The notes under the pieces are model-generated. The model saw only the letters and a program-made list of their open reading frames with translations, ran no database searches and was not told the origin of the DNA. This document shows positions 1-64,000 of a stretch of DNA of 64,000 bases, piece by piece. Position numbers and translations under genes: made by a program. Position 1 is the stretch's first letter, and each line of letters opens with the position of its first letter. Source of the stretch: Pseudanabaena sp. Chao 1811 (lineage in GTDB: Bacteria; Cyanobacteriota; Cyanobacteriia; Pseudanabaenales; Pseudanabaenaceae); the NCBI RefSeq assembly GCF_027942295.1, contig NZ_CP101416.1, positions 3,954,501-4,018,500 on the forward strand. Direction: 5' to 3'.

Positions 1-878
1 ATACTGTTCTACAACAAACCTATCAAGATTTTGAAGTCATATGTTTAGATGATGCTTCAACAGATGAAAGCAATTATATAATTGCTAAGTTTTCAGATAA
101 TCACAGGGTTCAGACAATTTATAATACTGTCAATAGTGGTTCTCCTTTTAAACAGTGGGAAAAAGGTTTACAGGTTGCTAATGGAGAATATATTTGGATT
201 GCTGAGTCAGATGACTATGCTGATTTGAGATTTTTAGACAAACTAGTACCTATTCTTGAGCAAAATCCAAATATTGGTTTAGTTTATTCCCAGTCTTTAG
301 GGGTTGATGAAAATGATCATGTGATTCGTAATTGGAAAATATGGACAGATGATCTAGATAGCGATCGCTGGTCACATAACTTTATTAATAGTGGACGTAA
401 CGAATGTCAGAATTATCTAATCTTTAAAAACACAATTCCTAATGCTAGCGCTGTACTTATGAGACGATCAGTTCTAGATAAAATTGGGAAGATTGATACT
501 CAAATGCGATTGGCTGGAGATTGGTTACTCTGGGCAAAAATGTTAACAATTTCAGATATCGCTTTTGTTGCCGAACCTTTGAATAATTTTAGGACCCATA
601 CTAACGTAGTGAGGAATACAAGTAAACCATATTTAGAGTTGGAAGAAAGGCTTCAGGTAGTTCACTATATTTCTCAACAAATAGATGTCCCTCATGGTTT
701 TTGGGACATAGTTTTTATTCCATCAATTGGATGGTGGATGAGGATGTTGTTCCGTGGTGAAATTCCTTTAAGTAGAAGTCACAAAATTTATCAATCACTA
801 AAAAATATTGATCCAAATATAAACTGTCGTCTGTTTACAATATTTTTCAAAACGCTAAAAAATAAATTATCTTTATGA
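1..878 (+). CDS. Family 2 glycosyltransferase, 5' end outside window
   Basis: The frame is open from base 3, so the gene begins before the window; 291 residues are visible. The first visible residues (TVLQQTYQDFEVICLDDAST) are the typical GT-A nucleotide-binding strand of family 2 enzymes. A DxD-like metal site follows (WIAESDDYAD, about visible residue 65), and GDWLLWAKM in the second half matches the usual acceptor/catalytic loop. Only about 10-15 N-terminal residues should be missing. It probably transfers a sugar from a nucleotide-sugar at the cytoplasmic face during polysaccharide assembly. The methionine at 225 is internal and not the start. The sugar cannot be told from the sequence. 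Confidence 0.9.
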   Translation, partial: TVLQQTYQDFEVICLDDASTDESNYIIAKFSDNHRVQTIYNTVNSGSPFKQWEKGLQVANGEYIWIAESDDYADLRFLDKLVPILEQNPNIGLVYSQSLGVDENDHVIRNWKIWTDDLDSDRWSHNFINSGRNECQNYLIFKNTIPNASAVLMRRSVLDKIGKIDTQMRLAGDWLLWAKMLTISDIAFVAEPLNNFRTHTNVVRNTSKPYLELEERLQVVHYISQQIDVPHGFWDIVFIPSIGWWMRMLFRGEIPLSRSHKIYQSLKNIDPNINCRLFTIFFKTLKNKLSL

Positions 879-923
879 AATTAAATTCTAAGGATTTTAT
901 TGATTGTAATCTCTTGAATAACT

Positions 924-1583
924 ATGCTCCCATTAAAATTTGATTCACAAGGAAAAAATTCTCTTCACCAAGTTCTTTGCCTAGGTGCTCATAGTGATGA
1001 TATTGAAATCGGTTGTAGTGGGACGTTACTTAAACTTATTGATCAATTTCCAGATATAAGCATTTACTGGGTTGTATTTGGGGCTAATGAGCAAAGGAAA
1101 GAAGAGGCTCTTGCTAGTGCCTATGCTTTATTAAAAGATGTCAAAAATAAAACAATCTTGATTAAAGATTTTAGAGATCGATTTTTTCCTTATATTGGTG
1201 CAGAAATCAAAGATTTTTTTGATCATTTCACTAAAGATGTATCTCCAGATTTAGTTCTAACTCACTATCACAAAGACTTACATCAAGATCATCGACTAAT
1301 TTCTGATTTGACTTTGAATGCATTTCGAGATCATATGATTTTGGAATACGAAATCCCAAAATATGATGGTGATCTAGGTAATCCCAATTTTTTTGTTCAT
1401 TTAGACCCTGTAATTTACCAGAAAAAAATTAACCATCTAATACAATATTTTAAAACCCAAGCTAACAAACAATGGTTCACAGAAGAAACATTTTCTTCTA
1501 TCTTGAGATTGCGTGGAATTCAATCAAATGCACCAGACAAATATGCAGAGGCTTTTTACTTGCGAAAAGCAATTTTTCTCTAA
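924..1583 (+). CDS. PIG-L (LmbE-like) deacetylase family protein
   Basis: A 219-residue protein. LGAHSDDIEIGCSGTL near residue 20 is the zinc-binding AHPDDxE motif of the PIG-L family, with Ser in place of Pro. The second metal histidine lies in the HYHKDLHQDHR stretch around residue 115. Family members remove N-acetyl groups from N-acetylglucosamine-type substrates such as GlcNAc-PI or GlcNAc-malate, so de-N-acetylation of a sugar intermediate or a nucleotide-linked sugar is likely. It lies 45 bp after a glycosyltransferase and before an acyltransferase, which fits polysaccharide decoration. The exact substrate is unknown. Confidence 0.85.
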   Translation: MLPLKFDSQGKNSLHQVLCLGAHSDDIEIGCSGTLLKLIDQFPDISIYWVVFGANEQRKEEALASAYALLKDVKNKTILIKDFRDRFFPYIGAEIKDFFDHFTKDVSPDLVLTHYHKDLHQDHRLISDLTLNAFRDHMILEYEIPKYDGDLGNPNFFVHLDPVIYQKKINHLIQYFKTQANKQWFTEETFSSILRLRGIQSNAPDKYAEAFYLRKAIFL

Positions 1584-1720
1584 GGTTCAAATTTTGTGGT
1601 TAGCCTAAACCAACCAATAAAGCTACTCTGATTATTTTAAAACAGCTTTATTAACATTAACATTAATATTGAGACTTGCCATATAACATAACTTGCCATG
1701 TAATATATAGGCTTAATTAT

Positions 1721-2836
1721 ATGAATCGTCCAAAAAGTCAAATTGGATTTCTTGATGAGATGAGAGGAATTGCAATACTTTCTGTGTTCCTATTTCATTC
1801 ACTCCAAGCTGCTTGTGGGCGAGATCAATTGCCTTGGGGAGACTGGTTTAGAAGCTTTAATGTATCGAATGCATTTCTATCTTTATTACCCCTCAGCTTA
1901 GGATGGGCTGGAGTTCCCATATTTTTCGTTGTTAGTGGCTTTTGCATTCATCTCAGTTTTATGCGAAATCCAGATTGGCGCGATTTTTTCATTCGCCGAT
2001 TTTTCCGAATTTATCCTCCATACTTTTTTGCTGTTATTCTGTTTGCACTGGTTCTTCCATGGTCACGTATTAGTTATGGACTTCTTGGTATAGGGCAGTT
2101 ACTTAGTCACCTATTTCTGATTCATAATTTTGATAATCGCTTCTTTTGGGGAATTAGTCCATCTTTGTGGAGTATCGCAGTTGAAGCACAGCTATATCTT
2201 CTCTATCCCGTTCTTCTGCATTTGATTTCTCATTTGGGCTGGAATCGTACTTTAGGCTATGTTGCGGCTCTAGAAATTGGTCTACGATTACTATCAAGCG
2301 GAGTGCTTATGACTACAGGTCAACCATTGCCTCTGTGGTTTGAGGGATTACCAATTTTGTATTGGTATAGTTGGTCTATTGGTGCAGTAATTGCTGAGTC
2401 TTATGTATTAGGACTTCCAATTCCTTTTGCTAATCACTCTTTAATGGGTTGGAGTATAGTTGCTATTTTTAGCACCTTTGTAAAAGCTTTTGACTCATTT
2501 TCCTTTTTGCTTTTTTCACTACTTGCTGCAACTATGATCGCTAAACTGCTTCAAAAGTGTCCAACATCAAGCCTCTTCCCCACTTCATTAGCTAAGCCGT
2601 TCCGCACTATTGGCTTATGGAGTTATAGTATTTATCTGCTACACCATCCATTTATTAAAGCCATTTCTCTTATAAGTCCCAAGCTATCTTTGCCTGCAGA
2701 TATACAATCATGGATATTATTTGTTGTTTGTCTTGGTATCGGTATTCCTATCTTTGCTTTTTCTGCATTGTGGCATCACATTTTTGAGATTCCGAGTATA
2801 GTAGCTAGCAAACGAATTATTGCAAATTTTAAATAA
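1721..2836 (+). CDS. Membrane acyltransferase, acyltransferase 3 (OafA-like) family
   Basis: A 371-residue polytopic membrane protein. FLDEMRGIAILSVFLFHSLQ at the N-terminus is the conserved first helix of acyltransferase 3 proteins, including the catalytic-type His. A second conserved patch (IRRFFRIYPPYF) follows after residue 90. About ten hydrophobic segments fit. Members O-acylate sugars using acyl-CoA across the membrane. I prefer the ATG at 1721 because it starts directly on the conserved helix; an in-frame ATG at 1676 would add 15 unconserved residues. It probably acetylates the polysaccharide made by this cluster. Confidence 0.88.
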   Translation: MNRPKSQIGFLDEMRGIAILSVFLFHSLQAACGRDQLPWGDWFRSFNVSNAFLSLLPLSLGWAGVPIFFVVSGFCIHLSFMRNPDWRDFFIRRFFRIYPPYFFAVILFALVLPWSRISYGLLGIGQLLSHLFLIHNFDNRFFWGISPSLWSIAVEAQLYLLYPVLLHLISHLGWNRTLGYVAALEIGLRLLSSGVLMTTGQPLPLWFEGLPILYWYSWSIGAVIAESYVLGLPIPFANHSLMGWSIVAIFSTFVKAFDSFSFLLFSLLAATMIAKLLQKCPTSSLFPTSLAKPFRTIGLWSYSIYLLHHPFIKAISLISPKLSLPADIQSWILFVVCLGIGIPIFAFSALWHHIFEIPSIVASKRIIANFK

Positions 2837-3206
2837 ATGTATAGAAACCTTAAAATAATATCATCAACTATATTTTGAATTACTGCAATAACTACAAGAT
2901 GTATAAATAATATTCAAATATAGATATTCTATATGGTTAGGATAATATTTTAAGGATGATTTCGCTAAAAAATTCAATTGCAAGCCTTATCTAGCAAATA
3001 TTTTTAAGCAAGATTTTTGTACAATAATTTACAATGATAAACAGTCTTCTAGCAAGCAAAAGTGAGTAAAAAATTTTAACTTCTGCGTATGTTTAATAAT
3101 CAAGGTTTACTAAAAGCAGATGCTATGCTTTTGCCTATCCAGTAGGCTTAGATACTCTTACAAGCCTATTCTTTATTAAAGAAATCTATCAAGGGTATGT
3201 TGTTTA
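2837..3206. other. Intergenic stretch, 370 bp, no gene seen
   Basis: Very AT-rich, with no open frame worth reporting on either strand. The only structure noted is a weak 7-bp dyad (TAGGCTT / AAGCCTA at 3143-3149 and 3162-3168) just upstream of the ABC exporter gene. It may hold that gene's promoter, but no convincing -35/-10 pair could be chosen. Confidence 0.5.
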
Positions 3207-5003
3207 ATGGATTATTTGTCAAAGTTTCTATTTGTTATATCTGCTCAAAAGATTAAACTTTTACTGATAGTAACTCTTTTTATAACTATTTCTCTGTTAG
3301 ATGCCGTAGGCATTGGACTAATTGGTCCATTTATTGGTTTAGCAGTTAAACCTGAAGCAATTCAGGGGAATGTTTGGCTGTCTAGTATTTACGGATATCT
3401 AAAATTAAGCAATGTCAATCAGTTTATCGCTTTGTTAGGATTGGCTGTTGTTCTTCTCTTTTATTTTAAATCATTTCTCTATTACCAAATACAGAGTTAT
3501 GTATTGAGATTTTGTTATACACAGCAAGTATTGCTGCGTTTGAGAATGCTGCGTACTTATCTATCTCTACCCTATACATTTTATTTAAAAACAAATTCTG
3601 CCCATGTAATTCAGAGTATTAGTGGTGAATCTGCTAACTTTACTTACTCGATCGCTATTCCACTTTTAAACTCGATCGCTAATTTATTTGTTTTAGTAGT
3701 CCTTTTACTACTTATGGCAAAAACAGATTTGTTAGCGACAGTAAGTATATTTGGATTACTTTTAGTTGTAGTTGTTCCATTTCATTATTTTAGACATAAG
3801 GTTGCTGCTTGGGGAAAAGATGGTGTAGAGGCAAATACAGAGACAATTCGAGTGGTTAACCACGCAATCGGTGGCTTAAAAACTACAAAACTAATTGGCT
3901 GTGAAAGCTTTTTTGAAAATCAGCTACTTGCTCAGTCCAATAAATATGCAAGAGCCGCTAGTCTGTTTCATTCTTTTCAGCAGCTTCCTCGCATTGTCAT
4001 CGAAACATTGCTAATTACCTTTGTGGTTGGATTTGTGTCTTTGTCATTAATCATTGTCGAACGTTCGGATAGTTTAGTCTCGGTCTTAGGTATTTTTGCG
4101 ATCGCCTCTGTGCGAATTATTCCTTCGGCTAGCCAATTGTTAACATGCATGGGGGTACTACGAAACAATAAACCAACTCTGGATCGTCTCTACTTAGATT
4201 TGAAGGAATTAGAAGCTCCAGAATCACTAAAATATCTCAACATGTCTGGGAATAAAACACATACTATTAGCAATAATCGAGTTCATGCTTTTACAGACAA
4301 ATTGGTAATTGATCAGCTTAATTACTCATATCCTGGGGTGGCTAGAAAAGCTTTAAACAATGTCTCTTTGGCAATTCGTAAGGGAGAATCAATCGCTTTA
4401 ATTGGCAAGTCAGGAGCAGGTAAAACAACTCTGAGTGATATATTCTTGGGTTTACTGATACCCCAGTCAGGAGACATTCAGGTAGATGGTGTATCTGTAT
4501 ACAGCGATCTCCGAGCTTGGCAAAATTTGATCGGGTACATTCCTCAATCCATTTTTCTAATGGATGACACCATCGAAAGAAATATTGCCTTTGGATTGCC
4601 CGATGATCAAATTGATAAGCAAAAGCTAGATCAAGCCATCAAAACTGCACAACTTTCAGAATTAATTGAACAACTACCTGAGGGGATCCATACTTTCGTG
4701 GGCGAAAATGGTGTGCGTCTATCTGGAGGACAGAGGCAGAGAATAGGTATTGCGCGTGCGCTTTACTATGAGCGTGAAATCTTGGTGCTAGATGAAGCAA
4801 CTTCTGCTTTAGACAATGAAACTGAAAGTTTGATTGGTGAAGCATTACGAGAATTGGGACGCACTAAAACAATGATCGTAATTGCTCACCGATTAACAAC
4901 GGTCGAACATTGCGATCGCATTTATGAGATGAGTAATGGTGAAATTGTGAGATCGGGTAGCTATCAAGAAATTGTTATAGAAGGAAAAAAATATGAAGAT
5001 TAG
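3207..5003 (+). CDS. ABC exporter, fused permease-ATPase (MsbA/PglK-like)
   Basis: A 598-residue half-transporter. An N-terminal type 1 exporter membrane domain (about residues 1-320) is followed by an ATPase domain with Walker A GKSGAGKTT (about 398), signature LSGGQRQR (about 505), Walker B ILVLDEATSALD (about 525) and H-loop IVIAHRLTT (about 557). It should work as a homodimer that exports or flips a lipid-linked substrate. Among glycosyltransferase genes, the likely cargo is a lipid-linked oligosaccharide or glycolipid, as for PglK or MsbA; no Wzx-type flippase is visible in this window. The cargo is inference; the fold is certain. Confidence 0.92.
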   Translation: MDYLSKFLFVISAQKIKLLLIVTLFITISLLDAVGIGLIGPFIGLAVKPEAIQGNVWLSSIYGYLKLSNVNQFIALLGLAVVLLFYFKSFLYYQIQSYVLRFCYTQQVLLRLRMLRTYLSLPYTFYLKTNSAHVIQSISGESANFTYSIAIPLLNSIANLFVLVVLLLLMAKTDLLATVSIFGLLLVVVVPFHYFRHKVAAWGKDGVEANTETIRVVNHAIGGLKTTKLIGCESFFENQLLAQSNKYARAASLFHSFQQLPRIVIETLLITFVVGFVSLSLIIVERSDSLVSVLGIFAIASVRIIPSASQLLTCMGVLRNNKPTLDRLYLDLKELEAPESLKYLNMSGNKTHTISNNRVHAFTDKLVIDQLNYSYPGVARKALNNVSLAIRKGESIALIGKSGAGKTTLSDIFLGLLIPQSGDIQVDGVSVYSDLRAWQNLIGYIPQSIFLMDDTIERNIAFGLPDDQIDKQKLDQAIKTAQLSELIEQLPEGIHTFVGENGVRLSGGQRQRIGIARALYYEREILVLDEATSALDNETESLIGEALRELGRTKTMIVIAHRLTTVEHCDRIYEMSNGEIVRSGSYQEIVIEGKKYED

Positions 5004-5110
5004 GGAGTTTTTAAAATTAATTTTTAATTAATTATGGTTGTTTTCAGATTGACAAATGTTAATGAGAAAATAAACGTAAATTGTGAAACCTGTAATATTA
5101 AAGGCTACCA

Positions 5111-6745
5111 ATGATTATTGATGCAAGATCACTCCCCTCCGAAGAAAGTCTTGAAACCCATGTTTGTATTATTGGTGCTGGACCAGCGGGGCTGACATTG
5201 GCACGTGAGTTTGCTAATCAAAATTTTCAAGTCACCTTACTCGAAAGTGGTGGATTTGAATTTGATTCAGAGATTCAATCCCTTAATACGGGAAAAGTAA
5301 TTGGCGATCCCTATCCTGAATTAAGCGGCACCCGTCGCCGTCAATTTGGTGGAACTTCACATACTTGGGAAGGTCAAAATGGTTATAAAGAATATGGATT
5401 TCGTTGTCTTCCCCTAGATGTAATTGACTTTGAACAAAGAGATTGGCTGCCCTATAGTGGTTGGCCATTTACAAGGACAGATCTTGATCCTTTTTATGAA
5501 CGAGCGCATCAGGTTTGCCAAATAGGTCCCTATGCCTACAAAGCTGAGGATTGGGAAGATCAGCGAGCGGTACGTTTACCTTTTAAAAGCGATCGCATTG
5601 GCACATCCATGAGTCAATATGGACCGCGATATCCATTTACAGAGGAATATCCGCAGCAAATTAAGCAGACTCCTAACATCACGACAGTCATTTATGGCAC
5701 TGTCGTGGAAATTGTCACCGATGACAGTAATCAGACGGTCACGCGCTTGCGGATTGCTGCATCAAAGGATAAACAAGTTTGGTTAAATGCCAAGATATTT
5801 ATTTTGGCGACAGGTGGATTTGAAAATGCCCGCCTATTATTAGCATCAAATAAGCAACAAACATCGGGCTTAGGAAATCAGAATGATGTTGTCGGTCGAT
5901 ATTTTATGGATCGTCCCATCCTAAGCTGTTCACTGATCCCCTATAACCATAAGCTTTTAGAGCAAACAGCCCTTTACGACATCTACCGCACCAAAGGGGT
6001 TCCTGTGATGGCAAGAGTGCGTCTATCCGAAGATTTGATGCGGCGTGAGCATATCCTCAACAATGGCGCTCAGCTATTTCCCAGACCTCAAGAGCGTCAA
6101 AGAAAGGCAACTTTAGCACTGCGTTCTTTGGGTTCTGCAATACGCGATCGCCAGTCACTGCCAAATGTAACCAAAAACTTGATCACAGCATTGAGTGGAG
6201 GGGATTATATTCTGGTGGCGGGTTTCTGGGCAGCGATCAGGAAAATTCCTGCCCTGCGCCGTGGTGATTGGTCATATCTCCCCTATGAGAAATTAAGATT
6301 CTCTCAATTTGAAATTTTCTATCAAATTGAACAAGCACCCGATCCTAATAACCGAGTTACCCTCAGCGCAGAGCGAGATTTTCTCGGACAGAACAAGGTA
6401 GAGGTTCATTGGAAATTAAATCCGATTGATATCCAAAATGCGGTTCGGGTACAGGAAATTTGGGCTGAAGAATTTGACAAGGCGGGTCTAGGTAAATTGC
6501 AGTTTGCCAAGAAGCGAGAAGATTGGAAATTTGAAAATTTAGCCATGCATCACCATATTGGTTCTACGCGCATCAATAACGATCCTAAGCAAGGAGTCGT
6601 AGATGCGAACTGTAAGGTACATGGTATTTCTAACTTATTCATTGCAGGCAGTTCTGTCTTTCCCACGGCAGGTTATTCTAATCCGACACTCACGATTATT
6701 GCCTTATCCCTAAGACTCGCAGACCATATTAAAACTCTGATCTAA
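5111..6745 (+). CDS. GMC-type FAD-dependent oxidoreductase
   Basis: A 544-residue flavoenzyme. The FAD Rossmann motif is IIGAGPAGLTLAREF at about residue 20. The C-terminal block HHIGSTRINNDP followed by SNLFIAGSSVFPTAGYSNPT (about residues 479-530) is the GMC C-terminal signature with the active-site His region. Members oxidise alcohol groups of sugars or other small molecules. It starts a row of sugar-modifying genes (two SDRs, a Gfo/Idh protein), so oxidation of a sugar hydroxyl in cell-surface glycan synthesis is the natural reading. The substrate is unknown. Confidence 0.88.
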   Translation: MIIDARSLPSEESLETHVCIIGAGPAGLTLAREFANQNFQVTLLESGGFEFDSEIQSLNTGKVIGDPYPELSGTRRRQFGGTSHTWEGQNGYKEYGFRCLPLDVIDFEQRDWLPYSGWPFTRTDLDPFYERAHQVCQIGPYAYKAEDWEDQRAVRLPFKSDRIGTSMSQYGPRYPFTEEYPQQIKQTPNITTVIYGTVVEIVTDDSNQTVTRLRIAASKDKQVWLNAKIFILATGGFENARLLLASNKQQTSGLGNQNDVVGRYFMDRPILSCSLIPYNHKLLEQTALYDIYRTKGVPVMARVRLSEDLMRREHILNNGAQLFPRPQERQRKATLALRSLGSAIRDRQSLPNVTKNLITALSGGDYILVAGFWAAIRKIPALRRGDWSYLPYEKLRFSQFEIFYQIEQAPDPNNRVTLSAERDFLGQNKVEVHWKLNPIDIQNAVRVQEIWAEEFDKAGLGKLQFAKKREDWKFENLAMHHHIGSTRINNDPKQGVVDANCKVHGISNLFIAGSSVFPTAGYSNPTLTIIALSLRLADHIKTLI

Positions 6746-6836
6746 CTATCATCAAGCACTTGACTATAGCTATGTATAGGGATGCTAAGTTAATTCATCA
6801 TGATTTTTATAAACTCTAGATTGTTTAAGGTGAAAA

Positions 6837-7955
6837 ATGAAAATTGGCATTGTGGGAGCCACTGGATTCGTTGGTAATCGAGCCGCCGAAATATTCCATG
6901 CTCAAGGACATGAAATCATCCCTATTGTTCGTTCTATTGCCAGTGCCGATCGCCTAACTTTAAAAAACTTAAACTATCAGATTGCTAGTGCCTTTGATCA
7001 ATCCCAATTAGCAAAGGCTTTTAGAGGTTGTGATGTCGTAATTCACTCCGTCTTAGGCAGCCCCGGATTAATACGCGGTAGTGTGGAACCTGCCTATAAA
7101 GCTGCTCAAAAAGCAGGAGTGAAGCGCATTGTCTACTTAAGTTCGATGATTGTCCACCGCTCTGCACCTGCAATCGGTACTACCGAGGCTAGTCCGCTAG
7201 TGGAAAATCAAAAATTCCCTGCTCATCCTGCAAAAATCGATGCTGAACGCAAGCTCCTCAAATTACGGAAAAGTGGCTCCGTAGAAGTAGTAATTTTTCG
7301 CCCTGGGGTAGTCTTTGGTCCGCGATCGCGTTGGGTGTCAGATTTAGCAGGTCAGCTTTCTCAGGGAACAGCCTACTTTATCAATGGAGGTAAAGGCGTT
7401 TGTAATAGTGTCTATATTGACAATCTCATTCATGGCATTCAACTAGGGATGACAACACCAGAAGCGGATGGTGAAGCATTTTTTGTAGGCGATCGCGAAG
7501 AGATCACATGGTTTGATTTTTATAGTCCTTTTGCAGAAGCCTTTGGTGTTGATCCCACCCAGATTCCCACCCTGCCAATCCCTGAGTTTGCGCGTAGCCG
7601 TAAAAAGGAGTTGATCAGTGCAATTACTAACTCCCAATTTGTTCAGAAACTTCTCGCCTCAGTGCCTGAAGATCTCAAAAACAACCTCAAAAATATAGTT
7701 CCCAAACGCAAGAAACCACAATCTAAGATGGAAGTAATCGAGCCAGTCGAAGCATTGCCCAAAATAGAGACAAAACCACAACCCGTCGTCAATGAAATGA
7801 TGGCAGAATTGCAGCAGTCTCAATACAAGCTTCCTTTTACCAAAGCCGAGAGAATCTTAGGCTATGCCCCAGTTGTGACCTTTGATGAAGGCTGTCGTCT
7901 TTCCATAGAGTGGTTATCGCAATTAAAACAATTTGAGCCGTTACTTAAAAAGTAG
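6837..7955 (+). CDS. NAD-dependent epimerase/dehydratase family protein (extended SDR)
   Basis: A 372-residue SDR. GATGFVGNRAAE at residues 6-17 is the NAD(P)-binding glycine motif, and VYLSSMIVHRS carries the conserved Ser region. Where the family has the catalytic Tyr-x3-Lys, the sequence reads HPAKIDAER, so Tyr appears replaced by His while Lys is kept. A low-complexity Lys/Pro-rich stretch (about residues 285-325) interrupts the C-terminal part. It probably acts on a nucleotide-sugar or related intermediate together with its neighbours, but the missing Tyr makes classic SDR chemistry uncertain. Confidence 0.82.
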   Translation: MKIGIVGATGFVGNRAAEIFHAQGHEIIPIVRSIASADRLTLKNLNYQIASAFDQSQLAKAFRGCDVVIHSVLGSPGLIRGSVEPAYKAAQKAGVKRIVYLSSMIVHRSAPAIGTTEASPLVENQKFPAHPAKIDAERKLLKLRKSGSVEVVIFRPGVVFGPRSRWVSDLAGQLSQGTAYFINGGKGVCNSVYIDNLIHGIQLGMTTPEADGEAFFVGDREEITWFDFYSPFAEAFGVDPTQIPTLPIPEFARSRKKELISAITNSQFVQKLLASVPEDLKNNLKNIVPKRKKPQSKMEVIEPVEALPKIETKPQPVVNEMMAELQQSQYKLPFTKAERILGYAPVVTFDEGCRLSIEWLSQLKQFEPLLKK

Positions 7956-8000
7956 AGATTTGAAATTGATCCTGAGGGAAATTAAAAATCTCTACTTTTT
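7947..8000 (+). terminator. Stem-loop at the 3' end of the SDR gene
   Basis: A 15-bp perfect stem (7947-7961 with 7986-8000) ends in TTTTT and includes the stop codon of the upstream gene. The loop is 24 bases, longer than usual, so termination may be partial. Confidence 0.65.
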
Positions 8001-8071
8001 TATATAAACCTCATTTTTTTACATTCGCCAATGTCTAATGGGACAACCTCTCAAGATAAAAAGGAAATATT

Positions 8072-9145
8072 ATGACCCTCAAGGTAGCAATTGCAGGGGC
8101 GGGACATATTGCTCATGTTCATGCTCAAGCCGTCAAAAATCAAGGTGGGGAAGTAGTCGCAGTAATTGAAAAATTTTTAGATAAAGCGACTGCCTTCACT
8201 CAAAAATTTTCCATACCCCATCAATACGCAACCATCGAAGAAGCCCTTGCTGAAGCCAAATTTGATGCTTTAGTAATCGGTACTCCTAATTTTCTCCATG
8301 CTCCACAGGCGATCGCTGCTTTAAATGCCAAAGTCCCCGTTATGGTAGAGAAACCAATGGCACTTAATGCAATGGAAAGTGCTGAGGTAATTGAAGCAAG
8401 CTTGCGATCGCAAACAGTTTTACTAGTCGCCCACTGCTGGCGTTTTGATGAAGAGGTTTTATGGTTGCGATCAAAGGCTGAAAAGCTTGGTCAAATTGTT
8501 CGTACTAAGGGCTATGGTGTGCATACCCACTGGGGACCTAGAGGCTGGTTTACTGATCAGCAATTAGCAGGGGGTGGGGCGATCGCCGATGTTGGGATTC
8601 ATGCGATCGATACAACTAGATTCTTGATTGGTGATCCGCAGCCTGTGAGTGTATTTGCCAAAATTGGTACATACTACAAAGATTTCGATGTCGATGATAC
8701 AGGTGTAATTATCATTAACTGGGATAATGGTACAACCTCCTATATTGAATCAGGCTGGTGTCAACCCTATGTTGACAGCCCCCTTGCAGGGACACATCTT
8801 TATGGTAAAAAGGGTTTTGGACAGATCTTTCCTACGCGATTACTGCTTCCCAACAGTAAAAAAGCAAAAAGTTCAGATCGCTCCCTATTTAATCGTGTAC
8901 TATCTAAATTCAAGAAACAAGAAGAAATAGTGGAGGTAAAATCAAATTTTATATTTCCGCGCAAGGCTCATTTCCCCCAATCTATGTATGATCGCCAGAT
9001 GGCGCATTTTTTTGACTGTATTAACACTAAACACACACCTATCTCTGGCGGTATTGAAGGAGCAATCAATATGCAGATCGTCGATGCAGCCTATGCAAGT
9101 GCGAAAACAGGGCAGGTAGTAGAAATCACAGGAATTAGCCGATGA
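8072..9145 (+). CDS. Gfo/Idh/MocA family oxidoreductase
   Basis: A 357-residue NAD(P)-dependent sugar oxidoreductase. The N-terminal Rossmann motif is AGAGHIAHVHAQA; EKPMALN at about residue 93 is the family's conserved EKP loop with the catalytic-type Lys; DVGIHAIDTTRFL at about 172 supplies the conserved Asp/His pair. Family members oxidise or reduce a ring carbon of sugars or nucleotide-sugars. The stop overlaps the start of the next gene by four bases (ATGA), implying translational coupling with the rhamnosyltransferase-like protein. Confidence 0.9.
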   Translation: MTLKVAIAGAGHIAHVHAQAVKNQGGEVVAVIEKFLDKATAFTQKFSIPHQYATIEEALAEAKFDALVIGTPNFLHAPQAIAALNAKVPVMVEKPMALNAMESAEVIEASLRSQTVLLVAHCWRFDEEVLWLRSKAEKLGQIVRTKGYGVHTHWGPRGWFTDQQLAGGGAIADVGIHAIDTTRFLIGDPQPVSVFAKIGTYYKDFDVDDTGVIIINWDNGTTSYIESGWCQPYVDSPLAGTHLYGKKGFGQIFPTRLLLPNSKKAKSSDRSLFNRVLSKFKKQEEIVEVKSNFIFPRKAHFPQSMYDRQMAHFFDCINTKHTPISGGIEGAINMQIVDAAYASAKTGQVVEITGISR

Positions 9146-10059
9146 TTGAGCATAATCTTGAAAAAATCGCTGGACAAAATAAAGTGGGACAGTTTAATCA
9201 TTTTTTTCTAACCAAGTTTAATGTTAGAAGTTTTCCAGAACTCAGACCAGGATGTGAACCCGCATGGCTCGAAAGGAGATTTAATCTATTTGATCAATAC
9301 TGTTTTCCATCCGTCTCGAAGCAGTCCAATCAAAACTTTAAATGGCTAGTCTTTTTTGATGTCGATACCCCAGAGCATTTCAAGCAAAAGATTGCCGACT
9401 ATGCTCAGGCATGGGAAAACTTTATCCCAGTCTATTTAGATTGCCCCTTGCCCTACGGCGCATTTCCTGATGATGTCAGAACCGTTGTCCGTCGGTATAT
9501 TCCTAGTGATTGTGAATACCTGATTACAACTTGGCTGGATAATGACGATGCGATTCATAAAGATTATGTACAGTGTATCCAAGAAAACTTTGAGCCGAAA
9601 GATGGAGAAACCTTAAACTTTTTCTTTGGCTATCAGCTAGCTGAAGGGAAGCTTTATTTCGATTTTGAGCTTGCCAATCACTTCATTAGCTTAATCGAAA
9701 AATATAATCCTGAATCTTTTAATACCTGTCTATGCAGACCCCACAAGGAACTCTATGAGGTATGTAAATCTGCGAAAAAGATTTTCTGTAAACCTCTATG
9801 GATTGAAGTTGTGCATGGCTCCAACTACATGAATGTCTATCGTCGCGGCTTTCGCATACCAGTTGGTAATATCTTGGATGATTATGCCCTTAAAGCCGAG
9901 GAGCCGAAGGATCAAGAACAAACAATTCCATTCCTGCTAGAACAGGCAAAGATTTCGATTTTCTTTCCCTACTACTTTCTCAGAAAGGTGTTTTTGCGAA
10001 TCAAGCATAAACAACTAGATGAGTTAGCGATGAGTAGTTTTAAATTTAAAAAATACTAA
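9142..10059 (+). CDS. Putative rhamnosyltransferase-like glycosyltransferase
   Basis: A 305-residue protein resembling the putative rhamnosyl transferase family (Pfam Rhamno_transf). The family's start region FNHFFLTKFNVR, the FDQYCFPSVSKQSNQNFKWL stretch and the FFDVDTPE loop are present, and TTWLDNDDAIH at about residue 131 supplies an acidic DxDD metal-type site. It overlaps the preceding oxidoreductase by ATGA. A complete dTDP-rhamnose pathway 25 kb downstream makes rhamnose a plausible donor, but the donor is inferred from family naming only. Confidence 0.78.
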   Translation: MIEHNLEKIAGQNKVGQFNHFFLTKFNVRSFPELRPGCEPAWLERRFNLFDQYCFPSVSKQSNQNFKWLVFFDVDTPEHFKQKIADYAQAWENFIPVYLDCPLPYGAFPDDVRTVVRRYIPSDCEYLITTWLDNDDAIHKDYVQCIQENFEPKDGETLNFFFGYQLAEGKLYFDFELANHFISLIEKYNPESFNTCLCRPHKELYEVCKSAKKIFCKPLWIEVVHGSNYMNVYRRGFRIPVGNILDDYALKAEEPKDQEQTIPFLLEQAKISIFFPYYFLRKVFLRIKHKQLDELAMSSFKFKKY

Positions 10060-10065
10060 TTTTAG

Positions 10066-10090
10066 ATAGGCGGTACAATACACCGCCTAT
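10066..10090 (+). terminator. Short stem-loop after the rhamnosyltransferase-like gene
   Basis: A 9-bp perfect stem (ATAGGCGGT at 10066-10074 with ACCGCCTAT at 10082-10090) sits 7 bases after the stop codon. There is no U-run, so it may stabilise mRNA rather than terminate. Confidence 0.5.
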
Positions 10091-10129
10091 TCTCGTAAAA
10101 ACCAATATTAACTAGCAGAAATTATATCT

Positions 10130-11260
10130 ATGAAAGTTCTCATTACTGGTGGTGCAGGGTTTATTGGCAAGTGGTTAATTGAAAAAATCCCCACTGAATT
10201 TGAAGTGATTGTGCTCGACTCTCTCGATCCACAGGTACATACTAAATCGCAGGATTTCGCGCCAGAGTTAAAAGCTCGCGCTCAATGTATTAAAGCCGAT
10301 ATTCAAGATATTGCTAATTACAAAGAGATTATCGAAGGGACAGATGTTGTTGTGCATTTAGTAGCCCAAACTGGCACGGGGCAGTCAATGTATGAGATTA
10401 GCCGCTATGTACAGGACAATGCCAACGGTACAGCAAAATTACTAGAGCTAATTTCCTCTCTCCAGCATAAGCCTCGCCGTGTGGTTCTATCTTCCAGTCG
10501 CGCTGTCTATGGTGATGGCGCTTACACCGATGGTAAGTCAGTTCTCTATCCTAAAGGTAGGAATCTAGAGAACCTCCAAAGTGGCATTTGGGAAGTATGT
10601 AGCCCTGAGGGGGAAATCTTAAAACCCTTGCCCATGCGCGAAACCTATCTCACCAAGCCCACCTCTGTATATGGCTTAACTAAGTTATGGCAAGAGCAGC
10701 TATTAGAAATTTACTGCGAGAGTCAGGCGATCGACTTGGTGACATTGCGATTCCAGAATGTGTATGGACCTAAACAAGAGCTAGGCAATCCCTACACTGG
10801 CATTATTGGCATTTTTACCAATGCAATTTCTCAGGGAACGCCATTAGAGCTTTTTGAAGATGGCTTAGTGACGCGAGATTTTGTGTTTGTCGGCGATATT
10901 GCTGATGCCGTTGTTAAATCGATCACTACTGAAAAAGCTTTGAATACAACAATTAATGTCGGTAGTGGACTAGCCGTAACTCTGATAGATGTTGTGGAAA
11001 CGATCGCCCAGCTTCTCAATAAAAAAGCAGACTATAAAATCTCAGGACGTTTCCGCATTGGTGATATTCGCCATGCTGTCGCTGATATGAGCCACTACGA
11101 AACACAGTTGGGCAAATGGGAACCAACTTCCCTTAAGGATGGACTATCGCAGTATCTTGATTGGTATCTGCATCAAGAGCCGCTTAAGCCAGAAGTGTTA
11201 CAGGAATCTTTGAAGGAGATGGAACGTAAGGGATTATTGCAGACTAAAAAAACTAGCTAA
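10130..11260 (+). CDS. NAD-dependent epimerase/dehydratase (nucleotide-sugar SDR)
   Basis: A 376-residue extended SDR. GGAGFIGKW at the N-terminus binds NAD, SSSRAVYGDG is the conserved Ser region, and SVYGLTKLWQEQ (about residue 180) contains the catalytic Tyr-x3-Lys. An insertion of about 35 residues separates the Ser and Tyr motifs compared with GalE. Members convert nucleotide-sugars by 4-epimerisation or dehydration, so it likely supplies a donor sugar. The next gene (a GT4) begins 30 bp downstream. The precise reaction cannot be assigned. Confidence 0.88.
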   Translation: MKVLITGGAGFIGKWLIEKIPTEFEVIVLDSLDPQVHTKSQDFAPELKARAQCIKADIQDIANYKEIIEGTDVVVHLVAQTGTGQSMYEISRYVQDNANGTAKLLELISSLQHKPRRVVLSSSRAVYGDGAYTDGKSVLYPKGRNLENLQSGIWEVCSPEGEILKPLPMRETYLTKPTSVYGLTKLWQEQLLEIYCESQAIDLVTLRFQNVYGPKQELGNPYTGIIGIFTNAISQGTPLELFEDGLVTRDFVFVGDIADAVVKSITTEKALNTTINVGSGLAVTLIDVVETIAQLLNKKADYKISGRFRIGDIRHAVADMSHYETQLGKWEPTSLKDGLSQYLDWYLHQEPLKPEVLQESLKEMERKGLLQTKKTS

Positions 11261-11290
11261 GCAATAACGCTTTACCAAACCCTAATAAAT

Positions 11291-12532
11291 ATGAAAGTCT
11301 TACATCTGAGTACCTCTGATATTGACAATGGAGGCGCAAGGGCTGCTTATCGCTTAAGTCAGGGATTGCAGTCCATAGGATGCTCTTCGCAAATGCTAGT
11401 ACGCGCTAAATTTAGTAGCGATCGCACTGTCACGGCTGACAAATCACTCTTGACTAAATTGAGTCCCCCAATATCGGGACTACTACTGCGGCTTTATCCA
11501 AAACACAAATACGACACTTTCTCTCCTCAATGGTTTCCTGATGTTCTTGCCTCAAGAGTTGCTCAGATCAAGCCAGATATCATTAATTTACATTGGGTTT
11601 GTAATGGCTATCTCCAAATTGAGACATTACCTAAATTCAAAAAACCCTTAGTTTGGACATTGCATGATATGTGGCCCTTTACGGGTGGCTGTGTCTATAC
11701 CCAAGAATGCGAAAAATACAAAGTATCTTGTGGTAGTTGTCCGCAATTAGGTAGCGATCGCCCTAATGATCTGTCTAACTGGGTTTTGCAAAGAAAAATA
11801 AAGGCTTGGCAAAATCTCAACCTAACTATTGTGGCAACTTCTTCATGGATGGCAGATTGTGCTAAATCTAGCTCAATTTTCCAAAATACCAGAGTAGAAA
11901 CAATTCCTTTAGGGCTAGACACCGAGATATATAAACCAATTGATAAATCCATAGCCTGTCAGTTGCTAAATCTGCCACAGGATAAGCAGCTAATTCTGTT
12001 TGGAGCAGTTAATCCCACTTCTGATCCCAGAAAAGGATTTCACCTATTGCAGCCTGCGCTTCAGCAAATTGCTCAAAATGGTTGGGGCGATCGCGTTGAA
12101 CTAGTTGTTTTTGGTGCATCCAAGCCAGAGAAAGAAATTAATCTAGGATTTAAAACCCATTATTTGGGATATTTCAAAGATGATCTTTCTCTATCACTAG
12201 TTTATTCAGCCGCCGATGTGACGATTGTGCCATCCATTCAAGAAGCCTTTGGACAAACTGCTTCTGAGTCTATGGCTTGTGGTACTCCTGTGGTTGCGTT
12301 TAGTAATACTGGAGTGAGGGATATTGTCGATCATCAGCAAAATGGCTATTTGGTGACTCCTTTTGAAATTGACGACCTGACTCAAGGAATTATCTGGATA
12401 CTCGAAGATAAGGAACGTCATCAAAAATTGCAGGATCATGCTAGAGACAAAAGTTTGCGAGAGTTTGCTAATGAGGTGCAAGCTCGTCGATACTTATCTT
12501 TATACGAAGACATCGCAGGTTTAAATAGTTAA
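11291..12532 (+). CDS. Family 4 glycosyltransferase
   Basis: A 413-residue GT-B enzyme. The N-terminal domain has the DIDNGGARAAYRLSQGL donor-side loop and LHWVCNGYL. The nearby CVYTQECEKYKVSCGSCPQL is a Cys-rich insert seen in a subset of GT4 proteins. The C-terminal domain has the EAFGQTASESMACGTPVVAF E-x7-E nucleotide-sugar motif (about residue 317). It retains configuration at the anomeric carbon, as the family does. It sits between a nucleotide-sugar epimerase and the polyprenyl-phosphate gene set. Donor and acceptor are unknown. Confidence 0.9.
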   Translation: MKVLHLSTSDIDNGGARAAYRLSQGLQSIGCSSQMLVRAKFSSDRTVTADKSLLTKLSPPISGLLLRLYPKHKYDTFSPQWFPDVLASRVAQIKPDIINLHWVCNGYLQIETLPKFKKPLVWTLHDMWPFTGGCVYTQECEKYKVSCGSCPQLGSDRPNDLSNWVLQRKIKAWQNLNLTIVATSSWMADCAKSSSIFQNTRVETIPLGLDTEIYKPIDKSIACQLLNLPQDKQLILFGAVNPTSDPRKGFHLLQPALQQIAQNGWGDRVELVVFGASKPEKEINLGFKTHYLGYFKDDLSLSLVYSAADVTIVPSIQEAFGQTASESMACGTPVVAFSNTGVRDIVDHQQNGYLVTPFEIDDLTQGIIWILEDKERHQKLQDHARDKSLREFANEVQARRYLSLYEDIAGLNS

Positions 12533-12567
12533 TCTTTAAATTTATAGAATTATTTTTTTCAAAAACT

Positions 12568-13581
12568 ATGGCGATCGAAAAAGAAGAGCAGAATCTAGCA
12601 GTTGATGATGATCCAATTATCAGTCAACCCCAAAAATCAACTAAACCATCGAGTTTCAAAGTATTTTCTGCTCATTTAAAAGCACTGCGACCGAAACAGT
12701 GGACTAAGAACCTAGTTGTATTTGCAGCTCCACTTTTTGCCTTTGAAATCACTACAAGATCTCTGTTTGGCGGCTTACTCGCTTTTTGCCTTTTTTGTGC
12801 TACTTCCAGTAGCTTTTATTTAATTAATGACATTCTTGATGTTAAGTCCGATCGCCAACATCCTGTTAAGTCAAAACGACCGATCGCTTCAGGATTAGTT
12901 TCTGTTCCTAATGCGATCGCAATGGCAATCATCCTTTTGGCATCAGCCTTGACGATTAGTTGGTGGCGTGACTCAGGGTTAGGATTAGCGATCCTCAGTT
13001 ATGCGATTCTCCAAGTTTTATATAATCTCCGCCTCAAGCGGACAGTTATTTTAGATGTCGTTGCTATTGCTATTGGTTTCATTCTTAGAGCCTGTGCTGG
13101 AGCTGCCGCTACAGGTATTGTTCTGTCTTCATGGTTTATTCTCTGTACAGCTATGCTTGCCCTGTTTTTAGGTATTGAAAAGCGCAAAGCTGAGCTAAGA
13201 CTATCAGAATTAAGGGGCAAGAAATCTCGTGCTGTCCTCCAACGCTATTCTCTATCCCTATTGAATCGGATGGAAACCGTAGCAACCAATGGCACAATCA
13301 TTACCTATGCGCTTTGGAGTTCTGGACCAATTGTTCGTGGAGCTTCAACATCATGGATGCTAGTTACATTACCTTTTGTTATGTATGGCATTTTTCGCTA
13401 TCAATTGTTAAGCGATCCCCAAGAGATTGCCCGTCGTAGCGCTGATACTGAGCTAGGGGGACAAACCGAGCGACCAGAGGAGGTTTTGTTGAATGATCAA
13501 CCGATCCTAATGACCGTAATAACTTGGATTGCTACAACATTTGGTATTTTAGTTTTAAAAAAATATGGACTTATTTCTTGA
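12568..13581 (+). CDS. Decaprenyl-phosphate phosphoribosyltransferase-like UbiA prenyltransferase
   Basis: A 337-residue UbiA-superfamily membrane protein. LRPKQWTKN near residue 40, the NDILDVKSDRQHP (about 86) acidic motif followed by KSKRPIASG, and the C-terminal TERPEEVLLNDQPIL are hallmarks of the subgroup that moves 5-phosphoribose from PRPP onto polyprenyl phosphate (the mycobacterial DPPR synthase type). About eight or nine membrane helices fit. The first 40 residues are polar. The next gene is a HAD phosphatase and the one after it a small transporter, which fits making and flipping a polyprenyl-phosphate pentose. Ribose specificity is inferred from family. Confidence 0.85.
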   Translation: MAIEKEEQNLAVDDDPIISQPQKSTKPSSFKVFSAHLKALRPKQWTKNLVVFAAPLFAFEITTRSLFGGLLAFCLFCATSSSFYLINDILDVKSDRQHPVKSKRPIASGLVSVPNAIAMAIILLASALTISWWRDSGLGLAILSYAILQVLYNLRLKRTVILDVVAIAIGFILRACAGAAATGIVLSSWFILCTAMLALFLGIEKRKAELRLSELRGKKSRAVLQRYSLSLLNRMETVATNGTIITYALWSSGPIVRGASTSWMLVTLPFVMYGIFRYQLLSDPQEIARRSADTELGGQTERPEEVLLNDQPILMTVITWIATTFGILVLKKYGLIS

Positions 13582-13633
13582 CATTAACTTGACATTAAAT
13601 TTGGATATTCAACTTTAGATATGGAGATTTGCA

Positions 13634-14155
13634 ATGACTTCCTTTCCAACTAAGGCAGATACTTTAGCTTCTATTGATCTTAATCGTTTAGTATCGTTGG
13701 GAATTAAAGGAGTCATCCTCGATTTAGATAACACAATTATTTCTGAGGATGATCGCTATCTATCACCTCATGCCGAAGATTGGATTGCACAGGCAAAAGA
13801 TTTGGGATTGCAATTTTTCTTCTTATCAAATGGCAAAAGGCGCTATCGTGTGGAGTATTGGTCTCACCACTTAAATATACCTGCAATTAGTCCAGCTAAA
13901 AAGCCCTTTCCAAGTGCATTTCACAAAGCAATGAAGCATATGCAGCTTATACCAAAACAAGTTATCGTAATTGGGGATAGTCGCCATACAGATGTTTTTG
14001 GGGCATGGCTATCAGGTTGTCGCAGCATTCAAGTTGCCTCTCTACCGCATCCACCTCGCTGGTGGGAAAAACTGCTAGGAAAATATGTCCAAACGCCCTA
14101 TCCTAAAAAACTTGAACTTTGGGATTATCAAGCCTCAATTCACAATCAAAACTAG
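13634..14155 (+). CDS. YqeG family HAD IIIA-type phosphatase
   Basis: A 173-residue HAD phosphatase. VILDLDNTII (about residue 31) is the DxDxT nucleophile motif, FFLSNGKRR carries the motif II Ser, the Lys of motif III lies in SPAKKPFP, and VIGDSRHTDV (about 114) is motif IV. It lies 52 bp after the DPPR-synthase-like gene. In the actinobacterial pathway a separate phosphatase removes the 5-phosphate after that step, so this protein could do the same job here. YqeG proteins are also widespread alone, so the link is inference from position. Confidence 0.85.
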   Translation: MTSFPTKADTLASIDLNRLVSLGIKGVILDLDNTIISEDDRYLSPHAEDWIAQAKDLGLQFFFLSNGKRRYRVEYWSHHLNIPAISPAKKPFPSAFHKAMKHMQLIPKQVIVIGDSRHTDVFGAWLSGCRSIQVASLPHPPRWWEKLLGKYVQTPYPKKLELWDYQASIHNQN

Positions 14156-14176
14156 ACTGTACCTTTTTGGTAAACT

Positions 14177-14515
14177 ATGCAAAGTTTTCTTGTTTCGTCA
14201 ATACTTATTTTAATTACAGTAGGACTCAATACCATAGCCCAAGCGCTCCTTAAATTAGGTTCTGGTCAAAATCCATTAAATTTCTATTTATTAGGAGGCT
14301 TATTCGCTTATGGTTTAAGTACAGTATTTTACATTGTAGTTTTAGGCAAATTTAATCTCTCAGTGGCTTATCCCGTCATCATTGGTTTAACGGTTTTAGC
14401 AACTACTATGACAGGAGCTTTTTTATTAGGAGAAAAAGTAGCGACTGTTCAGTGGTTTGGAATTGGACTTATGTTAAGTGGGATATTTGCGATCGCTTTA
14501 GGTAAATTTAATTAA
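14177..14515 (+). CDS. Small SMR/EamA-type membrane transporter
   Basis: A 112-residue protein with four predicted membrane helices. LSVAYPVIIGLTV followed by GEKVATVQWFGIGLMLSGI is the usual second half of SMR/EamA single-domain proteins. The N-terminal helix lacks the Glu that drives proton-coupled drug export in EmrE, so drug efflux is unlikely. ArnE/ArnF-type relatives flip polyprenyl-phosphate aminoarabinose. Lying 21 bp after the HAD gene, it is a candidate flippase for a polyprenyl-phosphate pentose. That role is inference. Confidence 0.78.
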   Translation: MQSFLVSSILILITVGLNTIAQALLKLGSGQNPLNFYLLGGLFAYGLSTVFYIVVLGKFNLSVAYPVIIGLTVLATTMTGAFLLGEKVATVQWFGIGLMLSGIFAIALGKFN

Positions 14516-14587
14516 TGGGGGGATGTTTTTTTATTCTAAAAATCTGAGATACAAAACTTATTTAACTCAAATAATTTACAACTGATC

Positions 14588-15697
14588 ATGGTTGCTAATA
14601 ATAACGATCAAAAAACAAAAAAGTTTGAGGGATTTGATTTCTTACGGGCAATTTTTGCGATCGCTATAGTTGCCGATCATGCTGGTCTTTTTTCTGTTGC
14701 AACAATACAAGAATTAAACTTTGTAACAAATGCTTTGTATGCTAATTTTAGCTATGTTGCAGTTCCAGTATTTTTCCAAATATCACTATTTTTATTTTAT
14801 TTTAAAGGTGAAAAATTGGAACTTAGTAGCTTTTTCAGAAAGAGAATAGTTAAACTAATTTATCTTTATCTTTTTTGGGTTTCTACTTTTACAGCTTTAA
14901 AGATTTTGTTTGCAAAAGGATTAACTGGCTTCACTGGTTTTGATTCTTTATCGGTTAGAAGTGCCCTTGAATTCATAATTAGTGGTGGCAATTCACCACT
15001 TTATTTCTTCTTCTCATTGATTTTCATAACTAGTCTTGCTAGTGGAGTAATTTTCTTATATAAGAAAACAGAAAATAACTCTTTGCAACTATTGATTAGT
15101 TACTGCCTACTTGTCCTGTCTTGTTTGTTAATACTTTCTTTTTCAGTAACTGACATTGTTATTAACCTTATTGGTAGTCAAGAAATACCTGCTATGGCAG
15201 CAATATCCAATATTGCCCGTTGGAATTATAACCCTTTAAATTTCCTGCCTTATCTATTCACTGCATCGATCACTGTACAGGAGTTCTATCAGGGTGATTT
15301 ACAAAAACAAGCTTCATACTTGAACAAGAGACTGTGGAGTTTATTTTTGCTGTTTTTGATATTTACTTTGTTGGAGTGGGTTTTACTTAAAAATTTACTT
15401 CACTATTCGAGACTTTCTCTTGTATTTGGATCATGGTTACTTCTATATCTTGCATTGATATCAAAACAAAAACCTACATATATTATTTCTCTTGTTTCAA
15501 GTCTATCATTAGGTATTTATGTAATACATTTATTTCTTACACATATTTTTTGGATAGAAGTTCCAAACTTCTCCAATATAACTTTTGATTTTCTACCTAG
15601 ATTATATGTAATAGTTAGGTTTGTAATTGTCTTAGTCTCTTCTATTGCTATAACTTATCTTTTGAAAAAGACTAAATTCCTAAATAAGTTTGTCTAA
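14588..15697 (+). CDS. Membrane acyltransferase family protein
   Basis: A 369-residue polytopic protein of about ten membrane helices. FEGFDFLRAIFAIAIVADHA at the start is the acyltransferase 3-like first helix with conserved Arg and His; LFYFKGEKLELSSFFRKRI matches the following cytoplasmic loop. It probably O-acylates a sugar or lipid-linked intermediate. The gene is more AT-rich than most neighbours, like the flanking hexapeptide acyltransferase. The two acyltransferases may act on the same product, but no substrate can be named. Confidence 0.82.
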   Translation: MVANNNDQKTKKFEGFDFLRAIFAIAIVADHAGLFSVATIQELNFVTNALYANFSYVAVPVFFQISLFLFYFKGEKLELSSFFRKRIVKLIYLYLFWVSTFTALKILFAKGLTGFTGFDSLSVRSALEFIISGGNSPLYFFFSLIFITSLASGVIFLYKKTENNSLQLLISYCLLVLSCLLILSFSVTDIVINLIGSQEIPAMAAISNIARWNYNPLNFLPYLFTASITVQEFYQGDLQKQASYLNKRLWSLFLLFLIFTLLEWVLLKNLLHYSRLSLVFGSWLLLYLALISKQKPTYIISLVSSLSLGIYVIHLFLTHIFWIEVPNFSNITFDFLPRLYVIVRFVIVLVSSIAITYLLKKTKFLNKFV

Positions 15698-15744
15698 ATT
15701 TTGATTTATCCTTATCTTGATTTTTAACTTTAGTAATTAGTCTT

Positions 15745-16347
15745 ATGAATCCTAAACTGGCTCTGAAGTGGTTGTTTTGGCGATATCAGAAATCTCAGCT
15801 AGGCGCTATTGGCGAATATTCAAATGTCAGTATATTGGCAGATATACGTGGAGATAAAAAAAATATTTCGTTAGGGAATAATGTCACGATATGTAAATAT
15901 ACAACCTTAGAAGTCGATCCTTCTAATAATGATAAATCTAAAATCATTATTGGAGACAATACTTTAATAAGCTCATTTGCAATTCTTCGTACCTACGGCG
16001 GGACAATTCAGATTGGAAACTCATCTTTTGTGAACTCATTTTCAGTTCTCTATGGACATGGCGATCTGATTATTGGCAATGGTTGCTTGATTGGCCCCCA
16101 AGTTACGATTGTTCCTGTTAACTATGGGTTGCAAGATCGCAATATTCCATTTAGACAACAAACTCCCACTTTAAAAGGAATCATTATTGAAGATGATGTT
16201 TGGATTGGCGCTGGCGTGACCATTTTAGATGGATGCACAATTGGCAAAGGATCGGTGATTGGGGCTGGAGCAGTTGTAACTAAAAACGTAGAGCCTTATT
16301 CTATTGTTGGTGGTATACCTGCTAAAAAGATTAGGATGCGCGAGTAG
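15745..16347 (+). CDS. Acyltransferase with left-handed beta-helix (hexapeptide repeat)
   Basis: A 200-residue soluble protein built from hexapeptide repeats ([LIV]-G-x4) from about residue 40 on, for example VWIGAGVTILDGCTIGKGSV near the C-terminus. The VPVNYGLQDRNIPF loop resembles the acetyl-CoA/acceptor loop of the WcaF/CatB/NodL type, with the YG…R pattern. It likely O-acetylates a sugar in the cytoplasm. It is followed after only 5 bp by the 1111-residue membrane protein, so the two are probably co-translated. Confidence 0.88.
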   Translation: MNPKLALKWLFWRYQKSQLGAIGEYSNVSILADIRGDKKNISLGNNVTICKYTTLEVDPSNNDKSKIIIGDNTLISSFAILRTYGGTIQIGNSSFVNSFSVLYGHGDLIIGNGCLIGPQVTIVPVNYGLQDRNIPFRQQTPTLKGIIIEDDVWIGAGVTILDGCTIGKGSVIGAGAVVTKNVEPYSIVGGIPAKKIRMRE

Positions 16348-16352
16348 ATTAG

Positions 16353-19300
16353 GTGAAAATGAACAGACTAAAAACAATTAATTTTAACTTCGCTTCACCA
16401 CTGGTAAAGTATGTTCGTCAGTATCGAATTGATATTTTGATAGTAGTGGGCTTAGCGATCTCGATCGCTATTTCTACCTATATTGGCACTTATCAGCTTC
16501 CTGCACCTCTTTTTACGGATTTATACGCTCAAGATGTCTGGTTTGGTGGTGACATCCCTACAGTCTTTGGTAATCTCACCAGTCTGAATAGTGATTTTGG
16601 TCGCAACAACAAGCATCCTCTATTCCCTCTCATCGTTTTTCCCCTAGTCTTTCTTGCTGGCAAGCTATTTCACCTCGATCCACTTGCCGCAGCGAGACTT
16701 GTAGCTGTTGGAGTCTCTACACTTTGGGTTGGCGGACTGTACGCTTTATTTAGGGGCATGGGTTGCTATCGACTAGATGCCACTTTACTCAGTCTAGTCG
16801 GTGCAGTGAGTGCTGCTTCGATCTTTTGGTTGATTATTCCTGAGTCATTTCCCCTTGCATCTCTGACTTTCATTTTAGGTTTAATTTTCGTTACTCTAGC
16901 GCAGTTCCGTCCATTTACAGGTGCTTGGTATATTGCGATTAATGTGATCACCGTGAGTATTACCATCACTAACTCGATGGTGGGCATTTTGGCTACGCTA
17001 GTAAATCATAGCTGGAAAAAAGCAATCCAGATTTTTGGCGGTTCTTTATTGCTAGCGACGGGGTTATGGATTTTGCAACGGATTGTATTTACCAATTCTG
17101 GGTTTCCTTTTCAGCCAGGGACTTTTATTGGTGAAAAGAAGTTTATCGCCACTGCCAGTGGCGGCACTTTATCCTTCCTAAGTGCTTTCTTTTATCAAAC
17201 GATGGTCATGCCAGCCACTCAGTTTGTGGATTTTGCAATTCGTCCTGACTGGGTAAAGATAGATGCTAATCTCTTAGCTCCAGCATCGGGAAGCTGGTGG
17301 GGAACTGCTGCTATTGTCAGTTGGACGGCTCTATTGCTCTTGGGTTTGTGGGCATTTGTGACCATTAAGCAGCATAACAAGCTACGGATTGTGCTGGGAT
17401 TAACTCTATTAGCTCAATTGGCAATGCACAGCATCTATGGTGCTGATGAGACTTTTATCTATTCCCTCCACTTCATCCCTCTATTACTGACTTTGACTGC
17501 TTTTAGTCTGTTAACTCGCTTGCGTATAGTCAGTCTGATCCTCGCAGCAGTTTTGATTATCAGTGCGGGGATGAATAACCGTGCCCAGTTTACAGCGATC
17601 GCCGCTAATCTTTGGAATTATGGCACGCCCCAACAGCAAGTAGAAGCACAAATGAAGTTACGCCCTGCTGATTTTGGGTTGCGTAATGTGGGGCATGTGG
17701 TCTTGGCAAATCCTAACAGTTCTAAGACCAATAAAGCTTTTCATGATATCGGTGGCAGTTTTAGTCCACAGGCAGGTAGCTTTGGGATTTCGATTTGGGT
17801 TGTTGATCGACAAGGAAATATCAAAACAACCAGCGATCGCATCCCTCTCAATGAAATTCAGCAGCAATTTACCGATTTCGCTCCTCAAAAAGCGCCGAAA
17901 ATCCTCACGAAAACTAAATACTACGAAGCATCTTGGGCATTACCCAAAGCAGGAAGTTGGCAACTGAATCTTAAATCCTTAACTAGTGGCGATGATCGCT
18001 TAGTTGTCGCAGTCCGCAGTGTTGGTCCCGCAGGTGGGGCGATTCCTTCTCTTGATTGGAATGGCAATCGTTTGCTGATCAGCGATCGCTGGCTCATCAA
18101 AGATATTCCTAAGCAGGCAAAGGTGTATCTAGGTAGTGAAAGTACATCGGGATGGAACCGTGAGCAATCTGAAATTTCGCAATGGAAAGACCTCCATGGA
18201 TGGATCTATGCGCGAATTGAGCTTAATCCTAGTGAAAATGCAAATTTACTAATCGAGGATAGTCAGGCGATCACTGATATAGAAACACCATCTACCTCCC
18301 TCACATCTAATCTAGTCCTAGATTTACCAGATCCTCAATTTACAGACAGCTTAAAAGCTCAGATTGCTCATCTCACGATGGGAATTGCTGGTAACCGCAC
18401 CTACCCTAGCGATCCCGTTAGCTATCCTCTATCGCGTTTCCGTGATGGTGCTTACCAAATGGTGGCTCTAGCCCGTGCAGGACAACTAGATTTAGCCAAG
18501 CAACTATCCCCTTATTTTGCTGAAAATGATTTCATTAATAGCACCCTTCCTGAAGCCGATATTCCTGCTCTCGGTATCTGGGCGCTCGAAGAAGTAGCGA
18601 TCGCCCTCAAGCAGCCTGACTATGATCGCTGGTTATGGTCACATATTCAGCGCAAAGCCAAGTTGATCGGCGATATGTTAGCTACCAATCGCCCTGGATA
18701 TCCCATCTTGAGCGCAGCTAAAGCTCCCTTTGCCGAAAATTCTGAATTGGTGAGGGTAGATCTTTCATCAGGAAAAATGGAAAACACTCCTGATGCGATT
18801 AATATCGATCCCTCGGCTAATGTGATTAGTTACCGAGCTTTACTGGATGCGGCAGCTTTAGCCGATCGCATCAAGCAACCTGAATCTGCGAAACTATGGC
18901 GATCGCAAGCCGAAAAGTTAAAAGCAGTTTGGCAAAAAGATAATCCCATACCTAATCAATCCACCAATCAACAACCAAAGTCCAAAGTCAAACCCCCTGA
19001 ATTTTCTGCTTTTACCGATGGACTTTGGCCCACTGGTATTGCTGAGGGCGATCGCGCCGCCCTCACACAAGTATTTCAAAAACGTTGGGCAGGTTTAAAG
19101 GATAAGTCTGGAGCCTTTAGCCCTGTATCTCCGTCCATCCAAACGAATATTGCTGAAGCGCATCAATGGGTACTGCTCGATCAGCCAGAGTGGGTATGGC
19201 AAGCACTCAAATGGACTTGGCAGAACCAAGCATCCTCTGGTCTATATACTTGGTCAAGCGATCGTAGTGAGCTAAGTGACAAAGCTTTGCCTAAAAGCTT

Positions 19301-19688
19301 TTCTCAATGGCAAAGATTGCGAGGACGAATTAACCCAAGCCAACTCACCCCCCATTACTGGACATCTGCGGAGATGCTACTGCTTCAGCTAGATATGTTG
19401 ACCTACATCGATCATTCCACCACTCCATCTACTTTAATTATCGGTGCGGGAATTCCTAAGGATTGGTTGAGTAAATCAATCAGTGTCAAAAATCAAGTGA
19501 TTGATGGCAACCTCATTGACTGGGCTTGGGATGGTAAGCAAATGAATGTGCAAATTAAAGGTGAAACTCTAAAAGTCAAATTAGGCTCATCATTTCCTAG
19601 TGGAACAACTCTAAAAGTAGAAGCTATACCCAAAGAAGTTCCATTAAAAGAAATTTCGCAACCCCAAGAGCTACGCTCTTCCCAGTGA
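16353..19688 (+). CDS. Large GT-C-like membrane protein with glycosidase-like C-terminal half
   Basis: An 1111-residue protein. Residues 1-420 hold about ten membrane helices with features of polyprenyl-phosphate-dependent GT-C transferases: acidic residues in the first loop (FTDLYAQDVWF) and HPLFPLIVFPLV. Residues 430-640 look like a beta-rich exported region. Residues 650-1060 read like an alpha/alpha barrel glycosidase, including YPLSRFRDGAYQMVALARAG, DGLWPTGI, HYWTSAEMLLLQLDMLTYID and a beta tail with AGIPKDWL. The start is GTG at 16353, with an in-frame ATG at 16359. Likely role: adding sugars from a lipid carrier outside the membrane, with a trimming or binding half. The fusion reading is inference. 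Confidence 0.75.
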   Translation: MKMNRLKTINFNFASPLVKYVRQYRIDILIVVGLAISIAISTYIGTYQLPAPLFTDLYAQDVWFGGDIPTVFGNLTSLNSDFGRNNKHPLFPLIVFPLVFLAGKLFHLDPLAAARLVAVGVSTLWVGGLYALFRGMGCYRLDATLLSLVGAVSAASIFWLIIPESFPLASLTFILGLIFVTLAQFRPFTGAWYIAINVITVSITITNSMVGILATLVNHSWKKAIQIFGGSLLLATGLWILQRIVFTNSGFPFQPGTFIGEKKFIATASGGTLSFLSAFFYQTMVMPATQFVDFAIRPDWVKIDANLLAPASGSWWGTAAIVSWTALLLLGLWAFVTIKQHNKLRIVLGLTLLAQLAMHSIYGADETFIYSLHFIPLLLTLTAFSLLTRLRIVSLILAAVLIISAGMNNRAQFTAIAANLWNYGTPQQQVEAQMKLRPADFGLRNVGHVVLANPNSSKTNKAFHDIGGSFSPQAGSFGISIWVVDRQGNIKTTSDRIPLNEIQQQFTDFAPQKAPKILTKTKYYEASWALPKAGSWQLNLKSLTSGDDRLVVAVRSVGPAGGAIPSLDWNGNRLLISDRWLIKDIPKQAKVYLGSESTSGWNREQSEISQWKDLHGWIYARIELNPSENANLLIEDSQAITDIETPSTSLTSNLVLDLPDPQFTDSLKAQIAHLTMGIAGNRTYPSDPVSYPLSRFRDGAYQMVALARAGQLDLAKQLSPYFAENDFINSTLPEADIPALGIWALEEVAIALKQPDYDRWLWSHIQRKAKLIGDMLATNRPGYPILSAAKAPFAENSELVRVDLSSGKMENTPDAINIDPSANVISYRALLDAAALADRIKQPESAKLWRSQAEKLKAVWQKDNPIPNQSTNQQPKSKVKPPEFSAFTDGLWPTGIAEGDRAALTQVFQKRWAGLKDKSGAFSPVSPSIQTNIAEAHQWVLLDQPEWVWQALKWTWQNQASSGLYTWSSDRSELSDKALPKSFSQWQRLRGRINPSQLTPHYWTSAEMLLLQLDMLTYIDHSTTPSTLIIGAGIPKDWLSKSISVKNQVIDGNLIDWAWDGKQMNVQIKGETLKVKLGSSFPSGTTLKVEAIPKEVPLKEISQPQELRSSQ

Positions 19689-19734
19689 GTAATTAGCATT
19701 GTGCGGCGAAGCCGCACAATGCTAATTACTCACT
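19684..19734. terminator. 24-bp perfect hairpin with GAA loop after the GT-C-like gene
   Basis: The stem 19684-19707 pairs perfectly with 19711-19734 around the loop GAA. It contains the stop codon of the upstream gene. The stem tip GGC-GAA-GCC matches the genome's other intergenic hairpins of the same shape. It has no U-run and may be a repeat element serving as a 3' end. Confidence 0.7.
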
Positions 19735-19765
19735 CCCACTATCTGTAAATTAACATTGAGATGCA

Positions 19766-20896
19766 ATGACAAATACTAATCCTCGTGTAGCTTTTTTTAT
19801 TGGTTCCTTTGGCGGTGGCGGAATTGAGCGCATTACTGCACGTCTTGCCCATAGCTTTGTAAAATTGGGTGTAGATATTGACTTAATCTTGAATCGCGAT
19901 GACGACACACACCTATGGAGAATGCCTGCGGAAACTCGAATTATTAACCTTAACACTCCCAACCTATACCTAAGTTTGCCAGGATTAGTGCGCTATCTTA
20001 AACAAGAACGTCCTAATGCTTTATTGTCAGCCGATCATTACCTTAACGAAATTGCGTTATTATCTAAACGAATCTCAGGTGTAAAACTGCAATTAGTAGT
20101 TGCTGAGCATAATCAATTGTCTAAAACAGCTCGAAACGCTACCAAACTTAAGGGGAAATTGGCTCCCATATTCGCACGAATCTTGTATCCTTGGGCCGAT
20201 GGTATTGTAGCTGTTTCTGAAGGAGTTGCTAAAGATCTGGCTCGTACCGCTTCTCTACCATTAGAAAGAATTCAGACAATTTATAATCCCGTCATTAACG
20301 ATGAGATGTTGGCAAGTGCCAAAGAACCTTTAGATCATCCTTGGTTTAAATCATCTGATATACCAGTTATTTTGGGAGTCGGTAAACTAGAAGCACAAAA
20401 AGATTTTTCCAATCTAATTAGGGCATTTGCCAATGTGCACCAAGTTAGACCTGCACGCCTTGTGATTCTCGGTTGGGGCCCTGATCGCCCTGAACTAGAA
20501 GCACTAATTCAAGAATTGGGTCTACAAGAGGATGTGGATTTACCAGGATATACCCAAAATCCATATGCTTATATGGCGCGATCGGCAGTATTTGTCCTCT
20601 CATCAGCTTGGGAAGGATTACCTACTGTCTTAATCGAAGCAATGGCGTTAGGAATACCCGTTGTATCTACTAACTGTGAGAGTGGACCATCGGAAATCCT
20701 AGCAGAAGGTAAATATGGTTACCTAACTCCTGTAGGAGATAGCAAAGCCCTTGCTGAATCAATTTTGCAGGTTTTAGCAAGTAATCATAAACAAGTTGAT
20801 GCAGAATGGCTTGCCCAATTTGGCTTAGAGACAGCTACTTCTAGATATCTTAATATTCTTGACATTAACAAAAACTATTCAGTCACTAACTCCTGA
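19766..20896 (+). CDS. Family 4 glycosyltransferase
   Basis: A 376-residue GT-B enzyme. SFGGGGIERITARLAHSF is the N-terminal glycine loop, VILGVGKLEAQKDFSNLIRA starts the nucleotide-sugar domain, and SSAWEGLPTVLIEAMALGIP holds the E-x7-E motif. It resembles the product of the gene at 27163 along its length (shared KLxxQKxxxNLxRAFA, NPYxYMA and SAWEG patterns), so the two look like paralogues with related specificity. Donor and acceptor are unknown. Confidence 0.9.
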   Translation: MTNTNPRVAFFIGSFGGGGIERITARLAHSFVKLGVDIDLILNRDDDTHLWRMPAETRIINLNTPNLYLSLPGLVRYLKQERPNALLSADHYLNEIALLSKRISGVKLQLVVAEHNQLSKTARNATKLKGKLAPIFARILYPWADGIVAVSEGVAKDLARTASLPLERIQTIYNPVINDEMLASAKEPLDHPWFKSSDIPVILGVGKLEAQKDFSNLIRAFANVHQVRPARLVILGWGPDRPELEALIQELGLQEDVDLPGYTQNPYAYMARSAVFVLSSAWEGLPTVLIEAMALGIPVVSTNCESGPSEILAEGKYGYLTPVGDSKALAESILQVLASNHKQVDAEWLAQFGLETATSRYLNILDINKNYSVTNS

Positions 20897-21046
20897 TATT
20901 AATGAATAATAAACCATTGTCTGACTTAAGATAAGTTCGCGATTTATACTTCAATAAATTATAAATATAAAAATAAATATATTGCGCTAAAATTAAAATC
21001 ATTTATAATTAAGATTGCTTTTATAAAAATATGTTGGAGGTTAGAT

Positions 21047-21967
21047 GTGTCACTTAATAAGCTTCCCATAAATGAAAAAAATGCTATCAAGGAATACTAT
21101 GATTCCTATGGTTATGTGATAGTTGAAAACTTGTTAAACCATTCTAGAATTCAAGCTCTTCTTGATGCTTACGAGATAATCAAGCATTCCAAATCTTTTG
21201 TTTTTTTTAGTCAGGATACTCACCTGCCTACAAAACCAAAGCTAACTCAAGAAGGATTTATGGAGAATTCAATATTAAATCCTGCAAGTTTGAAACTTTG
21301 GAAGCGATTTTCACAATCTGTAGAAGAATGTCTAGTTGATGAAAATATTACTGCGGTTCTTAATGTACTGTCAGAAGCATCTAGTTATGTGATGATGCAA
21401 AATATGTTTTTTGACAAATCAACAGGCACTGTGGAACATCAAGATCACTACTATCTAGACTCAGAACCACCAGGGAAAATGGTTGCTGCATGGTATTCAT
21501 TGGAAGATATCCATGAAGATGCAGGCTGCTTTTTTGTTCTTCCTGGTAGTCATAAGGGTAGAGTGATTGAAAGAAAAAGTGCTTCAAATTTTTCCGACCA
21601 TGATACTTTTGTAAGACAAATCAACGATTTAATTAATGAAGGTAACTACGAATATCGTAGTTTTCCACTCAAAAAAGGTGATGTGCTTTTCTGGCATCCC
21701 TACACTATTCATGGAGCTTACAACAATCGTGATCCCCGATTCAGTCGCAAATCCCTAACTGCTCACTATTATCCTAGTGACTTGACTCCTCTTTACGCAG
21801 GCAAGGTTCCCACACATAGAAGAACATCAAATTCAAATATCACGATTCTAGGTAGCCAAAAGGAATGCTATATATCTAATGCAATGCATTATGTAAGATA
21901 TGTAGCAAATTATGTCAGAGGTAGAGGTCCTGATTATGATATGCGAAGGAATAGCTATACGACATAG
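21047..21967 (+). CDS. Phytanoyl-CoA dioxygenase (PhyH) family protein
   Basis: A 306-residue non-haem Fe(II)/2-oxoglutarate oxygenase homologue. EHQDHYYLDSEPPGKMVAAW holds the HxD iron ligands; the distal His is in FWHPYTIHGAYNN, followed by an Arg-rich stretch for 2-oxoglutarate. SLEDIHEDAGCFFVLPGSHK is the typical central strand. The GTG start at 21047 is chosen because GGAGG lies 6 bases upstream (21036-21040); the overlapping ATG at 21045 is out of frame and stops at once. Such enzymes hydroxylate small molecules or lipids. The substrate here is unknown. Confidence 0.87.
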   Translation: MSLNKLPINEKNAIKEYYDSYGYVIVENLLNHSRIQALLDAYEIIKHSKSFVFFSQDTHLPTKPKLTQEGFMENSILNPASLKLWKRFSQSVEECLVDENITAVLNVLSEASSYVMMQNMFFDKSTGTVEHQDHYYLDSEPPGKMVAAWYSLEDIHEDAGCFFVLPGSHKGRVIERKSASNFSDHDTFVRQINDLINEGNYEYRSFPLKKGDVLFWHPYTIHGAYNNRDPRFSRKSLTAHYYPSDLTPLYAGKVPTHRRTSNSNITILGSQKECYISNAMHYVRYVANYVRGRGPDYDMRRNSYTT

Positions 21968-22003
21968 AGAGATTTTTACAGGACTTACTCTTTTAGATAA
22001 AGT

Positions 22004-22933
22004 ATGAAAATAGCTATATTGTTTTGGTTTTATAAAGAGATGGATATTTGTAAAAATCGTCTATCTCTGCTGCGACAGAATAATCCTAACATCCCTATTT
22101 ATGGTGTATATGGTGGTGATTTATCTACAGTAAATGACTATAAACTTCAGTTAGAAAAACTCTTAGATGATTTTTATGCTTTTCCTGAAGATAAAGATTC
22201 TCAATGGAAATGGCTTCAAGGTGATTTGATGCTAACGCATTGGTATCGCGAGAGAGGTCAATATTTATCTTGGGATACCGTGGCAATCGTCCAGTGGGAT
22301 ATGTTGGTTTTTGGGAATATTGACCAACTTTTTGCAATGCTGAAGCAAGATCAGATATTACTATCGGGGCTAAGACCAATCAAAGAAGTTGAGAATGATT
22401 GGTTATGGGTTACTCCTAAAGTTCCTGATCATAGGGAGCAGTATCTTAACTTTTTAGAATATGTGAAGAAGACTTATGACTATCAACATGAGCCGATGGG
22501 ATGTATTTTTATTGTTGTGTGTTTACCAAGGATATTTTTAGAGGCTTACTCAAAAGTAGAACACCCAGAACTTGGATTTATTGAGTACCGAATCCCTATG
22601 TATGCTCAAATATTTAATATCCCATTCTGCACTAATCATCCTTTCCAAGCTTGGTGGGTAGATGGCGATCCAGTTTTTCAGGCTACTAATGCTTTACAGA
22701 GAGCGATTAACTTAGTTAAGATCAGACTCAATCCTAACCCATTAAATCCAACCCGAAGTGATATTTCTTTAGTTCCTATATTTAGACATCTCAATACAAA
22801 GAAAGGAGCTAGAATTTTTCATCCTTATCAATATTTGTTTCCCTTAAAAAAACGACAATGGATAGCAGCATTATTTGGAGAATTGAAAAGAGATCTAGAT
22901 TGGTTATCTCGAAAAATATTGGGTCGAAGCTAG
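22004..22933 (+). CDS. Conserved hypothetical, glycosyltransferase-like protein
   Basis: A 309-residue soluble protein that I do not recognise as a named family. The start (MKIAILFWFYKEMDICKNRL) looks like a GT-A first strand, and WDTVAIVQWDMLVFGNIDQL has a DxL-type acidic turn where GT-A enzymes place the metal site. No signal peptide or membrane helix is evident. It lies 36 bp after a PhyH-type gene within the glycosyltransferase cluster. A glycosyltransferase role is a guess from fold hints and position. Confidence 0.65.
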   Translation: MKIAILFWFYKEMDICKNRLSLLRQNNPNIPIYGVYGGDLSTVNDYKLQLEKLLDDFYAFPEDKDSQWKWLQGDLMLTHWYRERGQYLSWDTVAIVQWDMLVFGNIDQLFAMLKQDQILLSGLRPIKEVENDWLWVTPKVPDHREQYLNFLEYVKKTYDYQHEPMGCIFIVVCLPRIFLEAYSKVEHPELGFIEYRIPMYAQIFNIPFCTNHPFQAWWVDGDPVFQATNALQRAINLVKIRLNPNPLNPTRSDISLVPIFRHLNTKKGARIFHPYQYLFPLKKRQWIAALFGELKRDLDWLSRKILGRS

Positions 22934-23181
22934 ATTTCTCATTTGTTTGGAGATAGTCTAAAATGGTGGTGTACACATTTGTTGAACCAAGTAATTGATA
23001 AAAACGGTAAGCCTTTACCAGCATTTTTATAGCCTACGCTTGTTGTTTTCTCCCCAACAAATGTGAAACATCACCCTTTTAATTATCATGGAATTAGCTG
23101 TTCAGTTGTTTTTAGCTATCAACTTTTCATTGATTTTTGTCTGTCTTACCATTTAATAATCGTTGCATTAGGATAACTTTA

Positions 23182-23227
23182 ATGCTAGAAATAAACCGTA
23201 GCCAATGCTAGAAATAAACTGTAACCG
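23182..23227 (+). repeat. 23-bp tandem duplication across the start of the adenylation-domain gene
   Basis: ATGCTAGAAATAAAC begins both copies (23182-23204 and 23205-23227); the 23-bp units agree at 20 positions. Each carries an ATG, in different frames. The first ATG opens only ten codons, ending in TAG inside the second copy; the second ATG starts the long gene. Confidence 0.85.
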
Positions 23228-25622
23228 AATTGGAATAGTAGCAGTTAATCATACTGGCTATGTGGAAGCAATGTTGCGATGCATAGAGGATGGGAACATT
23301 GCTGTACCCCTTAGGTTAGACAATGATCATGATCGCATTAATGCAGCCAATGTAACAAAGATTATAACGCCTACTTTTGATGGGGATTGGATGACGAGAA
23401 AATTCACTCCCCAAGAAATTGATGCAGTCGCCCTAATTTCTTTCACTTCTGGCACAGAAGGGAATCCAAAGGGCGTAATCTTAACCCACAAAAACTTAAC
23501 AGAGGTAGTTACACGGTTGAACTCGGTCATGCGTCTGGACAATAGTATTCGTGAGTATATTGGTGTACCCGTTTACCATTCATTTGGATTTGGTCGCTGT
23601 CGAGCAGTTGCTACGGTAGGAGGGCAGTTTTTCATCCCCAGCAATGGATTTAACCCCTCTGAAATTGGAACAATGCTCAGAAATGGTGAAATCAACTCTA
23701 TCTCAGCCGTTCCTAGCCTTTGGCGGTTATTGTTAGTTAATAAGGATCTCATTGGTAGTTATGGTAAAAGAGTCCGATGGATTGAAATTGGTAGCCAATA
23801 CATGAGTCGTCAAGAAAAAGAAGAGCTTAGAAACCTGTTTCCTGAAGCAAGAATTGTCCAACACTATGGTCTAACAGAAGCATCGCGAACCACACTGCTT
23901 GAGATCCATCAGGCAGAAGGGGATGCCTTAGAGTCGGTCGGTCAAGCCTTAGGAAGTGTAAACATCAAGCTAACTGAGGCAGGACGAATTAGCATTCGAG
24001 GCGAACATGTTGCCCAAGCATATCTAATCGATGGCAAAGAGGTAAAGCTTAAAGACGAGGAGGGATGGTTCCTGACTAATGATTTAGGAAGCTTGGAGAA
24101 TGGTTATCTGTACTATAAGGGTAGAGCAGATGACGTAATCAACTGCGGTGGCATCAAAGTCCATCCTGAAACTTTAGAAACAAAGGTTTATGCCAGCATT
24201 GGCTACAGCAATGGTATTGCAATTTGTCGCAAGACAGACCCAATGCGCGGAGATGGTTTTTTAGTTGCGGTGACAAGCGAAGTACAGATCGATAAGCAAC
24301 AACTGAGAACATTAGTCTTACAGTCTATTCAAGATATGGGGGTTAATGCTGGTAACGCTATCACAATCATTGATGTTGATAGTCTACCCAAAACTGCAAC
24401 TGGAAAAATCCAGAGGAAACAATTAGCTGAGTGGTACATGCGAGAATTCCCCCAAGAAGATCGACAAATAGACTCTCTAGATGAACCCGCATCTGATAAT
24501 TCGCCTATTCAAGCTATTTTTTGTCGAACTCTTAAAGTCAACCAAATTCAAATTGAAGACACATTCATCTCCTTAGGAGGAGATTCTCTATCCTACGTCC
24601 AGATTTCAATGGAGCTTGAGCGTTATCTTGGATATCTTCCTAAAAAATGGGAACAGGTACCTTTGAATGATTTGGGAAAGTTAGCTCCCCAAAAGAGAAT
24701 ATCTACAATCATCGAAATGAATACTCTGTTGAGAGCCTTAGCCATTTCTGGCGTTGTGGTTAATCAATCTGGTTTACTCTTTATCGAAGGAGGCGCATTG
24801 TTACTACTTCTAATCGCTGGTTTAAACTTTTCACGGTTTCAGGGATGTTCTTTGATTAAGGGGCAGTTACATTCCATTACGCCGCTACTGCGACATATCT
24901 TAATTCCTTATTTAACTCTTGCGATCGCCTACCAAGCTTTTAAGCAAAACTTTGATCCTTTAGTCTTATTATTGCTAGGAAATTTTCAACATCCAGAGAT
25001 ACAAGCTTCAAATTCAATCTTCTTTGTTTGGTTTATTTCTAATCTTTGTCAAACTATTATTCTTTTTTCTCTTCCTTTTACTATTCCGAATGTACGCAGT
25101 TTTGCAGGTACATCTCCTTGGGAATTTGGGCTCATCTATCTAGTGATTGGTGTGGTTGCACACCTTCTAGGTCCATATATATGGGATACTAGTTATCTAT
25201 ACGATCAAGTACCACATATGTTGTTTTGGTTGTTTACGCTAGGATGGTGTATACACTTTGCTAAATCTAAAGTTGAAAAAGTAATCACTACACTCATAGT
25301 TATAATTATTACACCAGCTTTTATTGGATTTGATGTTTTAGGAAGTTGGTGGGTTTTAATTGGAGCAATTCTGTTGATTTGGCTACCTTATGTGTCTATC
25401 CCAAGCATCATCAAATCTCCTATACAAATGATTAGTGCGGCATCATATTATATTTATCTAACGGTCTTAATTTTTATACATCTTGCCACTCGTGTAGCAG
25501 GAATTCGCTATCCTTTTGTTACTGCCATAATAGTCTTGTTAGGAGGTGTGCTTACTTGGGGAGCAGTTCAATCGTTGCCACAATTTCTACAGAAACTCAA
25601 ACAATTCCAGATCCAGATATAA
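23205..25622 (+). CDS. Adenylation domain - carrier domain - membrane acyltransferase fusion
   Basis: An 805-residue protein in three parts. Residues 1-410 form an AMP-forming adenylation domain with SFTSGTEGNPKGVILTHK (about 83), VQHYGLTEAS (about 222) and TGKIQRKQ near its end. Residues 430-500 form a carrier domain with FISLGGDSLSYVQ, whose Ser would bear phosphopantetheine. Residues 520-805 hold about nine membrane helices of acyltransferase character. The design suggests activating an acid, loading it on the carrier and transferring it at the membrane. The adenylation domain starts about 45 residues late compared with standard ones. Substrate unknown. Confidence 0.82.
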   Translation: MLEINCNRIGIVAVNHTGYVEAMLRCIEDGNIAVPLRLDNDHDRINAANVTKIITPTFDGDWMTRKFTPQEIDAVALISFTSGTEGNPKGVILTHKNLTEVVTRLNSVMRLDNSIREYIGVPVYHSFGFGRCRAVATVGGQFFIPSNGFNPSEIGTMLRNGEINSISAVPSLWRLLLVNKDLIGSYGKRVRWIEIGSQYMSRQEKEELRNLFPEARIVQHYGLTEASRTTLLEIHQAEGDALESVGQALGSVNIKLTEAGRISIRGEHVAQAYLIDGKEVKLKDEEGWFLTNDLGSLENGYLYYKGRADDVINCGGIKVHPETLETKVYASIGYSNGIAICRKTDPMRGDGFLVAVTSEVQIDKQQLRTLVLQSIQDMGVNAGNAITIIDVDSLPKTATGKIQRKQLAEWYMREFPQEDRQIDSLDEPASDNSPIQAIFCRTLKVNQIQIEDTFISLGGDSLSYVQISMELERYLGYLPKKWEQVPLNDLGKLAPQKRISTIIEMNTLLRALAISGVVVNQSGLLFIEGGALLLLLIAGLNFSRFQGCSLIKGQLHSITPLLRHILIPYLTLAIAYQAFKQNFDPLVLLLLGNFQHPEIQASNSIFFVWFISNLCQTIILFSLPFTIPNVRSFAGTSPWEFGLIYLVIGVVAHLLGPYIWDTSYLYDQVPHMLFWLFTLGWCIHFAKSKVEKVITTLIVIIITPAFIGFDVLGSWWVLIGAILLIWLPYVSIPSIIKSPIQMISAASYYIYLTVLIFIHLATRVAGIRYPFVTAIIVLLGGVLTWGAVQSLPQFLQKLKQFQIQI

Positions 25623-25685
25623 ATTACAACTTGATGTCACTCATTAGTGAGCCACTGCGCAACATCAACAGTAAAGGTTACACAA

Positions 25686-25862
25686 ATGACTATGAATCGT
25701 ATTGCTCTAATTGTTTATTGCATTGGTCAGTTTCTAAACAAATATTTTCGATATTTTATTGACACTGCTGCTCTTAACTCGGATATCGATTTTCGCATTG
25801 GGTGCATCTCAGTTTTCAATGAGTGGGTTTCCCAACCGTCAAATTTGGAATTACTGTTTTAA
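25686..25862 (+). pseudogene. Remnant of a glycosyltransferase-like gene N-terminus
   Basis: The frame from ATG 25686 reads MNRIALIVYCIGQF, YFRYFIDTAALN and DIDFRI. This is the start pattern of a family of small bacterial glycosyltransferase-like proteins (of the type annotated DUF6625) that begin IALI..YIGK.P.YF..FL.S...N..IDF. The resemblance stops near 25800, where the expected LIFTD continuation is lost, and the frame closes at 25862. Most likely a decayed fragment left by recombination between glycosyltransferase genes. The family match is from memory. Confidence 0.55.
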
Positions 25863-25892
25863 TCTATCAAACCAACATAGGATTTATGATAT

Positions 25893-27038
25893 ATGCAACT
25901 TTTTCATAATCTTCGTGTAGCATGGCTTTTGCCAGTAGCTTGGTTCTATTGGCAACCTGCTTTGAGTGAATTTAGCCAGTTATTCCCTAAGACAACAGTA
26001 TTTACGGGTTTGTTTCCAGGGTTTGCCAAAGGGATAGAAGGAAAACTTCAAGTTGAAGTTGTTGGCAAATTTCGAGTAATTGAGATTAATAAGGATGAGT
26101 CAAGCTATGGAGATAATTTCACTTATCTATCTCCAAGAATCATTAATCACTTATTTAGTCTCAAGCCTCAAGTGATTTTTGCTAGTTCTTTTGGCGTATG
26201 GACAATTTTGGCTTTACTGTTTAAACCTCTATTTTGGTGGCGGGTGATCATTGCCTATGAAGGGAGTTCGCCAGGAGTAGATTATCGAAATTCAGCATTA
26301 AGGCTGTTGATTCGGAGGTTAATGGTATGGATGGCTGATGCTTATGTAACTAACAGTCGTGCTGGGAGCGATTATTTAATCGAGATTTTAAAAGCAAAGA
26401 AAGATCGGGTGTTTGTGCAGCCTTACGAAATTCCCGATGAGCGCACATTGCCAAGTAGTTCTGAGGTTCAAGAAGCCCCAATTGCACCACAACGCCCAGT
26501 GTTTTTGTTTGTTGGTCATGTGATCCCCCGCAAAGGATTACCTCTGTTATTAGAAGCTTGTGCGATATTGCAGTCTAGAGGCTATGAGGGCTACACTTTA
26601 CAGGTGGTGGGCGATGGTTTGCAGCAGCAAGAATTAGAGTCTTTTTGTCAAGAACATCATCTAAGCGATCGCGTTCAGTGGTTAGGTAGAATTCCTTTTG
26701 ATCAGATTAGATCTTATTTTGATTATGCTGATGTGTTTGTCTTCCCAACGTTAGAGGATACTTGGGGAGTGGTTACCTTAGAGGCGATGCTGTTGGGTAA
26801 GCCCATCCTTTGCTCTAAGGGAGCAGGGACTTCAGAACTAGTGATTGATGATGAAAATGGTTATGTCTTTACCCCAGATGATCCTGACAAGTTAGCTGAC
26901 CTCATGCAAAAGTTTTTGGATGAGCCAAATTTGATATCTGCTATGGGCGATCGCTCAAAGCAAATTATGTCTCAATATACGCCAACAGCAGCAGCTCAAT
27001 GTTTAGCTAAAATTACTGAACTGGTGATGGCGAATTGA
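25893..27038 (+). CDS. Family 4 glycosyltransferase
   Basis: A 381-residue GT-B enzyme. IIAYEGSSPGVDYRNSALRL precedes the interdomain region, FLFVGHVIPRKGLPLLLEA opens the donor domain, and FPTLEDTWGVVTLEAMLLGK holds the E-x7-E motif (ED…E). First of four consecutive GT4 genes. The start at 25893 is the only ATG in frame here; an overlapping ATG at 25886 is out of frame and terminates after seven codons. Specificity unknown. Confidence 0.9.
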   Translation: MQLFHNLRVAWLLPVAWFYWQPALSEFSQLFPKTTVFTGLFPGFAKGIEGKLQVEVVGKFRVIEINKDESSYGDNFTYLSPRIINHLFSLKPQVIFASSFGVWTILALLFKPLFWWRVIIAYEGSSPGVDYRNSALRLLIRRLMVWMADAYVTNSRAGSDYLIEILKAKKDRVFVQPYEIPDERTLPSSSEVQEAPIAPQRPVFLFVGHVIPRKGLPLLLEACAILQSRGYEGYTLQVVGDGLQQQELESFCQEHHLSDRVQWLGRIPFDQIRSYFDYADVFVFPTLEDTWGVVTLEAMLLGKPILCSKGAGTSELVIDDENGYVFTPDDPDKLADLMQKFLDEPNLISAMGDRSKQIMSQYTPTAAAQCLAKITELVMAN

Positions 27039-27162
27039 TCCAATGTGATTATTGAGATTCAATGTGGAACAATTGAATCTGAACAAATAAGAAATTGTTG
27101 ATTCTTCGAGGTATATCTTTTGATTTCTCCAGATCGTTACCCCAAATTTATTTAATAAAGTA

Positions 27163-28320
27163 ATGAGTACACCAAAGATTTCTATACTGACCCATGATAT
27201 TGCTGGAGGTGCATTCACTAATCTCTGTACTACACTTGTACGAGGATTTCAGAAGTTGGGAGTAGATTGCAATTTAGTTGTTTTGTTTGCAAGTGCTGAA
27301 GAGTTAGCCAAGTATCCTGATATTCAAATTGTCACGCTCAATGTAAAACGCACTATTTTTTCGCTTGGGGCAACTGTGCGCTACTTACGTGAGTATCAGC
27401 CAGATGTTATTTTACCTATGCCGTGGTATTTCAATATCGTAGCGATTTGGGCAAAATATCTATCTGGAGTAAAGACAAAAGTAATTCTGGGAGAACACAA
27501 TATCATTAGCTTAGAAGCTGGTATTGAACACCGTGATAAACTGCGTCTTCGTTTTTTACCAATTCTTATGCGCTATACCTATCCCTATAGTGACGGGTTA
27601 ATTGGCGTATCGAAAGATACGATTACTGACTTAGTTGAAACACTCAAGATTTCCTCTGAGATTCCAATGCGAGTGATTTTAAATCCAATTAATCCAGAGC
27701 GTTTACAAGAACTTGCACAGGAGCCAGTTTACCATCCTTGGTTTCAAAATCCAGAAATTCCAGTAATCCTGACGACTGCCCGATTAGCAAAACAAAAGCA
27801 GCTAGATAACTTACTGAGAGCTTTTGCCCAAGTGGTTAAGGAAACTCCTGGCAAACTAATAATTTTGGGAGAAGGTCCATTGAGGCTGGAACTAGAACAA
27901 CTGTCTAAAGAGCTAGGTATCCAAGAATTGGTATGGATGCCTGGATATGATCCAAATCCTTATCGTTACATGGCTAAATGCGACTTATTTGTTTTAGCTT
28001 CTGCTTGGGAAGGTTGCCCGATCGCTTTGCAAGAGGCAATGGGTTGTGGAGCAGCCGTAGTAGTAACCGATGCCCCTGGAGGCATGAAGGACATCATTGA
28101 TTACGGAAAGTATGGGATGATGGTGGCGACGAGCGATGCTGAGGCTTTGGCTACAGGGATGCTGCGAATACTTACACAGATTGACTTAAAACAGGATTAT
28201 CGCAAACAGGCAAAGGTGAGATCGCAGGATTTTCATTACTTGCATATTAGTAAACAGTACCTTGACTTTTGTTTGTCTGTCCTAGTATCCCCTATTCTTA
28301 AGAATAAAGAGGTCGTTTAA
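27163..28320 (+). CDS. Family 4 glycosyltransferase
   Basis: A 385-residue GT-B enzyme. HDIAGGAFTNLCTTLVRGF is the N-terminal loop; LTTARLAKQKQLDNLLRAFA and ASAWEGCPIALQEAMGCGAA are donor-domain motifs. It closely parallels the gene at 19766. It ends 2 bp before the next GT4 gene (28323), so the two are almost certainly co-translated. The order of transfer cannot be inferred. Confidence 0.9.
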   Translation: MSTPKISILTHDIAGGAFTNLCTTLVRGFQKLGVDCNLVVLFASAEELAKYPDIQIVTLNVKRTIFSLGATVRYLREYQPDVILPMPWYFNIVAIWAKYLSGVKTKVILGEHNIISLEAGIEHRDKLRLRFLPILMRYTYPYSDGLIGVSKDTITDLVETLKISSEIPMRVILNPINPERLQELAQEPVYHPWFQNPEIPVILTTARLAKQKQLDNLLRAFAQVVKETPGKLIILGEGPLRLELEQLSKELGIQELVWMPGYDPNPYRYMAKCDLFVLASAWEGCPIALQEAMGCGAAVVVTDAPGGMKDIIDYGKYGMMVATSDAEALATGMLRILTQIDLKQDYRKQAKVRSQDFHYLHISKQYLDFCLSVLVSPILKNKEVV

Positions 28321-28322
28321 TA

Positions 28323-29570
28323 ATGAAGGTTTTGCTATCAGCTTATGCCTGTGAGCCAGGACGAGGAACCGAACTTGGAGTAGGCTGGAATACTGCTTGG
28401 GAAATTGCGAAATACAATGAAGTCTGGGTCTTAACCCGTCCAGATGATGGACGAGAGGGAATTGAAGCAGAACTTAGTCGCAATCCTAACCCCAATTTAC
28501 ATTTTGTATATTTTACCCCTCCTATCATCGGTTCCATTTGGCGATTTGGGTCTATAGCTTTTTTGATCCACTACTATTTTTGGCAGATCCATGCATATTT
28601 TGTTGCTCGCCGATTACATCAAGAAGTTCAATTTGATGTCGCTCATCACGTAACATTTGTAAGGCATTCAACGCCAAGTTTTTTGTCATTACTCCCAATT
28701 CCTTTCATCTGGGGACCTGTGGGTGGTGGTGAATCAGCTCCCGATCCATTTTGGCAAGATTTCAGCTTTCGTAACAAAGTTTATGAAGTCTTACGTATTG
28801 CGGCAAGGTGGTTTGGCGAAAGAGACCCGTTTGCACGCATGACTGCTCGCCGCAGTGCGATCGTTCGGGTTACTACTCAAGATACTGCTATTCGCGTTCA
28901 GCAAATGGGCGCACATAAGATTGAAGTGTTTCCTGAAGCTAGTCTGACCAAAGAAGAAATTGTCCGCTTAACTCAATGTGTTAGCCCCGATACTGCGATT
29001 CGATTTATTAGTATGGGTCGCCTTTTACATTGGAAAGGCTTTCACCTCGGACTACGGGCATTTGCTAAAGCAGCGATACCCGAATCTGAATATTGGGTTT
29101 TAGGAGATGGTCCTGAACGACAGCGTCTGGAAGCTCTAGTCGCAGAACTAGGAATTACCAGCCAAGTTAAATTTTGGAATAGATTGCCACGGGATGAAGC
29201 ACTTCAGAAACTAGGAAGCTGTACAGCTCTAGTCCATCCAAGTTTGCATGATTCTGGTGGATGGGTTTGTCTAGAAGCAATGACAGCGGCACGACCAGTT
29301 TTATGTCTTAACTTAGGTGGTCCTGCAATTCAAGTGACAGATGAAACAGGCTTTAAGGTTAATGCCTCCGATCCCAATCAGGCTGTGGAAGGCTTGGCTG
29401 TAGCAATGGTGCGCTTGGCAAATGAGCCTGAGCTACGTTTAGCAATGGGGCAAGCAGGACAAAGACGAGTCAAAGAATTTTATAACTGGGAGACTCGTGG
29501 ACATCAGATCTGTCAGCTTTATGAAGATGTGGTTAAGGCAAAACTAATTAATTCAGAGTTGGTTCATTAA
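28323..29570 (+). CDS. Family 4 glycosyltransferase
   Basis: A 415-residue GT-B enzyme. It begins KVLLSAYACEPGRGTELGVG, a start typical of one GT4 subfamily in exopolysaccharide clusters. FISMGRLLHWKGFHLGLRAF opens the donor domain and HPSLHDSGGWVCLEAMTAAR carries the motif around the conserved Glu. WGPVGGGESAPDPFW in the middle is also characteristic. It directly abuts the next gene: stop ends at 29570, next ATG at 29571. Confidence 0.9.
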   Translation: MKVLLSAYACEPGRGTELGVGWNTAWEIAKYNEVWVLTRPDDGREGIEAELSRNPNPNLHFVYFTPPIIGSIWRFGSIAFLIHYYFWQIHAYFVARRLHQEVQFDVAHHVTFVRHSTPSFLSLLPIPFIWGPVGGGESAPDPFWQDFSFRNKVYEVLRIAARWFGERDPFARMTARRSAIVRVTTQDTAIRVQQMGAHKIEVFPEASLTKEEIVRLTQCVSPDTAIRFISMGRLLHWKGFHLGLRAFAKAAIPESEYWVLGDGPERQRLEALVAELGITSQVKFWNRLPRDEALQKLGSCTALVHPSLHDSGGWVCLEAMTAARPVLCLNLGGPAIQVTDETGFKVNASDPNQAVEGLAVAMVRLANEPELRLAMGQAGQRRVKEFYNWETRGHQICQLYEDVVKAKLINSELVH

Positions 29571-30731
29571 ATGAGAGTTCTAACAGTCCATAATTACTAT
29601 CAACAGCCTGGTGGCGAAGAGCAGATTTTTGCGACAGAAAGCGCTTTGCTGGAATCCCACGGGCATGAAGTTACTCGCTATACTCTCAATAATGATGAGA
29701 TTGCAACTACCAACCCGTTAATTTTGGCTAAAAAAACTTTATGGAATGGCAAGGTCTATCGAGATTTGCGATCGCTAATTCGTAAAGTCAAACCTCAAGT
29801 TGCACACTTTCATAATACCTTCCCCTTAATTTCCCCATCGGCATACTATGCTGCCAAAGATGAAGGAGTCGCCGTAGTGCAAACCCTCCATAATTACCGC
29901 TTACTATGTCCCAATGCTTTATTTTTTCGAGAAGGGCGTGTCTGCGAAGATTGCTTAGGTAAAGTTCCATTGCCAGCAATAGTTCATGGTTGTTACCGAG
30001 GTAGTCGCAGTGCCAGTGCTATGACCGCAGCGACTACTAGCTTCCATTCCTCCATAGGAACTTGGAGCAAGGCAGTAGATGTATTTATTGTCTACAGCCA
30101 ATTTGCGATGGATAAATTTATTCAAGGTGGCATACCTGCCGAGAAACTAGCCTTCAAGACTAACTTTTTGCATCCAGCACCTGAACCTGACCAAGGTGAT
30201 GGAGGCTATGGCTTATTTGTGGGTCGCTTATCTGTCGAAAAAGGACTAGGAGTGATGCTAGATGCATGGCGAAAACTAGATAACAAAATTCCTCTAAAAA
30301 TACTGGGTGATGGACCCATGTCAGGTCTAGTAACTGAAGCTGCTAAAGAAATGCCTGAGATTGAATGGCTAGGACGTAGACCCTTAGAAGAAGTATATGA
30401 AATCGTTGGAAAAGCAGCTTTTTTAGTATTTCCTTCTGAATGGTATGAGACCTTTGGAAGAGTAGCGATCGAGGCTTTTGCAAAGGGAACACCAGTAGTA
30501 GCATCAAACATTGGGGCGATCGCAGAGTTAATAGAGCATGGGCGTAATGGTCTACTCTTTCGTCCTAGTGATCCCACCGATCTAGCAGCCAAAATTAATT
30601 GGTTGCTGGAGCATCCTCAAGAACTCCGTCAAATGCGATCGGCGGCAAGGACTGAGTTTGATGATAAATACACTGCTGATGATAATTGTAAACGGCTATT
30701 AGAGATTTACCAGACTGCTCTTAAGCATTAA
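29571..30731 (+). CDS. Family 4 glycosyltransferase
   Basis: A 386-residue GT-B enzyme. HNYYQQPGGEEQIFATESAL is the start of a well-known GT4 subfamily; HNYRLLCPNALFFREGRVCE and a CxDC-type segment are also typical. FVGRLSVEKGLGVMLDAW opens the donor domain and FPSEWYETFGRVAIEAFAKG contains E-x7-E. Last of the four-gene GT4 run. Probably assembles one repeat unit with its neighbours; donor unknown. Confidence 0.9.
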   Translation: MRVLTVHNYYQQPGGEEQIFATESALLESHGHEVTRYTLNNDEIATTNPLILAKKTLWNGKVYRDLRSLIRKVKPQVAHFHNTFPLISPSAYYAAKDEGVAVVQTLHNYRLLCPNALFFREGRVCEDCLGKVPLPAIVHGCYRGSRSASAMTAATTSFHSSIGTWSKAVDVFIVYSQFAMDKFIQGGIPAEKLAFKTNFLHPAPEPDQGDGGYGLFVGRLSVEKGLGVMLDAWRKLDNKIPLKILGDGPMSGLVTEAAKEMPEIEWLGRRPLEEVYEIVGKAAFLVFPSEWYETFGRVAIEAFAKGTPVVASNIGAIAELIEHGRNGLLFRPSDPTDLAAKINWLLEHPQELRQMRSAARTEFDDKYTADDNCKRLLEIYQTALKH

Positions 30732-30881
30732 CTTACAGAAAGTTACACTCAAAAAGTAGAGAATATTTTTGTTAACAATTGACAATAATTTTAGGAGTAC
30801 TTTCAATAGAAATATTGGTTCTAGTCAAAAGAACTAATATTATCTTAACGGGCAGATTAACAATATCCAATATTACTGCGT

Positions 30882-31916
30882 ATGAAAAGTCTATACCAAC
30901 TCCGCTATCTACGCCCTGACAACTTATACCCACTTTATTATCTAGCTAATAAAGTGGGTAATAAATTACTAAGTCTGCCATCTGATATAGCTTGCGGATT
31001 TAATAGTAATGATTGGTTTAAGAAATCAATTCTCTTACCTAGATATCAAAATCTACTCAATCAACATAAAGAACATTTACCCAAGCTTGATGCTGATGAA
31101 TTAAATATTGTTGAACAGCTTGAGCAAAATGGCGTTTGTGTTACTTCACTAGATGCTTTATCAATTCCTGATAGTCATAAGCTTTTAGAAGCTGCCCAGC
31201 CTATTACTAATGAGCTTGCCCAACAGTCGCGATCGCCTAGTCACTTAGGTAAACATACATTGATGGCAAACGCTGATCAATTGCTAGCACATCCAGAAAT
31301 TATTCGTTGGGGACTTTCAGAAAGACTTCTCAAGATTGTGGAATGCTATTTGGGATTACCTGTAGGCTACGGTGCATTATCGTTTTATTACAGTGTCGCA
31401 GATGGAAGAGATGCGGGTCCACGCATATGGCATAGAGATAAAGAAGACTGGAAAATGGTCAAGGTTGCTGTTTACTTAAATGATGTTGATGAATTTGGCG
31501 GTCCTTTTCAATGTATTAAGGCAGATGTCAATAAATTTCTGATCGCCACACTGCCCCCATATAAAGGTCTAAGCAATTTGGAGCTAGAGCAGCTATTAAA
31601 GACTAACAACCCTGATGATTACTTAACCTCTTGTATTGGCAAAGCTGGAACGGTTATTTTTACCGATACATCCAAGTATTACCACCGTGGCAAACCACCC
31701 TCAAAAAGCGATCGCTCAGCGATTTTTTTCCACTATTTTAGCTACTGTCCTAAAAATCCCTTTTACTGTGATCGCTCTCCTCTATCTAGTAAACAAATCT
31801 TAGAGTTTGATAAGCAGCTACCAATTCATCTTCAGGGTTATTTAACTTGGAGAGAAAAATGTTCTGGGTTAGGACGATATATCCCTAAGAACCAAATGAA
31901 AGTTGACAATTGGTAA
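30882..31916 (+). CDS. Phytanoyl-CoA dioxygenase-like 2-oxoglutarate oxygenase
   Basis: A 344-residue protein. IWHRDKEDWKMVKVAVYLND gives the HxD iron ligands (about residue 184), and KYYHRGKPPSKSDRSAIFFH gives the distal His and the Arg for 2-oxoglutarate. YLNDVDEFGGPFQCIK matches the central PhyH strand. It is the second such oxygenase in the glycan cluster but clearly diverged from the one at 21047. Substrate unknown. A 14-bp perfect hairpin lies inside codons 16-27. Confidence 0.8.
   Translation: MKSLYQLRYLRPDNLYPLYYLANKVGNKLLSLPSDIACGFNSNDWFKKSILLPRYQNLLNQHKEHLPKLDADELNIVEQLEQNGVCVTSLDALSIPDSHKLLEAAQPITNELAQQSRSPSHLGKHTLMANADQLLAHPEIIRWGLSERLLKIVECYLGLPVGYGALSFYYSVADGRDAGPRIWHRDKEDWKMVKVAVYLNDVDEFGGPFQCIKADVNKFLIATLPPYKGLSNLELEQLLKTNNPDDYLTSCIGKAGTVIFTDTSKYYHRGKPPSKSDRSAIFFHYFSYCPKNPFYCDRSPLSSKQILEFDKQLPIHLQGYLTWREKCSGLGRYIPKNQMKVDNW
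30927..30960. repeat. 14-bp perfect hairpin inside the start of a coding region
   Basis: TACCCACTTTATTA (30927-30940) pairs exactly with 30947-30960 around a 6-base loop, within the first 80 bases of the oxygenase gene. Could fold in mRNA and affect translation. Confidence 0.6.
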
Positions 31917-31964
31917 TATATCAAGTATGAAGCCTTTTGTAGATCAATTGATTTAGAGGCTGTG

Positions 31965-32062
31965 GGCACTGGTCAGCTAATGTGGGATGAGTTCTGAAAC
32001 GTCCATTTCATGTCGATAAAAAAGACTCAAATATGTCTATCACGATTTAACTGACCAGTGCC
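31965..32062. mobile_element. MITE-like element, 98 bp, with inverted ends and direct-repeat flanks
   Basis: The ends GGCACTGGTCAGCTAA (31965-31980) and the complement of 32047-32062 (GGCACTGGTCAGTTAA) match at 15 of 16 bases. A perfect 9-bp direct repeat, GAGGCTGTG, flanks it at 31956-31964 and 32063-32071, as expected for a target-site duplication. There is no transposase frame inside. The GGCACTG end resembles IS6-type termini, although those make 8-bp duplications. The parent transposon is not in the window. Confidence 0.75.
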
Positions 32063-32178
32063 GAGGCTGTGTCAGTCCAAAACACTGTAACATTGAAATT
32101 AAGACTCTCACAATTTATTTAATCCTATATAAAATCTTGAGATACTGAGTACAAACACTTCTAAAGTTGAATTAGTAA

Positions 32179-33537
32179 ATGAGGACAGTACTAGAATCGC
32201 AATATAAACGCAAAGGATATATTACAAACTCAAATTTGACATTATTTGGGATTGGTAGTGCGTTATTTCCAAGGATTTTTACAGCCTTAAAAATACCATC
32301 AGCAATCAATTTTTTGCACTTTGTGGCAATCCCTTTTGCCTGTGGATCTGTAATAGTTAAATCTCGCAGTAAAGATCTACAGCAAATTGCTATCTCAAGA
32401 AAGCTTTTACTGAGTTTGTTTATATTTTTAATTGTTGTTTTTGCTAGTGCATTACTTAATGAAGCAGGCATAATCAATACGGTTTTGGACTATTTACTAC
32501 TAGCAGAACCTTTTATCTTAATCTTGACGATTGTTAGTATACCAATGAACATAGAAAGCTATCAACGCTTTCGGAAATGGATTTTACAAGCTGCCATAAT
32601 TAATATGTTGTTTGCCTATATCCAAAAGTATGTCTTTCGGATGGATAAGCTAATTGGTCTTGAAGATAATGTAAAGGGGCTTTTTATTGGACAAGGAGCT
32701 GGTCATGTACTGGGGGGCTCGGTTGCCATGACTTTCGCTATTTACTATTTTTTTACAGCAAAAGATAAACCACTGTGGTTTCGTATTGTAGTGTTTTTAG
32801 GTTGTTTAAATCATATTATTATTTCAGACACTAAGCAGGTCTTATTGTCATTCATTTTAGGTTATGTATTAGTATATTTCTTAACTCTTAAGGATATTAG
32901 AAAAGGTTTGCTTTACCTTATTCTAGGTGCTGTATTTTTTAGTGTCTTCTATTGGGCTATTTACAACATTGAATACCTTTCAGCATATACAGTGTGGATT
33001 CGCCCAGAACTTTATGGTTCTGATGGAGAAGCAACTCGTTTAAAATTTGCCACTTTTAGACTTGTTCCTCAACATTTTCATTCCCCTCTCAATTGGTTAT
33101 TGGGTTTAGGTCCTGGTCACACAGTTGGAAGATTAGGTGGATGGATGCTAGAGACTTACTGGAATTTATTAGCTCCACTAGGAGCAACTGTACATCCTGT
33201 CAGTAAAGAGATTTGGCAAGCAGTAGCGGCAAGTTGGTTAGGAGATCAATCTAGTTTGTTTTCGCCTTTGTTTGGTTGGGCAGGAATCTGGGGGGATTTA
33301 GGAATTGTGGGATTAGGAACCTATTTTTATATGGCATTTGTTGTTTGGCGATATGTTTGTGTCAATGATCTTTCTAAATATTTAATGTTAACTGTATTTG
33401 TATTCGGCTTAATATTTTCTCAGTTAGAAGAACCAGGATATACACTTTTCGTAGCAAGTATGATCGGATTAAACTGGCAGGATCTTAAAGTTACATCTCA
33501 AAATAAAATTTTTTCTGATCATTTTTCTGATCAGTAG
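32179..33537 (+). CDS. O-antigen polymerase/ligase-like membrane protein
   Basis: A 452-residue protein with about ten to eleven membrane helices and a long periplasmic-type loop near residues 270-370 (containing SPLNWLLGLGPGHTVGRLGG), the layout of Wzy polymerases and WaaL-type ligases. Sequence is poorly conserved in these families, so the call rests on topology and position at the end of the glycosyltransferase run. It may polymerise the repeat unit outside the membrane. Confidence 0.72.
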   Translation: MRTVLESQYKRKGYITNSNLTLFGIGSALFPRIFTALKIPSAINFLHFVAIPFACGSVIVKSRSKDLQQIAISRKLLLSLFIFLIVVFASALLNEAGIINTVLDYLLLAEPFILILTIVSIPMNIESYQRFRKWILQAAIINMLFAYIQKYVFRMDKLIGLEDNVKGLFIGQGAGHVLGGSVAMTFAIYYFFTAKDKPLWFRIVVFLGCLNHIIISDTKQVLLSFILGYVLVYFLTLKDIRKGLLYLILGAVFFSVFYWAIYNIEYLSAYTVWIRPELYGSDGEATRLKFATFRLVPQHFHSPLNWLLGLGPGHTVGRLGGWMLETYWNLLAPLGATVHPVSKEIWQAVAASWLGDQSSLFSPLFGWAGIWGDLGIVGLGTYFYMAFVVWRYVCVNDLSKYLMLTVFVFGLIFSQLEEPGYTLFVASMIGLNWQDLKVTSQNKIFSDHFSDQ

Positions 33538-33631
33538 TTGGGCATAATTTCTAAATTAGTCAGGTCTAAGTCATAAGTCAGAAATTATCAACAAATATAT
33601 TGATTATTGATTAAGGAGTAATATCTAAAAT

Positions 33632-33814
33632 TTAAGGTAAATCAAATTTATCAAGTATCTTTAAAATAGCAGCAGTGACTACAACCTGTACAATTACCTG
33701 CACGGGTGACTGGGTATTCCCACCACCTTCTCCACTTTCCGATTGAGCTAAAGCTGGAGAAGTAATACTTAGAAATAATAGTAATAAAATCAAAAACTTT
33801 AATCTAGAAAACAT
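33632..33814 (-). CDS. Small exported protein, 60 residues, unknown function
   Basis: On the minus strand between two plus-strand genes. The product has a textbook signal peptide: basic start MFSRLKF, a Leu-rich core, and SPALAQS giving an Ala-x-Ala cleavage site near residue 23. The mature part is about 37 residues: a short Ser/Gly/Glu linker and one hydrophobic helix (VIVQVVVTAAILKIL). No ribosome binding site is obvious, which is common in cyanobacteria. A real small protein seems likelier than chance, but I know no family. Confidence 0.55.
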   Translation of the reverse strand: MFSRLKFLILLLLFLSITSPALAQSESGEGGGNTQSPVQVIVQVVVTAAILKILDKFDLP

Positions 33815-33858
33815 TGAAGTTAAGTTAATAATTACAGGTTTTTAGGTCTTTAAGTTTA

Positions 33859-34599
33859 ATGAAAGTCAAATATCTGAATCAGCGATCGCATTTAAAGGGA
33901 ATTTTAAAATCTATCGCTATTAAAATCATCCAAACGTTGCTACCAAATCTTTGGCGACGAATGGAAGAACAAAAATCTCGTTTAAATGACTGGGGACAAT
34001 TGCAAGTTTATCATCAAAAGAATATTAATCTTGATGCTTCCATAATAGTAGAAAGCCGCATTGTTTTTTTTGGTGACTCTATCACTGAATTTTGGGATCT
34101 GGAAGCCACTTTTAAGGATAAGAACTATATTAATCGGGGCATATCTGGACAAACCACATCGCAAATGCTAGTTCGCTTCCGCAATGATGTCATTGCTTTA
34201 TATCCGAAATTTGTTGTGATCTTAGCTGGAATCAATGATCTTGCTGGGAATACTGGAGCAATGACAGTGGAGATGATCGAGGGTAACTATTTGTCAATGT
34301 GCGAATTGGCTCAAATGAATCATATTAGGATTATCTGTGCTTCGGTATTACCGATTAATGAAAATAGCCCGTTAAGTCAATCAGATCCGCAAGTACATGT
34401 AAAAATTCGTACATTGAATAGTTGGTTGCAGGGCTACTGTGATAAGCAGCAGCAAATTTATCTCGACTATTACAGCCATATGGTAGATAGTCAAGGAATG
34501 TTGAAAGAAGAACTATCTGATGACGGGTTACATCCAAATGCTAAAGGTTATGCAGTAATGGCTAAATTGATAGAGGAGGTAATTCAGCAGTTCAAATAA
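33859..34599 (+). CDS. SGNH/GDSL-type hydrolase
   Basis: A 246-residue esterase-type protein. FFGDSITEFW (about residue 70) holds the nucleophile Ser of block I, INRGISGQTTSQML the Gly of block II, LAGINDLAGN (about 122) the Asn of block III, and DDGLHPNAKGY (about 220) the catalytic Asp and His of block V. All four catalytic positions are present. The N-terminal 25 residues are basic and hydrophobic and may anchor it. In a glycan cluster it probably removes acyl groups from sugars, balancing the acyltransferases. Confidence 0.88.
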   Translation: MKVKYLNQRSHLKGILKSIAIKIIQTLLPNLWRRMEEQKSRLNDWGQLQVYHQKNINLDASIIVESRIVFFGDSITEFWDLEATFKDKNYINRGISGQTTSQMLVRFRNDVIALYPKFVVILAGINDLAGNTGAMTVEMIEGNYLSMCELAQMNHIRIICASVLPINENSPLSQSDPQVHVKIRTLNSWLQGYCDKQQQIYLDYYSHMVDSQGMLKEELSDDGLHPNAKGYAVMAKLIEEVIQQFK

Positions 34600-34688
34600 T
34601 TTGTAAAAAGTTTCTTGAAAAATACAGGTAGAATATTTACAAATTCAAAATCCTGCATTCAATTAGAATAAATTTTAGCAAAAATTGC

Positions 34689-35234
34689 ATGAAAGTTGAA
34701 ACTACAGCGATTCCCGACGTTTTACTAATTACTCCTAAAGTATTTGCGGATGCGAGAGGATTTTTTTACGAGTCCTATAATTATCAAGCTTTTGCTGAAA
34801 AAACAGGATTAAACATTAATTTTGTTCAGGATAATCATTCCCGATCGCAAAAAAATGTTTTGCGAGGATTGCATTATCAAATTGGTAAGCCCCAAGGCAA
34901 ATTAGTGAGAGCTTTGGTTGGCACAATTCAAGATGTTGCTGTCGATTTACGGAAAAGTTCACCAACTTTTGGACAGTCAGTTAGCTATATTCTCAGCGCC
35001 GAAAACTATCAGCAATTGTGGATTCCCGCAGGCTTTGCTCATGGTTTTGCCGTATTGTCTGACGTGGCAGAAGTAGCTTATAAAGCTACAGATTACTATG
35101 CACCTGCGGAGGATCGCTGTCTGCTGTGGAATGATCCTGATGTAGCGATCGCTTGGCAGATTAGTGAGACCCCGATTGTGTCTGCTAAGGATGCTGTTGG
35201 CAAACTATTAAAAGAAGCGGAGTTATTTGCATGA
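34689..35234 (+). CDS. rfbC: dTDP-4-dehydrorhamnose 3,5-epimerase
   Basis: A 181-residue cupin-fold enzyme of usual length. DARGFFYESYN, FVQDNHSRS, LRGLHYQ with the catalytic His, GTIQDVAVDLRKSSPTFG with the catalytic Asp region, and WIPAGFAHGFAVLSD are the family's signatures in order. It converts dTDP-4-keto-6-deoxyglucose to dTDP-4-keto-rhamnose, step three of dTDP-L-rhamnose synthesis. Its stop overlaps the rfbB start by ATGA (35231-35234). First gene of a four-gene rhamnose set. Confidence 0.96.
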   Translation: MKVETTAIPDVLLITPKVFADARGFFYESYNYQAFAEKTGLNINFVQDNHSRSQKNVLRGLHYQIGKPQGKLVRALVGTIQDVAVDLRKSSPTFGQSVSYILSAENYQQLWIPAGFAHGFAVLSDVAEVAYKATDYYAPAEDRCLLWNDPDVAIAWQISETPIVSAKDAVGKLLKEAELFA

Positions 35235-36250
35235 GTTCAGTAGAAAGATTTCAAAAAGTACTGATCACAGGTGGAGCAGGTTTCATTGGCTCTAATTATG
35301 TGCATTATGCCTTGACCCATCATCCAGAATGGGAAATTGTGGTAATCGATAAGCTTACCTATGCGGGCAATCTTGATAATCTCAAGGATATTAGCGATCG
35401 CATTACTTTCATTGAAGGGGATATTGCTAATCCCGAAGATGTGGAAAAAGCGGTAAATGGTGTGGATGCAATTCTCAATTTTGCGGCTGAGAGCCATGTT
35501 GATCGCAGTCTGCGTGATCCCCTACCCTTCATTCGCACCAATATTGAGGGAACATTACTGTTATTAGAAGCAGCACGCAAGCATCAAATCAAGCGATTTC
35601 TCCATGTATCTACCGATGAGGTTTATGGGGATTTAGTTGGTAGCGATCGCCACTCTTTGGAAACCGATCCTCTGTCACCACGCAGTCCTTACGCTGCATC
35701 AAAGGCAGGAGCTGAGCATCTGGTATTTTCCTATGGGATTAGTTACGGATTAGATGTGGTAATTACCCGTGGTTCAAATACCTATGGACCTTATCAATAT
35801 CCTGAAAAGATAATTCCTCTTTTCGTTACCAACGCACTAGAGTCAAAGTCTTTGCCCATCTATGGTAAAGGTGAAGCTGTTCGGGATTATCTGTATGTAG
35901 AAGACCATTGCTCAGGTATTGATACGGTACTCCATGCGGGAGAAAGTGGTAACGCCTATAACATTGGTGCGAGGGTACAAATCAATGGAATTGAAGTTGC
36001 GACAACTGTTTTAGGATTACTTGACCGCCCTGAATCATTAATGCAGTATGTCAGCGATCGCCCCGGTCATGACTACCGCTATTCCGTTGACCCTAGTGCT
36101 GCTGAAAATTTGGGATGGAAACGGAAATGGGACTTTAAACGCGGTATTGCCCAAACCGTTGCTTGGTATCAACAAAATGCGGATTGGTGGCAAGCGGTCA
36201 AAGACAAAAAGGTATTCCAAGAGCATTACAAAGAATGGTACACCAGATGA
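35231..36250 (+). CDS. rfbB: dTDP-glucose 4,6-dehydratase
   Basis: A 339-residue extended SDR of typical length. GGAGFIGSNYVHY binds NAD; NFAAESHVDRSL, STDEVYGDL and SPYAASKAGAEHLV (Tyr-x3-Lys) are the diagnostic dehydratase motifs, with Asp and Glu following Thr in TDE. It makes dTDP-4-keto-6-deoxyglucose. It overlaps both rfbC and rfbD by four bases (ATGA), a strictly coupled arrangement. Confidence 0.97.
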   Translation: MSSVERFQKVLITGGAGFIGSNYVHYALTHHPEWEIVVIDKLTYAGNLDNLKDISDRITFIEGDIANPEDVEKAVNGVDAILNFAAESHVDRSLRDPLPFIRTNIEGTLLLLEAARKHQIKRFLHVSTDEVYGDLVGSDRHSLETDPLSPRSPYAASKAGAEHLVFSYGISYGLDVVITRGSNTYGPYQYPEKIIPLFVTNALESKSLPIYGKGEAVRDYLYVEDHCSGIDTVLHAGESGNAYNIGARVQINGIEVATTVLGLLDRPESLMQYVSDRPGHDYRYSVDPSAAENLGWKRKWDFKRGIAQTVAWYQQNADWWQAVKDKKVFQEHYKEWYTR

Positions 36251-37125
36251 CGAATGTACTCAAAGTTGCTTTGATTGGGGCAAATGGTCAGTTAGGTTCA
36301 GATATTGTCAGTCACTTTTCGCGAAGCGATGGCTATCAACTCACGGCTTTGACTCGTGCTGATGTGGATATCACACAAGCGGAATCAGTACAAAAGGCTT
36401 TGACTAGTCAAAAATTTGATGTAGTGATCAATAGTGCTGCCTATGTAAGGGTTGATGACTGTGAGCAAGAGTTTGAAACAGCTTTCAAGGTCAATGCCTT
36501 TGGTGCTTTGCATGTGGCGAGGGCTTGCCGCGAGATTGATGCTCTTTCTGTATATATCAGTACTGATTACGTCTTTCGAGGCAATCAGTCATCTGCCTAT
36601 ACAGAATCAGATCTGCCAGATCCGATCAACATTTATGGCGCATCCAAATTGGCAGGTGAAAATCTAGTGCGTCAAACTACGCCGCGATCGCTAATTTTGC
36701 GGATTTCTAGCGTATTTGGTAAGGCAGGGGCAAGTGGTAAAGGTGGCAACTTTATCGAGACAATCATCAAAAAAGCAAAGGCAGGCGATCCTCTAAAGGT
36801 CGTCAATGACATGTTTATGTCGCCGACCTATACCTATGACGCAGCTAGGCTGTTAGATGAGCTTTTGCAATCAGGCACTATCGGAGTAATTCATGGAGCG
36901 AATACAGGCATTTGCTCATGGCATGAATTTGCGACTCAAGCTCTGAAGCTCGCCAATATCTCCCATCCCATTGAGTCAATTCCTGCTTCTACCTTTCCCA
37001 CTAAAGCAACTAGACCGATGAATTCGGCGCTTACTAGCGATCGCTTAGAAAGTATCACAACTTTTAAAATGCGTCCTTGGCAAGAAGCTCTGACTGCTTA
37101 TTTAACCGAAAAATCCTATCGTTAG
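36247..37125 (+). CDS. rfbD: dTDP-4-dehydrorhamnose reductase
   Basis: A 292-residue SDR. IGANGQLGSDIV binds NADPH; INSAAYVRVDDCE, STDYVFRG and YGASKLAGENLV (Tyr-x3-Lys) match RmlD. The start at 36247 overlaps the rfbB stop (ATGA) and places the glycine motif at the N-terminus; the longer frame upstream is a read-through of rfbB. It makes dTDP-L-rhamnose, the final step of the pathway. Confidence 0.96.
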   Translation: MTNVLKVALIGANGQLGSDIVSHFSRSDGYQLTALTRADVDITQAESVQKALTSQKFDVVINSAAYVRVDDCEQEFETAFKVNAFGALHVARACREIDALSVYISTDYVFRGNQSSAYTESDLPDPINIYGASKLAGENLVRQTTPRSLILRISSVFGKAGASGKGGNFIETIIKKAKAGDPLKVVNDMFMSPTYTYDAARLLDELLQSGTIGVIHGANTGICSWHEFATQALKLANISHPIESIPASTFPTKATRPMNSALTSDRLESITTFKMRPWQEALTAYLTEKSYR

Positions 37126-37132
37126 TTTTAGA

Positions 37133-37157
37133 ATGGGCAGTGCAAAGCGCTGCCCAT
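37133..37157. repeat. Short hairpin with AAA loop between rfbD and rfbA
   Basis: ATGGGCAGTGC (37133-37143) pairs with 37147-37157, one T-G wobble, around loop AAA. It follows the rfbD stop by 7 bases. Its tip (TGC-AAA-GCG) is the same type as the other intergenic hairpins of this genome. Confidence 0.6.
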
Positions 37158-37183
37158 CTTCGTATTCACTATCCCAAAAACAT

Positions 37184-38257
37184 ATGAAAGCTCTCATTCT
37201 CTCTGGTGGTAAAGGCACAAGATTACGACCACTCACCTATACAGGTGCAAAACAACTAGTACCTGTGGCTAATAAGCCGATTCTTTGGTATTGCATTGAA
37301 AGTATTGTTGCAGCAGGTATTACGGATATTGGTATTATTATTAGTCCTGAAACTGGCGAGGAAGTAAAAACCAAAACAGGCAATGGCGATCGCTTTGGCG
37401 CAAAGATCGAATATATTCTGCAAGCTGAACCTCTAGGACTAGCCCATGCAGTTAAGATTGCCCAGCCATTCCTTGGTGATGATTCTTTCATCATGTTCCT
37501 TGGTGATAACTTAATCGAATCCCAATTGGAGAAGTTTTTAGCCAATTTCCAGCAGAAACAACTGGATGCTCTTATCTTATTGCGACAGGTGGCTGATCCT
37601 ACTGCTTTTGGGGTTGCGACCGTTGATGAAACAGGCAAGGTGCTGCAACTAGTGGAAAAGCCAAAGAATCCTGCATCAAATCTGGCACTAGTCGGTGTGT
37701 ATTTCTTTAAAAACACAATTCATACGGCGATCGCCCAAATTGCACCATCGGCTAGAGGTGAATTAGAAATTACCGATGCGATCCAGAAACTAATTGACAC
37801 TGATAAAAATGTAGCTGCTTCAGAACTAGAGGGTTGGTGGCTAGATACAGGTAAAAAGGATGACATTCTCGCTGCCAACCAGATTGTGCTGGATGCCCGA
37901 CTGAAGTCGAAGAATCTAGGCGAAGTGGATGCTGACAGCAACATTAGCGGACGTGTTGAAATTGGAGTAGGCTCTAAAGTTACTAACTGCAAAATTCGAG
38001 GGCCTGTAGTTATTGGTGAAAACTGTCATCTCGAACATGCCTATATTGGCCCCTACACGAGCATTAGCGATCGCGTCACGATTATCGATACTGATATTGA
38101 ACATAGCGTGATCCTCAATGATACTAATATTACGGGTATCCATCAGCGCATTGTTGACAGTGTGCTTGGACAGAGGGTAAAAATGCAGGTTTCACCGAAA
38201 CGTCCACAAGCATTACGATTTCTCGTCGGTGATGATTCTCAACTGGAAATTATGTAA
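37184..38257 (+). CDS. rfbA: Glucose-1-phosphate thymidylyltransferase, long form
   Basis: A 357-residue nucleotidyltransferase. LSGGKGTRLRPLTYTGAKQL is the nucleotide-binding signature, PVANKPILWY and FLGDNLIE follow, and the C-terminal third (about 245-345) is a hexapeptide-like beta-helix, the mark of the long form rather than the 290-residue E. coli RmlA. The start at 37184 puts the signature at residue 4; the frame extends upstream only through a hairpin. It makes dTDP-glucose, step one of the rhamnose pathway, and closes the rfbCBDA set. Confidence 0.92.
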   Translation: MKALILSGGKGTRLRPLTYTGAKQLVPVANKPILWYCIESIVAAGITDIGIIISPETGEEVKTKTGNGDRFGAKIEYILQAEPLGLAHAVKIAQPFLGDDSFIMFLGDNLIESQLEKFLANFQQKQLDALILLRQVADPTAFGVATVDETGKVLQLVEKPKNPASNLALVGVYFFKNTIHTAIAQIAPSARGELEITDAIQKLIDTDKNVAASELEGWWLDTGKKDDILAANQIVLDARLKSKNLGEVDADSNISGRVEIGVGSKVTNCKIRGPVVIGENCHLEHAYIGPYTSISDRVTIIDTDIEHSVILNDTNITGIHQRIVDSVLGQRVKMQVSPKRPQALRFLVGDDSQLEIM

Positions 38258-38265
38258 TTTGAATT

Positions 38266-38308
38266 AATAGATATTTAAGCTGTTCTTCGCACCGCTTAAA
38301 TATCTATT
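38266..38308 (+). terminator. Stem-loop after rfbA
   Basis: A 15-bp perfect stem (38266-38280 with 38294-38308) and 13-base loop, 8 bases after the rfbA stop. No U-run, but its position marks the end of the rhamnose operon. Confidence 0.6.
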
Positions 38309-38332
38309 ACAGCCTATTTAAGGTTTGTGTAG

Positions 38333-38413
38333 TACAGATAAATTTTGAAAAAGCTTGCGAAGCAAGCTTTTTCAAAATTTATCTGGGTTTTAAGAAAGCG
38401 CAAAGCGCTGTAA
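38333..38413. repeat. Hairpin repeat family 2, copy 1
   Basis: A 22-bp perfect stem (38337-38358 with 38362-38383, loop GAA) is followed by a spacer TGGGTTTTAAGAA and a small AGCGC-AAA-GCGCT hairpin ending in GTAA (38397-38413). The same arrangement, with different main-stem bases, recurs at 39131 and 50304. Intergenic, between rfbA and the next gene. Confidence 0.75.
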
Positions 38414-38432
38414 CTTGAGCCTAAAGTGAAAA

Positions 38433-39107
38433 ATGATATTAGATCAGATTGTGCCTTTTGGAAGGTCAAAGGCTGAATATGAGTTGATGTTTGGGTTGTC
38501 GGATGGCGATCGCCATAAATCCATCATTGGTATTGGTGATGGACCCGCGAGCTTTAATGCCGAGATGACCACCGCAGGTTATCGAGTTACATCGATAGAT
38601 CCCATATATCAATTTACGGCAAGCGAAATCAAAAGCCGCTTTGATGCTTGTGTAGACAATATTATTGAGCAGGTGCGGAATACGCCAGACAATTGGGTAT
38701 GGAGCTATCACAAATCTCCTGATGATTTACGTGCTAATCGCGAAAATGCGATCGCGCTATTTCTAGAAGATTATGATCGCGGTAAAGCTGAAGGCAGATA
38801 TATCAAGGCTGAATTGCCGAAACTAGAGTTTCCTAATCAACAATTTCAGCTTGCGCTCTGTTCCCATTTTCTATTTCTCTATTCCGAGCATCTAAGTTTT
38901 GAGTTCCATTTAGAATCAATTCGTGAACTCTGTCGCATTGCCGAAGAAGTCAGGATTTTTCCATTGCTAACACTTGCTCAAATGCGATCGCCTTATATCA
39001 ATCAAGTATGTAGCATTCTAGCTAGCGAAGGCATTAGTTCAGAAATTGTGCAAGTTCCCTACGAATTACAAAAGGGTGGCAATCAAGCAATTATCTTTCG
39101 ACAATAA
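38433..39107 (+). CDS. SAM-dependent methyltransferase-like protein, function unknown
   Basis: A 224-residue soluble protein. IIGIGDGPASFNAEMTTAGY followed by VTSIDPIYQF looks like the SAM-binding loop and acidic residue of class I methyltransferases (E/DxGxGxG variant), and LALCSHFLFLYS resembles the strand-4 position. No specific family is recognised, and several cyanobacterial proteins with this look are annotated only as hypothetical. It stands alone between two hairpin repeats. Confidence 0.7.
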   Translation: MILDQIVPFGRSKAEYELMFGLSDGDRHKSIIGIGDGPASFNAEMTTAGYRVTSIDPIYQFTASEIKSRFDACVDNIIEQVRNTPDNWVWSYHKSPDDLRANRENAIALFLEDYDRGKAEGRYIKAELPKLEFPNQQFQLALCSHFLFLYSEHLSFEFHLESIRELCRIAEEVRIFPLLTLAQMRSPYINQVCSILASEGISSEIVQVPYELQKGGNQAIIFRQ

Positions 39108-39132
39108 AAAAGCTCGCCTAGCGAGCTTTTTT
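39106..39132 (+). terminator. Rho-independent terminator
   Basis: AAAAAAGCTCGC (39106-39117) pairs with 39121-39132 around loop CTA and ends in TTTTTT. It begins inside the stop codon of the methyltransferase-like gene. Confidence 0.88.
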
Positions 39133-39236
39133 ACAGCAATTACTGAGCAAATGAACCCCAAGAAAAATTTTGAAAGCGTTGCAAAGCAACGCTTTCAAAA
39201 TTTTTCTTGGTTTGGGTTTGAGCGCAAAGCGCTGTA
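39131..39236. repeat. Hairpin repeat family 2, copy 2
   Basis: Starts TTACAGC (39131), has a 25-bp perfect stem (39158-39182 with 39186-39210, loop AAA), then spacer TTTGGGTTTG and AGCGC-AAA-GCGCT ending in GTA (39221-39236). It stops 3 bp from the 3' end of the adjacent tRNA gene. The main-stem ends CCAAGAAAA are shared with the copy at 50304. Confidence 0.8.
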
Positions 39237-39239
39237 TGA

Positions 39240-39321
39240 TGCGGAACGGGGGACTTGAACCCCCAAGTCTTTCGACACATGTACCTGAAACATGCGCGTC
39301 TACCAATTCCGCCAGTTCCGC
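39240..39321 (-). tRNA. tRNA-Leu (anticodon CAG)
   Basis: On the minus strand GCGGAAC (39315-39321) pairs with GTTCCGC (39241-39247), with discriminator A at 39240. The anticodon arm CATGT-TTCAGGT-ACATG gives CAG. GGCGGAATTGGTAGACGCG is the class II D-arm, there is a long variable arm, and GGTTCAAGTCC is the T-loop. No CCA is encoded. Confidence 0.95.
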
Positions 39322-39583
39322 GTTTGGTATTTTGGGACTAATAGCAATTAGCTGTTAGCTTGTAAGTGAGATATTGCTTCTCACTCGCAGATATCAAGTT
39401 TGCTGTAAAGCTTGCACAATGTCAATAATCAAAACCCATAAAGTAAAGTTAAGCCTAACTCTAGTTTATAGTTTTTATGCCATAATCTACAGTAAAGCGA
39501 TGGGAATACCGCGTTATAAGACTGGCGATTTTCCCAGTAATCTTGTATCTTAGATTTGTAACAACGAAGACTGAACTAAAACT

Positions 39584-40225
39584 ATGACACTGCGTTTAGG
39601 CGATACCGTACCCGATTTTACTCAAGACTCTACTGATGGCGTGATTAATTTTCATGAGTGGATCGGTGATAACTGGGCGATTCTATTTTCGCACCCTAAA
39701 GATTTCACCCCTGTTTGCACCACTGAGCTAGGAACCGTTGCTAAGCTCAAGCCAGAATTTGATAAGCGCAACATTAAAGCGATCGCTTTGAGTGTTGATG
39801 GTGTTGAATCTCACAAGGGATGGGTTGGCGATATTGAAGAAACCCAAAGCACCAAGCTTAACTACCCTATTCTTGCCGATGAAGACAAGAAGGTTTCTGA
39901 ACTTTATGGTATGATTCACCCTAATTCCGCCACAGGTAATACATTGACTGTGCGATCGGTATTCATCATTGATTCCAATAAGAAGCTTCGCCTCACCTTG
40001 ACCTATCCTGCTAGCACAGGTCGCAACTTTGATGAAATTTTGCGCGTGATTGATTCACTGCAATTGACTGACAACTACAGCGTTGCTACACCTGCTAACT
40101 GGAAAGATGGTGATGACTGTGTGATTGTGCCTTCAGTTTCTGATGAGGAAGCTAAGACCAAATTCCCTAAAGGTTTCAATCCTGTGAAGCCATACTTACG
40201 TTTGACTCCTCAGCCTAACAAGTAA
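39584..40225 (+). CDS. 1-Cys peroxiredoxin (Prx6 type)
   Basis: A 213-residue peroxidase, the usual Prx6 length. SHPKDFTPVCTTELG puts the peroxidatic Cys at residue 45 with the conserved PxxxTxxC motif. The C-terminal extension with VATPANWKDGDDCVIVPSVS is characteristic of the 1-Cys group. It reduces hydrogen peroxide and alkyl hydroperoxides in the cytoplasm. It stands alone and ends in a strong hairpin pair shared with the convergent NIL-domain gene. Confidence 0.95.
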   Translation: MTLRLGDTVPDFTQDSTDGVINFHEWIGDNWAILFSHPKDFTPVCTTELGTVAKLKPEFDKRNIKAIALSVDGVESHKGWVGDIEETQSTKLNYPILADEDKKVSELYGMIHPNSATGNTLTVRSVFIIDSNKKLRLTLTYPASTGRNFDEILRVIDSLQLTDNYSVATPANWKDGDDCVIVPSVSDEEAKTKFPKGFNPVKPYLRLTPQPNK

Positions 40226-40230
40226 TTGCC

Positions 40231-40309
40231 CAAAGTTCTCTGTGCTAAGCACAGAGAACTTTGAAAACAAAACAAAAAGGCTTGCTTAGCAAGCCTTTTT
40301 GTTTTGTTT
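40231..40309. terminator. Double hairpin between convergent genes
   Basis: Two perfect stems in a row: 15 bp (40231-40245 with 40249-40263, loop TAA) and 21 bp (40265-40285 with 40289-40309, loop TTA, with T-rich and A-rich arms). The second can terminate transcription from both sides. Both have three-base loops closed by GC, like the genome's other hairpins. Confidence 0.8.
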
Positions 40310-40619
40310 ACCAGCTTTCGTCCTCGACAGCTGTTTTATCCCAAATTTCTAAATCTAGCTCTTCTAGATAAATAATTCCACTTTGTATTTGTTGGGTTGT
40401 TCCAGTTAGTTCTAAGGTGAACCAGCCATCATCTTCTGGATTTTCTCCAAGAAGTGCAGCAATGATAGTCACAGTCAGTCCGTGTTCACAGGAGAGGCGA
40501 GAGATAATTGGCTCTCCGTAGCAACTTCTCGGTACGCGCATAGCTATACGTGTAGTCGTCCGTCGCTTTTCCTCTATATTTACGGTAGCTCTGGAATCGA
40601 TGCATTCCGCCGCTAGCAT
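40308..40619 (-). CDS. NIL domain-containing protein
   Basis: A 103-residue protein. RIAMRVPRSCYGEPIISRLS followed by HGLTVTIIAALLGENPED and GWFTLELTGTTQQI is the NIL ligand-binding fold (ferredoxin-like), found fused to methionine importers (MetN) and ferredoxins and alone in cyanobacteria. The YGEP turn is typical. No other domain is present. It may bind a small ligand such as an amino acid; the partner is unknown. Convergent with the peroxiredoxin gene. Confidence 0.82.
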   Translation of the reverse strand: MLAAECIDSRATVNIEEKRRTTTRIAMRVPRSCYGEPIISRLSCEHGLTVTIIAALLGENPEDDGWFTLELTGTTQQIQSGIIYLEELDLEIWDKTAVEDESW

Positions 40620-40764
40620 TGAAGTTTCTCCAGTGCAAATGTCTTAATGTTTTGACATAACTATGATAGCTAAAGTTTTACGGAAATGAAAGTGATTTGA
40701 GTCACCAAATCGATAAAGAGTATAAAGTTTTACTATCTAGATATTTAGATGATGCTTTACCACG

Positions 40765-40794
40765 GTTTTCAATGAGGGCATACTCATTGAAAAC
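40765..40794. repeat. 12-bp perfect hairpin beside a repeat element
   Basis: GTTTTCAATGAG (40765-40776) pairs with 40783-40794 around GGCATA. It touches the left end of the repeat element starting at 40796 and lies in a short open frame (about 40697-40796) that shows no recognisable protein. The loop is six bases, unlike the neighbouring hairpins. Confidence 0.6.
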
Positions 40795-40795
40795 T

Positions 40796-40918
40796 AATTT
40801 AACGTCAGTTCGACGAAGGCGGAAAATGGTAAAAATCGCTAAGCGATTTTTACCATTTTCCGCCATTTGCGCGGCGCGAAGCGCCGCGCAAATGGCGTTA
40901 TCGAACTCACGTTAATTT
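40796..40918. mobile_element. Two-hairpin repeat family 1, copy A
   Basis: Ends TTAACGTCAGTTCGA (40799-40813) and, on the other strand, TTAACGTGAGTTCGA (40901-40915) are inverted repeats with one mismatch. Inside are two perfect hairpins: 22 bp with loop TAA (40818-40864) and 16 bp with loop GAA (40862-40896). The same ends and layout occur at 50412 and 53799, where stem sequences differ. No coding capacity: probably a non-autonomous element. Confidence 0.78.
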
Positions 40919-40965
40919 ATGTTCTTAATGGTATGAGGCGTTTAGCGGCTGCATATTTGCTAATT

Positions 40966-41334
40966 ATGACCAAAGCAGCAACAAGTTACGATCGCATTTA
41001 CGAAATTGTGCGTCAAATTCCACGGGGTTACGTGTCTACCTATGGACAGATTGCTGAGCTTGCCAATTTAGCGAGAAAAGCCCGTGTAGTCGGCTATGCA
41101 CTCTATCGTGTGGATATGCAATCTTTAGATGTGCCTTGGCAGCGAGTGGTGAATGCCAAGGGGGAAATTTCACTGTCGCCTTTACGCTTTGGGACTGACT
41201 ATTTGCAGCGATCGCTTCTTGAGGCAGAAGGAATTATTTTCAGTCCCACAGGTAAAATCGATCTACGCAAATATTTATGGAAACCTGATTTAGGATGGGC
41301 AGTGACAAGCGCTGACCATCGCAATATTAAATAA
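40966..41334 (+). CDS. Alkyltransferase-like (ATL) DNA repair protein, MGMT family
   Basis: A 122-residue protein with the C-terminal DNA-binding fold of O6-methylguanine methyltransferase. IPRGYVSTYGQIAELANL is the recognition helix. Where the methyl-accepting PCHRV sits, this protein reads VPWQRVVNAKG, so Cys is replaced by Trp as in ATL proteins. ATLs bind O6-alkylguanine without repairing it and hand it to nucleotide excision repair. The start at 40966 is chosen because upstream codons run through repeat element A. It ends 2 bp before purU. Confidence 0.88.
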   Translation: MTKAATSYDRIYEIVRQIPRGYVSTYGQIAELANLARKARVVGYALYRVDMQSLDVPWQRVVNAKGEISLSPLRFGTDYLQRSLLEAEGIIFSPTGKIDLRKYLWKPDLGWAVTSADHRNIK

Positions 41335-41336
41335 CT

Positions 41337-42209
41337 ATGACAACTGCAACTTTACTAGTTTCTTGTCCAGATCAAAAAGGCTTAGTCGCAAAAATTTCGG
41401 ACTGGGTGTTTTCCCACGGTGGCAATATTCTCCATGCCGATCAACATTCTGATAGCACGGCAGGGCTATTTTTAATGCGGGTTGAATGGGAATTAGATAG
41501 CTTCGATCTGACACGAGAAGAGATTGCACCGACCTTTGAGAAATTAGCGATCGATATCCATGCTAAATGGAATATTCATTTTTCTGACTATGTACGCCGT
41601 ATTGCCATTTTTGTCTCGAAACAGGATCACTGTTTGTATGATTTGATCCTGCGGCAGCGATCGCATGAACTTGATGCCGTGATCCCCGTTGTCATTAGTA
41701 ACCATCCTGATTTAGAAAAGGTCGCGCATAACTTTGGGATTAATTATCATCACATTACGATCAATCCTGAAAACAAGTTAGAGCAAGAGAAAAAACAATT
41801 AGATTTGCTGAAACAATACAAAATTGACTTGGTGGTTCTGGCGAAATATATGCAGGTACTCAGCCCAGATTTTCTGTCGAAGTTTTCGCAAGTAATTAAT
41901 ATCCATCATTCCTTTTTGCCTGCTTTTGCGGGGGCAAATCCCTATCAGAGAGCCTATAAGCGTGGCGTAAAGATTATTGGGGCAACGGCTCATTATGTAA
42001 CCGATGAACTCGATGAGGGACCAATTATTGAGCAGGATGTGATTCGGGTGTCCCATCGCGATTCAGTTACCGATCTGATTCGTAAAGGTAAAGACCTAGA
42101 GCGAATTGTTTTGGCTAGGGCTGTCAGACAACATTTACAAAACCGAGTATTGGTTTATGGGCAATCTGCTAGCTCAGGTTTAGGACTGAGGACTGTAGTA
42201 TTTGATTAG
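41337..42209 (+). CDS. purU: Formyltetrahydrofolate deformylase
   Basis: A 290-residue enzyme. The N-terminal ACT domain (about 1-85) begins LLVSCPDQKGLVAKISDWVF; the C-terminal formyltransferase-fold domain has VVISNHPDLE, LAKYMQVLSPDFL and the active-site INIHHSFLPAFAGANPYQRA with catalytic His, then GATAHYVTDELDEGPIIEQ. It hydrolyses 10-formyl-THF to formate and THF, balancing one-carbon units. Only 2 bp separate it from the ATL gene. Confidence 0.96.
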   Translation: MTTATLLVSCPDQKGLVAKISDWVFSHGGNILHADQHSDSTAGLFLMRVEWELDSFDLTREEIAPTFEKLAIDIHAKWNIHFSDYVRRIAIFVSKQDHCLYDLILRQRSHELDAVIPVVISNHPDLEKVAHNFGINYHHITINPENKLEQEKKQLDLLKQYKIDLVVLAKYMQVLSPDFLSKFSQVINIHHSFLPAFAGANPYQRAYKRGVKIIGATAHYVTDELDEGPIIEQDVIRVSHRDSVTDLIRKGKDLERIVLARAVRQHLQNRVLVYGQSASSGLGLRTVVFD

Positions 42210-42332
42210 GCGCAAAGACTAAAAGCTGAAAACTGAATGTGATTGGCAACACATTTAATCTGCATAGTTGATGCTTTTAGGTTATGTTAATAACATTACA
42301 AATTTTAACAATTTTTATTCAAGGTTTTAAAA

Positions 42333-42674
42333 ATGACAGCAAGAATACAGTTAGCGATCGGCATTGATGAAGAAGCTTCCGATGTGAAAATCACACGGTC
42401 TAAGGATGGAGATACCAGTGTTGCTGTGTTTTTCTTTGAGTCGCCTAACTGTATGACTGGTCCAAATGCGGCTACTAACGAGATTTTGGGGATGTACATG
42501 ATTGATGAAGAAGGTGAGATTATCACCCGCAACGTCAATGCTAAATTCATCAATGGTAAATCAGCAGGGATTGAGGCGATTCATAAAATTAATGGACAAT
42601 ACGAATGGGAACGCTTTTTGAGATTTATGAATCGCTATGCTGAAGCGAATGGGATGAGTCTTAATAAGGCTTAA
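42333..42674 (+). CDS. psb28: Photosystem II assembly protein Psb28
   Basis: A 113-residue soluble protein matching Psb28 along its length: ARIQLAIGIDE at the start, VFFFESPNC in the middle, MYMIDEEGEI, and YEWERFLRFMNRYAEANGM at the end. Psb28 binds CP47/PSII intermediates at the cytoplasmic side of the thylakoid during assembly. AAGG about 10 bases upstream is a plausible ribosome site. It is followed by a clear terminator, so it is transcribed alone. It is the most direct evidence that the host is photosynthetic. Confidence 0.96.
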   Translation: MTARIQLAIGIDEEASDVKITRSKDGDTSVAVFFFESPNCMTGPNAATNEILGMYMIDEEGEIITRNVNAKFINGKSAGIEAIHKINGQYEWERFLRFMNRYAEANGMSLNKA

Positions 42675-42707
42675 AAACCCTATTGCCAATTTAATTGAAA
42701 ATTTTGC

Positions 42708-42739
42708 AAACCCCAGTTTTCTACAGAAAACTGGGGTTT
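42708..42739 (+). terminator. psb28 terminator
   Basis: AAACCCCAGTTTTCT (42708-42722) pairs with 42725-42739, followed by ATTTT, 33 bases after the psb28 stop codon. The remainder of the gap to 42956 shows no gene. Confidence 0.82.
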
Positions 42740-42956
42740 ATTTTGATGGCAATTTACGATCGCTTTTATGATTTTCAGAGATGCGTGATCGCCCAAGTAA
42801 CATCAAGCACCAAGATAGAAGTAAGTAAAAGCCCTAAAAGCTGTCACAGCTTTTGTTTCTATTTTTTAATTATGCCTAGCTACTTAGACACAATTCGTTA
42901 AAGACAGGATGACGTTTACAATGGGTTTTACCATGTTGTTTTATGTCTGAAATTTA

Positions 42957-45665
42957 ATGGCTGAATTAGTTCTGTCCTCGGCTCAAATCAATCGCGCTGC
43001 CCTTACACCAATGATGCTGCACTATATCGAAATGAAGGAGCAGTATCCCCATGCGGTGATGCTGTATCGATTAGGGGATTTTTTTGAGGCGTTTTTTGAG
43101 GATGCAGAACTAATTGCGCGGGAATTAGAACTAGTCCTGACGGGGCGCGATGGCGGTAAGGCGATCGGACGGATTGCGATGGCAGGAATTCCGCACCATG
43201 CGCTCGATCGCTATGCCAATCAGTTAGTTGAAAAGGGCTACTCGATCGCTGTTTGCGATCAAATGGAATCGGCGGCAGAAGCACAGGGACTAGTCCGCCG
43301 TGAAGTCACGCGAGTAATTACCCCCGGAACCGTGATCGAGGAGGGGATGCTGGCGGCGAAGAAAAATAATTTTTTAGTGGCGATCTCTAATGGTGGGGAC
43401 AACTGGGGTTTAGCCTATACCGATATTTCCACAGGTGAATTTGCGGTCACACAGCTAAATAGCACTGAGCATCTCATTCAAGAACTCTTGCGCTTGCAAC
43501 CTGCGGAAGTTCTTATTCCCATTGATGTGCCGAATCCGCAATTATTTCGTGGTTCCAAATCGGAGAAAGCTGCCGATTTTTGGGAAGGAATTGCCCAGAA
43601 AAAGCAATCTTCTCTTCCTGAACCCTTTAGCGCTTTACCTGAGAGCTTTTGCTATACGCCGCGATCGCAATCCTCTTTTGCGTTAGCCGAAGCCAAACAA
43701 AGGATTCTTGAGACATTTAGAGTGCGATCGCTAGAGGGATTTGGCTGTCAGTCTTTACCCTTGGCAATTAGAGCCGCAGGTGGAATTTTAGAATATTTAG
43801 AATCGACTCAAAAAAGCGTAAAGATGCCTTTGCAAGGGATTTCCACCTATGCGATCGCGGATTATTTAATTCTCGATAACCAAACGCGCCGCAATCTGGA
43901 AATTACCCAAACCGTGCGCGATGGCACATATTTTAGTTCTCTACTTTGGGCTTTGGATAAAACGACGACGGGTATGGGTAGCCGTGCTTTGCGACGTTGG
44001 CTATTGCAACCTATTAAGGATATTGCCGCGATTAACGAACGTCTCGATACAATTTCTGAATTATATAAGCAACATTCTCTCCGTAAGAATCTCAGAAGTT
44101 GCTTGAGTCAAATTTACGATATTGAAAGGCTATGCAGTCGGATCGGTGCAGGTACGGCTAATGGACGAGATCTCATCGCTGTAGCTATATCCCTAGATCG
44201 AATGCGTGATGTTGCTGATGTTGTGGCAAAGTCCAACTCCCGCTATTTAAAGGCTCTGCAATCCGTACCATCGGAACTGCTTCAATTGGGCGCACAGTTG
44301 CAAAAAACTTTAGTGGAAGAACCACCGATTTATATTACGGAAGGAAATATCATTCGGTCGGGAGTGAATGAGCAGTTAGATCATCTGCGCCAACAGAGTC
44401 GTGATGATGTGGAATGGTTGGCAGCCTTTGAGAAACAGGAAAAGGAACGCACGGGCATTAACACGCTCAAAGTTGGCTTTAACAAAGCTTTTGGCTATTA
44501 CATTAGTATCTCTCGCGGCAAGAGTGAACAGGCTCCCGCCGACTATATCCGCAAGCAAACGCTCACCAATGAAGAACGCTACATTACCCCTGAATTGAAG
44601 GAACGGGAAACGCGGATTCTCAATGCGGATAATGAATTGAAACAATTGGAATATGATATTTTCGTGGAACTACGATCGCTTGCGGCAAAACACATCGAAC
44701 CAATGCGAACTCTGGCGACTGCCCTCGCCGCCGCCGATGTGCTATGTAGTCTCGCGGAAGTTGCTGTCACCTATAACTATTGCCGTCCTGAAATCAAAAG
44801 CGATCGCGCTATTGCTATTCACAATGGTCGTCATCCAGTCGTTGAGCAGTCCCTACCCGCAGGCTTTTTTGTTCCCAATTCCACCTATCTCGGTCATGAT
44901 GACCAATCCCCTGATTGCCCCGATTTGATTGTCCTAACGGGACCGAATATGAGTGGCAAAAGTATCTATTTGCGGCAAGTGGGACTAATTCAATTAATGG
45001 CACAGGTGGGGAGTTTTGTGCCTGCGGAGTCGGCAACCTTGGGCATCTGCGATCGCATTTTTACCCGTGTGGGCGCAGTCGATGACCTCGCTACAGGGCA
45101 ATCCACATTTATGGTGGAAATGAATGAAACCGCGAATATTCTCAACCATGCCAAAGAAAATTCTCTCGTACTCCTCGATGAGATTGGGCGCGGTACTTCT
45201 ACCTTTGATGGCATGGCGATCGCATGGTCAGTTGCCGAATATATCGCCAATAAGATCAAGGCTAGAGGCATATTCGCCACCCATTATCACGAACTGAATG
45301 AACTCGCCAGTCTGCTCCCTAATGTCGCCAACTTCCAAGTCACGGTGAAGGAATTGGAAGATGAAATAATTTTCTTACACCAAGTTCAAGAGGGAGGCGC
45401 AGATCGCTCCTATGGCATCGAGGTGGGACGCTTGGCAGGTTTGCCGCCCAGTGTGATTAGTCGCGCTAAACAAGTGTTAGAACAAATCGCAAAAAATAGT
45501 CATATTGCCACAGGTTTGCGATCGGGCGGTTCGGAGAAAATATCCAATAAATCTGATGACAAATCCTCTAAGGCATCATCAAAACCTAAGAGAGATTTAA
45601 CTCAAGATTCCCAAATGACCATTGATGATTTACTTACCGCCAAAGATGGATTCAAAAAAATCTGA
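42957..45665 (+). CDS. mutS: DNA mismatch repair protein MutS
   Basis: A 902-residue MutS1. The mismatch-binding N-terminus has [14 protein letters not shown] (Phe-x-Glu type wedge) and [10 protein letters not shown]; the ATPase domain has Walker [15 protein letters not shown] (about 660), Walker [18 protein letters not shown], and [10 protein letters not shown]. It binds mismatches and recruits MutL. The C-terminal tail is Lys/Ser-rich. Its last 36 bases overlap the 3' end of the convergent EAL-domain gene. Confidence 0.97.
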
Positions 45666-46562
45666 GATCACGTCCCACGCATGACGATCTTTAAAAAGGT
45701 CAATCCCCATAAAACTTTTGAAGATATATAACAAAATTAGGATTGCGATCGCACTGACAATAATTCTAGAGATCAGCAAGCTAACTAATCCAAAGGTTTT
45801 GGGATTATCTTGGGGTTGACTGAGGGAATATCCCTGCACACCTTTTACTCCCAGCTCGCTAGCAAATTTCAAAGAGTATTTATCATCAATACCTTTGACA
45901 ATGCATTGTTTTTGAAATACTTTGCTGATGTAAGAGATTGCGATCGCTATTTGTTTCTGAGACGAAGATAAAGACTTTCGGGCAAAGCTGCGATCTAGCT
46001 TAATCATCGAGATTGGTAGCTCTTGGAGTTGTAATAAGGAAAAATATTTGCCAGTAAAGTCATCAATTACAATCGAACAGCCAATCATTTTCAGTTCTGT
46101 GATTAATGTGATCGCCTGTGGTTGCATTTGGCACAGCATTTCTTCTGCAATTTCAAAACTGATGCGCTTTGCCAATACATTATATTGACTAAGCCATTTA
46201 TGGAGTTGCTCAGGAAATTTTTGATCCGTAAAAATCTCGTTGGACAGATTGATCGAAACTTTGACTTTAGGCTGCTGCTGCAAGACTTCAATGGACTTTT
46301 CCACAACAATGCGATCCAGTTGACAGAGCAACTGCGTATTTTGGAGAGCCATTAACAATTCCTGCGGCTGTCTCAAATTCCCCTGCATGTCTCGCCAGCG
46401 TACTAGCACCTCATTATGCAGCACAGTTCCTGTTGCCAATTCATAAACAGGCTGAAACCACAGCTCAAACTTATCTGCTTCTAAACGGATCTCTGGAAAA
46501 TCTTCTTCTATCTGGAGATCAATGTGGGCAGTGGCAAGGGGATCAAATTCGGTTTCCATCAT
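45630..46562 (-). CDS. Degenerate EAL domain protein with C-terminal membrane helix
   Basis: A 310-residue protein. An EAL-phosphodiesterase fold covers about residues 28-250: [20 protein letters not shown] (EVL for EAL), [20 protein letters not shown] (DDFT for DDFG), IKLDRSF, and [13 protein letters not shown]. The EGVE motif is replaced by KGID, losing a catalytic Glu. A hydrophobic helix ([15 protein letters not shown]) lies near residue 275. Probably a c-di-GMP sensor rather than an active enzyme. The start overlaps the O-antigen ligase gene by 20 bp, so the two are coupled; the 3' end overlaps mutS. Confidence 0.85.
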
Positions 46563-47835
46563 CTTTTGAGGTTGTGGTTAATCCAGTTAATCCATACATA
46601 GCGCCAAGCAAAGACCACAACAGCATACTAATGCGTGGTTCATAAAATACTAAATCTAGCCACCCCGACAGTAAACATACGGTAATGCTGATCGCTGTTA
46701 TGACCATTGTACCTTCGGTAGCTGGAGCAAATTTAGATTGCAGCGATTTCCAAATTGTCCAGATCATAATGCTGATAAAGCCTAACAGTGCGGGTATCCC
46801 AGAACCAACAGCGATTGCTAAGAACAAATTATGCTCATGGGGTAAACCATGCAAATCATAGTTCATTGATTTAGCAATGAGGGGAAAATTGCGTAAACCC
46901 CAACCTTGAATCGGATGTTGCGAAATCAGCGATATCGCGAATTGCCAAGCATTTAAGCGATCGGCAGTGGAAGCATAGTCGCCTAGTTTGGGATCGACAG
47001 TGCTAGCAAGGCGATTCACAAATCCTTCTGGTAATAGCGATCGCAATGCTTCACCTCCTAACCCAAATTTCTGCCCAAACACAGCCCATGCAATTATTAA
47101 CATTCCAAATCCAAATCCTGCTACAAGTTTCCATTGACGGTAGTACAGGGCAATGGCGACAAACTCTAAAATTGCTAATACCCAAGCATTCCGAGAACCT
47201 GTAAGAATGAGTACACAGATTCCCAAAGCAAGCGCAATTAGGGCAATCCAATTTTGAGATTTAGAAATGCTTTTAACTTTCCCAAGGGCAAAATGAAACG
47301 CGATCGGAATAATGGTTAATAAGTAAACTGCGGTTTCATTAAAATGTCCAAAGAATGACTGAATGCGGCGATCGGGACTAAAGCCCATCGGGATTGGATA
47401 ACTCTCAAAAATAACCTTGGGAAAGATCCATTCAGGACGATCAATAATTGCTTGCAAAATCCCAAATCCACTCACAAAAATGCAACTAAGGACTAATAAC
47501 CACAAGAAGTGAATGAATTGAGATGGGGTACGAATAATGTAGCTAGTGGTGGCAGCTAAGAGAAAATAAGGCAGAAAATTAGCTAATCCCCCTGCGGCAG
47601 TGCCGATATCAAAAGCGATCATTGTCGTCAGGATCATCCATGCCGACAAACCTAAATAGGCAGTGCTAATTGGCGAGGCGATCGCTTTCCAGCCATAACG
47701 AAATAAAACGAAGATAGCCAACAATGCTGTAAAAGCTGGCACAAATACATTACTGATAGGCAGCAAAATAGCCATACTTTGTAAGCATTTCCACTCCAAC
47801 TGCAATTTTTGATCTTCAGTCGGTTTCCAAAACAT
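46543..47835 (-). CDS. O-antigen ligase family membrane protein
   Basis: A 430-residue protein with about eleven membrane helices. SAWMILTTMIAFDIG and the large loop ending HPIQGWGLRNFPLIA, then HGLPHEHNLFLAIAVGSGIP with the conserved His-Glu-His pattern, match the Wzy_C (O-antigen ligase) family. It transfers or polymerises a lipid-linked glycan outside the membrane. The gene is coupled to a degenerate EAL protein, hinting at c-di-GMP control of polysaccharide output. Confidence 0.86.
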   Translation of the reverse strand: MFWKPTEDQKLQLEWKCLQSMAILLPISNVFVPAFTALLAIFVLFRYGWKAIASPISTAYLGLSAWMILTTMIAFDIGTAAGGLANFLPYFLLAATTSYIIRTPSQFIHFLWLLVLSCIFVSGFGILQAIIDRPEWIFPKVIFESYPIPMGFSPDRRIQSFFGHFNETAVYLLTIIPIAFHFALGKVKSISKSQNWIALIALALGICVLILTGSRNAWVLAILEFVAIALYYRQWKLVAGFGFGMLIIAWAVFGQKFGLGGEALRSLLPEGFVNRLASTVDPKLGDYASTADRLNAWQFAISLISQHPIQGWGLRNFPLIAKSMNYDLHGLPHEHNLFLAIAVGSGIPALLGFISIMIWTIWKSLQSKFAPATEGTMVITAISITVCLLSGWLDLVFYEPRISMLLWSLLGAMYGLTGLTTTSKDDGNRI

Positions 47836-47864
47836 CTTCTATTAACCCTATAACTTTATGATAT

Positions 47865-47917
47865 AAAACCGAAAAGAGAGTTGTGATGCAAAACACCATA
47901 ACTCTCTTTTCGGTTTT
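47865..47917 (-). terminator. Stem-loop upstream of the O-antigen ligase gene
   Basis: An 18-bp perfect stem (47865-47882 with 47900-47917) around a 17-base loop that can itself pair partly. Could end transcription coming from groL before the ligase gene. Confidence 0.65.
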
Positions 47918-47975
47918 AATTTTTCCTAGTTCTACCCACAATGAAGCCCCACTTTGCCATGAAATACTAACCCAA

Positions 47976-48012
47976 AAAATTAAAGGGAGCGCAACGCGCT
48001 CCCTTTAATTTT
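47976..48012 (-). terminator. groL terminator
   Basis: A 17-bp perfect stem (47976-47992 with 47996-48012, loop AAC) with A/T-rich outer arms, 15 bases past the groL stop on the minus strand. Tip GCGC-AAC-GCGC. Confidence 0.82.
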
Positions 48013-48026
48013 ACAAAGATTGATAA

Positions 48027-49831
<1,805 letters not shown>

Positions 49832-50143
49832 CTATGAAACGATCGCTAAAATATCTTTTTCGGCTAGCAATACATACTCATCAGAGCCGAGTTTGATGTC
49901 AGTGCCAGCATATTTGGAGTAAAGAACTTTGTCTCCAACTTTAACTTCGAGGGCTTGGCGAACACCTTTGTCATCAAGTTTGCCAGGACCTACTGCTGCA
50001 ATTTCGCCAACTTGGGGCTTTTCTTTTGCGGTCTCAGGTAGGAAAATACCACCTGCGGTCTTTTCTTCTTTAGCGCTTACTTTGATAAACACGCGATCGG
50101 CTAAAGGCTTTACAGTTGTTACGTTTAATGTGGTTGTTGCCAT
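49832..50143 (-). CDS. groES: Co-chaperonin GroES
   Basis: A 103-residue protein. [34 protein letters not shown] (mobile loop region) and [20 protein letters not shown] are standard GroES. It caps GroEL. First gene of the operon; a CIRCE operator lies 48 bp upstream of the start. Confidence 0.98.
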
Positions 50144-50191
50144 AGGTATTCACTCATTGGACTAGCATTTTGAGGCTTTGTCTAGAGTGTT

Positions 50192-50218
50192 TTAGCACTC
50201 TAGGTGACTGAGTGCTAA
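50192..50218 (-). promoter_or_regulatory. CIRCE operator (HrcA site) upstream of groES
   Basis: TTAGCACTC - 9 bases - GAGTGCTAA is an exact match to the CIRCE consensus. HrcA binding here represses groESL until heat shock. It sits between the likely promoter and the groES start. Confidence 0.95.
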
Positions 50219-50244
50219 TTTAACCGAAAGGGTTGCAATGTCTA
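50217..50244 (-). promoter_or_regulatory. Possible groESL promoter overlapping CIRCE
   Basis: On the minus strand TAGACA (50239-50244) and TAAATT (50217-50222) are 16 bases apart, resembling -35 and -10 boxes. The -10 touches the CIRCE arm, which fits repression by HrcA. Matches are partial. Confidence 0.4.
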
Positions 50245-50303
50245 TAGTGTGGTTTACCGAACTGAAGGTAGACAAGCCAACACAACTAGGTTTTATTGCC
50301 AAT

Positions 50304-50413
50304 TTACAGCGCTAAGCGCCCAAATCCGAACCAAGAAAACTTTATAAAAGCGTTGCTTTGCAACGCTTTTATAAAGTTTTCTTGGGGGTTCTTTTGATCG
50401 AAAACTGCTGTAA
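50304..50413. repeat. Hairpin repeat family 2, copy 3
   Basis: In the reverse orientation to the copy at 39131. TTACAGCGC-TAA-GCGC at 50304-50318, spacer, a 26-bp perfect stem (50331-50356 with 50360-50385, loop TTT) starting CCAAGAAAA, then a tail ending GCTGTAA (50407-50413). It abuts family 1 copy B, sharing two bases. Upstream of groES. Confidence 0.8.
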
Positions 50414-50566
50414 TTAACGCGAGTTCGGGATAATTTAAAACGGGTTTTGAGAGAGAGTTTGCGTAGCAAACTCTCTCTCAAAAAACAAAAGTAAAAGCCT
50501 TGCATAGCAAGGCTTTTACTTTTGTTTTTTTTAAATTTGCCAGCTTAACTCGAACTGACGTTAATT
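50412..50566. mobile_element. Two-hairpin repeat family 1, copy B
   Basis: Ends AATTAACGCGAGTTCG (50412-50427) and, on the other strand, AATTAACGTCAGTTCG (50551-50566). It contains two perfect hairpins tipped TTTGC-GTA-GCAAA (50445-50483) and TTGC-ATA-GCAA (50483-50529). Aligns in inverted orientation with the copy at 53799 nearly throughout. Lies between groES and the convergent-side gene at 50577. Confidence 0.82.
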
Positions 50567-50576
50567 AGCAATTTTC

Positions 50577-51131
50577 CTACAACCGTTCTGAGGCATTTGT
50601 TTTGATTAATTTTAGGACTGAGGTTCTGAGATTGTGGATGGTTTGCTTGTCCTCTTCTTCAGAAGTGTAGGTCACATCATCAGGAATATTGTTAGACAAT
50701 TGCTCATCCTCGGTAGGCTTTTTCTCTAAGCGATCGCATAGAGCCTCCAAATGTGTGACTAGCTGTACTGGTATATGTGGTGAGACCAGATCAAGATTGG
50801 GATGATTGGGTAAATCATCACAGGGACAGCAAACGGGTGTACGAGGACCTACCCCCAAGGTTGGTACAAGTAAATTACAACGAGCACAGGCAATTATTTC
50901 CCATTGATTGCTAAGTAGGTCGCTAATTGTTTGGTCAGTACCACTTAAATATGCTTCGTTCGCTTTGGTCGTACTAATCTCATCCCAGAGATTGTTAAAT
51001 ATGGTGGAATACCTTTCACCCTTCAAAATTTGATAGATATGAACCTGCTTGCTTTGGCTTGATAGACTTACGGTTTTGCCCATCTGCATCCATTGAGCAA
51101 GATAATTTTTGACTAAGGTTCGAGATGCCAT
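50577..51131 (-). CDS. Conserved hypothetical protein with Cys pairs
   Basis: A 184-residue soluble protein that I cannot place in a named family. The middle has CARCNLL and, 18 residues on, CCPCDD, a possible four-Cys metal site of the zinc-ribbon type. The C-terminal 60 residues are acidic and probably helical (TSEEEDKQTIHNLRTSVLKL). The N-terminal LVKNYLAQWMQMGKTVSL looks helical. No membrane segment. Repeat element B ends 10 bp from its stop codon. Confidence 0.65.
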   Translation of the reverse strand: MASRTLVKNYLAQWMQMGKTVSLSSQSKQVHIYQILKGERYSTIFNNLWDEISTTKANEAYLSGTDQTISDLLSNQWEIIACARCNLLVPTLGVGPRTPVCCPCDDLPNHPNLDLVSPHIPVQLVTHLEALCDRLEKKPTEDEQLSNNIPDDVTYTSEEEDKQTIHNLRTSVLKLIKTNASERL

Positions 51132-51467
51132 GGTTTAGAACCTTTGATAAATAATCAAATTGAGTTGCTGTAGGCAGTCAATAAATATGCCTATCATATA
51201 GTTAATATAGTCTGAGAGCTTCATAAATAATCTGAACAAATCTTTTATTTTTTCATTTACCTAAGCTATATAGCAGTCCCCAAGCCTTTGTAGATGTTTT
51301 GGTTTATGGAATCGCAACCCTTTTCGGTGCAATTCCATAAACCGCTTAGAACAAAATCAAAACCCCAAAGAGAATTGCAGAGTAAAGCGTTCCCAATCTT
51401 TTTGAGGTTTTATGTCCTAACTCAAATGGCTATAGCTATACTTATTTTGTCTATAGGTTACTAGACT
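51132..51467. other. Intergenic stretch, 336 bp, with one imperfect hairpin
   Basis: Lies between divergent genes, so it should hold promoters for both. GGTTTATGGAAT (51301-51312) pairs with 51332-51343 around a 19-base interior that pairs poorly. Nearby CCCCAAG resembles the flanks of hairpin family 2, so this may be a decayed copy. No gene seen. Confidence 0.5.
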
Positions 51468-52253
51468 ATGCTTGAAACTCCTTACGCGCCTTCATCATCA
51501 GTTCTTGCTCATACGGAACCATCAATTAAAATCCGCAACTTAAATTTTCACTATGGCGAAGGTGATTTATTTAAGCAGGTTTTGTTTGACATCAATTTAG
51601 ATGTCTATCCTGGGCAGATTGTAATTTTGACAGGTCCTTCTGGTTCAGGCAAAACAACGCTTTTGACATTGATTGGGGCTTTACGCACAATTCAAGATGG
51701 GAGTCTACAAGTTTTAGGACAAGAACTCAGAAATCTCCATCCTAAAAAGTTAGTACAGATTCGCAAAAATATTGGTTTTATCTTTCAAGCCCACAATCTC
51801 TTTCACTCATTAACCGCAAGGCAAAATGTGATGATGTCTACGGATTTGTTTCAGCATGAGGGCGGAAATGCAGTAGCTTCCAATAAGGCTGCCGAAATTT
51901 TAACAGCGCTGGGGCTAGGACAACGCATTGACTATAAACCCCATGAGCTATCGGGTGGACAAAAGCAACGGGTGGCGATCGCTCGTGCTTTGGTCAATCG
52001 TCCAAAGTTAATTCTCGCAGATGAGCCAACGGCAGCACTGGACAAAAAATCTGGGCGTGATGTGGTGACACTGATGCAAAAAATGGCAAAGGAAGAAAAT
52101 ATCACGATTTTGATGGTGACTCATGATAACCGTATCCTTGATGTGGCTGACCGCATTGTGAACTTAGTCGATGGCAATTTGGAATCAGATAATGTGGTCA
52201 ATGACACGATGCTAAGTGCTGTCAATGGTGAGTCACGTACATTTATGCTGTAA
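51468..52253 (+). CDS. DevA family ABC transporter ATP-binding protein
   Basis: A 261-residue ATPase. Walker A is [19 protein letters not shown], signature [15 protein letters not shown], Walker [13 protein letters not shown]. The [20 protein letters not shown] stretch matches DevA, the ATPase of the DevBCA glycolipid exporter (MacB-like). DevB and DevC partners are not adjacent: the next gene is a methyltransferase and the previous one runs the other way. It may serve a DevBC pair elsewhere. Confidence 0.88.
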
Positions 52254-52296
52254 TGATGGCGCTTTGTCCTGTCATTCCTAGTGAACGATCAACTTC

Positions 52297-53049
52297 ATGC
52301 AAGATTTAAAAAATAATTCAACTGACTTTCAAAGCAACTCTGGGTTTCGATACCACTGTCCACTCTGTGATTCTAGTTTAGAAACATTTTTACCTTTTGG
52401 TCTGGACTTTCCCGTACTGAAAGAAAAAAGCATTATTGGGGGTGGGCAACGCGATCATGCCCTCTGTCCTAACTGTGGATCACTTGATCGCGAACGATTA
52501 GTTTATTTGTACTTAAAAAACAAAACTAATATTTTTGAACAGCCTACAAAATTGCTACACATGGCTCCAGAACTCAAACTGGAAAACATCTTGAGACAGC
52601 AGAAAAATATTGATTATTTATCAGCCGATCTTTATCTAGAAAGGGTAATGGTCAAGATGGATATTACCAATATGGCTTGGGAGGAGGCTACATTTGACGC
52701 GATTATTTGCAATCACATTTTAGAGCATATTATTGATGATCATCTGGCGATGTCGGAGCTGTATCGAGTCTTAAAGCCTAATGGTTGGGCGATTTTACAA
52801 GTCCCAATTTCCTATGCGATCGCCCAAACCTACGAAGATGCCACGATGATTACACCAGAGCAACGTGAGCAAGCCTTTGGACAATCTGATCATGTCCGCA
52901 TTTATAGCCATGATTACTGCGATCGCTTGAAGCAGGTTGGATTTAAAGTCGATGTTTTTGAGTGGATCAAAGATGACCAGTTATTTGGTGGTCAAGAAAA
53001 TAAATTTGGCTTAATCAAAGAAGAGAGAGTCTTTTTTGTAACTAAATAG
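52297..53049 (+). CDS. Class I SAM-dependent methyltransferase
   Basis: A 250-residue protein. A zinc-ribbon-like start (YHCPLCDSSLE … CPNCGSLDRER) is followed by a methyltransferase core: LHMAPELKLENILRQQ, DYLSADLY, FDAIICNHILEHI (strand 4) and ELYRVLKPNGWAILQVPIS. Such proteins often methylate small molecules or glycans. It lies 43 bp after the DevA gene and ends at a strong terminator. Substrate unknown. Confidence 0.86.
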   Translation: MQDLKNNSTDFQSNSGFRYHCPLCDSSLETFLPFGLDFPVLKEKSIIGGGQRDHALCPNCGSLDRERLVYLYLKNKTNIFEQPTKLLHMAPELKLENILRQQKNIDYLSADLYLERVMVKMDITNMAWEEATFDAIICNHILEHIIDDHLAMSELYRVLKPNGWAILQVPISYAIAQTYEDATMITPEQREQAFGQSDHVRIYSHDYCDRLKQVGFKVDVFEWIKDDQLFGGQENKFGLIKEERVFFVTK

Positions 53050-53058
53050 TCTCTACTA

Positions 53059-53095
53059 AACAATAGAGGTCACACTTTGTGTGACCTCTATTGTT
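53059..53095 (+). terminator. Terminator after the methyltransferase gene
   Basis: A 17-bp perfect stem (53059-53075 with 53079-53095, loop TTT), 10 bases after the stop codon. Confidence 0.78.
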
Positions 53096-53192
53096 CCTTG
53101 TGTTCAAAGGTTAAATTTTAACTGTTGCTTCTCGAAGCTAGCAAAACCTATGATGAAATCTAGATGAACTCTAATTTGAGAGCAAACTTTCT

Positions 53193-53522
53193 ATGACTAC
53201 AATCCGTAAAGTAACTGGCGATCCTAATGAATTTTGGAGTGAACTCAGTTGGAGCGATCTGACCAGTGCTGAGCAAGAACTCTGGACACAGTTAGGCTGG
53301 AATGAAGAAAATTGGGATGACGGACTGGATTTTCCTGAATGGGATGACTTGTCAAGTGAAGACCAAAAACTTTGGGGAGTATTAGGTTGGACTCAATCTA
53401 GCTGGGAAGGAGAAGATGACATTCCTGCGTCTGCGGACAAATCTTGGGAAGAGCTAACTAGTGAAGAACAAGCTGCCGCTACTCAAATTGGTTATACCCA
53501 AGACAAATGGGACAACGAATAA
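53193..53522 (+). CDS. Small acidic Trp-rich repeat protein, unknown function
   Basis: A 109-residue protein of three repeats, each about 30 residues. Shared pattern: W-x-(D/E)-L-(T/S)-(S)-x-(E/D)-(Q)-x5-(L/I)-G-(W/Y)-(N/T)-x3-W. Examples are SDLTSAEQELWTQLGWNEEN, DDLSSEDQKLWGVLGWTQSS and EELTSEEQAAATQIGYTQDK. The composition is very acidic with 11 or so Trp. Similar W-E-L-S-x-E-E-x-x-A-x-x-L-G-Y motifs occur singly in algal proteins, as I recall. It may be a protein-interaction module. Function unknown. Confidence 0.72.
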   Translation: MTTIRKVTGDPNEFWSELSWSDLTSAEQELWTQLGWNEENWDDGLDFPEWDDLSSEDQKLWGVLGWTQSSWEGEDDIPASADKSWEELTSEEQAAATQIGYTQDKWDNE

Positions 53523-53668
53523 AAATTATGTCGCGGCTTTGATGTGGCATAAATCACTTAAAGCCTTACTGAATAAGGCTTTAAGTTAATTTATCTAGAT
53601 AATTTACAAAATTATCAAAATTCTGATGTTAAAGTTACGCATTTCGGGTTAAAATAACAAAGCCTTTC

Positions 53669-53751
53669 GGGGGTGTGGCGGAATGGTAGACGCTACGGAC
53701 TTAAAATCCGTTGACCGCAAGGTCGTAAGGGTTCAAGTCCCTTCACCCCCA
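53669..53751 (+). tRNA. tRNA-Leu (anticodon TAA), without intron
   Basis: GGGGGTG (53669-53675) pairs with CACCCCC (53744-53750); discriminator A at 53751. The anticodon arm ACGGA-CTTAAAA-TCCGT gives TAA. Long class II variable arm, T-loop GGTTCAAGTCC. The group I intron often found in this gene in cyanobacteria is absent: the anticodon loop is continuous. Confidence 0.96.
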
Positions 53752-53766
53752 CTTTATGACTTTACA

Positions 53767-53795
53767 AAAAAGCCCTGCACTAAGCAGGGCTTTTT
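53767..53795 (+). terminator. Terminator after tRNA-Leu(TAA)
   Basis: AAAAAGCCCTGC (53767-53778) pairs with 53784-53795, ending in TTTTT. Confidence 0.9.
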
Positions 53796-53798
53796 ACG

Positions 53799-53930
53799 TT
53801 TAGCGTCAGTTGGGGTTAAGCTGGCAAATTTTAAAAACCAAAAGTAAAAACCTTGCGTAGCAAGGCTTTTACTGAGAAGAGAGTTTGCTACGCAAACCCT
53901 CTTCTCAAAATTATCCCGAACTCGCGTTAC
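53799..53930. mobile_element. Two-hairpin repeat family 1, copy C
   Basis: Ends TTAGCGTCAGTTGG (left) and, on the other strand, TAACGCGAGTTCGG (right), matching copies A and B. Interior GTTAAGCTGGCAAATTT and ATTATCCCGAACT equal those of copy B inverted. One stem arm is partly deleted. A 9-bp direct repeat TTACGTTTA lies at 53794-53802 and 53927-53935; its right copy ends on the hemH stop codon. Confidence 0.8.
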
Positions 53931-53932
53931 GT

Positions 53933-54946
53933 TTAAGCAGGAACTGCTGCCATTTTCGTTGTACCGAGAGATTCCATAATCAGCTCAGCGAGATCGTTGA
54001 TAAAGATTGGGTGGCTATTTAAAGCAGGAACGCGATCGAAATTATGAATGCCTGCTTCTTCAGCAACTTCACGATATTCGATATCAATCTCTTGCAAGGT
54101 CTCAATATGTTCAGAGACAAAACTGATGGGAACAACTAAGAGATCCTTAATGCCGCGTTTAGCGAGATTGTGAATTGCTTCTTCGGTATAGGGTTGCAGC
54201 CATTCCACAGGACCAACTCGACTTTGGTAGGCGAGGGTATGGGCATTGTAGCGATGATAATCACGACGGATTGCTTTCATGATGCCATCGACACAATTTT
54301 CCATTTCCGATTGATAGGGATCATTGTATTCGGTGACATATTTTACAGGCACACCATGAGCACTGAAGAAAATATGTACATTCTCTGGATCGGCAAAGCT
54401 TTGTAACTTAGCATCGATCAATTCATTCATGGCGCGAATGTAGCCAGTGCGATCGTACCAAGATTGGATCGTGATGCGTTCGATCGCTTGTAGTTCAGGA
54501 TCATTTTCCCAGAGGTCATCAAGTTGCTTAATGCTAGAGCCACTGGTGCTGATCGAGTATTGAGGGTATAGAGGCAATACTACAAGGCGAGTAATCCCAT
54601 CCTGTTTAATTTTGGCGATCGCTTCTGAGGTGTAGGGATGCCAGTAGCGCATACCGACATAAACTTTTGCCTCGATCCCATTACGCTGCAAGACATTTTC
54701 GATATTTTCGCCTTGCTCTTCGGTGATTTGCCGTAGAGGTGAACCACCACCAATCATGCGGTAATTTTCTTGACTAATAGGAGCGCGACTAGCAGCAATT
54801 AAGGAAGCGATCGGCTTTTGCAAAAAGGGAATCGGCAGGCGAATAATTTCTGGATCGGCGAACAGGTTATACAAGAAAAGGTAGACATCATCTAACTTCT
54901 CAGGACCTCCTAAATTTAACAGTAGTACTCCAACACGACCAGACAT
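53933..54946 (-). CDS. hemH: Ferrochelatase, without C-terminal CAB extension
   Basis: A 337-residue enzyme that inserts Fe2+ into protoporphyrin [20 protein letters not shown] at the start, [27 protein letters not shown] (active-site His), and [20 protein letters not shown] (second metal region) are standard. The start at 54946 places the conserved strand at residue 3; the frame extends 19 codons further without similarity. Most cyanobacterial ferrochelatases carry a further ~40-residue chlorophyll-binding helix; this one ends TTKMAAVPA. Confidence 0.95.
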
Positions 54947-55173
54947 AAAACAGTTTCCTAAATTTGATGATTTATAAATTTTTGCGATTTGGCAGAAACA
55001 CAACCAATGGATGTATCTCTGTCGTTTTAATGTGAATAATGCGAATAAATAAGTTTTGAAAAAATATATGGAATTTATTAAATGAAGTTGTAAAGCTTTT
55101 TAACTTTAAACTCTCTCTAAATCTTAGTCTAAGTTATATATAACTATAGGCTTTTGTTTTTAGGTTCATTGAC

Positions 55174-55208
55174 AAAAGCAGAGTAGTGGAAAGCACTACC
55201 CTGCTTTT
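55174..55208 (-). terminator. Terminator after the response regulator gene
   Basis: AAAAGCAG (55174-55181) and GTAGTG (55183-55188) pair with 55201-55208 and 55194-55199, one mismatch, loop five bases. On the minus strand it ends in TTTT. The remaining gap up to hemH (54947-55173) shows no gene. Confidence 0.72.
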
Positions 55209-55593
55209 ATTTCCTGTCTAGCCATTGTTTGACACAGGCTTCTAACAAATCAATATCTAAAGGCTTTGTCAGATAATCATCACAACCCGAAGCGATCGCC
55301 GATTCCTTATCACCTTTCATTGCATGAGCAGTTACCGCCACAATCGGAATATTCGATGTGCGATCGCTAGCTTTGAGTTGTCTCGCAATTTCCCAGCCAT
55401 CGATTTCTGGCAAAGATAGATCAAGCAAAATTAGATCGGGGTGATTTTTTTCTAGCCAATCTAACGCCGCTTGACCATCTTGGATACAGGTGACGTTATA
55501 GCCTGAATCTTGAAACACCTGCTCCACCAAAACTTGGTTGTCAGGGGCATCTTCGACCACTAAAATTAGCGGCGGGCTGTTAGGTGCGGGCAT
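55207..55593 (-). CDS. Single-domain response regulator (CheY-like)
   Basis: A 128-residue receiver domain with nothing attached. ILVVEDAPDNQVLVEQVF has the acidic pair, LILLDLSLPEIDGWEIAR the phosphorylated Asp (about residue 57), VAVTAHAMKG the Thr, and YLTKPLDIDLL the Lys. All switch residues are present. The VTAHAMKGDKESAIASGCDD pattern is typical of receivers from hybrid-kinase phosphorelays. Its start overlaps the DUF362 gene by 14 bp, so the two are co-expressed. Confidence 0.93.
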   Translation of the reverse strand: MPAPNSPPLILVVEDAPDNQVLVEQVFQDSGYNVTCIQDGQAALDWLEKNHPDLILLDLSLPEIDGWEIARQLKASDRTSNIPIVAVTAHAMKGDKESAIASGCDDYLTKPLDIDLLEACVKQWLDRK

Positions 55594-56545
55594 AGGTACT
55601 AAGCGGTTCTTTGATGAACTTAATATATAGATGTTTAAAGGTTGATCGTACTACTCTCGGTAACTCAAAATCGATCGCCATCATTGTTGTGGGTAATTGC
55701 CAGTCAGGGATTTGTAACTGCTCGATCTGATCACCAACAATGTCAATAGCATCTAGATCGCTACATAGTCCTGTACGAATCGAGGCGGCAACCGTTGGCA
55801 CATCAAGAGGATTCACACCAAGAATCTCTACCATAACGCGATCGAGGGCAAAAACATCACGGGCAGCTGCTAAAACGCCCAACTCTTTTGGCTCACCAGC
55901 ACTAGGTCCATTGCCCTCATGTCCGACAATACCATCGATGATCGTCAGTTCAGGATTAATTGTGCGTGCTGTCTCAATTAGCATTTGTGCGAAACGATTC
56001 ACATCCTTACCTGCTTCCATATGCCACCAAGCTTTCATTTTTCCTGGTACACAGCCAAAAAGATTTTTCACGCCGAGGGTAAGGGTGAGCTGCATGTGCG
56101 ATTTTACTTTAGGCAAATTGATCACCACATCCGCATCCATCGCTTCTTTGCTAAGGCGCAGATTATGTAGCTCTCCTTCCCCCTCCGTTTCGTAGCGCTT
56201 GCCATGAAACTCTACGATGGGAATTCCTAATTCTTCTGCAAGGGGTAATAACCCATTGGCTTTGGCAATTCCTTTGACACTACCAAAGGCAGGGCTATCA
56301 CCTAAAAATGGCTTACCACCAGCATCGATCACCATCTTGGCAACGCAATATACCAATTCAGGGCGGGTGGTGCATTCTTTGGTAGGACGTGAGCCTGTAA
56401 GTAAATTGGGCTTGAGGAGAACGCGATCGCCTGCTTTGACGATGCTGGACATACCTCCTAGGGGTGCAAGTACAGCCTCTAGAGCCTGCATAAGCGATGC
56501 AATTTCATAGCTAGAGGTATGTAAAAGACTAACAGTTGGTTTCAT
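55580..56545 (-). CDS. DUF362 domain-containing protein
   Basis: A 321-residue protein. KAGDRVLLKPNLLTGSRPTK, VIDAGGKPFLGDSPAFGSVK, DADVVINLPKVKSHMQLTLT and LGVKNLFGCVPGKMK are the DUF362 signatures. It lacks the ferredoxin-like cluster domain that many DUF362 proteins carry. Function is not established; a role linked to iron-sulfur or redox proteins has been suggested for the family. The start at 56545 is preferred (MKPTVSLL); an upstream ATG at 56575 adds ten residues. Confidence 0.88.
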   Translation of the reverse strand: MKPTVSLLHTSSYEIASLMQALEAVLAPLGGMSSIVKAGDRVLLKPNLLTGSRPTKECTTRPELVYCVAKMVIDAGGKPFLGDSPAFGSVKGIAKANGLLPLAEELGIPIVEFHGKRYETEGEGELHNLRLSKEAMDADVVINLPKVKSHMQLTLTLGVKNLFGCVPGKMKAWWHMEAGKDVNRFAQMLIETARTINPELTIIDGIVGHEGNGPSAGEPKELGVLAAARDVFALDRVMVEILGVNPLDVPTVAASIRTGLCSDLDAIDIVGDQIEQLQIPDWQLPTTMMAIDFELPRVVRSTFKHLYIKFIKEPLSTYART

Positions 56546-56670
56546 GAAGATTTCTAGAAGGTTGTTGGTCAGCAAATTGCTTAGAATTACTTAAAAATAT
56601 AGCCTAAAACCCAGATTGTTATGCCCCCTGCTATTCTGGCATCACAACAATTTGGGGTAGTCCTAAAAAA

Positions 56671-56713
56671 ATGGTAAGGATGGGCGGCGCGAAGCGCCGC
56701 CCATCCTTACCAT
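56671..56713 (-). terminator. 20-bp perfect hairpin with GAA loop
   Basis: Stem 56671-56690 pairs with 56694-56713; tip GGCGC-GAA-GCGCC. It lies 6 bases past the stop of the Fe-S/cNMP gene. On the minus strand the outer bases run into TTTTTTTAGG, so it can terminate. Confidence 0.82.
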
Positions 56714-56719
56714 TGGTAT

Positions 56720-59488
56720 TTACTCTCTACTGAGGAGGGTTTTAAGACGAATACTCTCTAGTTCTAAGACCTTTAGGGCTAAACTGCGATCGCGCTCCAT
56801 AAGATCATCAAAGGTATCAACAGGAATCGCTAAAACCCTAGTTGGTGAAGATTTTGCTGTAATTGTACCTGTCAAATTAGTATGAGTTAACACTTCTAAT
56901 TCATCTAAAACTTTCCCTGATACAAGATTTGAGATAGTTTCGGATTGATCCGCACGGATGATCCTAATTTCCACATTGCCCTCAATTAGCAGTAGCAACT
57001 CTCGACAAGTATCGCCAGCCTCAGTAATATGTTCATTCTCTAGATATGATTTGACATAGGCGCGATCGCTTAACTCGATCAAAATTTCATTTTCAAGAGA
57101 ATGGAAAAAGTCACTATTGAATAGATATACCACTCGTTCTAATTTCTCAAAATTCGCCAAAGACAAGGAGTGCGTACTCTTGAGAATTAAGGTGATCATT
57201 TCTTGAACTAAGGGATGCTGACTTTCGATTTCAACCGCCGCAACTCGACTCGCTGCAAAGTCTAAAATCTGCAATAAATACAAGCTCACGGCTTGAATTA
57301 AAGGGTTTGGTTCTTGTAGCAGATCCGTTAGGGTATCAACCACCTCAGAAACAGCGATCGCCACTGAGCAAGTCATATTTTCTGATGATAGCCTCAGTAA
57401 GTTGATCTGGGTTGACGGGATTTTGTGAAACCAAACGGAATTGGGTTCTTCGAGGATATCTCCCAAAACAGTAGGTGAGAGCTTACCCAAATTACTGGCA
57501 ATCTCATTACCTTCAGAGGTATTGAGACTAGCAATCGCTTCTAATAGAGCTAGCACCAAAATCCTCTTTTTACGGGAGATTGCCTCTAGTAATAGTGAGA
57601 CGGCAGGACGATGTTCTAAGAGGCAAGGTTGATTGAGGTTGTGGTAAGACTGCAATAGCTGGGCAAGGCGATCGAGATAGAAATAGGACTTTTGCTTTAG
57701 AGACGCATCGTGATCAAAGCCTTGGGTAATTTCTTGTTCCTCCGTAGGCGTGATGTTATAGGTTTGAGCCAATTGCCGTGAGGCAGTATTAGCATCTAGA
57801 TTTTGGAGATAAACCAAGCGCTCAAGAGCCTTGCGATAACCCGAAATGCGGACTAAGTTCTCAAGGTTGCGCTGGCGATTAGGATCGAGAAGTTGGGGAT
57901 CTTCTACACCTAGTTCTTCGAGAAGATTACGGTGTTCGGTATCCGAAATATCTAACTCTGTGCGTAATTGCCTTAACAGTTCCAAACTACTAGCAGAATT
58001 GGTATAACCCTCTTCCAAAGATTCGCGCAGTACCCCTTTATAAGCTTCATAGCGCTTTTGCTTGGTAAATCCTGGTAACACCTTTGCCAACACATAGACC
58101 TCATGGGGATTGAGATCATCCACATCGCGATCGCTAAAGTATTGGTTAAGGGGGAAATTCATCTTCAATAACTGTTTGCGGAATCTACCAGCCAAGCCTT
58201 CCCTTGCATAGAGTTCAGGATCACGCTTGAGGGTACGAGCTAACCACAAAGTACTGACTAAGACCATCAATACATCAATGGTTTCTTGGAAAAAGTTGGG
58301 TAGTAGGCGAATGAAAGGACGACCACCAAAAATAAAAAATAGATTGAAAGCAATAAAGGTAGTGACACTAAATAAGTGATGGCGAATCTGTAAATTAGAA
58401 GTTTTTTGTTTAGAGAAAAGGAGATAGGAACGATAAAGACGTTCGCTCAGAGTGCCAAAGATATAGCCTAGTCCTGTAAATAAGCCCAAGGTTAGCGGTA
58501 CGGCTAGAATTTTGGGTATAGGAATCGCTTGATTGTATAGATAAAATCCAGAGGATAGTAATTGTTGAATGGAGTTGCCCTCCATCGCCCAAGCCCCTGA
58601 AAAGTAGTAGTCCCAACTGCCTGCATAGAGGTAGTAATAAAAGAAATAGCCCACTACTAACCCTAGATAGCAGTAGTAAAGAAATTGGGTTTCAGACTTC
58701 TCAATACCATCCCAATAGGAACGCTCAGAATCGATATCGATACAAGGATTTTGGCAGGCAACACAGGCACTCTGTTCTTTGCCCTCATTGGTAATCGTGC
58801 GACACATTGATTGAGTAATTGGCACTTCGCTCATATGTGCCTTAGTCGCCAATAGAGCCGATGGTTCCGCATAGATTTTCTGGACAGGAGCCATCGGGCA
58901 GAAGTAATTACACCAAGTCTTACCGCCATAGAGATAGCCGACGGTGATAGCTGCGGCGATCGTCATCATTAGCCATAAACCTAAAGCGATCGCATTGCCA
59001 TTAATAAACAAAATCCGACTACATAAACCGATAAATAATAGTCCAAACTGAAGATATAGATAATTTTTACCTATCCAAGAATCCTTTTTGACTTTAGGAA
59101 TTTCATAACGAACTTTCCCTGTTTTGCTATCAATTCTTTTGATTTGTCTTTGCCATCCTAAAGCACGAGGAATTTGTGATAGGAAGGATAAAGGACAAAT
59201 CCGCCGCCATAGCTCATGCCCCAATACCAATAAGATAAAAATAGCGCTAGGCACAACTATGCCCCAAAATATTGGTGCGCCAAGGGGATAAGGTTGCAAT
59301 TCCAAACAATTATTTTGGACAGATATGCAATCTTCGGGCTTGATGCGAAAAGGACTCCAAGTTTGATTTGGAGTTGTAATTAAATGAGAAATCGGGTCAT
59401 AAAAGAGGGAAGCAATGAGAAGTAACCAAGCACAGGTTAACACCCAACGTACTTTTCGTATTTGCTGCTCAGATATGTTGTAAAACAT
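56720..59488 (-). CDS. Membrane Fe-S protein with C-terminal cyclic-nucleotide-binding domain
   Basis: A 922-residue protein. The N-terminal third has about eight membrane helices with NapH/NosR/RdxA-like cysteines: RRICPLSFLSQ, TWCNYFCPMAPVQKIY and SACVACQNPCIDIDSE, a likely Fe-S site. Residues 430-780 are helical and HEAT-like. Residues 790-915 form a cNMP-binding/CRP-like fold (LLLLIEGNVEIRII … VLDELEVLTHT … RVLAIPVDTFDDLM). This suggests membrane electron transfer tuned by a nucleotide or by CRP-like sensing. It is divergent from the transporter operon. Role unknown. Confidence 0.8.
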   Translation of the reverse strand: MFYNISEQQIRKVRWVLTCAWLLLIASLFYDPISHLITTPNQTWSPFRIKPEDCISVQNNCLELQPYPLGAPIFWGIVVPSAIFILLVLGHELWRRICPLSFLSQIPRALGWQRQIKRIDSKTGKVRYEIPKVKKDSWIGKNYLYLQFGLLFIGLCSRILFINGNAIALGLWLMMTIAAAITVGYLYGGKTWCNYFCPMAPVQKIYAEPSALLATKAHMSEVPITQSMCRTITNEGKEQSACVACQNPCIDIDSERSYWDGIEKSETQFLYYCYLGLVVGYFFYYYLYAGSWDYYFSGAWAMEGNSIQQLLSSGFYLYNQAIPIPKILAVPLTLGLFTGLGYIFGTLSERLYRSYLLFSKQKTSNLQIRHHLFSVTTFIAFNLFFIFGGRPFIRLLPNFFQETIDVLMVLVSTLWLARTLKRDPELYAREGLAGRFRKQLLKMNFPLNQYFSDRDVDDLNPHEVYVLAKVLPGFTKQKRYEAYKGVLRESLEEGYTNSASSLELLRQLRTELDISDTEHRNLLEELGVEDPQLLDPNRQRNLENLVRISGYRKALERLVYLQNLDANTASRQLAQTYNITPTEEQEITQGFDHDASLKQKSYFYLDRLAQLLQSYHNLNQPCLLEHRPAVSLLLEAISRKKRILVLALLEAIASLNTSEGNEIASNLGKLSPTVLGDILEEPNSVWFHKIPSTQINLLRLSSENMTCSVAIAVSEVVDTLTDLLQEPNPLIQAVSLYLLQILDFAASRVAAVEIESQHPLVQEMITLILKSTHSLSLANFEKLERVVYLFNSDFFHSLENEILIELSDRAYVKSYLENEHITEAGDTCRELLLLIEGNVEIRIIRADQSETISNLVSGKVLDELEVLTHTNLTGTITAKSSPTRVLAIPVDTFDDLMERDRSLALKVLELESIRLKTLLSRE

Positions 59489-59784
59489 GGCTTTTTGTTG
59501 TTGATTTGAATTAGGGGCTTAATTAGGACGACTGATTAGGTTTATTTATCTAACTAATCTATGGCTTTTATTTCTAAAAGCTATATTTAGCGGGCATGGG
59601 AGCATAATTGGGGCGAAATTAGCATGGCAACTATATAGAACAACCTATAGTTCACCTTATCAAGAAAATGCATAGATTAAAACTTATCTTTATTATAAGA
59701 ATAATAGACTTTACTCTATTTGCCCTTCACTCTAAGATACCAATAGAGATAAATCAATCGTTCTTGCGAATCAATTAATAAGTT
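59489..59784. promoter_or_regulatory. Divergent intergenic region, 296 bp
   Basis: Between the Fe-S/cNMP gene and the transporter operon. It contains a dyad GATTAG - 14 bases - CTAATC (59534-59539, 59554-59559), possibly a regulator site. I found no NtcA-type GTA-N8-TAC and no CmpR-type TTA-N7/8-TAA. AT-rich, no gene. Confidence 0.45.
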
Positions 59785-61131
59785 ATGTCTAATTTAAAAA
59801 ACAACATTTCACGGCGACGATTTATAGCTACGGCTGGAGCTACTGCTCTTAGTTCAGTACTTCTCAAAGGATGTCTTGGTAACCCTCCCGAAGATACCCC
59901 AACTATAAGTTCTGCTAATGCTACTAAAATAAACTTGCCCCCTGATCAAGTACCTGAGACAACTAAGGTGAGACTGGGCTATCTACCAATTGTTGAAGCA
60001 GCACCGTTAATTATTGCCAAAGAGAAGGGATTCTTTGCGAAATATGGCATGACTGATGTAGAAATCTCCAAACAAGCCAACTGGGGAGCCGCTAGAGATA
60101 ACGTCAAAATTGGTTCCTCCGCAGGTGGTATCGATGGTGGTCAATGGCAAATGCCAATGCCCTATTTGATTTCCGAGGGAATTATCACCGATAACCTCAA
60201 AATCCCTATGTATGTACTGTTGCAGTTAAATACACATGGTAATGCGATCGCGATCGCCGATAAGCACAAAAACAAGGGATTAACCCTGAAAATCGATAAA
60301 GCCAAGGAATTCTTTGATAAGACTAAGTCTGAAGGCGCGAAGTTCAAGGCTGCTTACACCTTCCCCAAAGCAAATCAAGAATTCTGGATTCGTTACTGGC
60401 TAGCGGCAAATGGAATCGATCCTGATGCTGATGTCGAATTGTTGACTGTTCCTGCGGCGCAAACCGTAGCCAACATGAAAACTGGCACGATGGATGCCTT
60501 CAGCACAGGTGACCCTTGGCCCTATCGCATCGTCAAAGAGAAGATTGGCTTCATCCCTGCCCTCACCGCCGAAATTTGGAAGGGACATCCTGAAGAATAT
60601 TTAGCGATGCGTGCAGACTGGGTAGATAAGCATCCTAAGGCAACCAAATCTTTGCTTAAGGCAATTATGGAAGCCCAGCAATGGTGTGATAACTTCGATA
60701 ATCGGAAAGAGCTTGTCCAAATAGTTGCTGCCAACAACTACTTTGGCGTATCCCCTGAAATCCTCTTAGATCCGATGATGGGCAAGTACGATATGGGCGA
60801 TGGACGAGTGATTGACGACAAGAGTCTAGCTCCTCTGTATTGGAAAGATGCTAAGGGCAATGTCTCCTATCCATATCAAAGCCATGACCTCTGGTTCATC
60901 ACTGAGAGTGTGCGTTGGGGCTTCTTACCAAAGGAATCTCTTGCAACTGCAAAAAATTTAATTAAGAAGGTCAATCGTGAAGATCTCTGGCGTGAAGCTG
61001 CTAAAGAAGCAGGTTTCTCGGATATTCCTCCTAGCACCTCTCGCGGTATTGAGGAATTCTTTGATGGGACAAAGTTCGATCCCGAAAATCCCCAAGCCTA
61101 TCTCGATAGCCTGAAGATCAAGAAGGTATAG
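59785..61131 (+). CDS. CmpA/NrtA family ABC transporter substrate-binding lipoprotein
   Basis: A 448-residue binding protein. The start combines a twin-arginine motif ([12 protein letters not shown]) with a lipobox (LLKGC, Cys30). [20 protein letters not shown] and the GQWQMPMPY loop are family signatures; Trp100 ([10 protein letters not shown]) corresponds to the anion-site Trp. At the place where nitrate-binding NrtA has a Lys, this protein reads [13 protein letters not shown], with Glu, as in bicarbonate-binding CmpA. A porin follows, as in the Synechocystis cmp operon. Bicarbonate is favoured; nitrate is not excluded. Confidence 0.88.
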
Positions 61132-61230
61132 GTTAAAGAAGTAATTCAAAGACTTCTACAAACCTTCAACAGGTCTAGGGTAACAAGCCAATTGGAACAA
61201 ATTAAAAATATTGTGTGAGGAAAATTAATT

Positions 61231-62988
61231 TTGAAACTTTATACTAATAGCCTCAGATTACTTCTACTAAGCGTGCCATTATCATTAAGCGCGATATCGT
61301 TATCGGCAGAGGCAAACCCTACAAATCCTTCAACTACATTCACTGAAACAAAAACTACTGCTAGCACTGAAACGCCTGTAATAGAGACTGCTTCTATTCC
61401 TGCAATTTCTAGCGAACCTCAACTGAAAGCGATCGCTAACGATCCAATTGCTCAGAATGTCACATCAGTTTCTCAACTATCAGATGTGCGTCCTACGGAT
61501 TGGGCTTTTACCGCCTTACAATCACTAGTTGAGCGTTATGGTTGCATCGCAGGCTATCCTGATCGCACATTTCGCGGCAAGCAAGCAACCTCGCGCTATG
61601 AGTTTGCGGCTGGTTTAAATGCTTGTCTTGACAAAATCAATGAGATTATTTCGGCAGGATTAGCGGACAAGGTCAGTAAAGAAGACCTCACAACTTTACA
61701 AAAGCTTCAAGAGGAATTTGCAGCCGAACTCGCAACCCTCCGTGGTCGAGTTGATGCCCTTGATACAAAAACCGCCAAACTAGAAGCGCAACAGTTCTCC
61801 ACGACAACCAAACTGAGCGGCGAAGCGATTTTCAGTGTATCGGGTGCAACAGGAGCAAATCCTAATAACGGTGGCACAAACACTAATATTGTTTTTAATA
61901 ACCGTGTCCGTCTGAATTTATTGACTAGCTTCTCTGGTAAGGACTTATTGATTACGGGATTGCAAGCTACAAATATCAACAGTCTGGCTGCACCTTTAGG
62001 TTATGCCGATCCCCTTGGTAGTTCTAGTAATGTTCGGTTGGGATTTGAGAATCAATTCCTCAACTTCAATCCTTCTAACTCCAATACTTCAGCCGCTAAC
62101 TCGGTTAACCTTTACAAGCTACTTTATATTTTCCCTGTAGCTGATAAGTTGACGATGTTCGCAGGTTCTAATGCGGAAGTTTCTGATGCTTTCCCAGCGA
62201 TCAGTCCTTTTGCTAGTGAAGGTCAAGGCTCTATCTCCCGTTTTGGTCAAGGGTTAAATGCTGCTACCCGTGTATCTGGAGGTACATCTGGTACGGGTCT
62301 AGCTGCGGCTGTTGGTTTCATCTGGACTCCCTCCGATAAGGTTGATTTTCGAGCTTTATACGGCAGTGTTAACTCGGCGATCCCTGCTAACAATCCCAAT
62401 ACTTTGCTTGGTGCAGGTTTCTTTGGTGGTAGTACCGTTGCTGCTGCTCAGTTAACCCTCAAACCTACTTCCAATCTAGATATTGGACTCAACTATGCCA
62501 ATAGCTATCACCAGATCAATATCTTGGGAACTGGCCTAGCTTCCGCAGACATTGGGGCAATTAATGGAGGCGTACTAGCTGACCCTATCAAAATGAATTC
62601 TATCGGTTCAACTTTGACATGGCGAATTACTCCCAAGATTGCCTTTAATCTATCTGGCGCATGGATCTTTTCCAATCTTACTAATAAGGATGCTTCCACA
62701 ACCTTTACTAGTTGGATGACTGGATTCCATTTTAGTGATGTCTTTAAGGAAGGCAACACGGCTGGTATTCTCTTTGGTCAGCCTCTAGCACGTAATGCAG
62801 TTGGTGGTATTGCTACAATTCCAGCTGGCGCTACTGCAACTCCATACCATTTAGAAGGTTATTTCAATTTTAAGTTGTCTAACAATATCAGTATTACCCC
62901 AGGTGTATTCTTTGTGTTTAATCCAGAGGGTATCAATAATGCACCTACAGCAACAGTTGGTGTAGTTCGGACAACATTTACGTTCTAA
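61231..62988 (+). CDS. SLH-domain outer-membrane porin (OprB-like)
   Basis: A 585-residue cyanobacterial porin. Signal peptide (LLLLSVPLSLSAISLSAEA), then an SLH domain at about residues 78-135 (SQLSDVRPTDWAFTALQSLV, GYPDRTFRGKQATSRYEF) that holds peptidoglycan-linked polymer, a coiled coil at about 140-185, and a beta-barrel to the terminal Phe (VVRTTFTF). The start is TTG at 61231 with GAGGAA 8 bases upstream. Such porins pass inorganic ions. Lying between the binding protein and permease genes, it probably opens the outer membrane to the same ion. Confidence 0.9.
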   Translation: MKLYTNSLRLLLLSVPLSLSAISLSAEANPTNPSTTFTETKTTASTETPVIETASIPAISSEPQLKAIANDPIAQNVTSVSQLSDVRPTDWAFTALQSLVERYGCIAGYPDRTFRGKQATSRYEFAAGLNACLDKINEIISAGLADKVSKEDLTTLQKLQEEFAAELATLRGRVDALDTKTAKLEAQQFSTTTKLSGEAIFSVSGATGANPNNGGTNTNIVFNNRVRLNLLTSFSGKDLLITGLQATNINSLAAPLGYADPLGSSSNVRLGFENQFLNFNPSNSNTSAANSVNLYKLLYIFPVADKLTMFAGSNAEVSDAFPAISPFASEGQGSISRFGQGLNAATRVSGGTSGTGLAAAVGFIWTPSDKVDFRALYGSVNSAIPANNPNTLLGAGFFGGSTVAAAQLTLKPTSNLDIGLNYANSYHQINILGTGLASADIGAINGGVLADPIKMNSIGSTLTWRITPKIAFNLSGAWIFSNLTNKDASTTFTSWMTGFHFSDVFKEGNTAGILFGQPLARNAVGGIATIPAGATATPYHLEGYFNFKLSNNISITPGVFFVFNPEGINNAPTATVGVVRTTFTF

Positions 62989-63003
62989 GACTTTTTATCT
63001 TTG

Positions 63004-63040
63004 ACGGTTTATAAGCTATTCAAGATAGCTTATAAACCGT
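63004..63040 (+). terminator. 16-bp perfect hairpin between porin and permease genes
   Basis: Stem 63004-63019 pairs with 63025-63040, five-base loop, 15 bases past the porin stop. No U-run: may act as an attenuator or 3' stabiliser that lets part of transcription reach the permease gene. Confidence 0.65.
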
Positions 63041-63102
63041 GGTTACGAAGAATAACTTTAATTAATCATCAACATACAGTAAAGAGCAGGAGCAGCAAGT
63101 TT

Positions 63103-63945
63103 ATGGCAGCAAGTATTGGTAATCGTAACGGTAGCTTTGGGCGATCGCTATCAAAATTTTGGGAAAAGAATGCTCAGAATTGGGCGCTCCCAATTGTTGG
63201 AATTCTTGGATTTCTCATTGTTTGGCAACTGCTTACTTGGACTGGTTTACTCAAGTTGCCCGGTCCTTGGGATATCATGGCTGAAAAGTCCACTCGTAAC
63301 CTATTGCTTTATCCATTCTTTGATCGCGGTGGTACTGATAAAGGACTATTCTGGCAGACTCTCGCTAGCTTTGAGCGTGTTGCAAAGGGCTACTCAATCG
63401 CAGCGATCGTGGGTATTAGTGTAGGGATTTTAGTTGGCACTAATGCGGTTATTGATAAAGCGCTCGATCCATTGTTCCAATTTTTGCGAACAGTACCTCC
63501 TCTTGCGTGGGTTCCGATCGCACTTGCTGCTCTCCGTCAAAACGAACCTGCCGCATTATTCGTTATCTTCATCACTGCTGTTTGGCCGATCCTGTTAAAT
63601 ACTGCTGTTGGCGTTAAGCAAATTCCCCAAGACTATCGCAACGTTTCGCGAGTACTGCAACTTTCTAAGCAAAAGTACTTCTTCAAGATTTTGATTCCTT
63701 CGGCATTGCCCTATATCTTCACTGGTTTACGTATTTCCATCGGTCTCGCATGGCTGGCAATTATTGCTGCGGAAATCATCATGTCAGGTATTGTTGGTAT
63801 CGGCTTCTTCATCTGGAACTCCTACACCAATGACAAGGTGGGTGAAGTTATCTTGGCTCTGGTATACATCGGTGCTGTTGGCTTGATTCTTGATCGCGCC
63901 GTTGCATGGCTCCAAAATGTAATTTTGCCTGAAGAACAGAAGTAG
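63103..63945 (+). CDS. CmpB/NrtB family ABC transporter permease
   Basis: A 280-residue inner-membrane permease with about six helices. LPIVGILGFLIVWQLL is the first helix, FLRTVPPLAWVPIALAAL is a family signature, and FKILIPSALPYIFTGLRISI holds the EAA-type loop that contacts the ATPase. The ATG at 63103 is chosen because AGGAG lies 10 bases upstream; the longer frame from 63001 only translates a hairpin. It pairs with the binding protein at 59785; ATPase genes are expected beyond the window. Confidence 0.92.
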   Translation: MAASIGNRNGSFGRSLSKFWEKNAQNWALPIVGILGFLIVWQLLTWTGLLKLPGPWDIMAEKSTRNLLLYPFFDRGGTDKGLFWQTLASFERVAKGYSIAAIVGISVGILVGTNAVIDKALDPLFQFLRTVPPLAWVPIALAALRQNEPAALFVIFITAVWPILLNTAVGVKQIPQDYRNVSRVLQLSKQKYFFKILIPSALPYIFTGLRISIGLAWLAIIAAEIIMSGIVGIGFFIWNSYTNDKVGEVILALVYIGAVGLILDRAVAWLQNVILPEEQK

Positions 63946-63958
63946 TACCCCCCTTAGT

Positions 63959-63976
63959 CCCCCCTTGAAAGGGGGG
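63959..63976. repeat. Short C/G hairpin after the permease gene
   Basis: CCCCCCTT (63959-63966) pairs with AAGGGGGG (63969-63976) across GA. Similar C-run/G-run hairpins are common repeats between cyanobacterial genes. The last bases of the window contain no other feature. Confidence 0.55.
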
Positions 63977-64000
63977 AGAAAAGAAATCTTATTCCCTCCC

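Follow-up and report, generated by a model that had tools for sequence, protein, structure and literature searches.

Can a single polypeptide activate a carboxylic acid, load it onto its own carrier domain and deliver it with a membrane acyltransferase? This question is raised by a gene in the window, that is, the whole stretch of 64,000 nucleotides from Pseudanabaena sp. Chao 1811 that was analyzed. A first-pass annotation had described its product as a self-contained machine for D-alanylation-like or other acylation of surface glycans. The gene and its features are arranged as follows:

23205..25622, + strand: fusion gene for an adenylation domain, a carrier and a TmAT domain; 805 aa without internal stop
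23205..24479, + strand: compact adenylation (ANL) domain, residues ~1-425, from PF00501 and the alignment of the model to ANL enzymes
23439..23474, + strand: A3 phosphate loop SFTSGTEGNPKG; T81, S82, G83, G86 and K89 invariant (n=18 including the window)
23577..23597, + strand: A4 segment HSFGFGR, without the amino-acid-type Asp; Arg in 18/18 class I members listed
24405..24407, + strand: A10 lysine K401 (PKTATGK), invariant in n=18 sequences
24498..24674, + strand: carrier domain, residues ~432-490; PF00550 at residues 435-476
24585..24587, + strand: Ser461 of LGGDSL, phosphopantetheine attachment site; Ser in 74/74 members with a residue at this column
24702..25619, + strand: TmAT/AT3-type membrane acyltransferase domain, residues 500-805, from the fold of the model and PF01757 in 15/25 family members
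24732..24734, + strand: Arg510 of the TM1 R-X10-H motif; Arg in 74/74 members with a residue
24765..24767, + strand: Gln521 (CAA) in place of the TM1 His; His in 70/72 distinct members, Gln only in the window and its sister L027
25455..25457, + strand: Tyr751 of the TMH9 SxxxY motif; Tyr in 71/74 members with a residue

Pfam domains and the fold of the modeled membrane part confirm that an adenylation domain, a carrier and a membrane acyltransferase are joined in one polypeptide. The window protein matches the AMP-binding (PF00501; residues 67-274, E 9.5e-30) and PP-binding (PF00550; E 5.7e-07) families; its last ~310 amino acids gave no Pfam match, and no further domain match was found in the chain. 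When 25 family members including the window protein were scanned at E<=0.01, AMP-binding was detected in 25, PP-binding in 24 and Acyl_transf_3 (PF01757) in 15, yet the window protein itself is not matched by the last of these. Neither Foldseek alone, used with an AlphaFold2 model of the membrane part (mean pLDDT 85) at E<=0.001, nor a profile search of solved sequences returned a match for this region. VIA-align, run on 794 chains pre-ranked by Foldseek, aligned the model best with HGSNAT (8vkj; Z 13.5, 265 residues, rmsd 4.7) and second best with GWT1 (8xij; Z 9.6, 244 residues, rmsd 4.8), followed by an unrelated protein at Z 5.3. The identity of the domain was settled by this alignment of the model in combination with the Pfam matches of the relatives: by its predicted fold, it is a membrane acyltransferase of the TmAT/AT3 superfamily. 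The first-pass annotation had named two potential weak points, a C-terminal region without acyltransferase features and a carrier serine that is not conserved in homologs; neither applies, given the TmAT fold and the presence of Ser461 in every one of the 74 aligned members that cover its position. The full-length model was set aside as far as docking is concerned because of its pTM of 0.47, with pLDDT values of 59-79 in the blocks of the carrier region.

At the motif level, the membrane domains of the fusions resemble ordinary AT3 proteins in part. Column counts are based on 75 C-termini, from which 7 identical ones had been dropped beforehand, and the 72 distinct members are those that differ in their last 300 amino acids and have Arg at the TM1 column. 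The TMH9 SxxxY motif is present in the window protein (Ser747, Tyr751). The acidic residue of the TM1 DxxR motif is found in 0/72 fusions, as opposed to Asp in 14 and Glu in 5 more of the 24 control AT3 frames, as judged by a simple pattern; two of these controls lack R-X10-H in the stretch examined, and the pattern hits in C117 and C121 look spurious. The TMH3 RxxR motif, implicated in CoA binding, was matched by a crude pattern in 9/24 controls and 26/72 fusions, at differing places; it was dropped as evidence for a tethered donor, the grounds for which are the fusion as such and the absence of the DxxR acid.

Which acid could be activated? Residues 2-416 of the window model align with ANL enzymes from residue ~41-52 of the latter onward, including McbA (6h1b; Z 29.8, 385 residues) and DltA (3e7w; Z 28.8, 400 residues). 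The domain is thus shorter than usual, lacking the N-terminal ~45-50 residues that ordinary ANL enzymes have. An N-terminal truncation of the gene was considered and rejected, since the cyanobacterial relatives of this type (L027-L037 and L043) have the short form as well, which is therefore natural. Besides the overall fold, the A3 loop, the A5 motif YGxTE (as YGLTE) and the A10 lysine are present. In amino-acid adenylation domains, an Asp in the A4 motif holds the amino group. The 18 class I members listed instead start this motif with HSFG, YSFG or FSFG and invariably carry an Arg in the pocket. The nearest solved sequences of the window domain are FadD5 and the oxalate- and malonyl-CoA ligases. 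Judged by these features, the domain is of the acyl-CoA-ligase type, and its substrate is most likely a short non-amino acid that bears an additional negatively charged group, e.g. a dicarboxylate.

These features tell against the D-alanylation-like chemistry suggested by the annotation. Aminoacylation of glycans, be it with D-alanine or a different amino acid, would be in line with the order of functions, which is that of DltA-DltC-DltB, and with the appearance of DltA among the fold matches. Moreover, a condensation domain precedes the fusion in the relatives L098, L101 and L103, so that amino acids may be used by some. However, the missing A4 Asp and the acyl-CoA ligases as closest solved sequences point to a different class of substrate, and the kinship of the membrane part with DltB is not supported either, because DltB is an MBOAT protein and the membrane part is a TmAT by fold. 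We thus consider Dlt-like aminoacylation very improbable.

The residues required for activation and loading, i.e. the A3 loop, YGLTE, K401 and Ser461, are intact in the window protein, suggesting that it may activate and load an acid. The host genome contains only two PP-binding domains above the cut-off, one in the fusion and the other in a 79-codon frame that presumably encodes the fatty-acid carrier, and a single phosphopantetheinyl-transferase match, located in a 244-codon frame.

The survey of cyanobacterial genomes envisaged by the annotation recovered the fusion, with 18 matches in 17/388 genomes of the class (own included), all of them within open frames 765-933 aa long. Within the genus, the gene was found in 2/26 genomes, own included. 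A species-wide scan yielded 64 loci in three phyla (cyanobacteria, proteobacteria and actinobacteria), nine of which repeat genomes of the class and were dropped before the tree split. The adenylation motif YGxTE lies in the same frame in 59 of the 63 species-wide loci analyzed; among the remaining four, the adenylation domain is encoded in a frame that adjoins or overlaps the fusion frame at three loci and in the gene just upstream at L097. The recurrence of long open frames and of this motif in the same frame shows that the fusion did not arise by chance. Among 25 plasmid copies listed, 20 are labeled 'AMP-binding protein' and one 'AMP-dependent synthetase', with four lacking a feature, indicating that the membrane part has been overlooked there. 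The titles and abstract starts searched in the literature contained no description of an adenylation-carrier-AT3 fusion, although domain-architecture listings or full texts, including those of PMC9558356, PMC9833829, PMC12423673, PMC6310278 and PMC11340318, may mention it. The design is thus widespread, yet apparently undescribed.

The adenylation and TmAT modules appear to have different histories. The TmAT data reject a single clade for class I (p-AU 0.0064), and the adenylation data reject the cyanobacterial I + II grouping (p-AU 0.0008), as determined with quick trees of 30 hand-picked rows, of which four have a long TmAT branch. The tree split excluded seven rows that lack a simple carrier motif (L074, L079, L082, L085, L086, L094 and the tandem copy in L046). 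These discordant trees indicate that adenylation domains have been swapped onto a conserved carrier-TmAT module, so that different members would deliver different acids.

Taken together, these results lead us to propose, with a probability of roughly 60%, a self-contained transmembrane acylation machine with a tethered donor and exchangeable adenylation domains, whose final step is probably weakened or changed in Pseudanabaena sp. Chao 1811 and its sister. We infer four steps. The cytosolic adenylation domain would activate a non-amino carboxylic acid as acyl-AMP (step 1) and transfer the acyl group to the phosphopantetheine arm on Ser461 of the fused carrier (step 2). The carrier would then dock at the cytosolic mouth of the TmAT domain, with the tethered pantetheinyl thioester replacing the free acyl-CoA of ordinary AT3 enzymes (step 3), and the TmAT domain would deliver the acyl group to a hydroxyl on the extracytoplasmic side, which in the window cluster probably belongs to a lipid-linked or growing glycan (step 4). 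It is also conceivable, if clearly unlikely, that the fusion is incidental, with acyl-CoA as the donor of the membrane part, as in any AT3, and with the adenylation-carrier part working for a different enzyme. Published AT3 enzymes indeed use acetyl-CoA, a review of the family argues against ACP donors (PMC9558356), and the crude RxxR counts give no clear signal. However, the parts co-occur in three phyla and have stayed together through the exchange of adenylation domains, and such linkage across loci speaks for a carrier that supplies the TmAT domain.

Whether the tethered-donor machine works in Pseudanabaena sp. Chao 1811 is doubtful because of the TM1 His-to-Gln exchange, and the claim of a self-contained machine is thus borne out for the presence of all parts in one chain but not for their working state in this organism. 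Among the 72 distinct members, the only two exceptions to the TM1 His, both Gln, are the window protein and its 97% identical sister (L027). This His is also the only column that is invariant in 16 relatives and yet changed in these two proteins, with all remaining such columns intact in the window. An assembly error is unlikely, as the second genome has the same CAA codon, and the frame is open in both species. When the two genes were compared, purifying selection was apparent for the adenylation part (20 synonymous and 11 nonsynonymous changes, P 7e-7, pN/pS 0.16), the carrier part (6 and 0, P 1e-4) and the whole gene (34 and 23, P 3e-9). The TmAT part (8 and 12, P 0.08, pN/pS 0.47) was not distinguishable from neutral on the basis of its n=20 changes; the contrast between the adenylation and carrier parts and the TmAT part reached a Fisher P of 0.046.

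These data bear on two opposing scenarios. In the first, which we consider a serious contender at somewhat below even odds, the TmAT domain is decaying and the window copy is dead at the transfer step, acylating nothing, with the adenylation and carrier domains kept or merely young. The confinement of the His loss to two proteins and the lack of clear constraint on the TmAT part would fit this scenario, as would the proposal of His25 as a catalytic residue in OafB (PMC9833829) and the Val of the window protein at the TMH9 'YLxH' His, which is conserved in 66/74 members, though the near relatives L029 and L028 have Val and Ile there, too. On the other hand, the other invariant columns are intact, both species retain an open frame, the adenylation and carrier domains are clearly constrained, and GWT1, which has a TmAT fold, acylates GPI precursors without this His (PMC12423673), a precedent that also leaves the kinship of the window domain with TmAT proteins by fold untouched. 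In the second scenario, the Gln enzyme is fully active, either because Gln521 replaces the His or because a different acceptor or acyl group is served. The identical codon in two species, the purifying selection on the whole gene and the GWT1 precedent speak for this possibility. However, the remaining 70 distinct members all lack Gln at this site, and the synonymous divergence between the two species is only 0.06 for the fusion gene vs 0.21-0.78 in 11 neighbors, so that a single recent event may underlie both Gln copies. We consider full activity quite doubtful. In the framework of the tethered-donor machine, the transfer step is thus probably impaired or altered in the window copy.

The gene neighborhoods provide hints as to the acceptor. 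In agreement with the annotation, which had placed the gene in a polysaccharide cluster, clusters with glycosyltransferase genes are common to the window and L027-L030, and L107 adjoins a sugar transferase. Surface glycans are not supported as the general target, however, because housekeeping genes (e.g. metH, hemC, dapB) surround the fusion at 5/17 cyanobacterial loci fetched (L031-L034, L036), as called by family match or clustering with a scanned neighbor; the family scans covered the neighbors of L035 and L037-L042 at most in part. No fixed partner gene was found across the cyanobacterial loci, with no neighbor cluster in more than 4/19 sources. The largest non-family group in the clustering of neighbors from all loci (6 loci) looks like long antisense frames from GC-rich genomes and was ignored. 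Genes for a ferric-iron ABC transporter (FbpA, FbpB and FbpC) lie beside the fusion at 10/17 actinobacterial vs 1/38 other non-plasmid loci; the survey covered 60 loci (17 actinobacterial, 38 others and 5 plasmid), with all three genes at 12, and some contigs are short, making absences there weak. L135 has an FbpB match alone, on the opposite strand within the fusion gene. FbpA homologs are rare (16 matches in 11 genomes, two rows probably representing one split gene).

The iron transporter linkage implies that glycans need not be the only target. The acceptor could instead be a lipid or a small exported molecule, with a role in iron uptake in actinobacteria. This alternative, possible though on the whole doubtful, would also accommodate the loci amid housekeeping genes, but it is at odds with the glycosyltransferase clusters and the sugar transferase described above and with the absence of FbpA from the window and the cyanobacterial loci at E<=1e-5, where one weak FbpB match was seen in L041. 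We tentatively speculate that the fusions form an undescribed membrane-ending NRPS-like class in which the TmAT serves as a release domain. It would take acyl groups, or peptidyl groups in the members with a preceding condensation domain, directly from the carrier, with the pantetheine arm in its pore instead of CoA, and place them on an extracytoplasmic acceptor, the acid being selected by exchangeable adenylation domains. In actinobacteria, whose fusion gene often lies next to FbpABC, this acid might then be a surface-fixed iron ligand supplying the ferric transporter.

Free acyl-CoA is regarded as the donor of AT3/TmAT enzymes. If our proposal is correct, a family making and holding its own donor would extend the range of bacterial surface groups beyond the CoA pool, and there would be a direct way to test how an acyl thioester crosses the membrane through the TmAT pore. 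The exchange of adenylation domains and the actinobacterial linkage to an iron transporter offer handles on function, and the Gln variant of the window represents a natural test of the TM1 His.

Among known systems, the AT3/TmAT superfamily (PF01757, OafB, HGSNAT and GWT1) shares with the fusions the TmAT fold, R-X10-H in 70/72 distinct members, SxxxY in TMH9 and, presumably, transfer to an acceptor across the membrane. Unlike these proteins, the fusions lack the DxxR acid and carry their own activation and carrier domains, and the window protein has Gln for His. AT3-SGNH proteins (OafB, OatA) and the AT3-alanine racemase VanT likewise combine AT3 with a helper domain in one chain (PMC9558356), whereas the helper in the window protein would make and hold the donor, presumably on the cytosolic side. 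Single-module A-PCP proteins, such as McyG A-PCP (4r0m), the best Foldseek match of the full window model, and the EntE-EntB fusion structures, also have an adenylation domain followed by a carrier, but the window chain ends in a membrane acyltransferase. Membrane NRPSs of the poly-epsilon-lysine synthetase type likewise combine adenylation and carrier domains with membrane helices in a single polypeptide; unlike in the fusions, their membrane part has condensation-like domains. The DltA-DltC-DltB-DltD system, finally, follows the same path from ATP-dependent activation through a carrier thioester to a membrane acyltransferase, whereas the window system consists of one chain with an adenylation domain of the acyl-acid type, a TmAT rather than an MBOAT domain and no further domain match.

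In the window, a single open reading frame encodes a polypeptide that the first-pass annotation had proposed to activate an acid, load it on its own carrier and deliver it through a membrane acyltransferase:

23205-25622, + strand: fusion open reading frame, 805 aa
residues 67-274: AMP-binding domain (Pfam)
residues 435-476: PP-binding domain (Pfam)

All three parts proposed were recovered, as judged from the Pfam domains, the fold matches of the membrane part and the Pfam domains of relatives. The last 310 residues have no Pfam match. However, when the C-terminal 317 residues were modelled with AlphaFold2 (16 aligned sequences as input, mean pLDDT 85) and compared by VIA-align with 794 chains pre-ranked by Foldseek, human HGSNAT ranked first (Z 13.5 over 265 aligned residues) and GWT1 second (Z 9.6 over 244), followed by an unrelated protein at Z 5.3; Foldseek alone gave no match for this model at E<=0.001. 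HGSNAT and GWT1 are described, together with bacterial AT3 enzymes, as members of the TmAT superfamily (PMC12423673). Among 25 family members scanned at E<=0.01, all contain AMP-binding, 24 PP-binding and 15 Acyl_transf_3. From these parts and their linkage, we propose that an acid would be activated by the adenylation domain, loaded as an acyl group on Ser461 and delivered through the TmAT domain. The carrier Ser, whose conservation the proposal depended on, is found in all 74 members with a residue at this column.

The adenylation domain resembles ANL enzymes, which match the full-length model (pLDDT 83, pTM 0.47) over residues 2-416 (for example McbA at Z 29.8 and DltA at Z 28.8). The alignment starts at about residue 41-52 of the ANL enzymes, so that the protein lacks ~45-50 residues at the N-terminus of the usual fold. 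This shortening was considered as possible damage and ruled out, because cyanobacterial relatives of the same type share it. All 18 aligned sequences retain the A3 loop, the YGxTE motif, A7 Asp293 and K401. Amino-acid adenylation domains carry an Asp in A4 for the amino group; the A4 segment of the window protein, HSFGFGR, lacks it, and the A4 Arg is present in 18/18 listed members of class I, the type to which the window copy and its near cyanobacterial relatives belong. The solved enzymes closest in sequence are FadD5, oxalate-CoA ligases and malonyl-CoA synthetase. Our best guess for the substrate is a short acid carrying a second negative group.

The donor would be the fused carrier rather than free CoA, since the acid of the TM1 DxxR motif is missing in 72/72 fusion members (24 control frames: Asp in 14, Glu in 5); for the AT3 enzymes studied so far, an AT3 review argues for acyl-CoA (PMC9558356). 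A crude pattern for the CoA-binding RxxR motif of TMH3 matched 9 of 24 control frames and 26 of 72 fusion members, at differing places, and does not discriminate between the two donors. The whole genome contains only two PP-binding domains over cut-off, one in the fusion protein and the other in a 79-codon frame that presumably encodes the fatty-acid carrier, as well as one phosphopantetheinyl-transferase match (244-codon frame).

For the window copy, the last step is in doubt. TM1 of AT3 enzymes bears an R-X10-H motif, in which His25 of OafB is a proposed catalytic residue (PMC9833829). All 74 family members have Arg510, and 70 of 72 distinct members have the His. The two exceptions both carry Gln, encoded by CAA in each: the window copy (Gln521) and its sister (L027:8713-11130), whose protein comes from another genome of this genus and is 97% identical. 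In TMH9, 66/74 members have a further His within the 'YLxH' stretch, where the window copy has Val; the loci L028 and L029 lack this His, yet retain that of TM1. Synonymous and non-synonymous changes separating the window copy from its sister number 20 and 11 in the adenylation part (P against neutrality 7e-7), 6 and 0 in the carrier part (P 1e-4) and 8 and 12 in the TmAT part (P 0.08); for TmAT versus the other two, Fisher P is 0.046. These small numbers would fit a relaxed constraint on the TmAT part. In the 18-sequence alignment, no column but that of the TM1 His is conserved throughout the 16 remaining sequences and altered in window and sister. Two points speak against a simple loss of TmAT function: all other columns conserved in the relatives are intact, and GWT1, which has the TmAT fold, is reported to function without this His (PMC12423673). 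At synonymous sites, the fusion genes of the two species diverge by 0.06 (by division of change counts), far less than 11 neighbouring genes do (0.21-0.78), which suggests that the gene was recently exchanged between them. The gene start (23182-23227) bears a 23-bp direct repeat, imperfect and also present in the sister genome, which creates an additional ATG upstream, preceded by AGGA at 8 bases; the 9-codon frame opened by this ATG stops just past the real one.

The survey of cyanobacteria suggested at the outset found the module in 17 of 388 genomes of the class, its own included, as 18 open frames of 765-933 aa; within the genus, 2/26 genomes have it, again counting its own. A wider scan of 84,980 species' genomes, in which a tblastn match was used in recognising members, yielded 64 loci (9 duplicating class genomes) in cyanobacteria, Beggiatoa-like bacteria, rhizobia, sphingomonads, other proteobacteria and actinobacteria. 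The adenylation motif is in frame with carrier-TmAT at 59 of the 63 loci analysed. In three Mesorhizobium copies (L064, L066, L094), probably broken genes, it lies in an adjacent or overlapping frame, and at L097 in a separate gene directly upstream. A Parabeggiatoa contig carries two adjacent fusion genes in tandem (L046:1157-6498). In a plasmid collection, 86 records match; among the 25 matches listed, the label is 'AMP-binding protein' for 20 and 'AMP-dependent synthetase' for one, with no feature at the remaining four.

Adenylation domains appear to have been exchanged on a carrier-TmAT core, a reading based on identity contrasts and mutually rejected trees. L038 and L028 are 45% identical in TmAT and 24% in the adenylation domain, whereas L043 and L028 share 37% and 69%, respectively. 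In module trees of 30 chosen rows, four with long branches in the TmAT tree, the adenylation domains set class I apart by a branch with support 100, an arrangement rejected by the TmAT data (p-AU 0.0064). TmAT, in turn, joins the cyanobacterial-type class I to class II, another type of member (support 93, not starred), and this grouping is rejected by the adenylation data (p-AU 0.0008). Three relatives of ~1,400 aa have a condensation domain (Pfam) ahead of the adenylation domain and are apparently membrane-ending NRPS modules, their carrier and TmAT being recognised by LGGDSL, R-X10-H and tblastn match rather than by Pfam:

L098:7013-11158
L101:6809-11173
L103:1242-5396

The fusion gene of the window sits within a polysaccharide cluster, parts of which are common to L027, L028, L029 and L030:

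cluster genes: glycosyltransferases, PhyH-type protein, epimerase, RmlD-type and nucleotidyltransferase genes
12568-14155: UbiA protein and HAD phosphatase
14588-15697: stand-alone AT3, retaining D-X-X-R-X10-H

NCBIfam calls the UbiA protein a decaprenyl-phosphate phosphoribosyltransferase (262 bits against a cut-off of 207); together with the phosphatase it could possibly supply a polyprenyl-phosphate pentose donor, here within the polysaccharide cluster of a cyanobacterium. A 1,111-aa protein of the cluster has no family match. L043 has a relative of the protein at 29571-30731, which we read, without a family scan, as a glycosyltransferase. A stand-alone PF01757 (AT3) gene adjoins the fusion in L029 (186-1262) and L040 (11404-12567) and may encode a partner transferase. 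The neighbours of L031-L034 and L036 are instead housekeeping genes (methionine synthase, hemC or dapB), assigned by family match or by clustering with a scanned neighbour; the neighbour scan covered L035 and L037-L042 in part at most.

Elsewhere, the fusion lies directly beside an FbpABC-type ferric iron ABC transporter:

non-plasmid loci: L063, L073, L075, L078, L082, L083, L086, L089, L091, L096, L102
Rhodococcus opacus plasmid: L133:10513-14173 (record names an iron ABC transporter; source of the Fbp queries)

Homologues of FbpA, FbpB and FbpC occur together within 9 kb of the fusion at 10 of 17 actinobacterial loci, each with one of them within ~120 bases of the fusion frame, and at one of 38 other non-plasmid loci examined (Mesorhizobium L078). 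Since the eleven FbpABC-linked genomes (~85 Mb) contain only 16 FbpA matches, chance would, by our arithmetic, account for ~0.004 per locus. At E<=1e-5, neither the window nor the cyanobacterial loci gave an FbpA match; a single weak FbpB match occurs in L041, and FbpC-type ATPases occur in these loci as anywhere. On plasmid pRspN621c of a bean-nodule Rhizobium (L131:7570-15270), the fusion is followed by an AAA/cyclase-domain protein, a YcaO protein and a TfuA-like protein.

Among known AT3 fusions, the AT3 review names those with SGNH and alanine racemase (PMC9558356), and further ones occur in Eukarya (PMC9833829). We found no description of adenylation-carrier-AT3 proteins in the open-licence literature, searched mostly by title and abstract. 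We regard the fusion as a widespread combination of known domains with a new implied donor logic.
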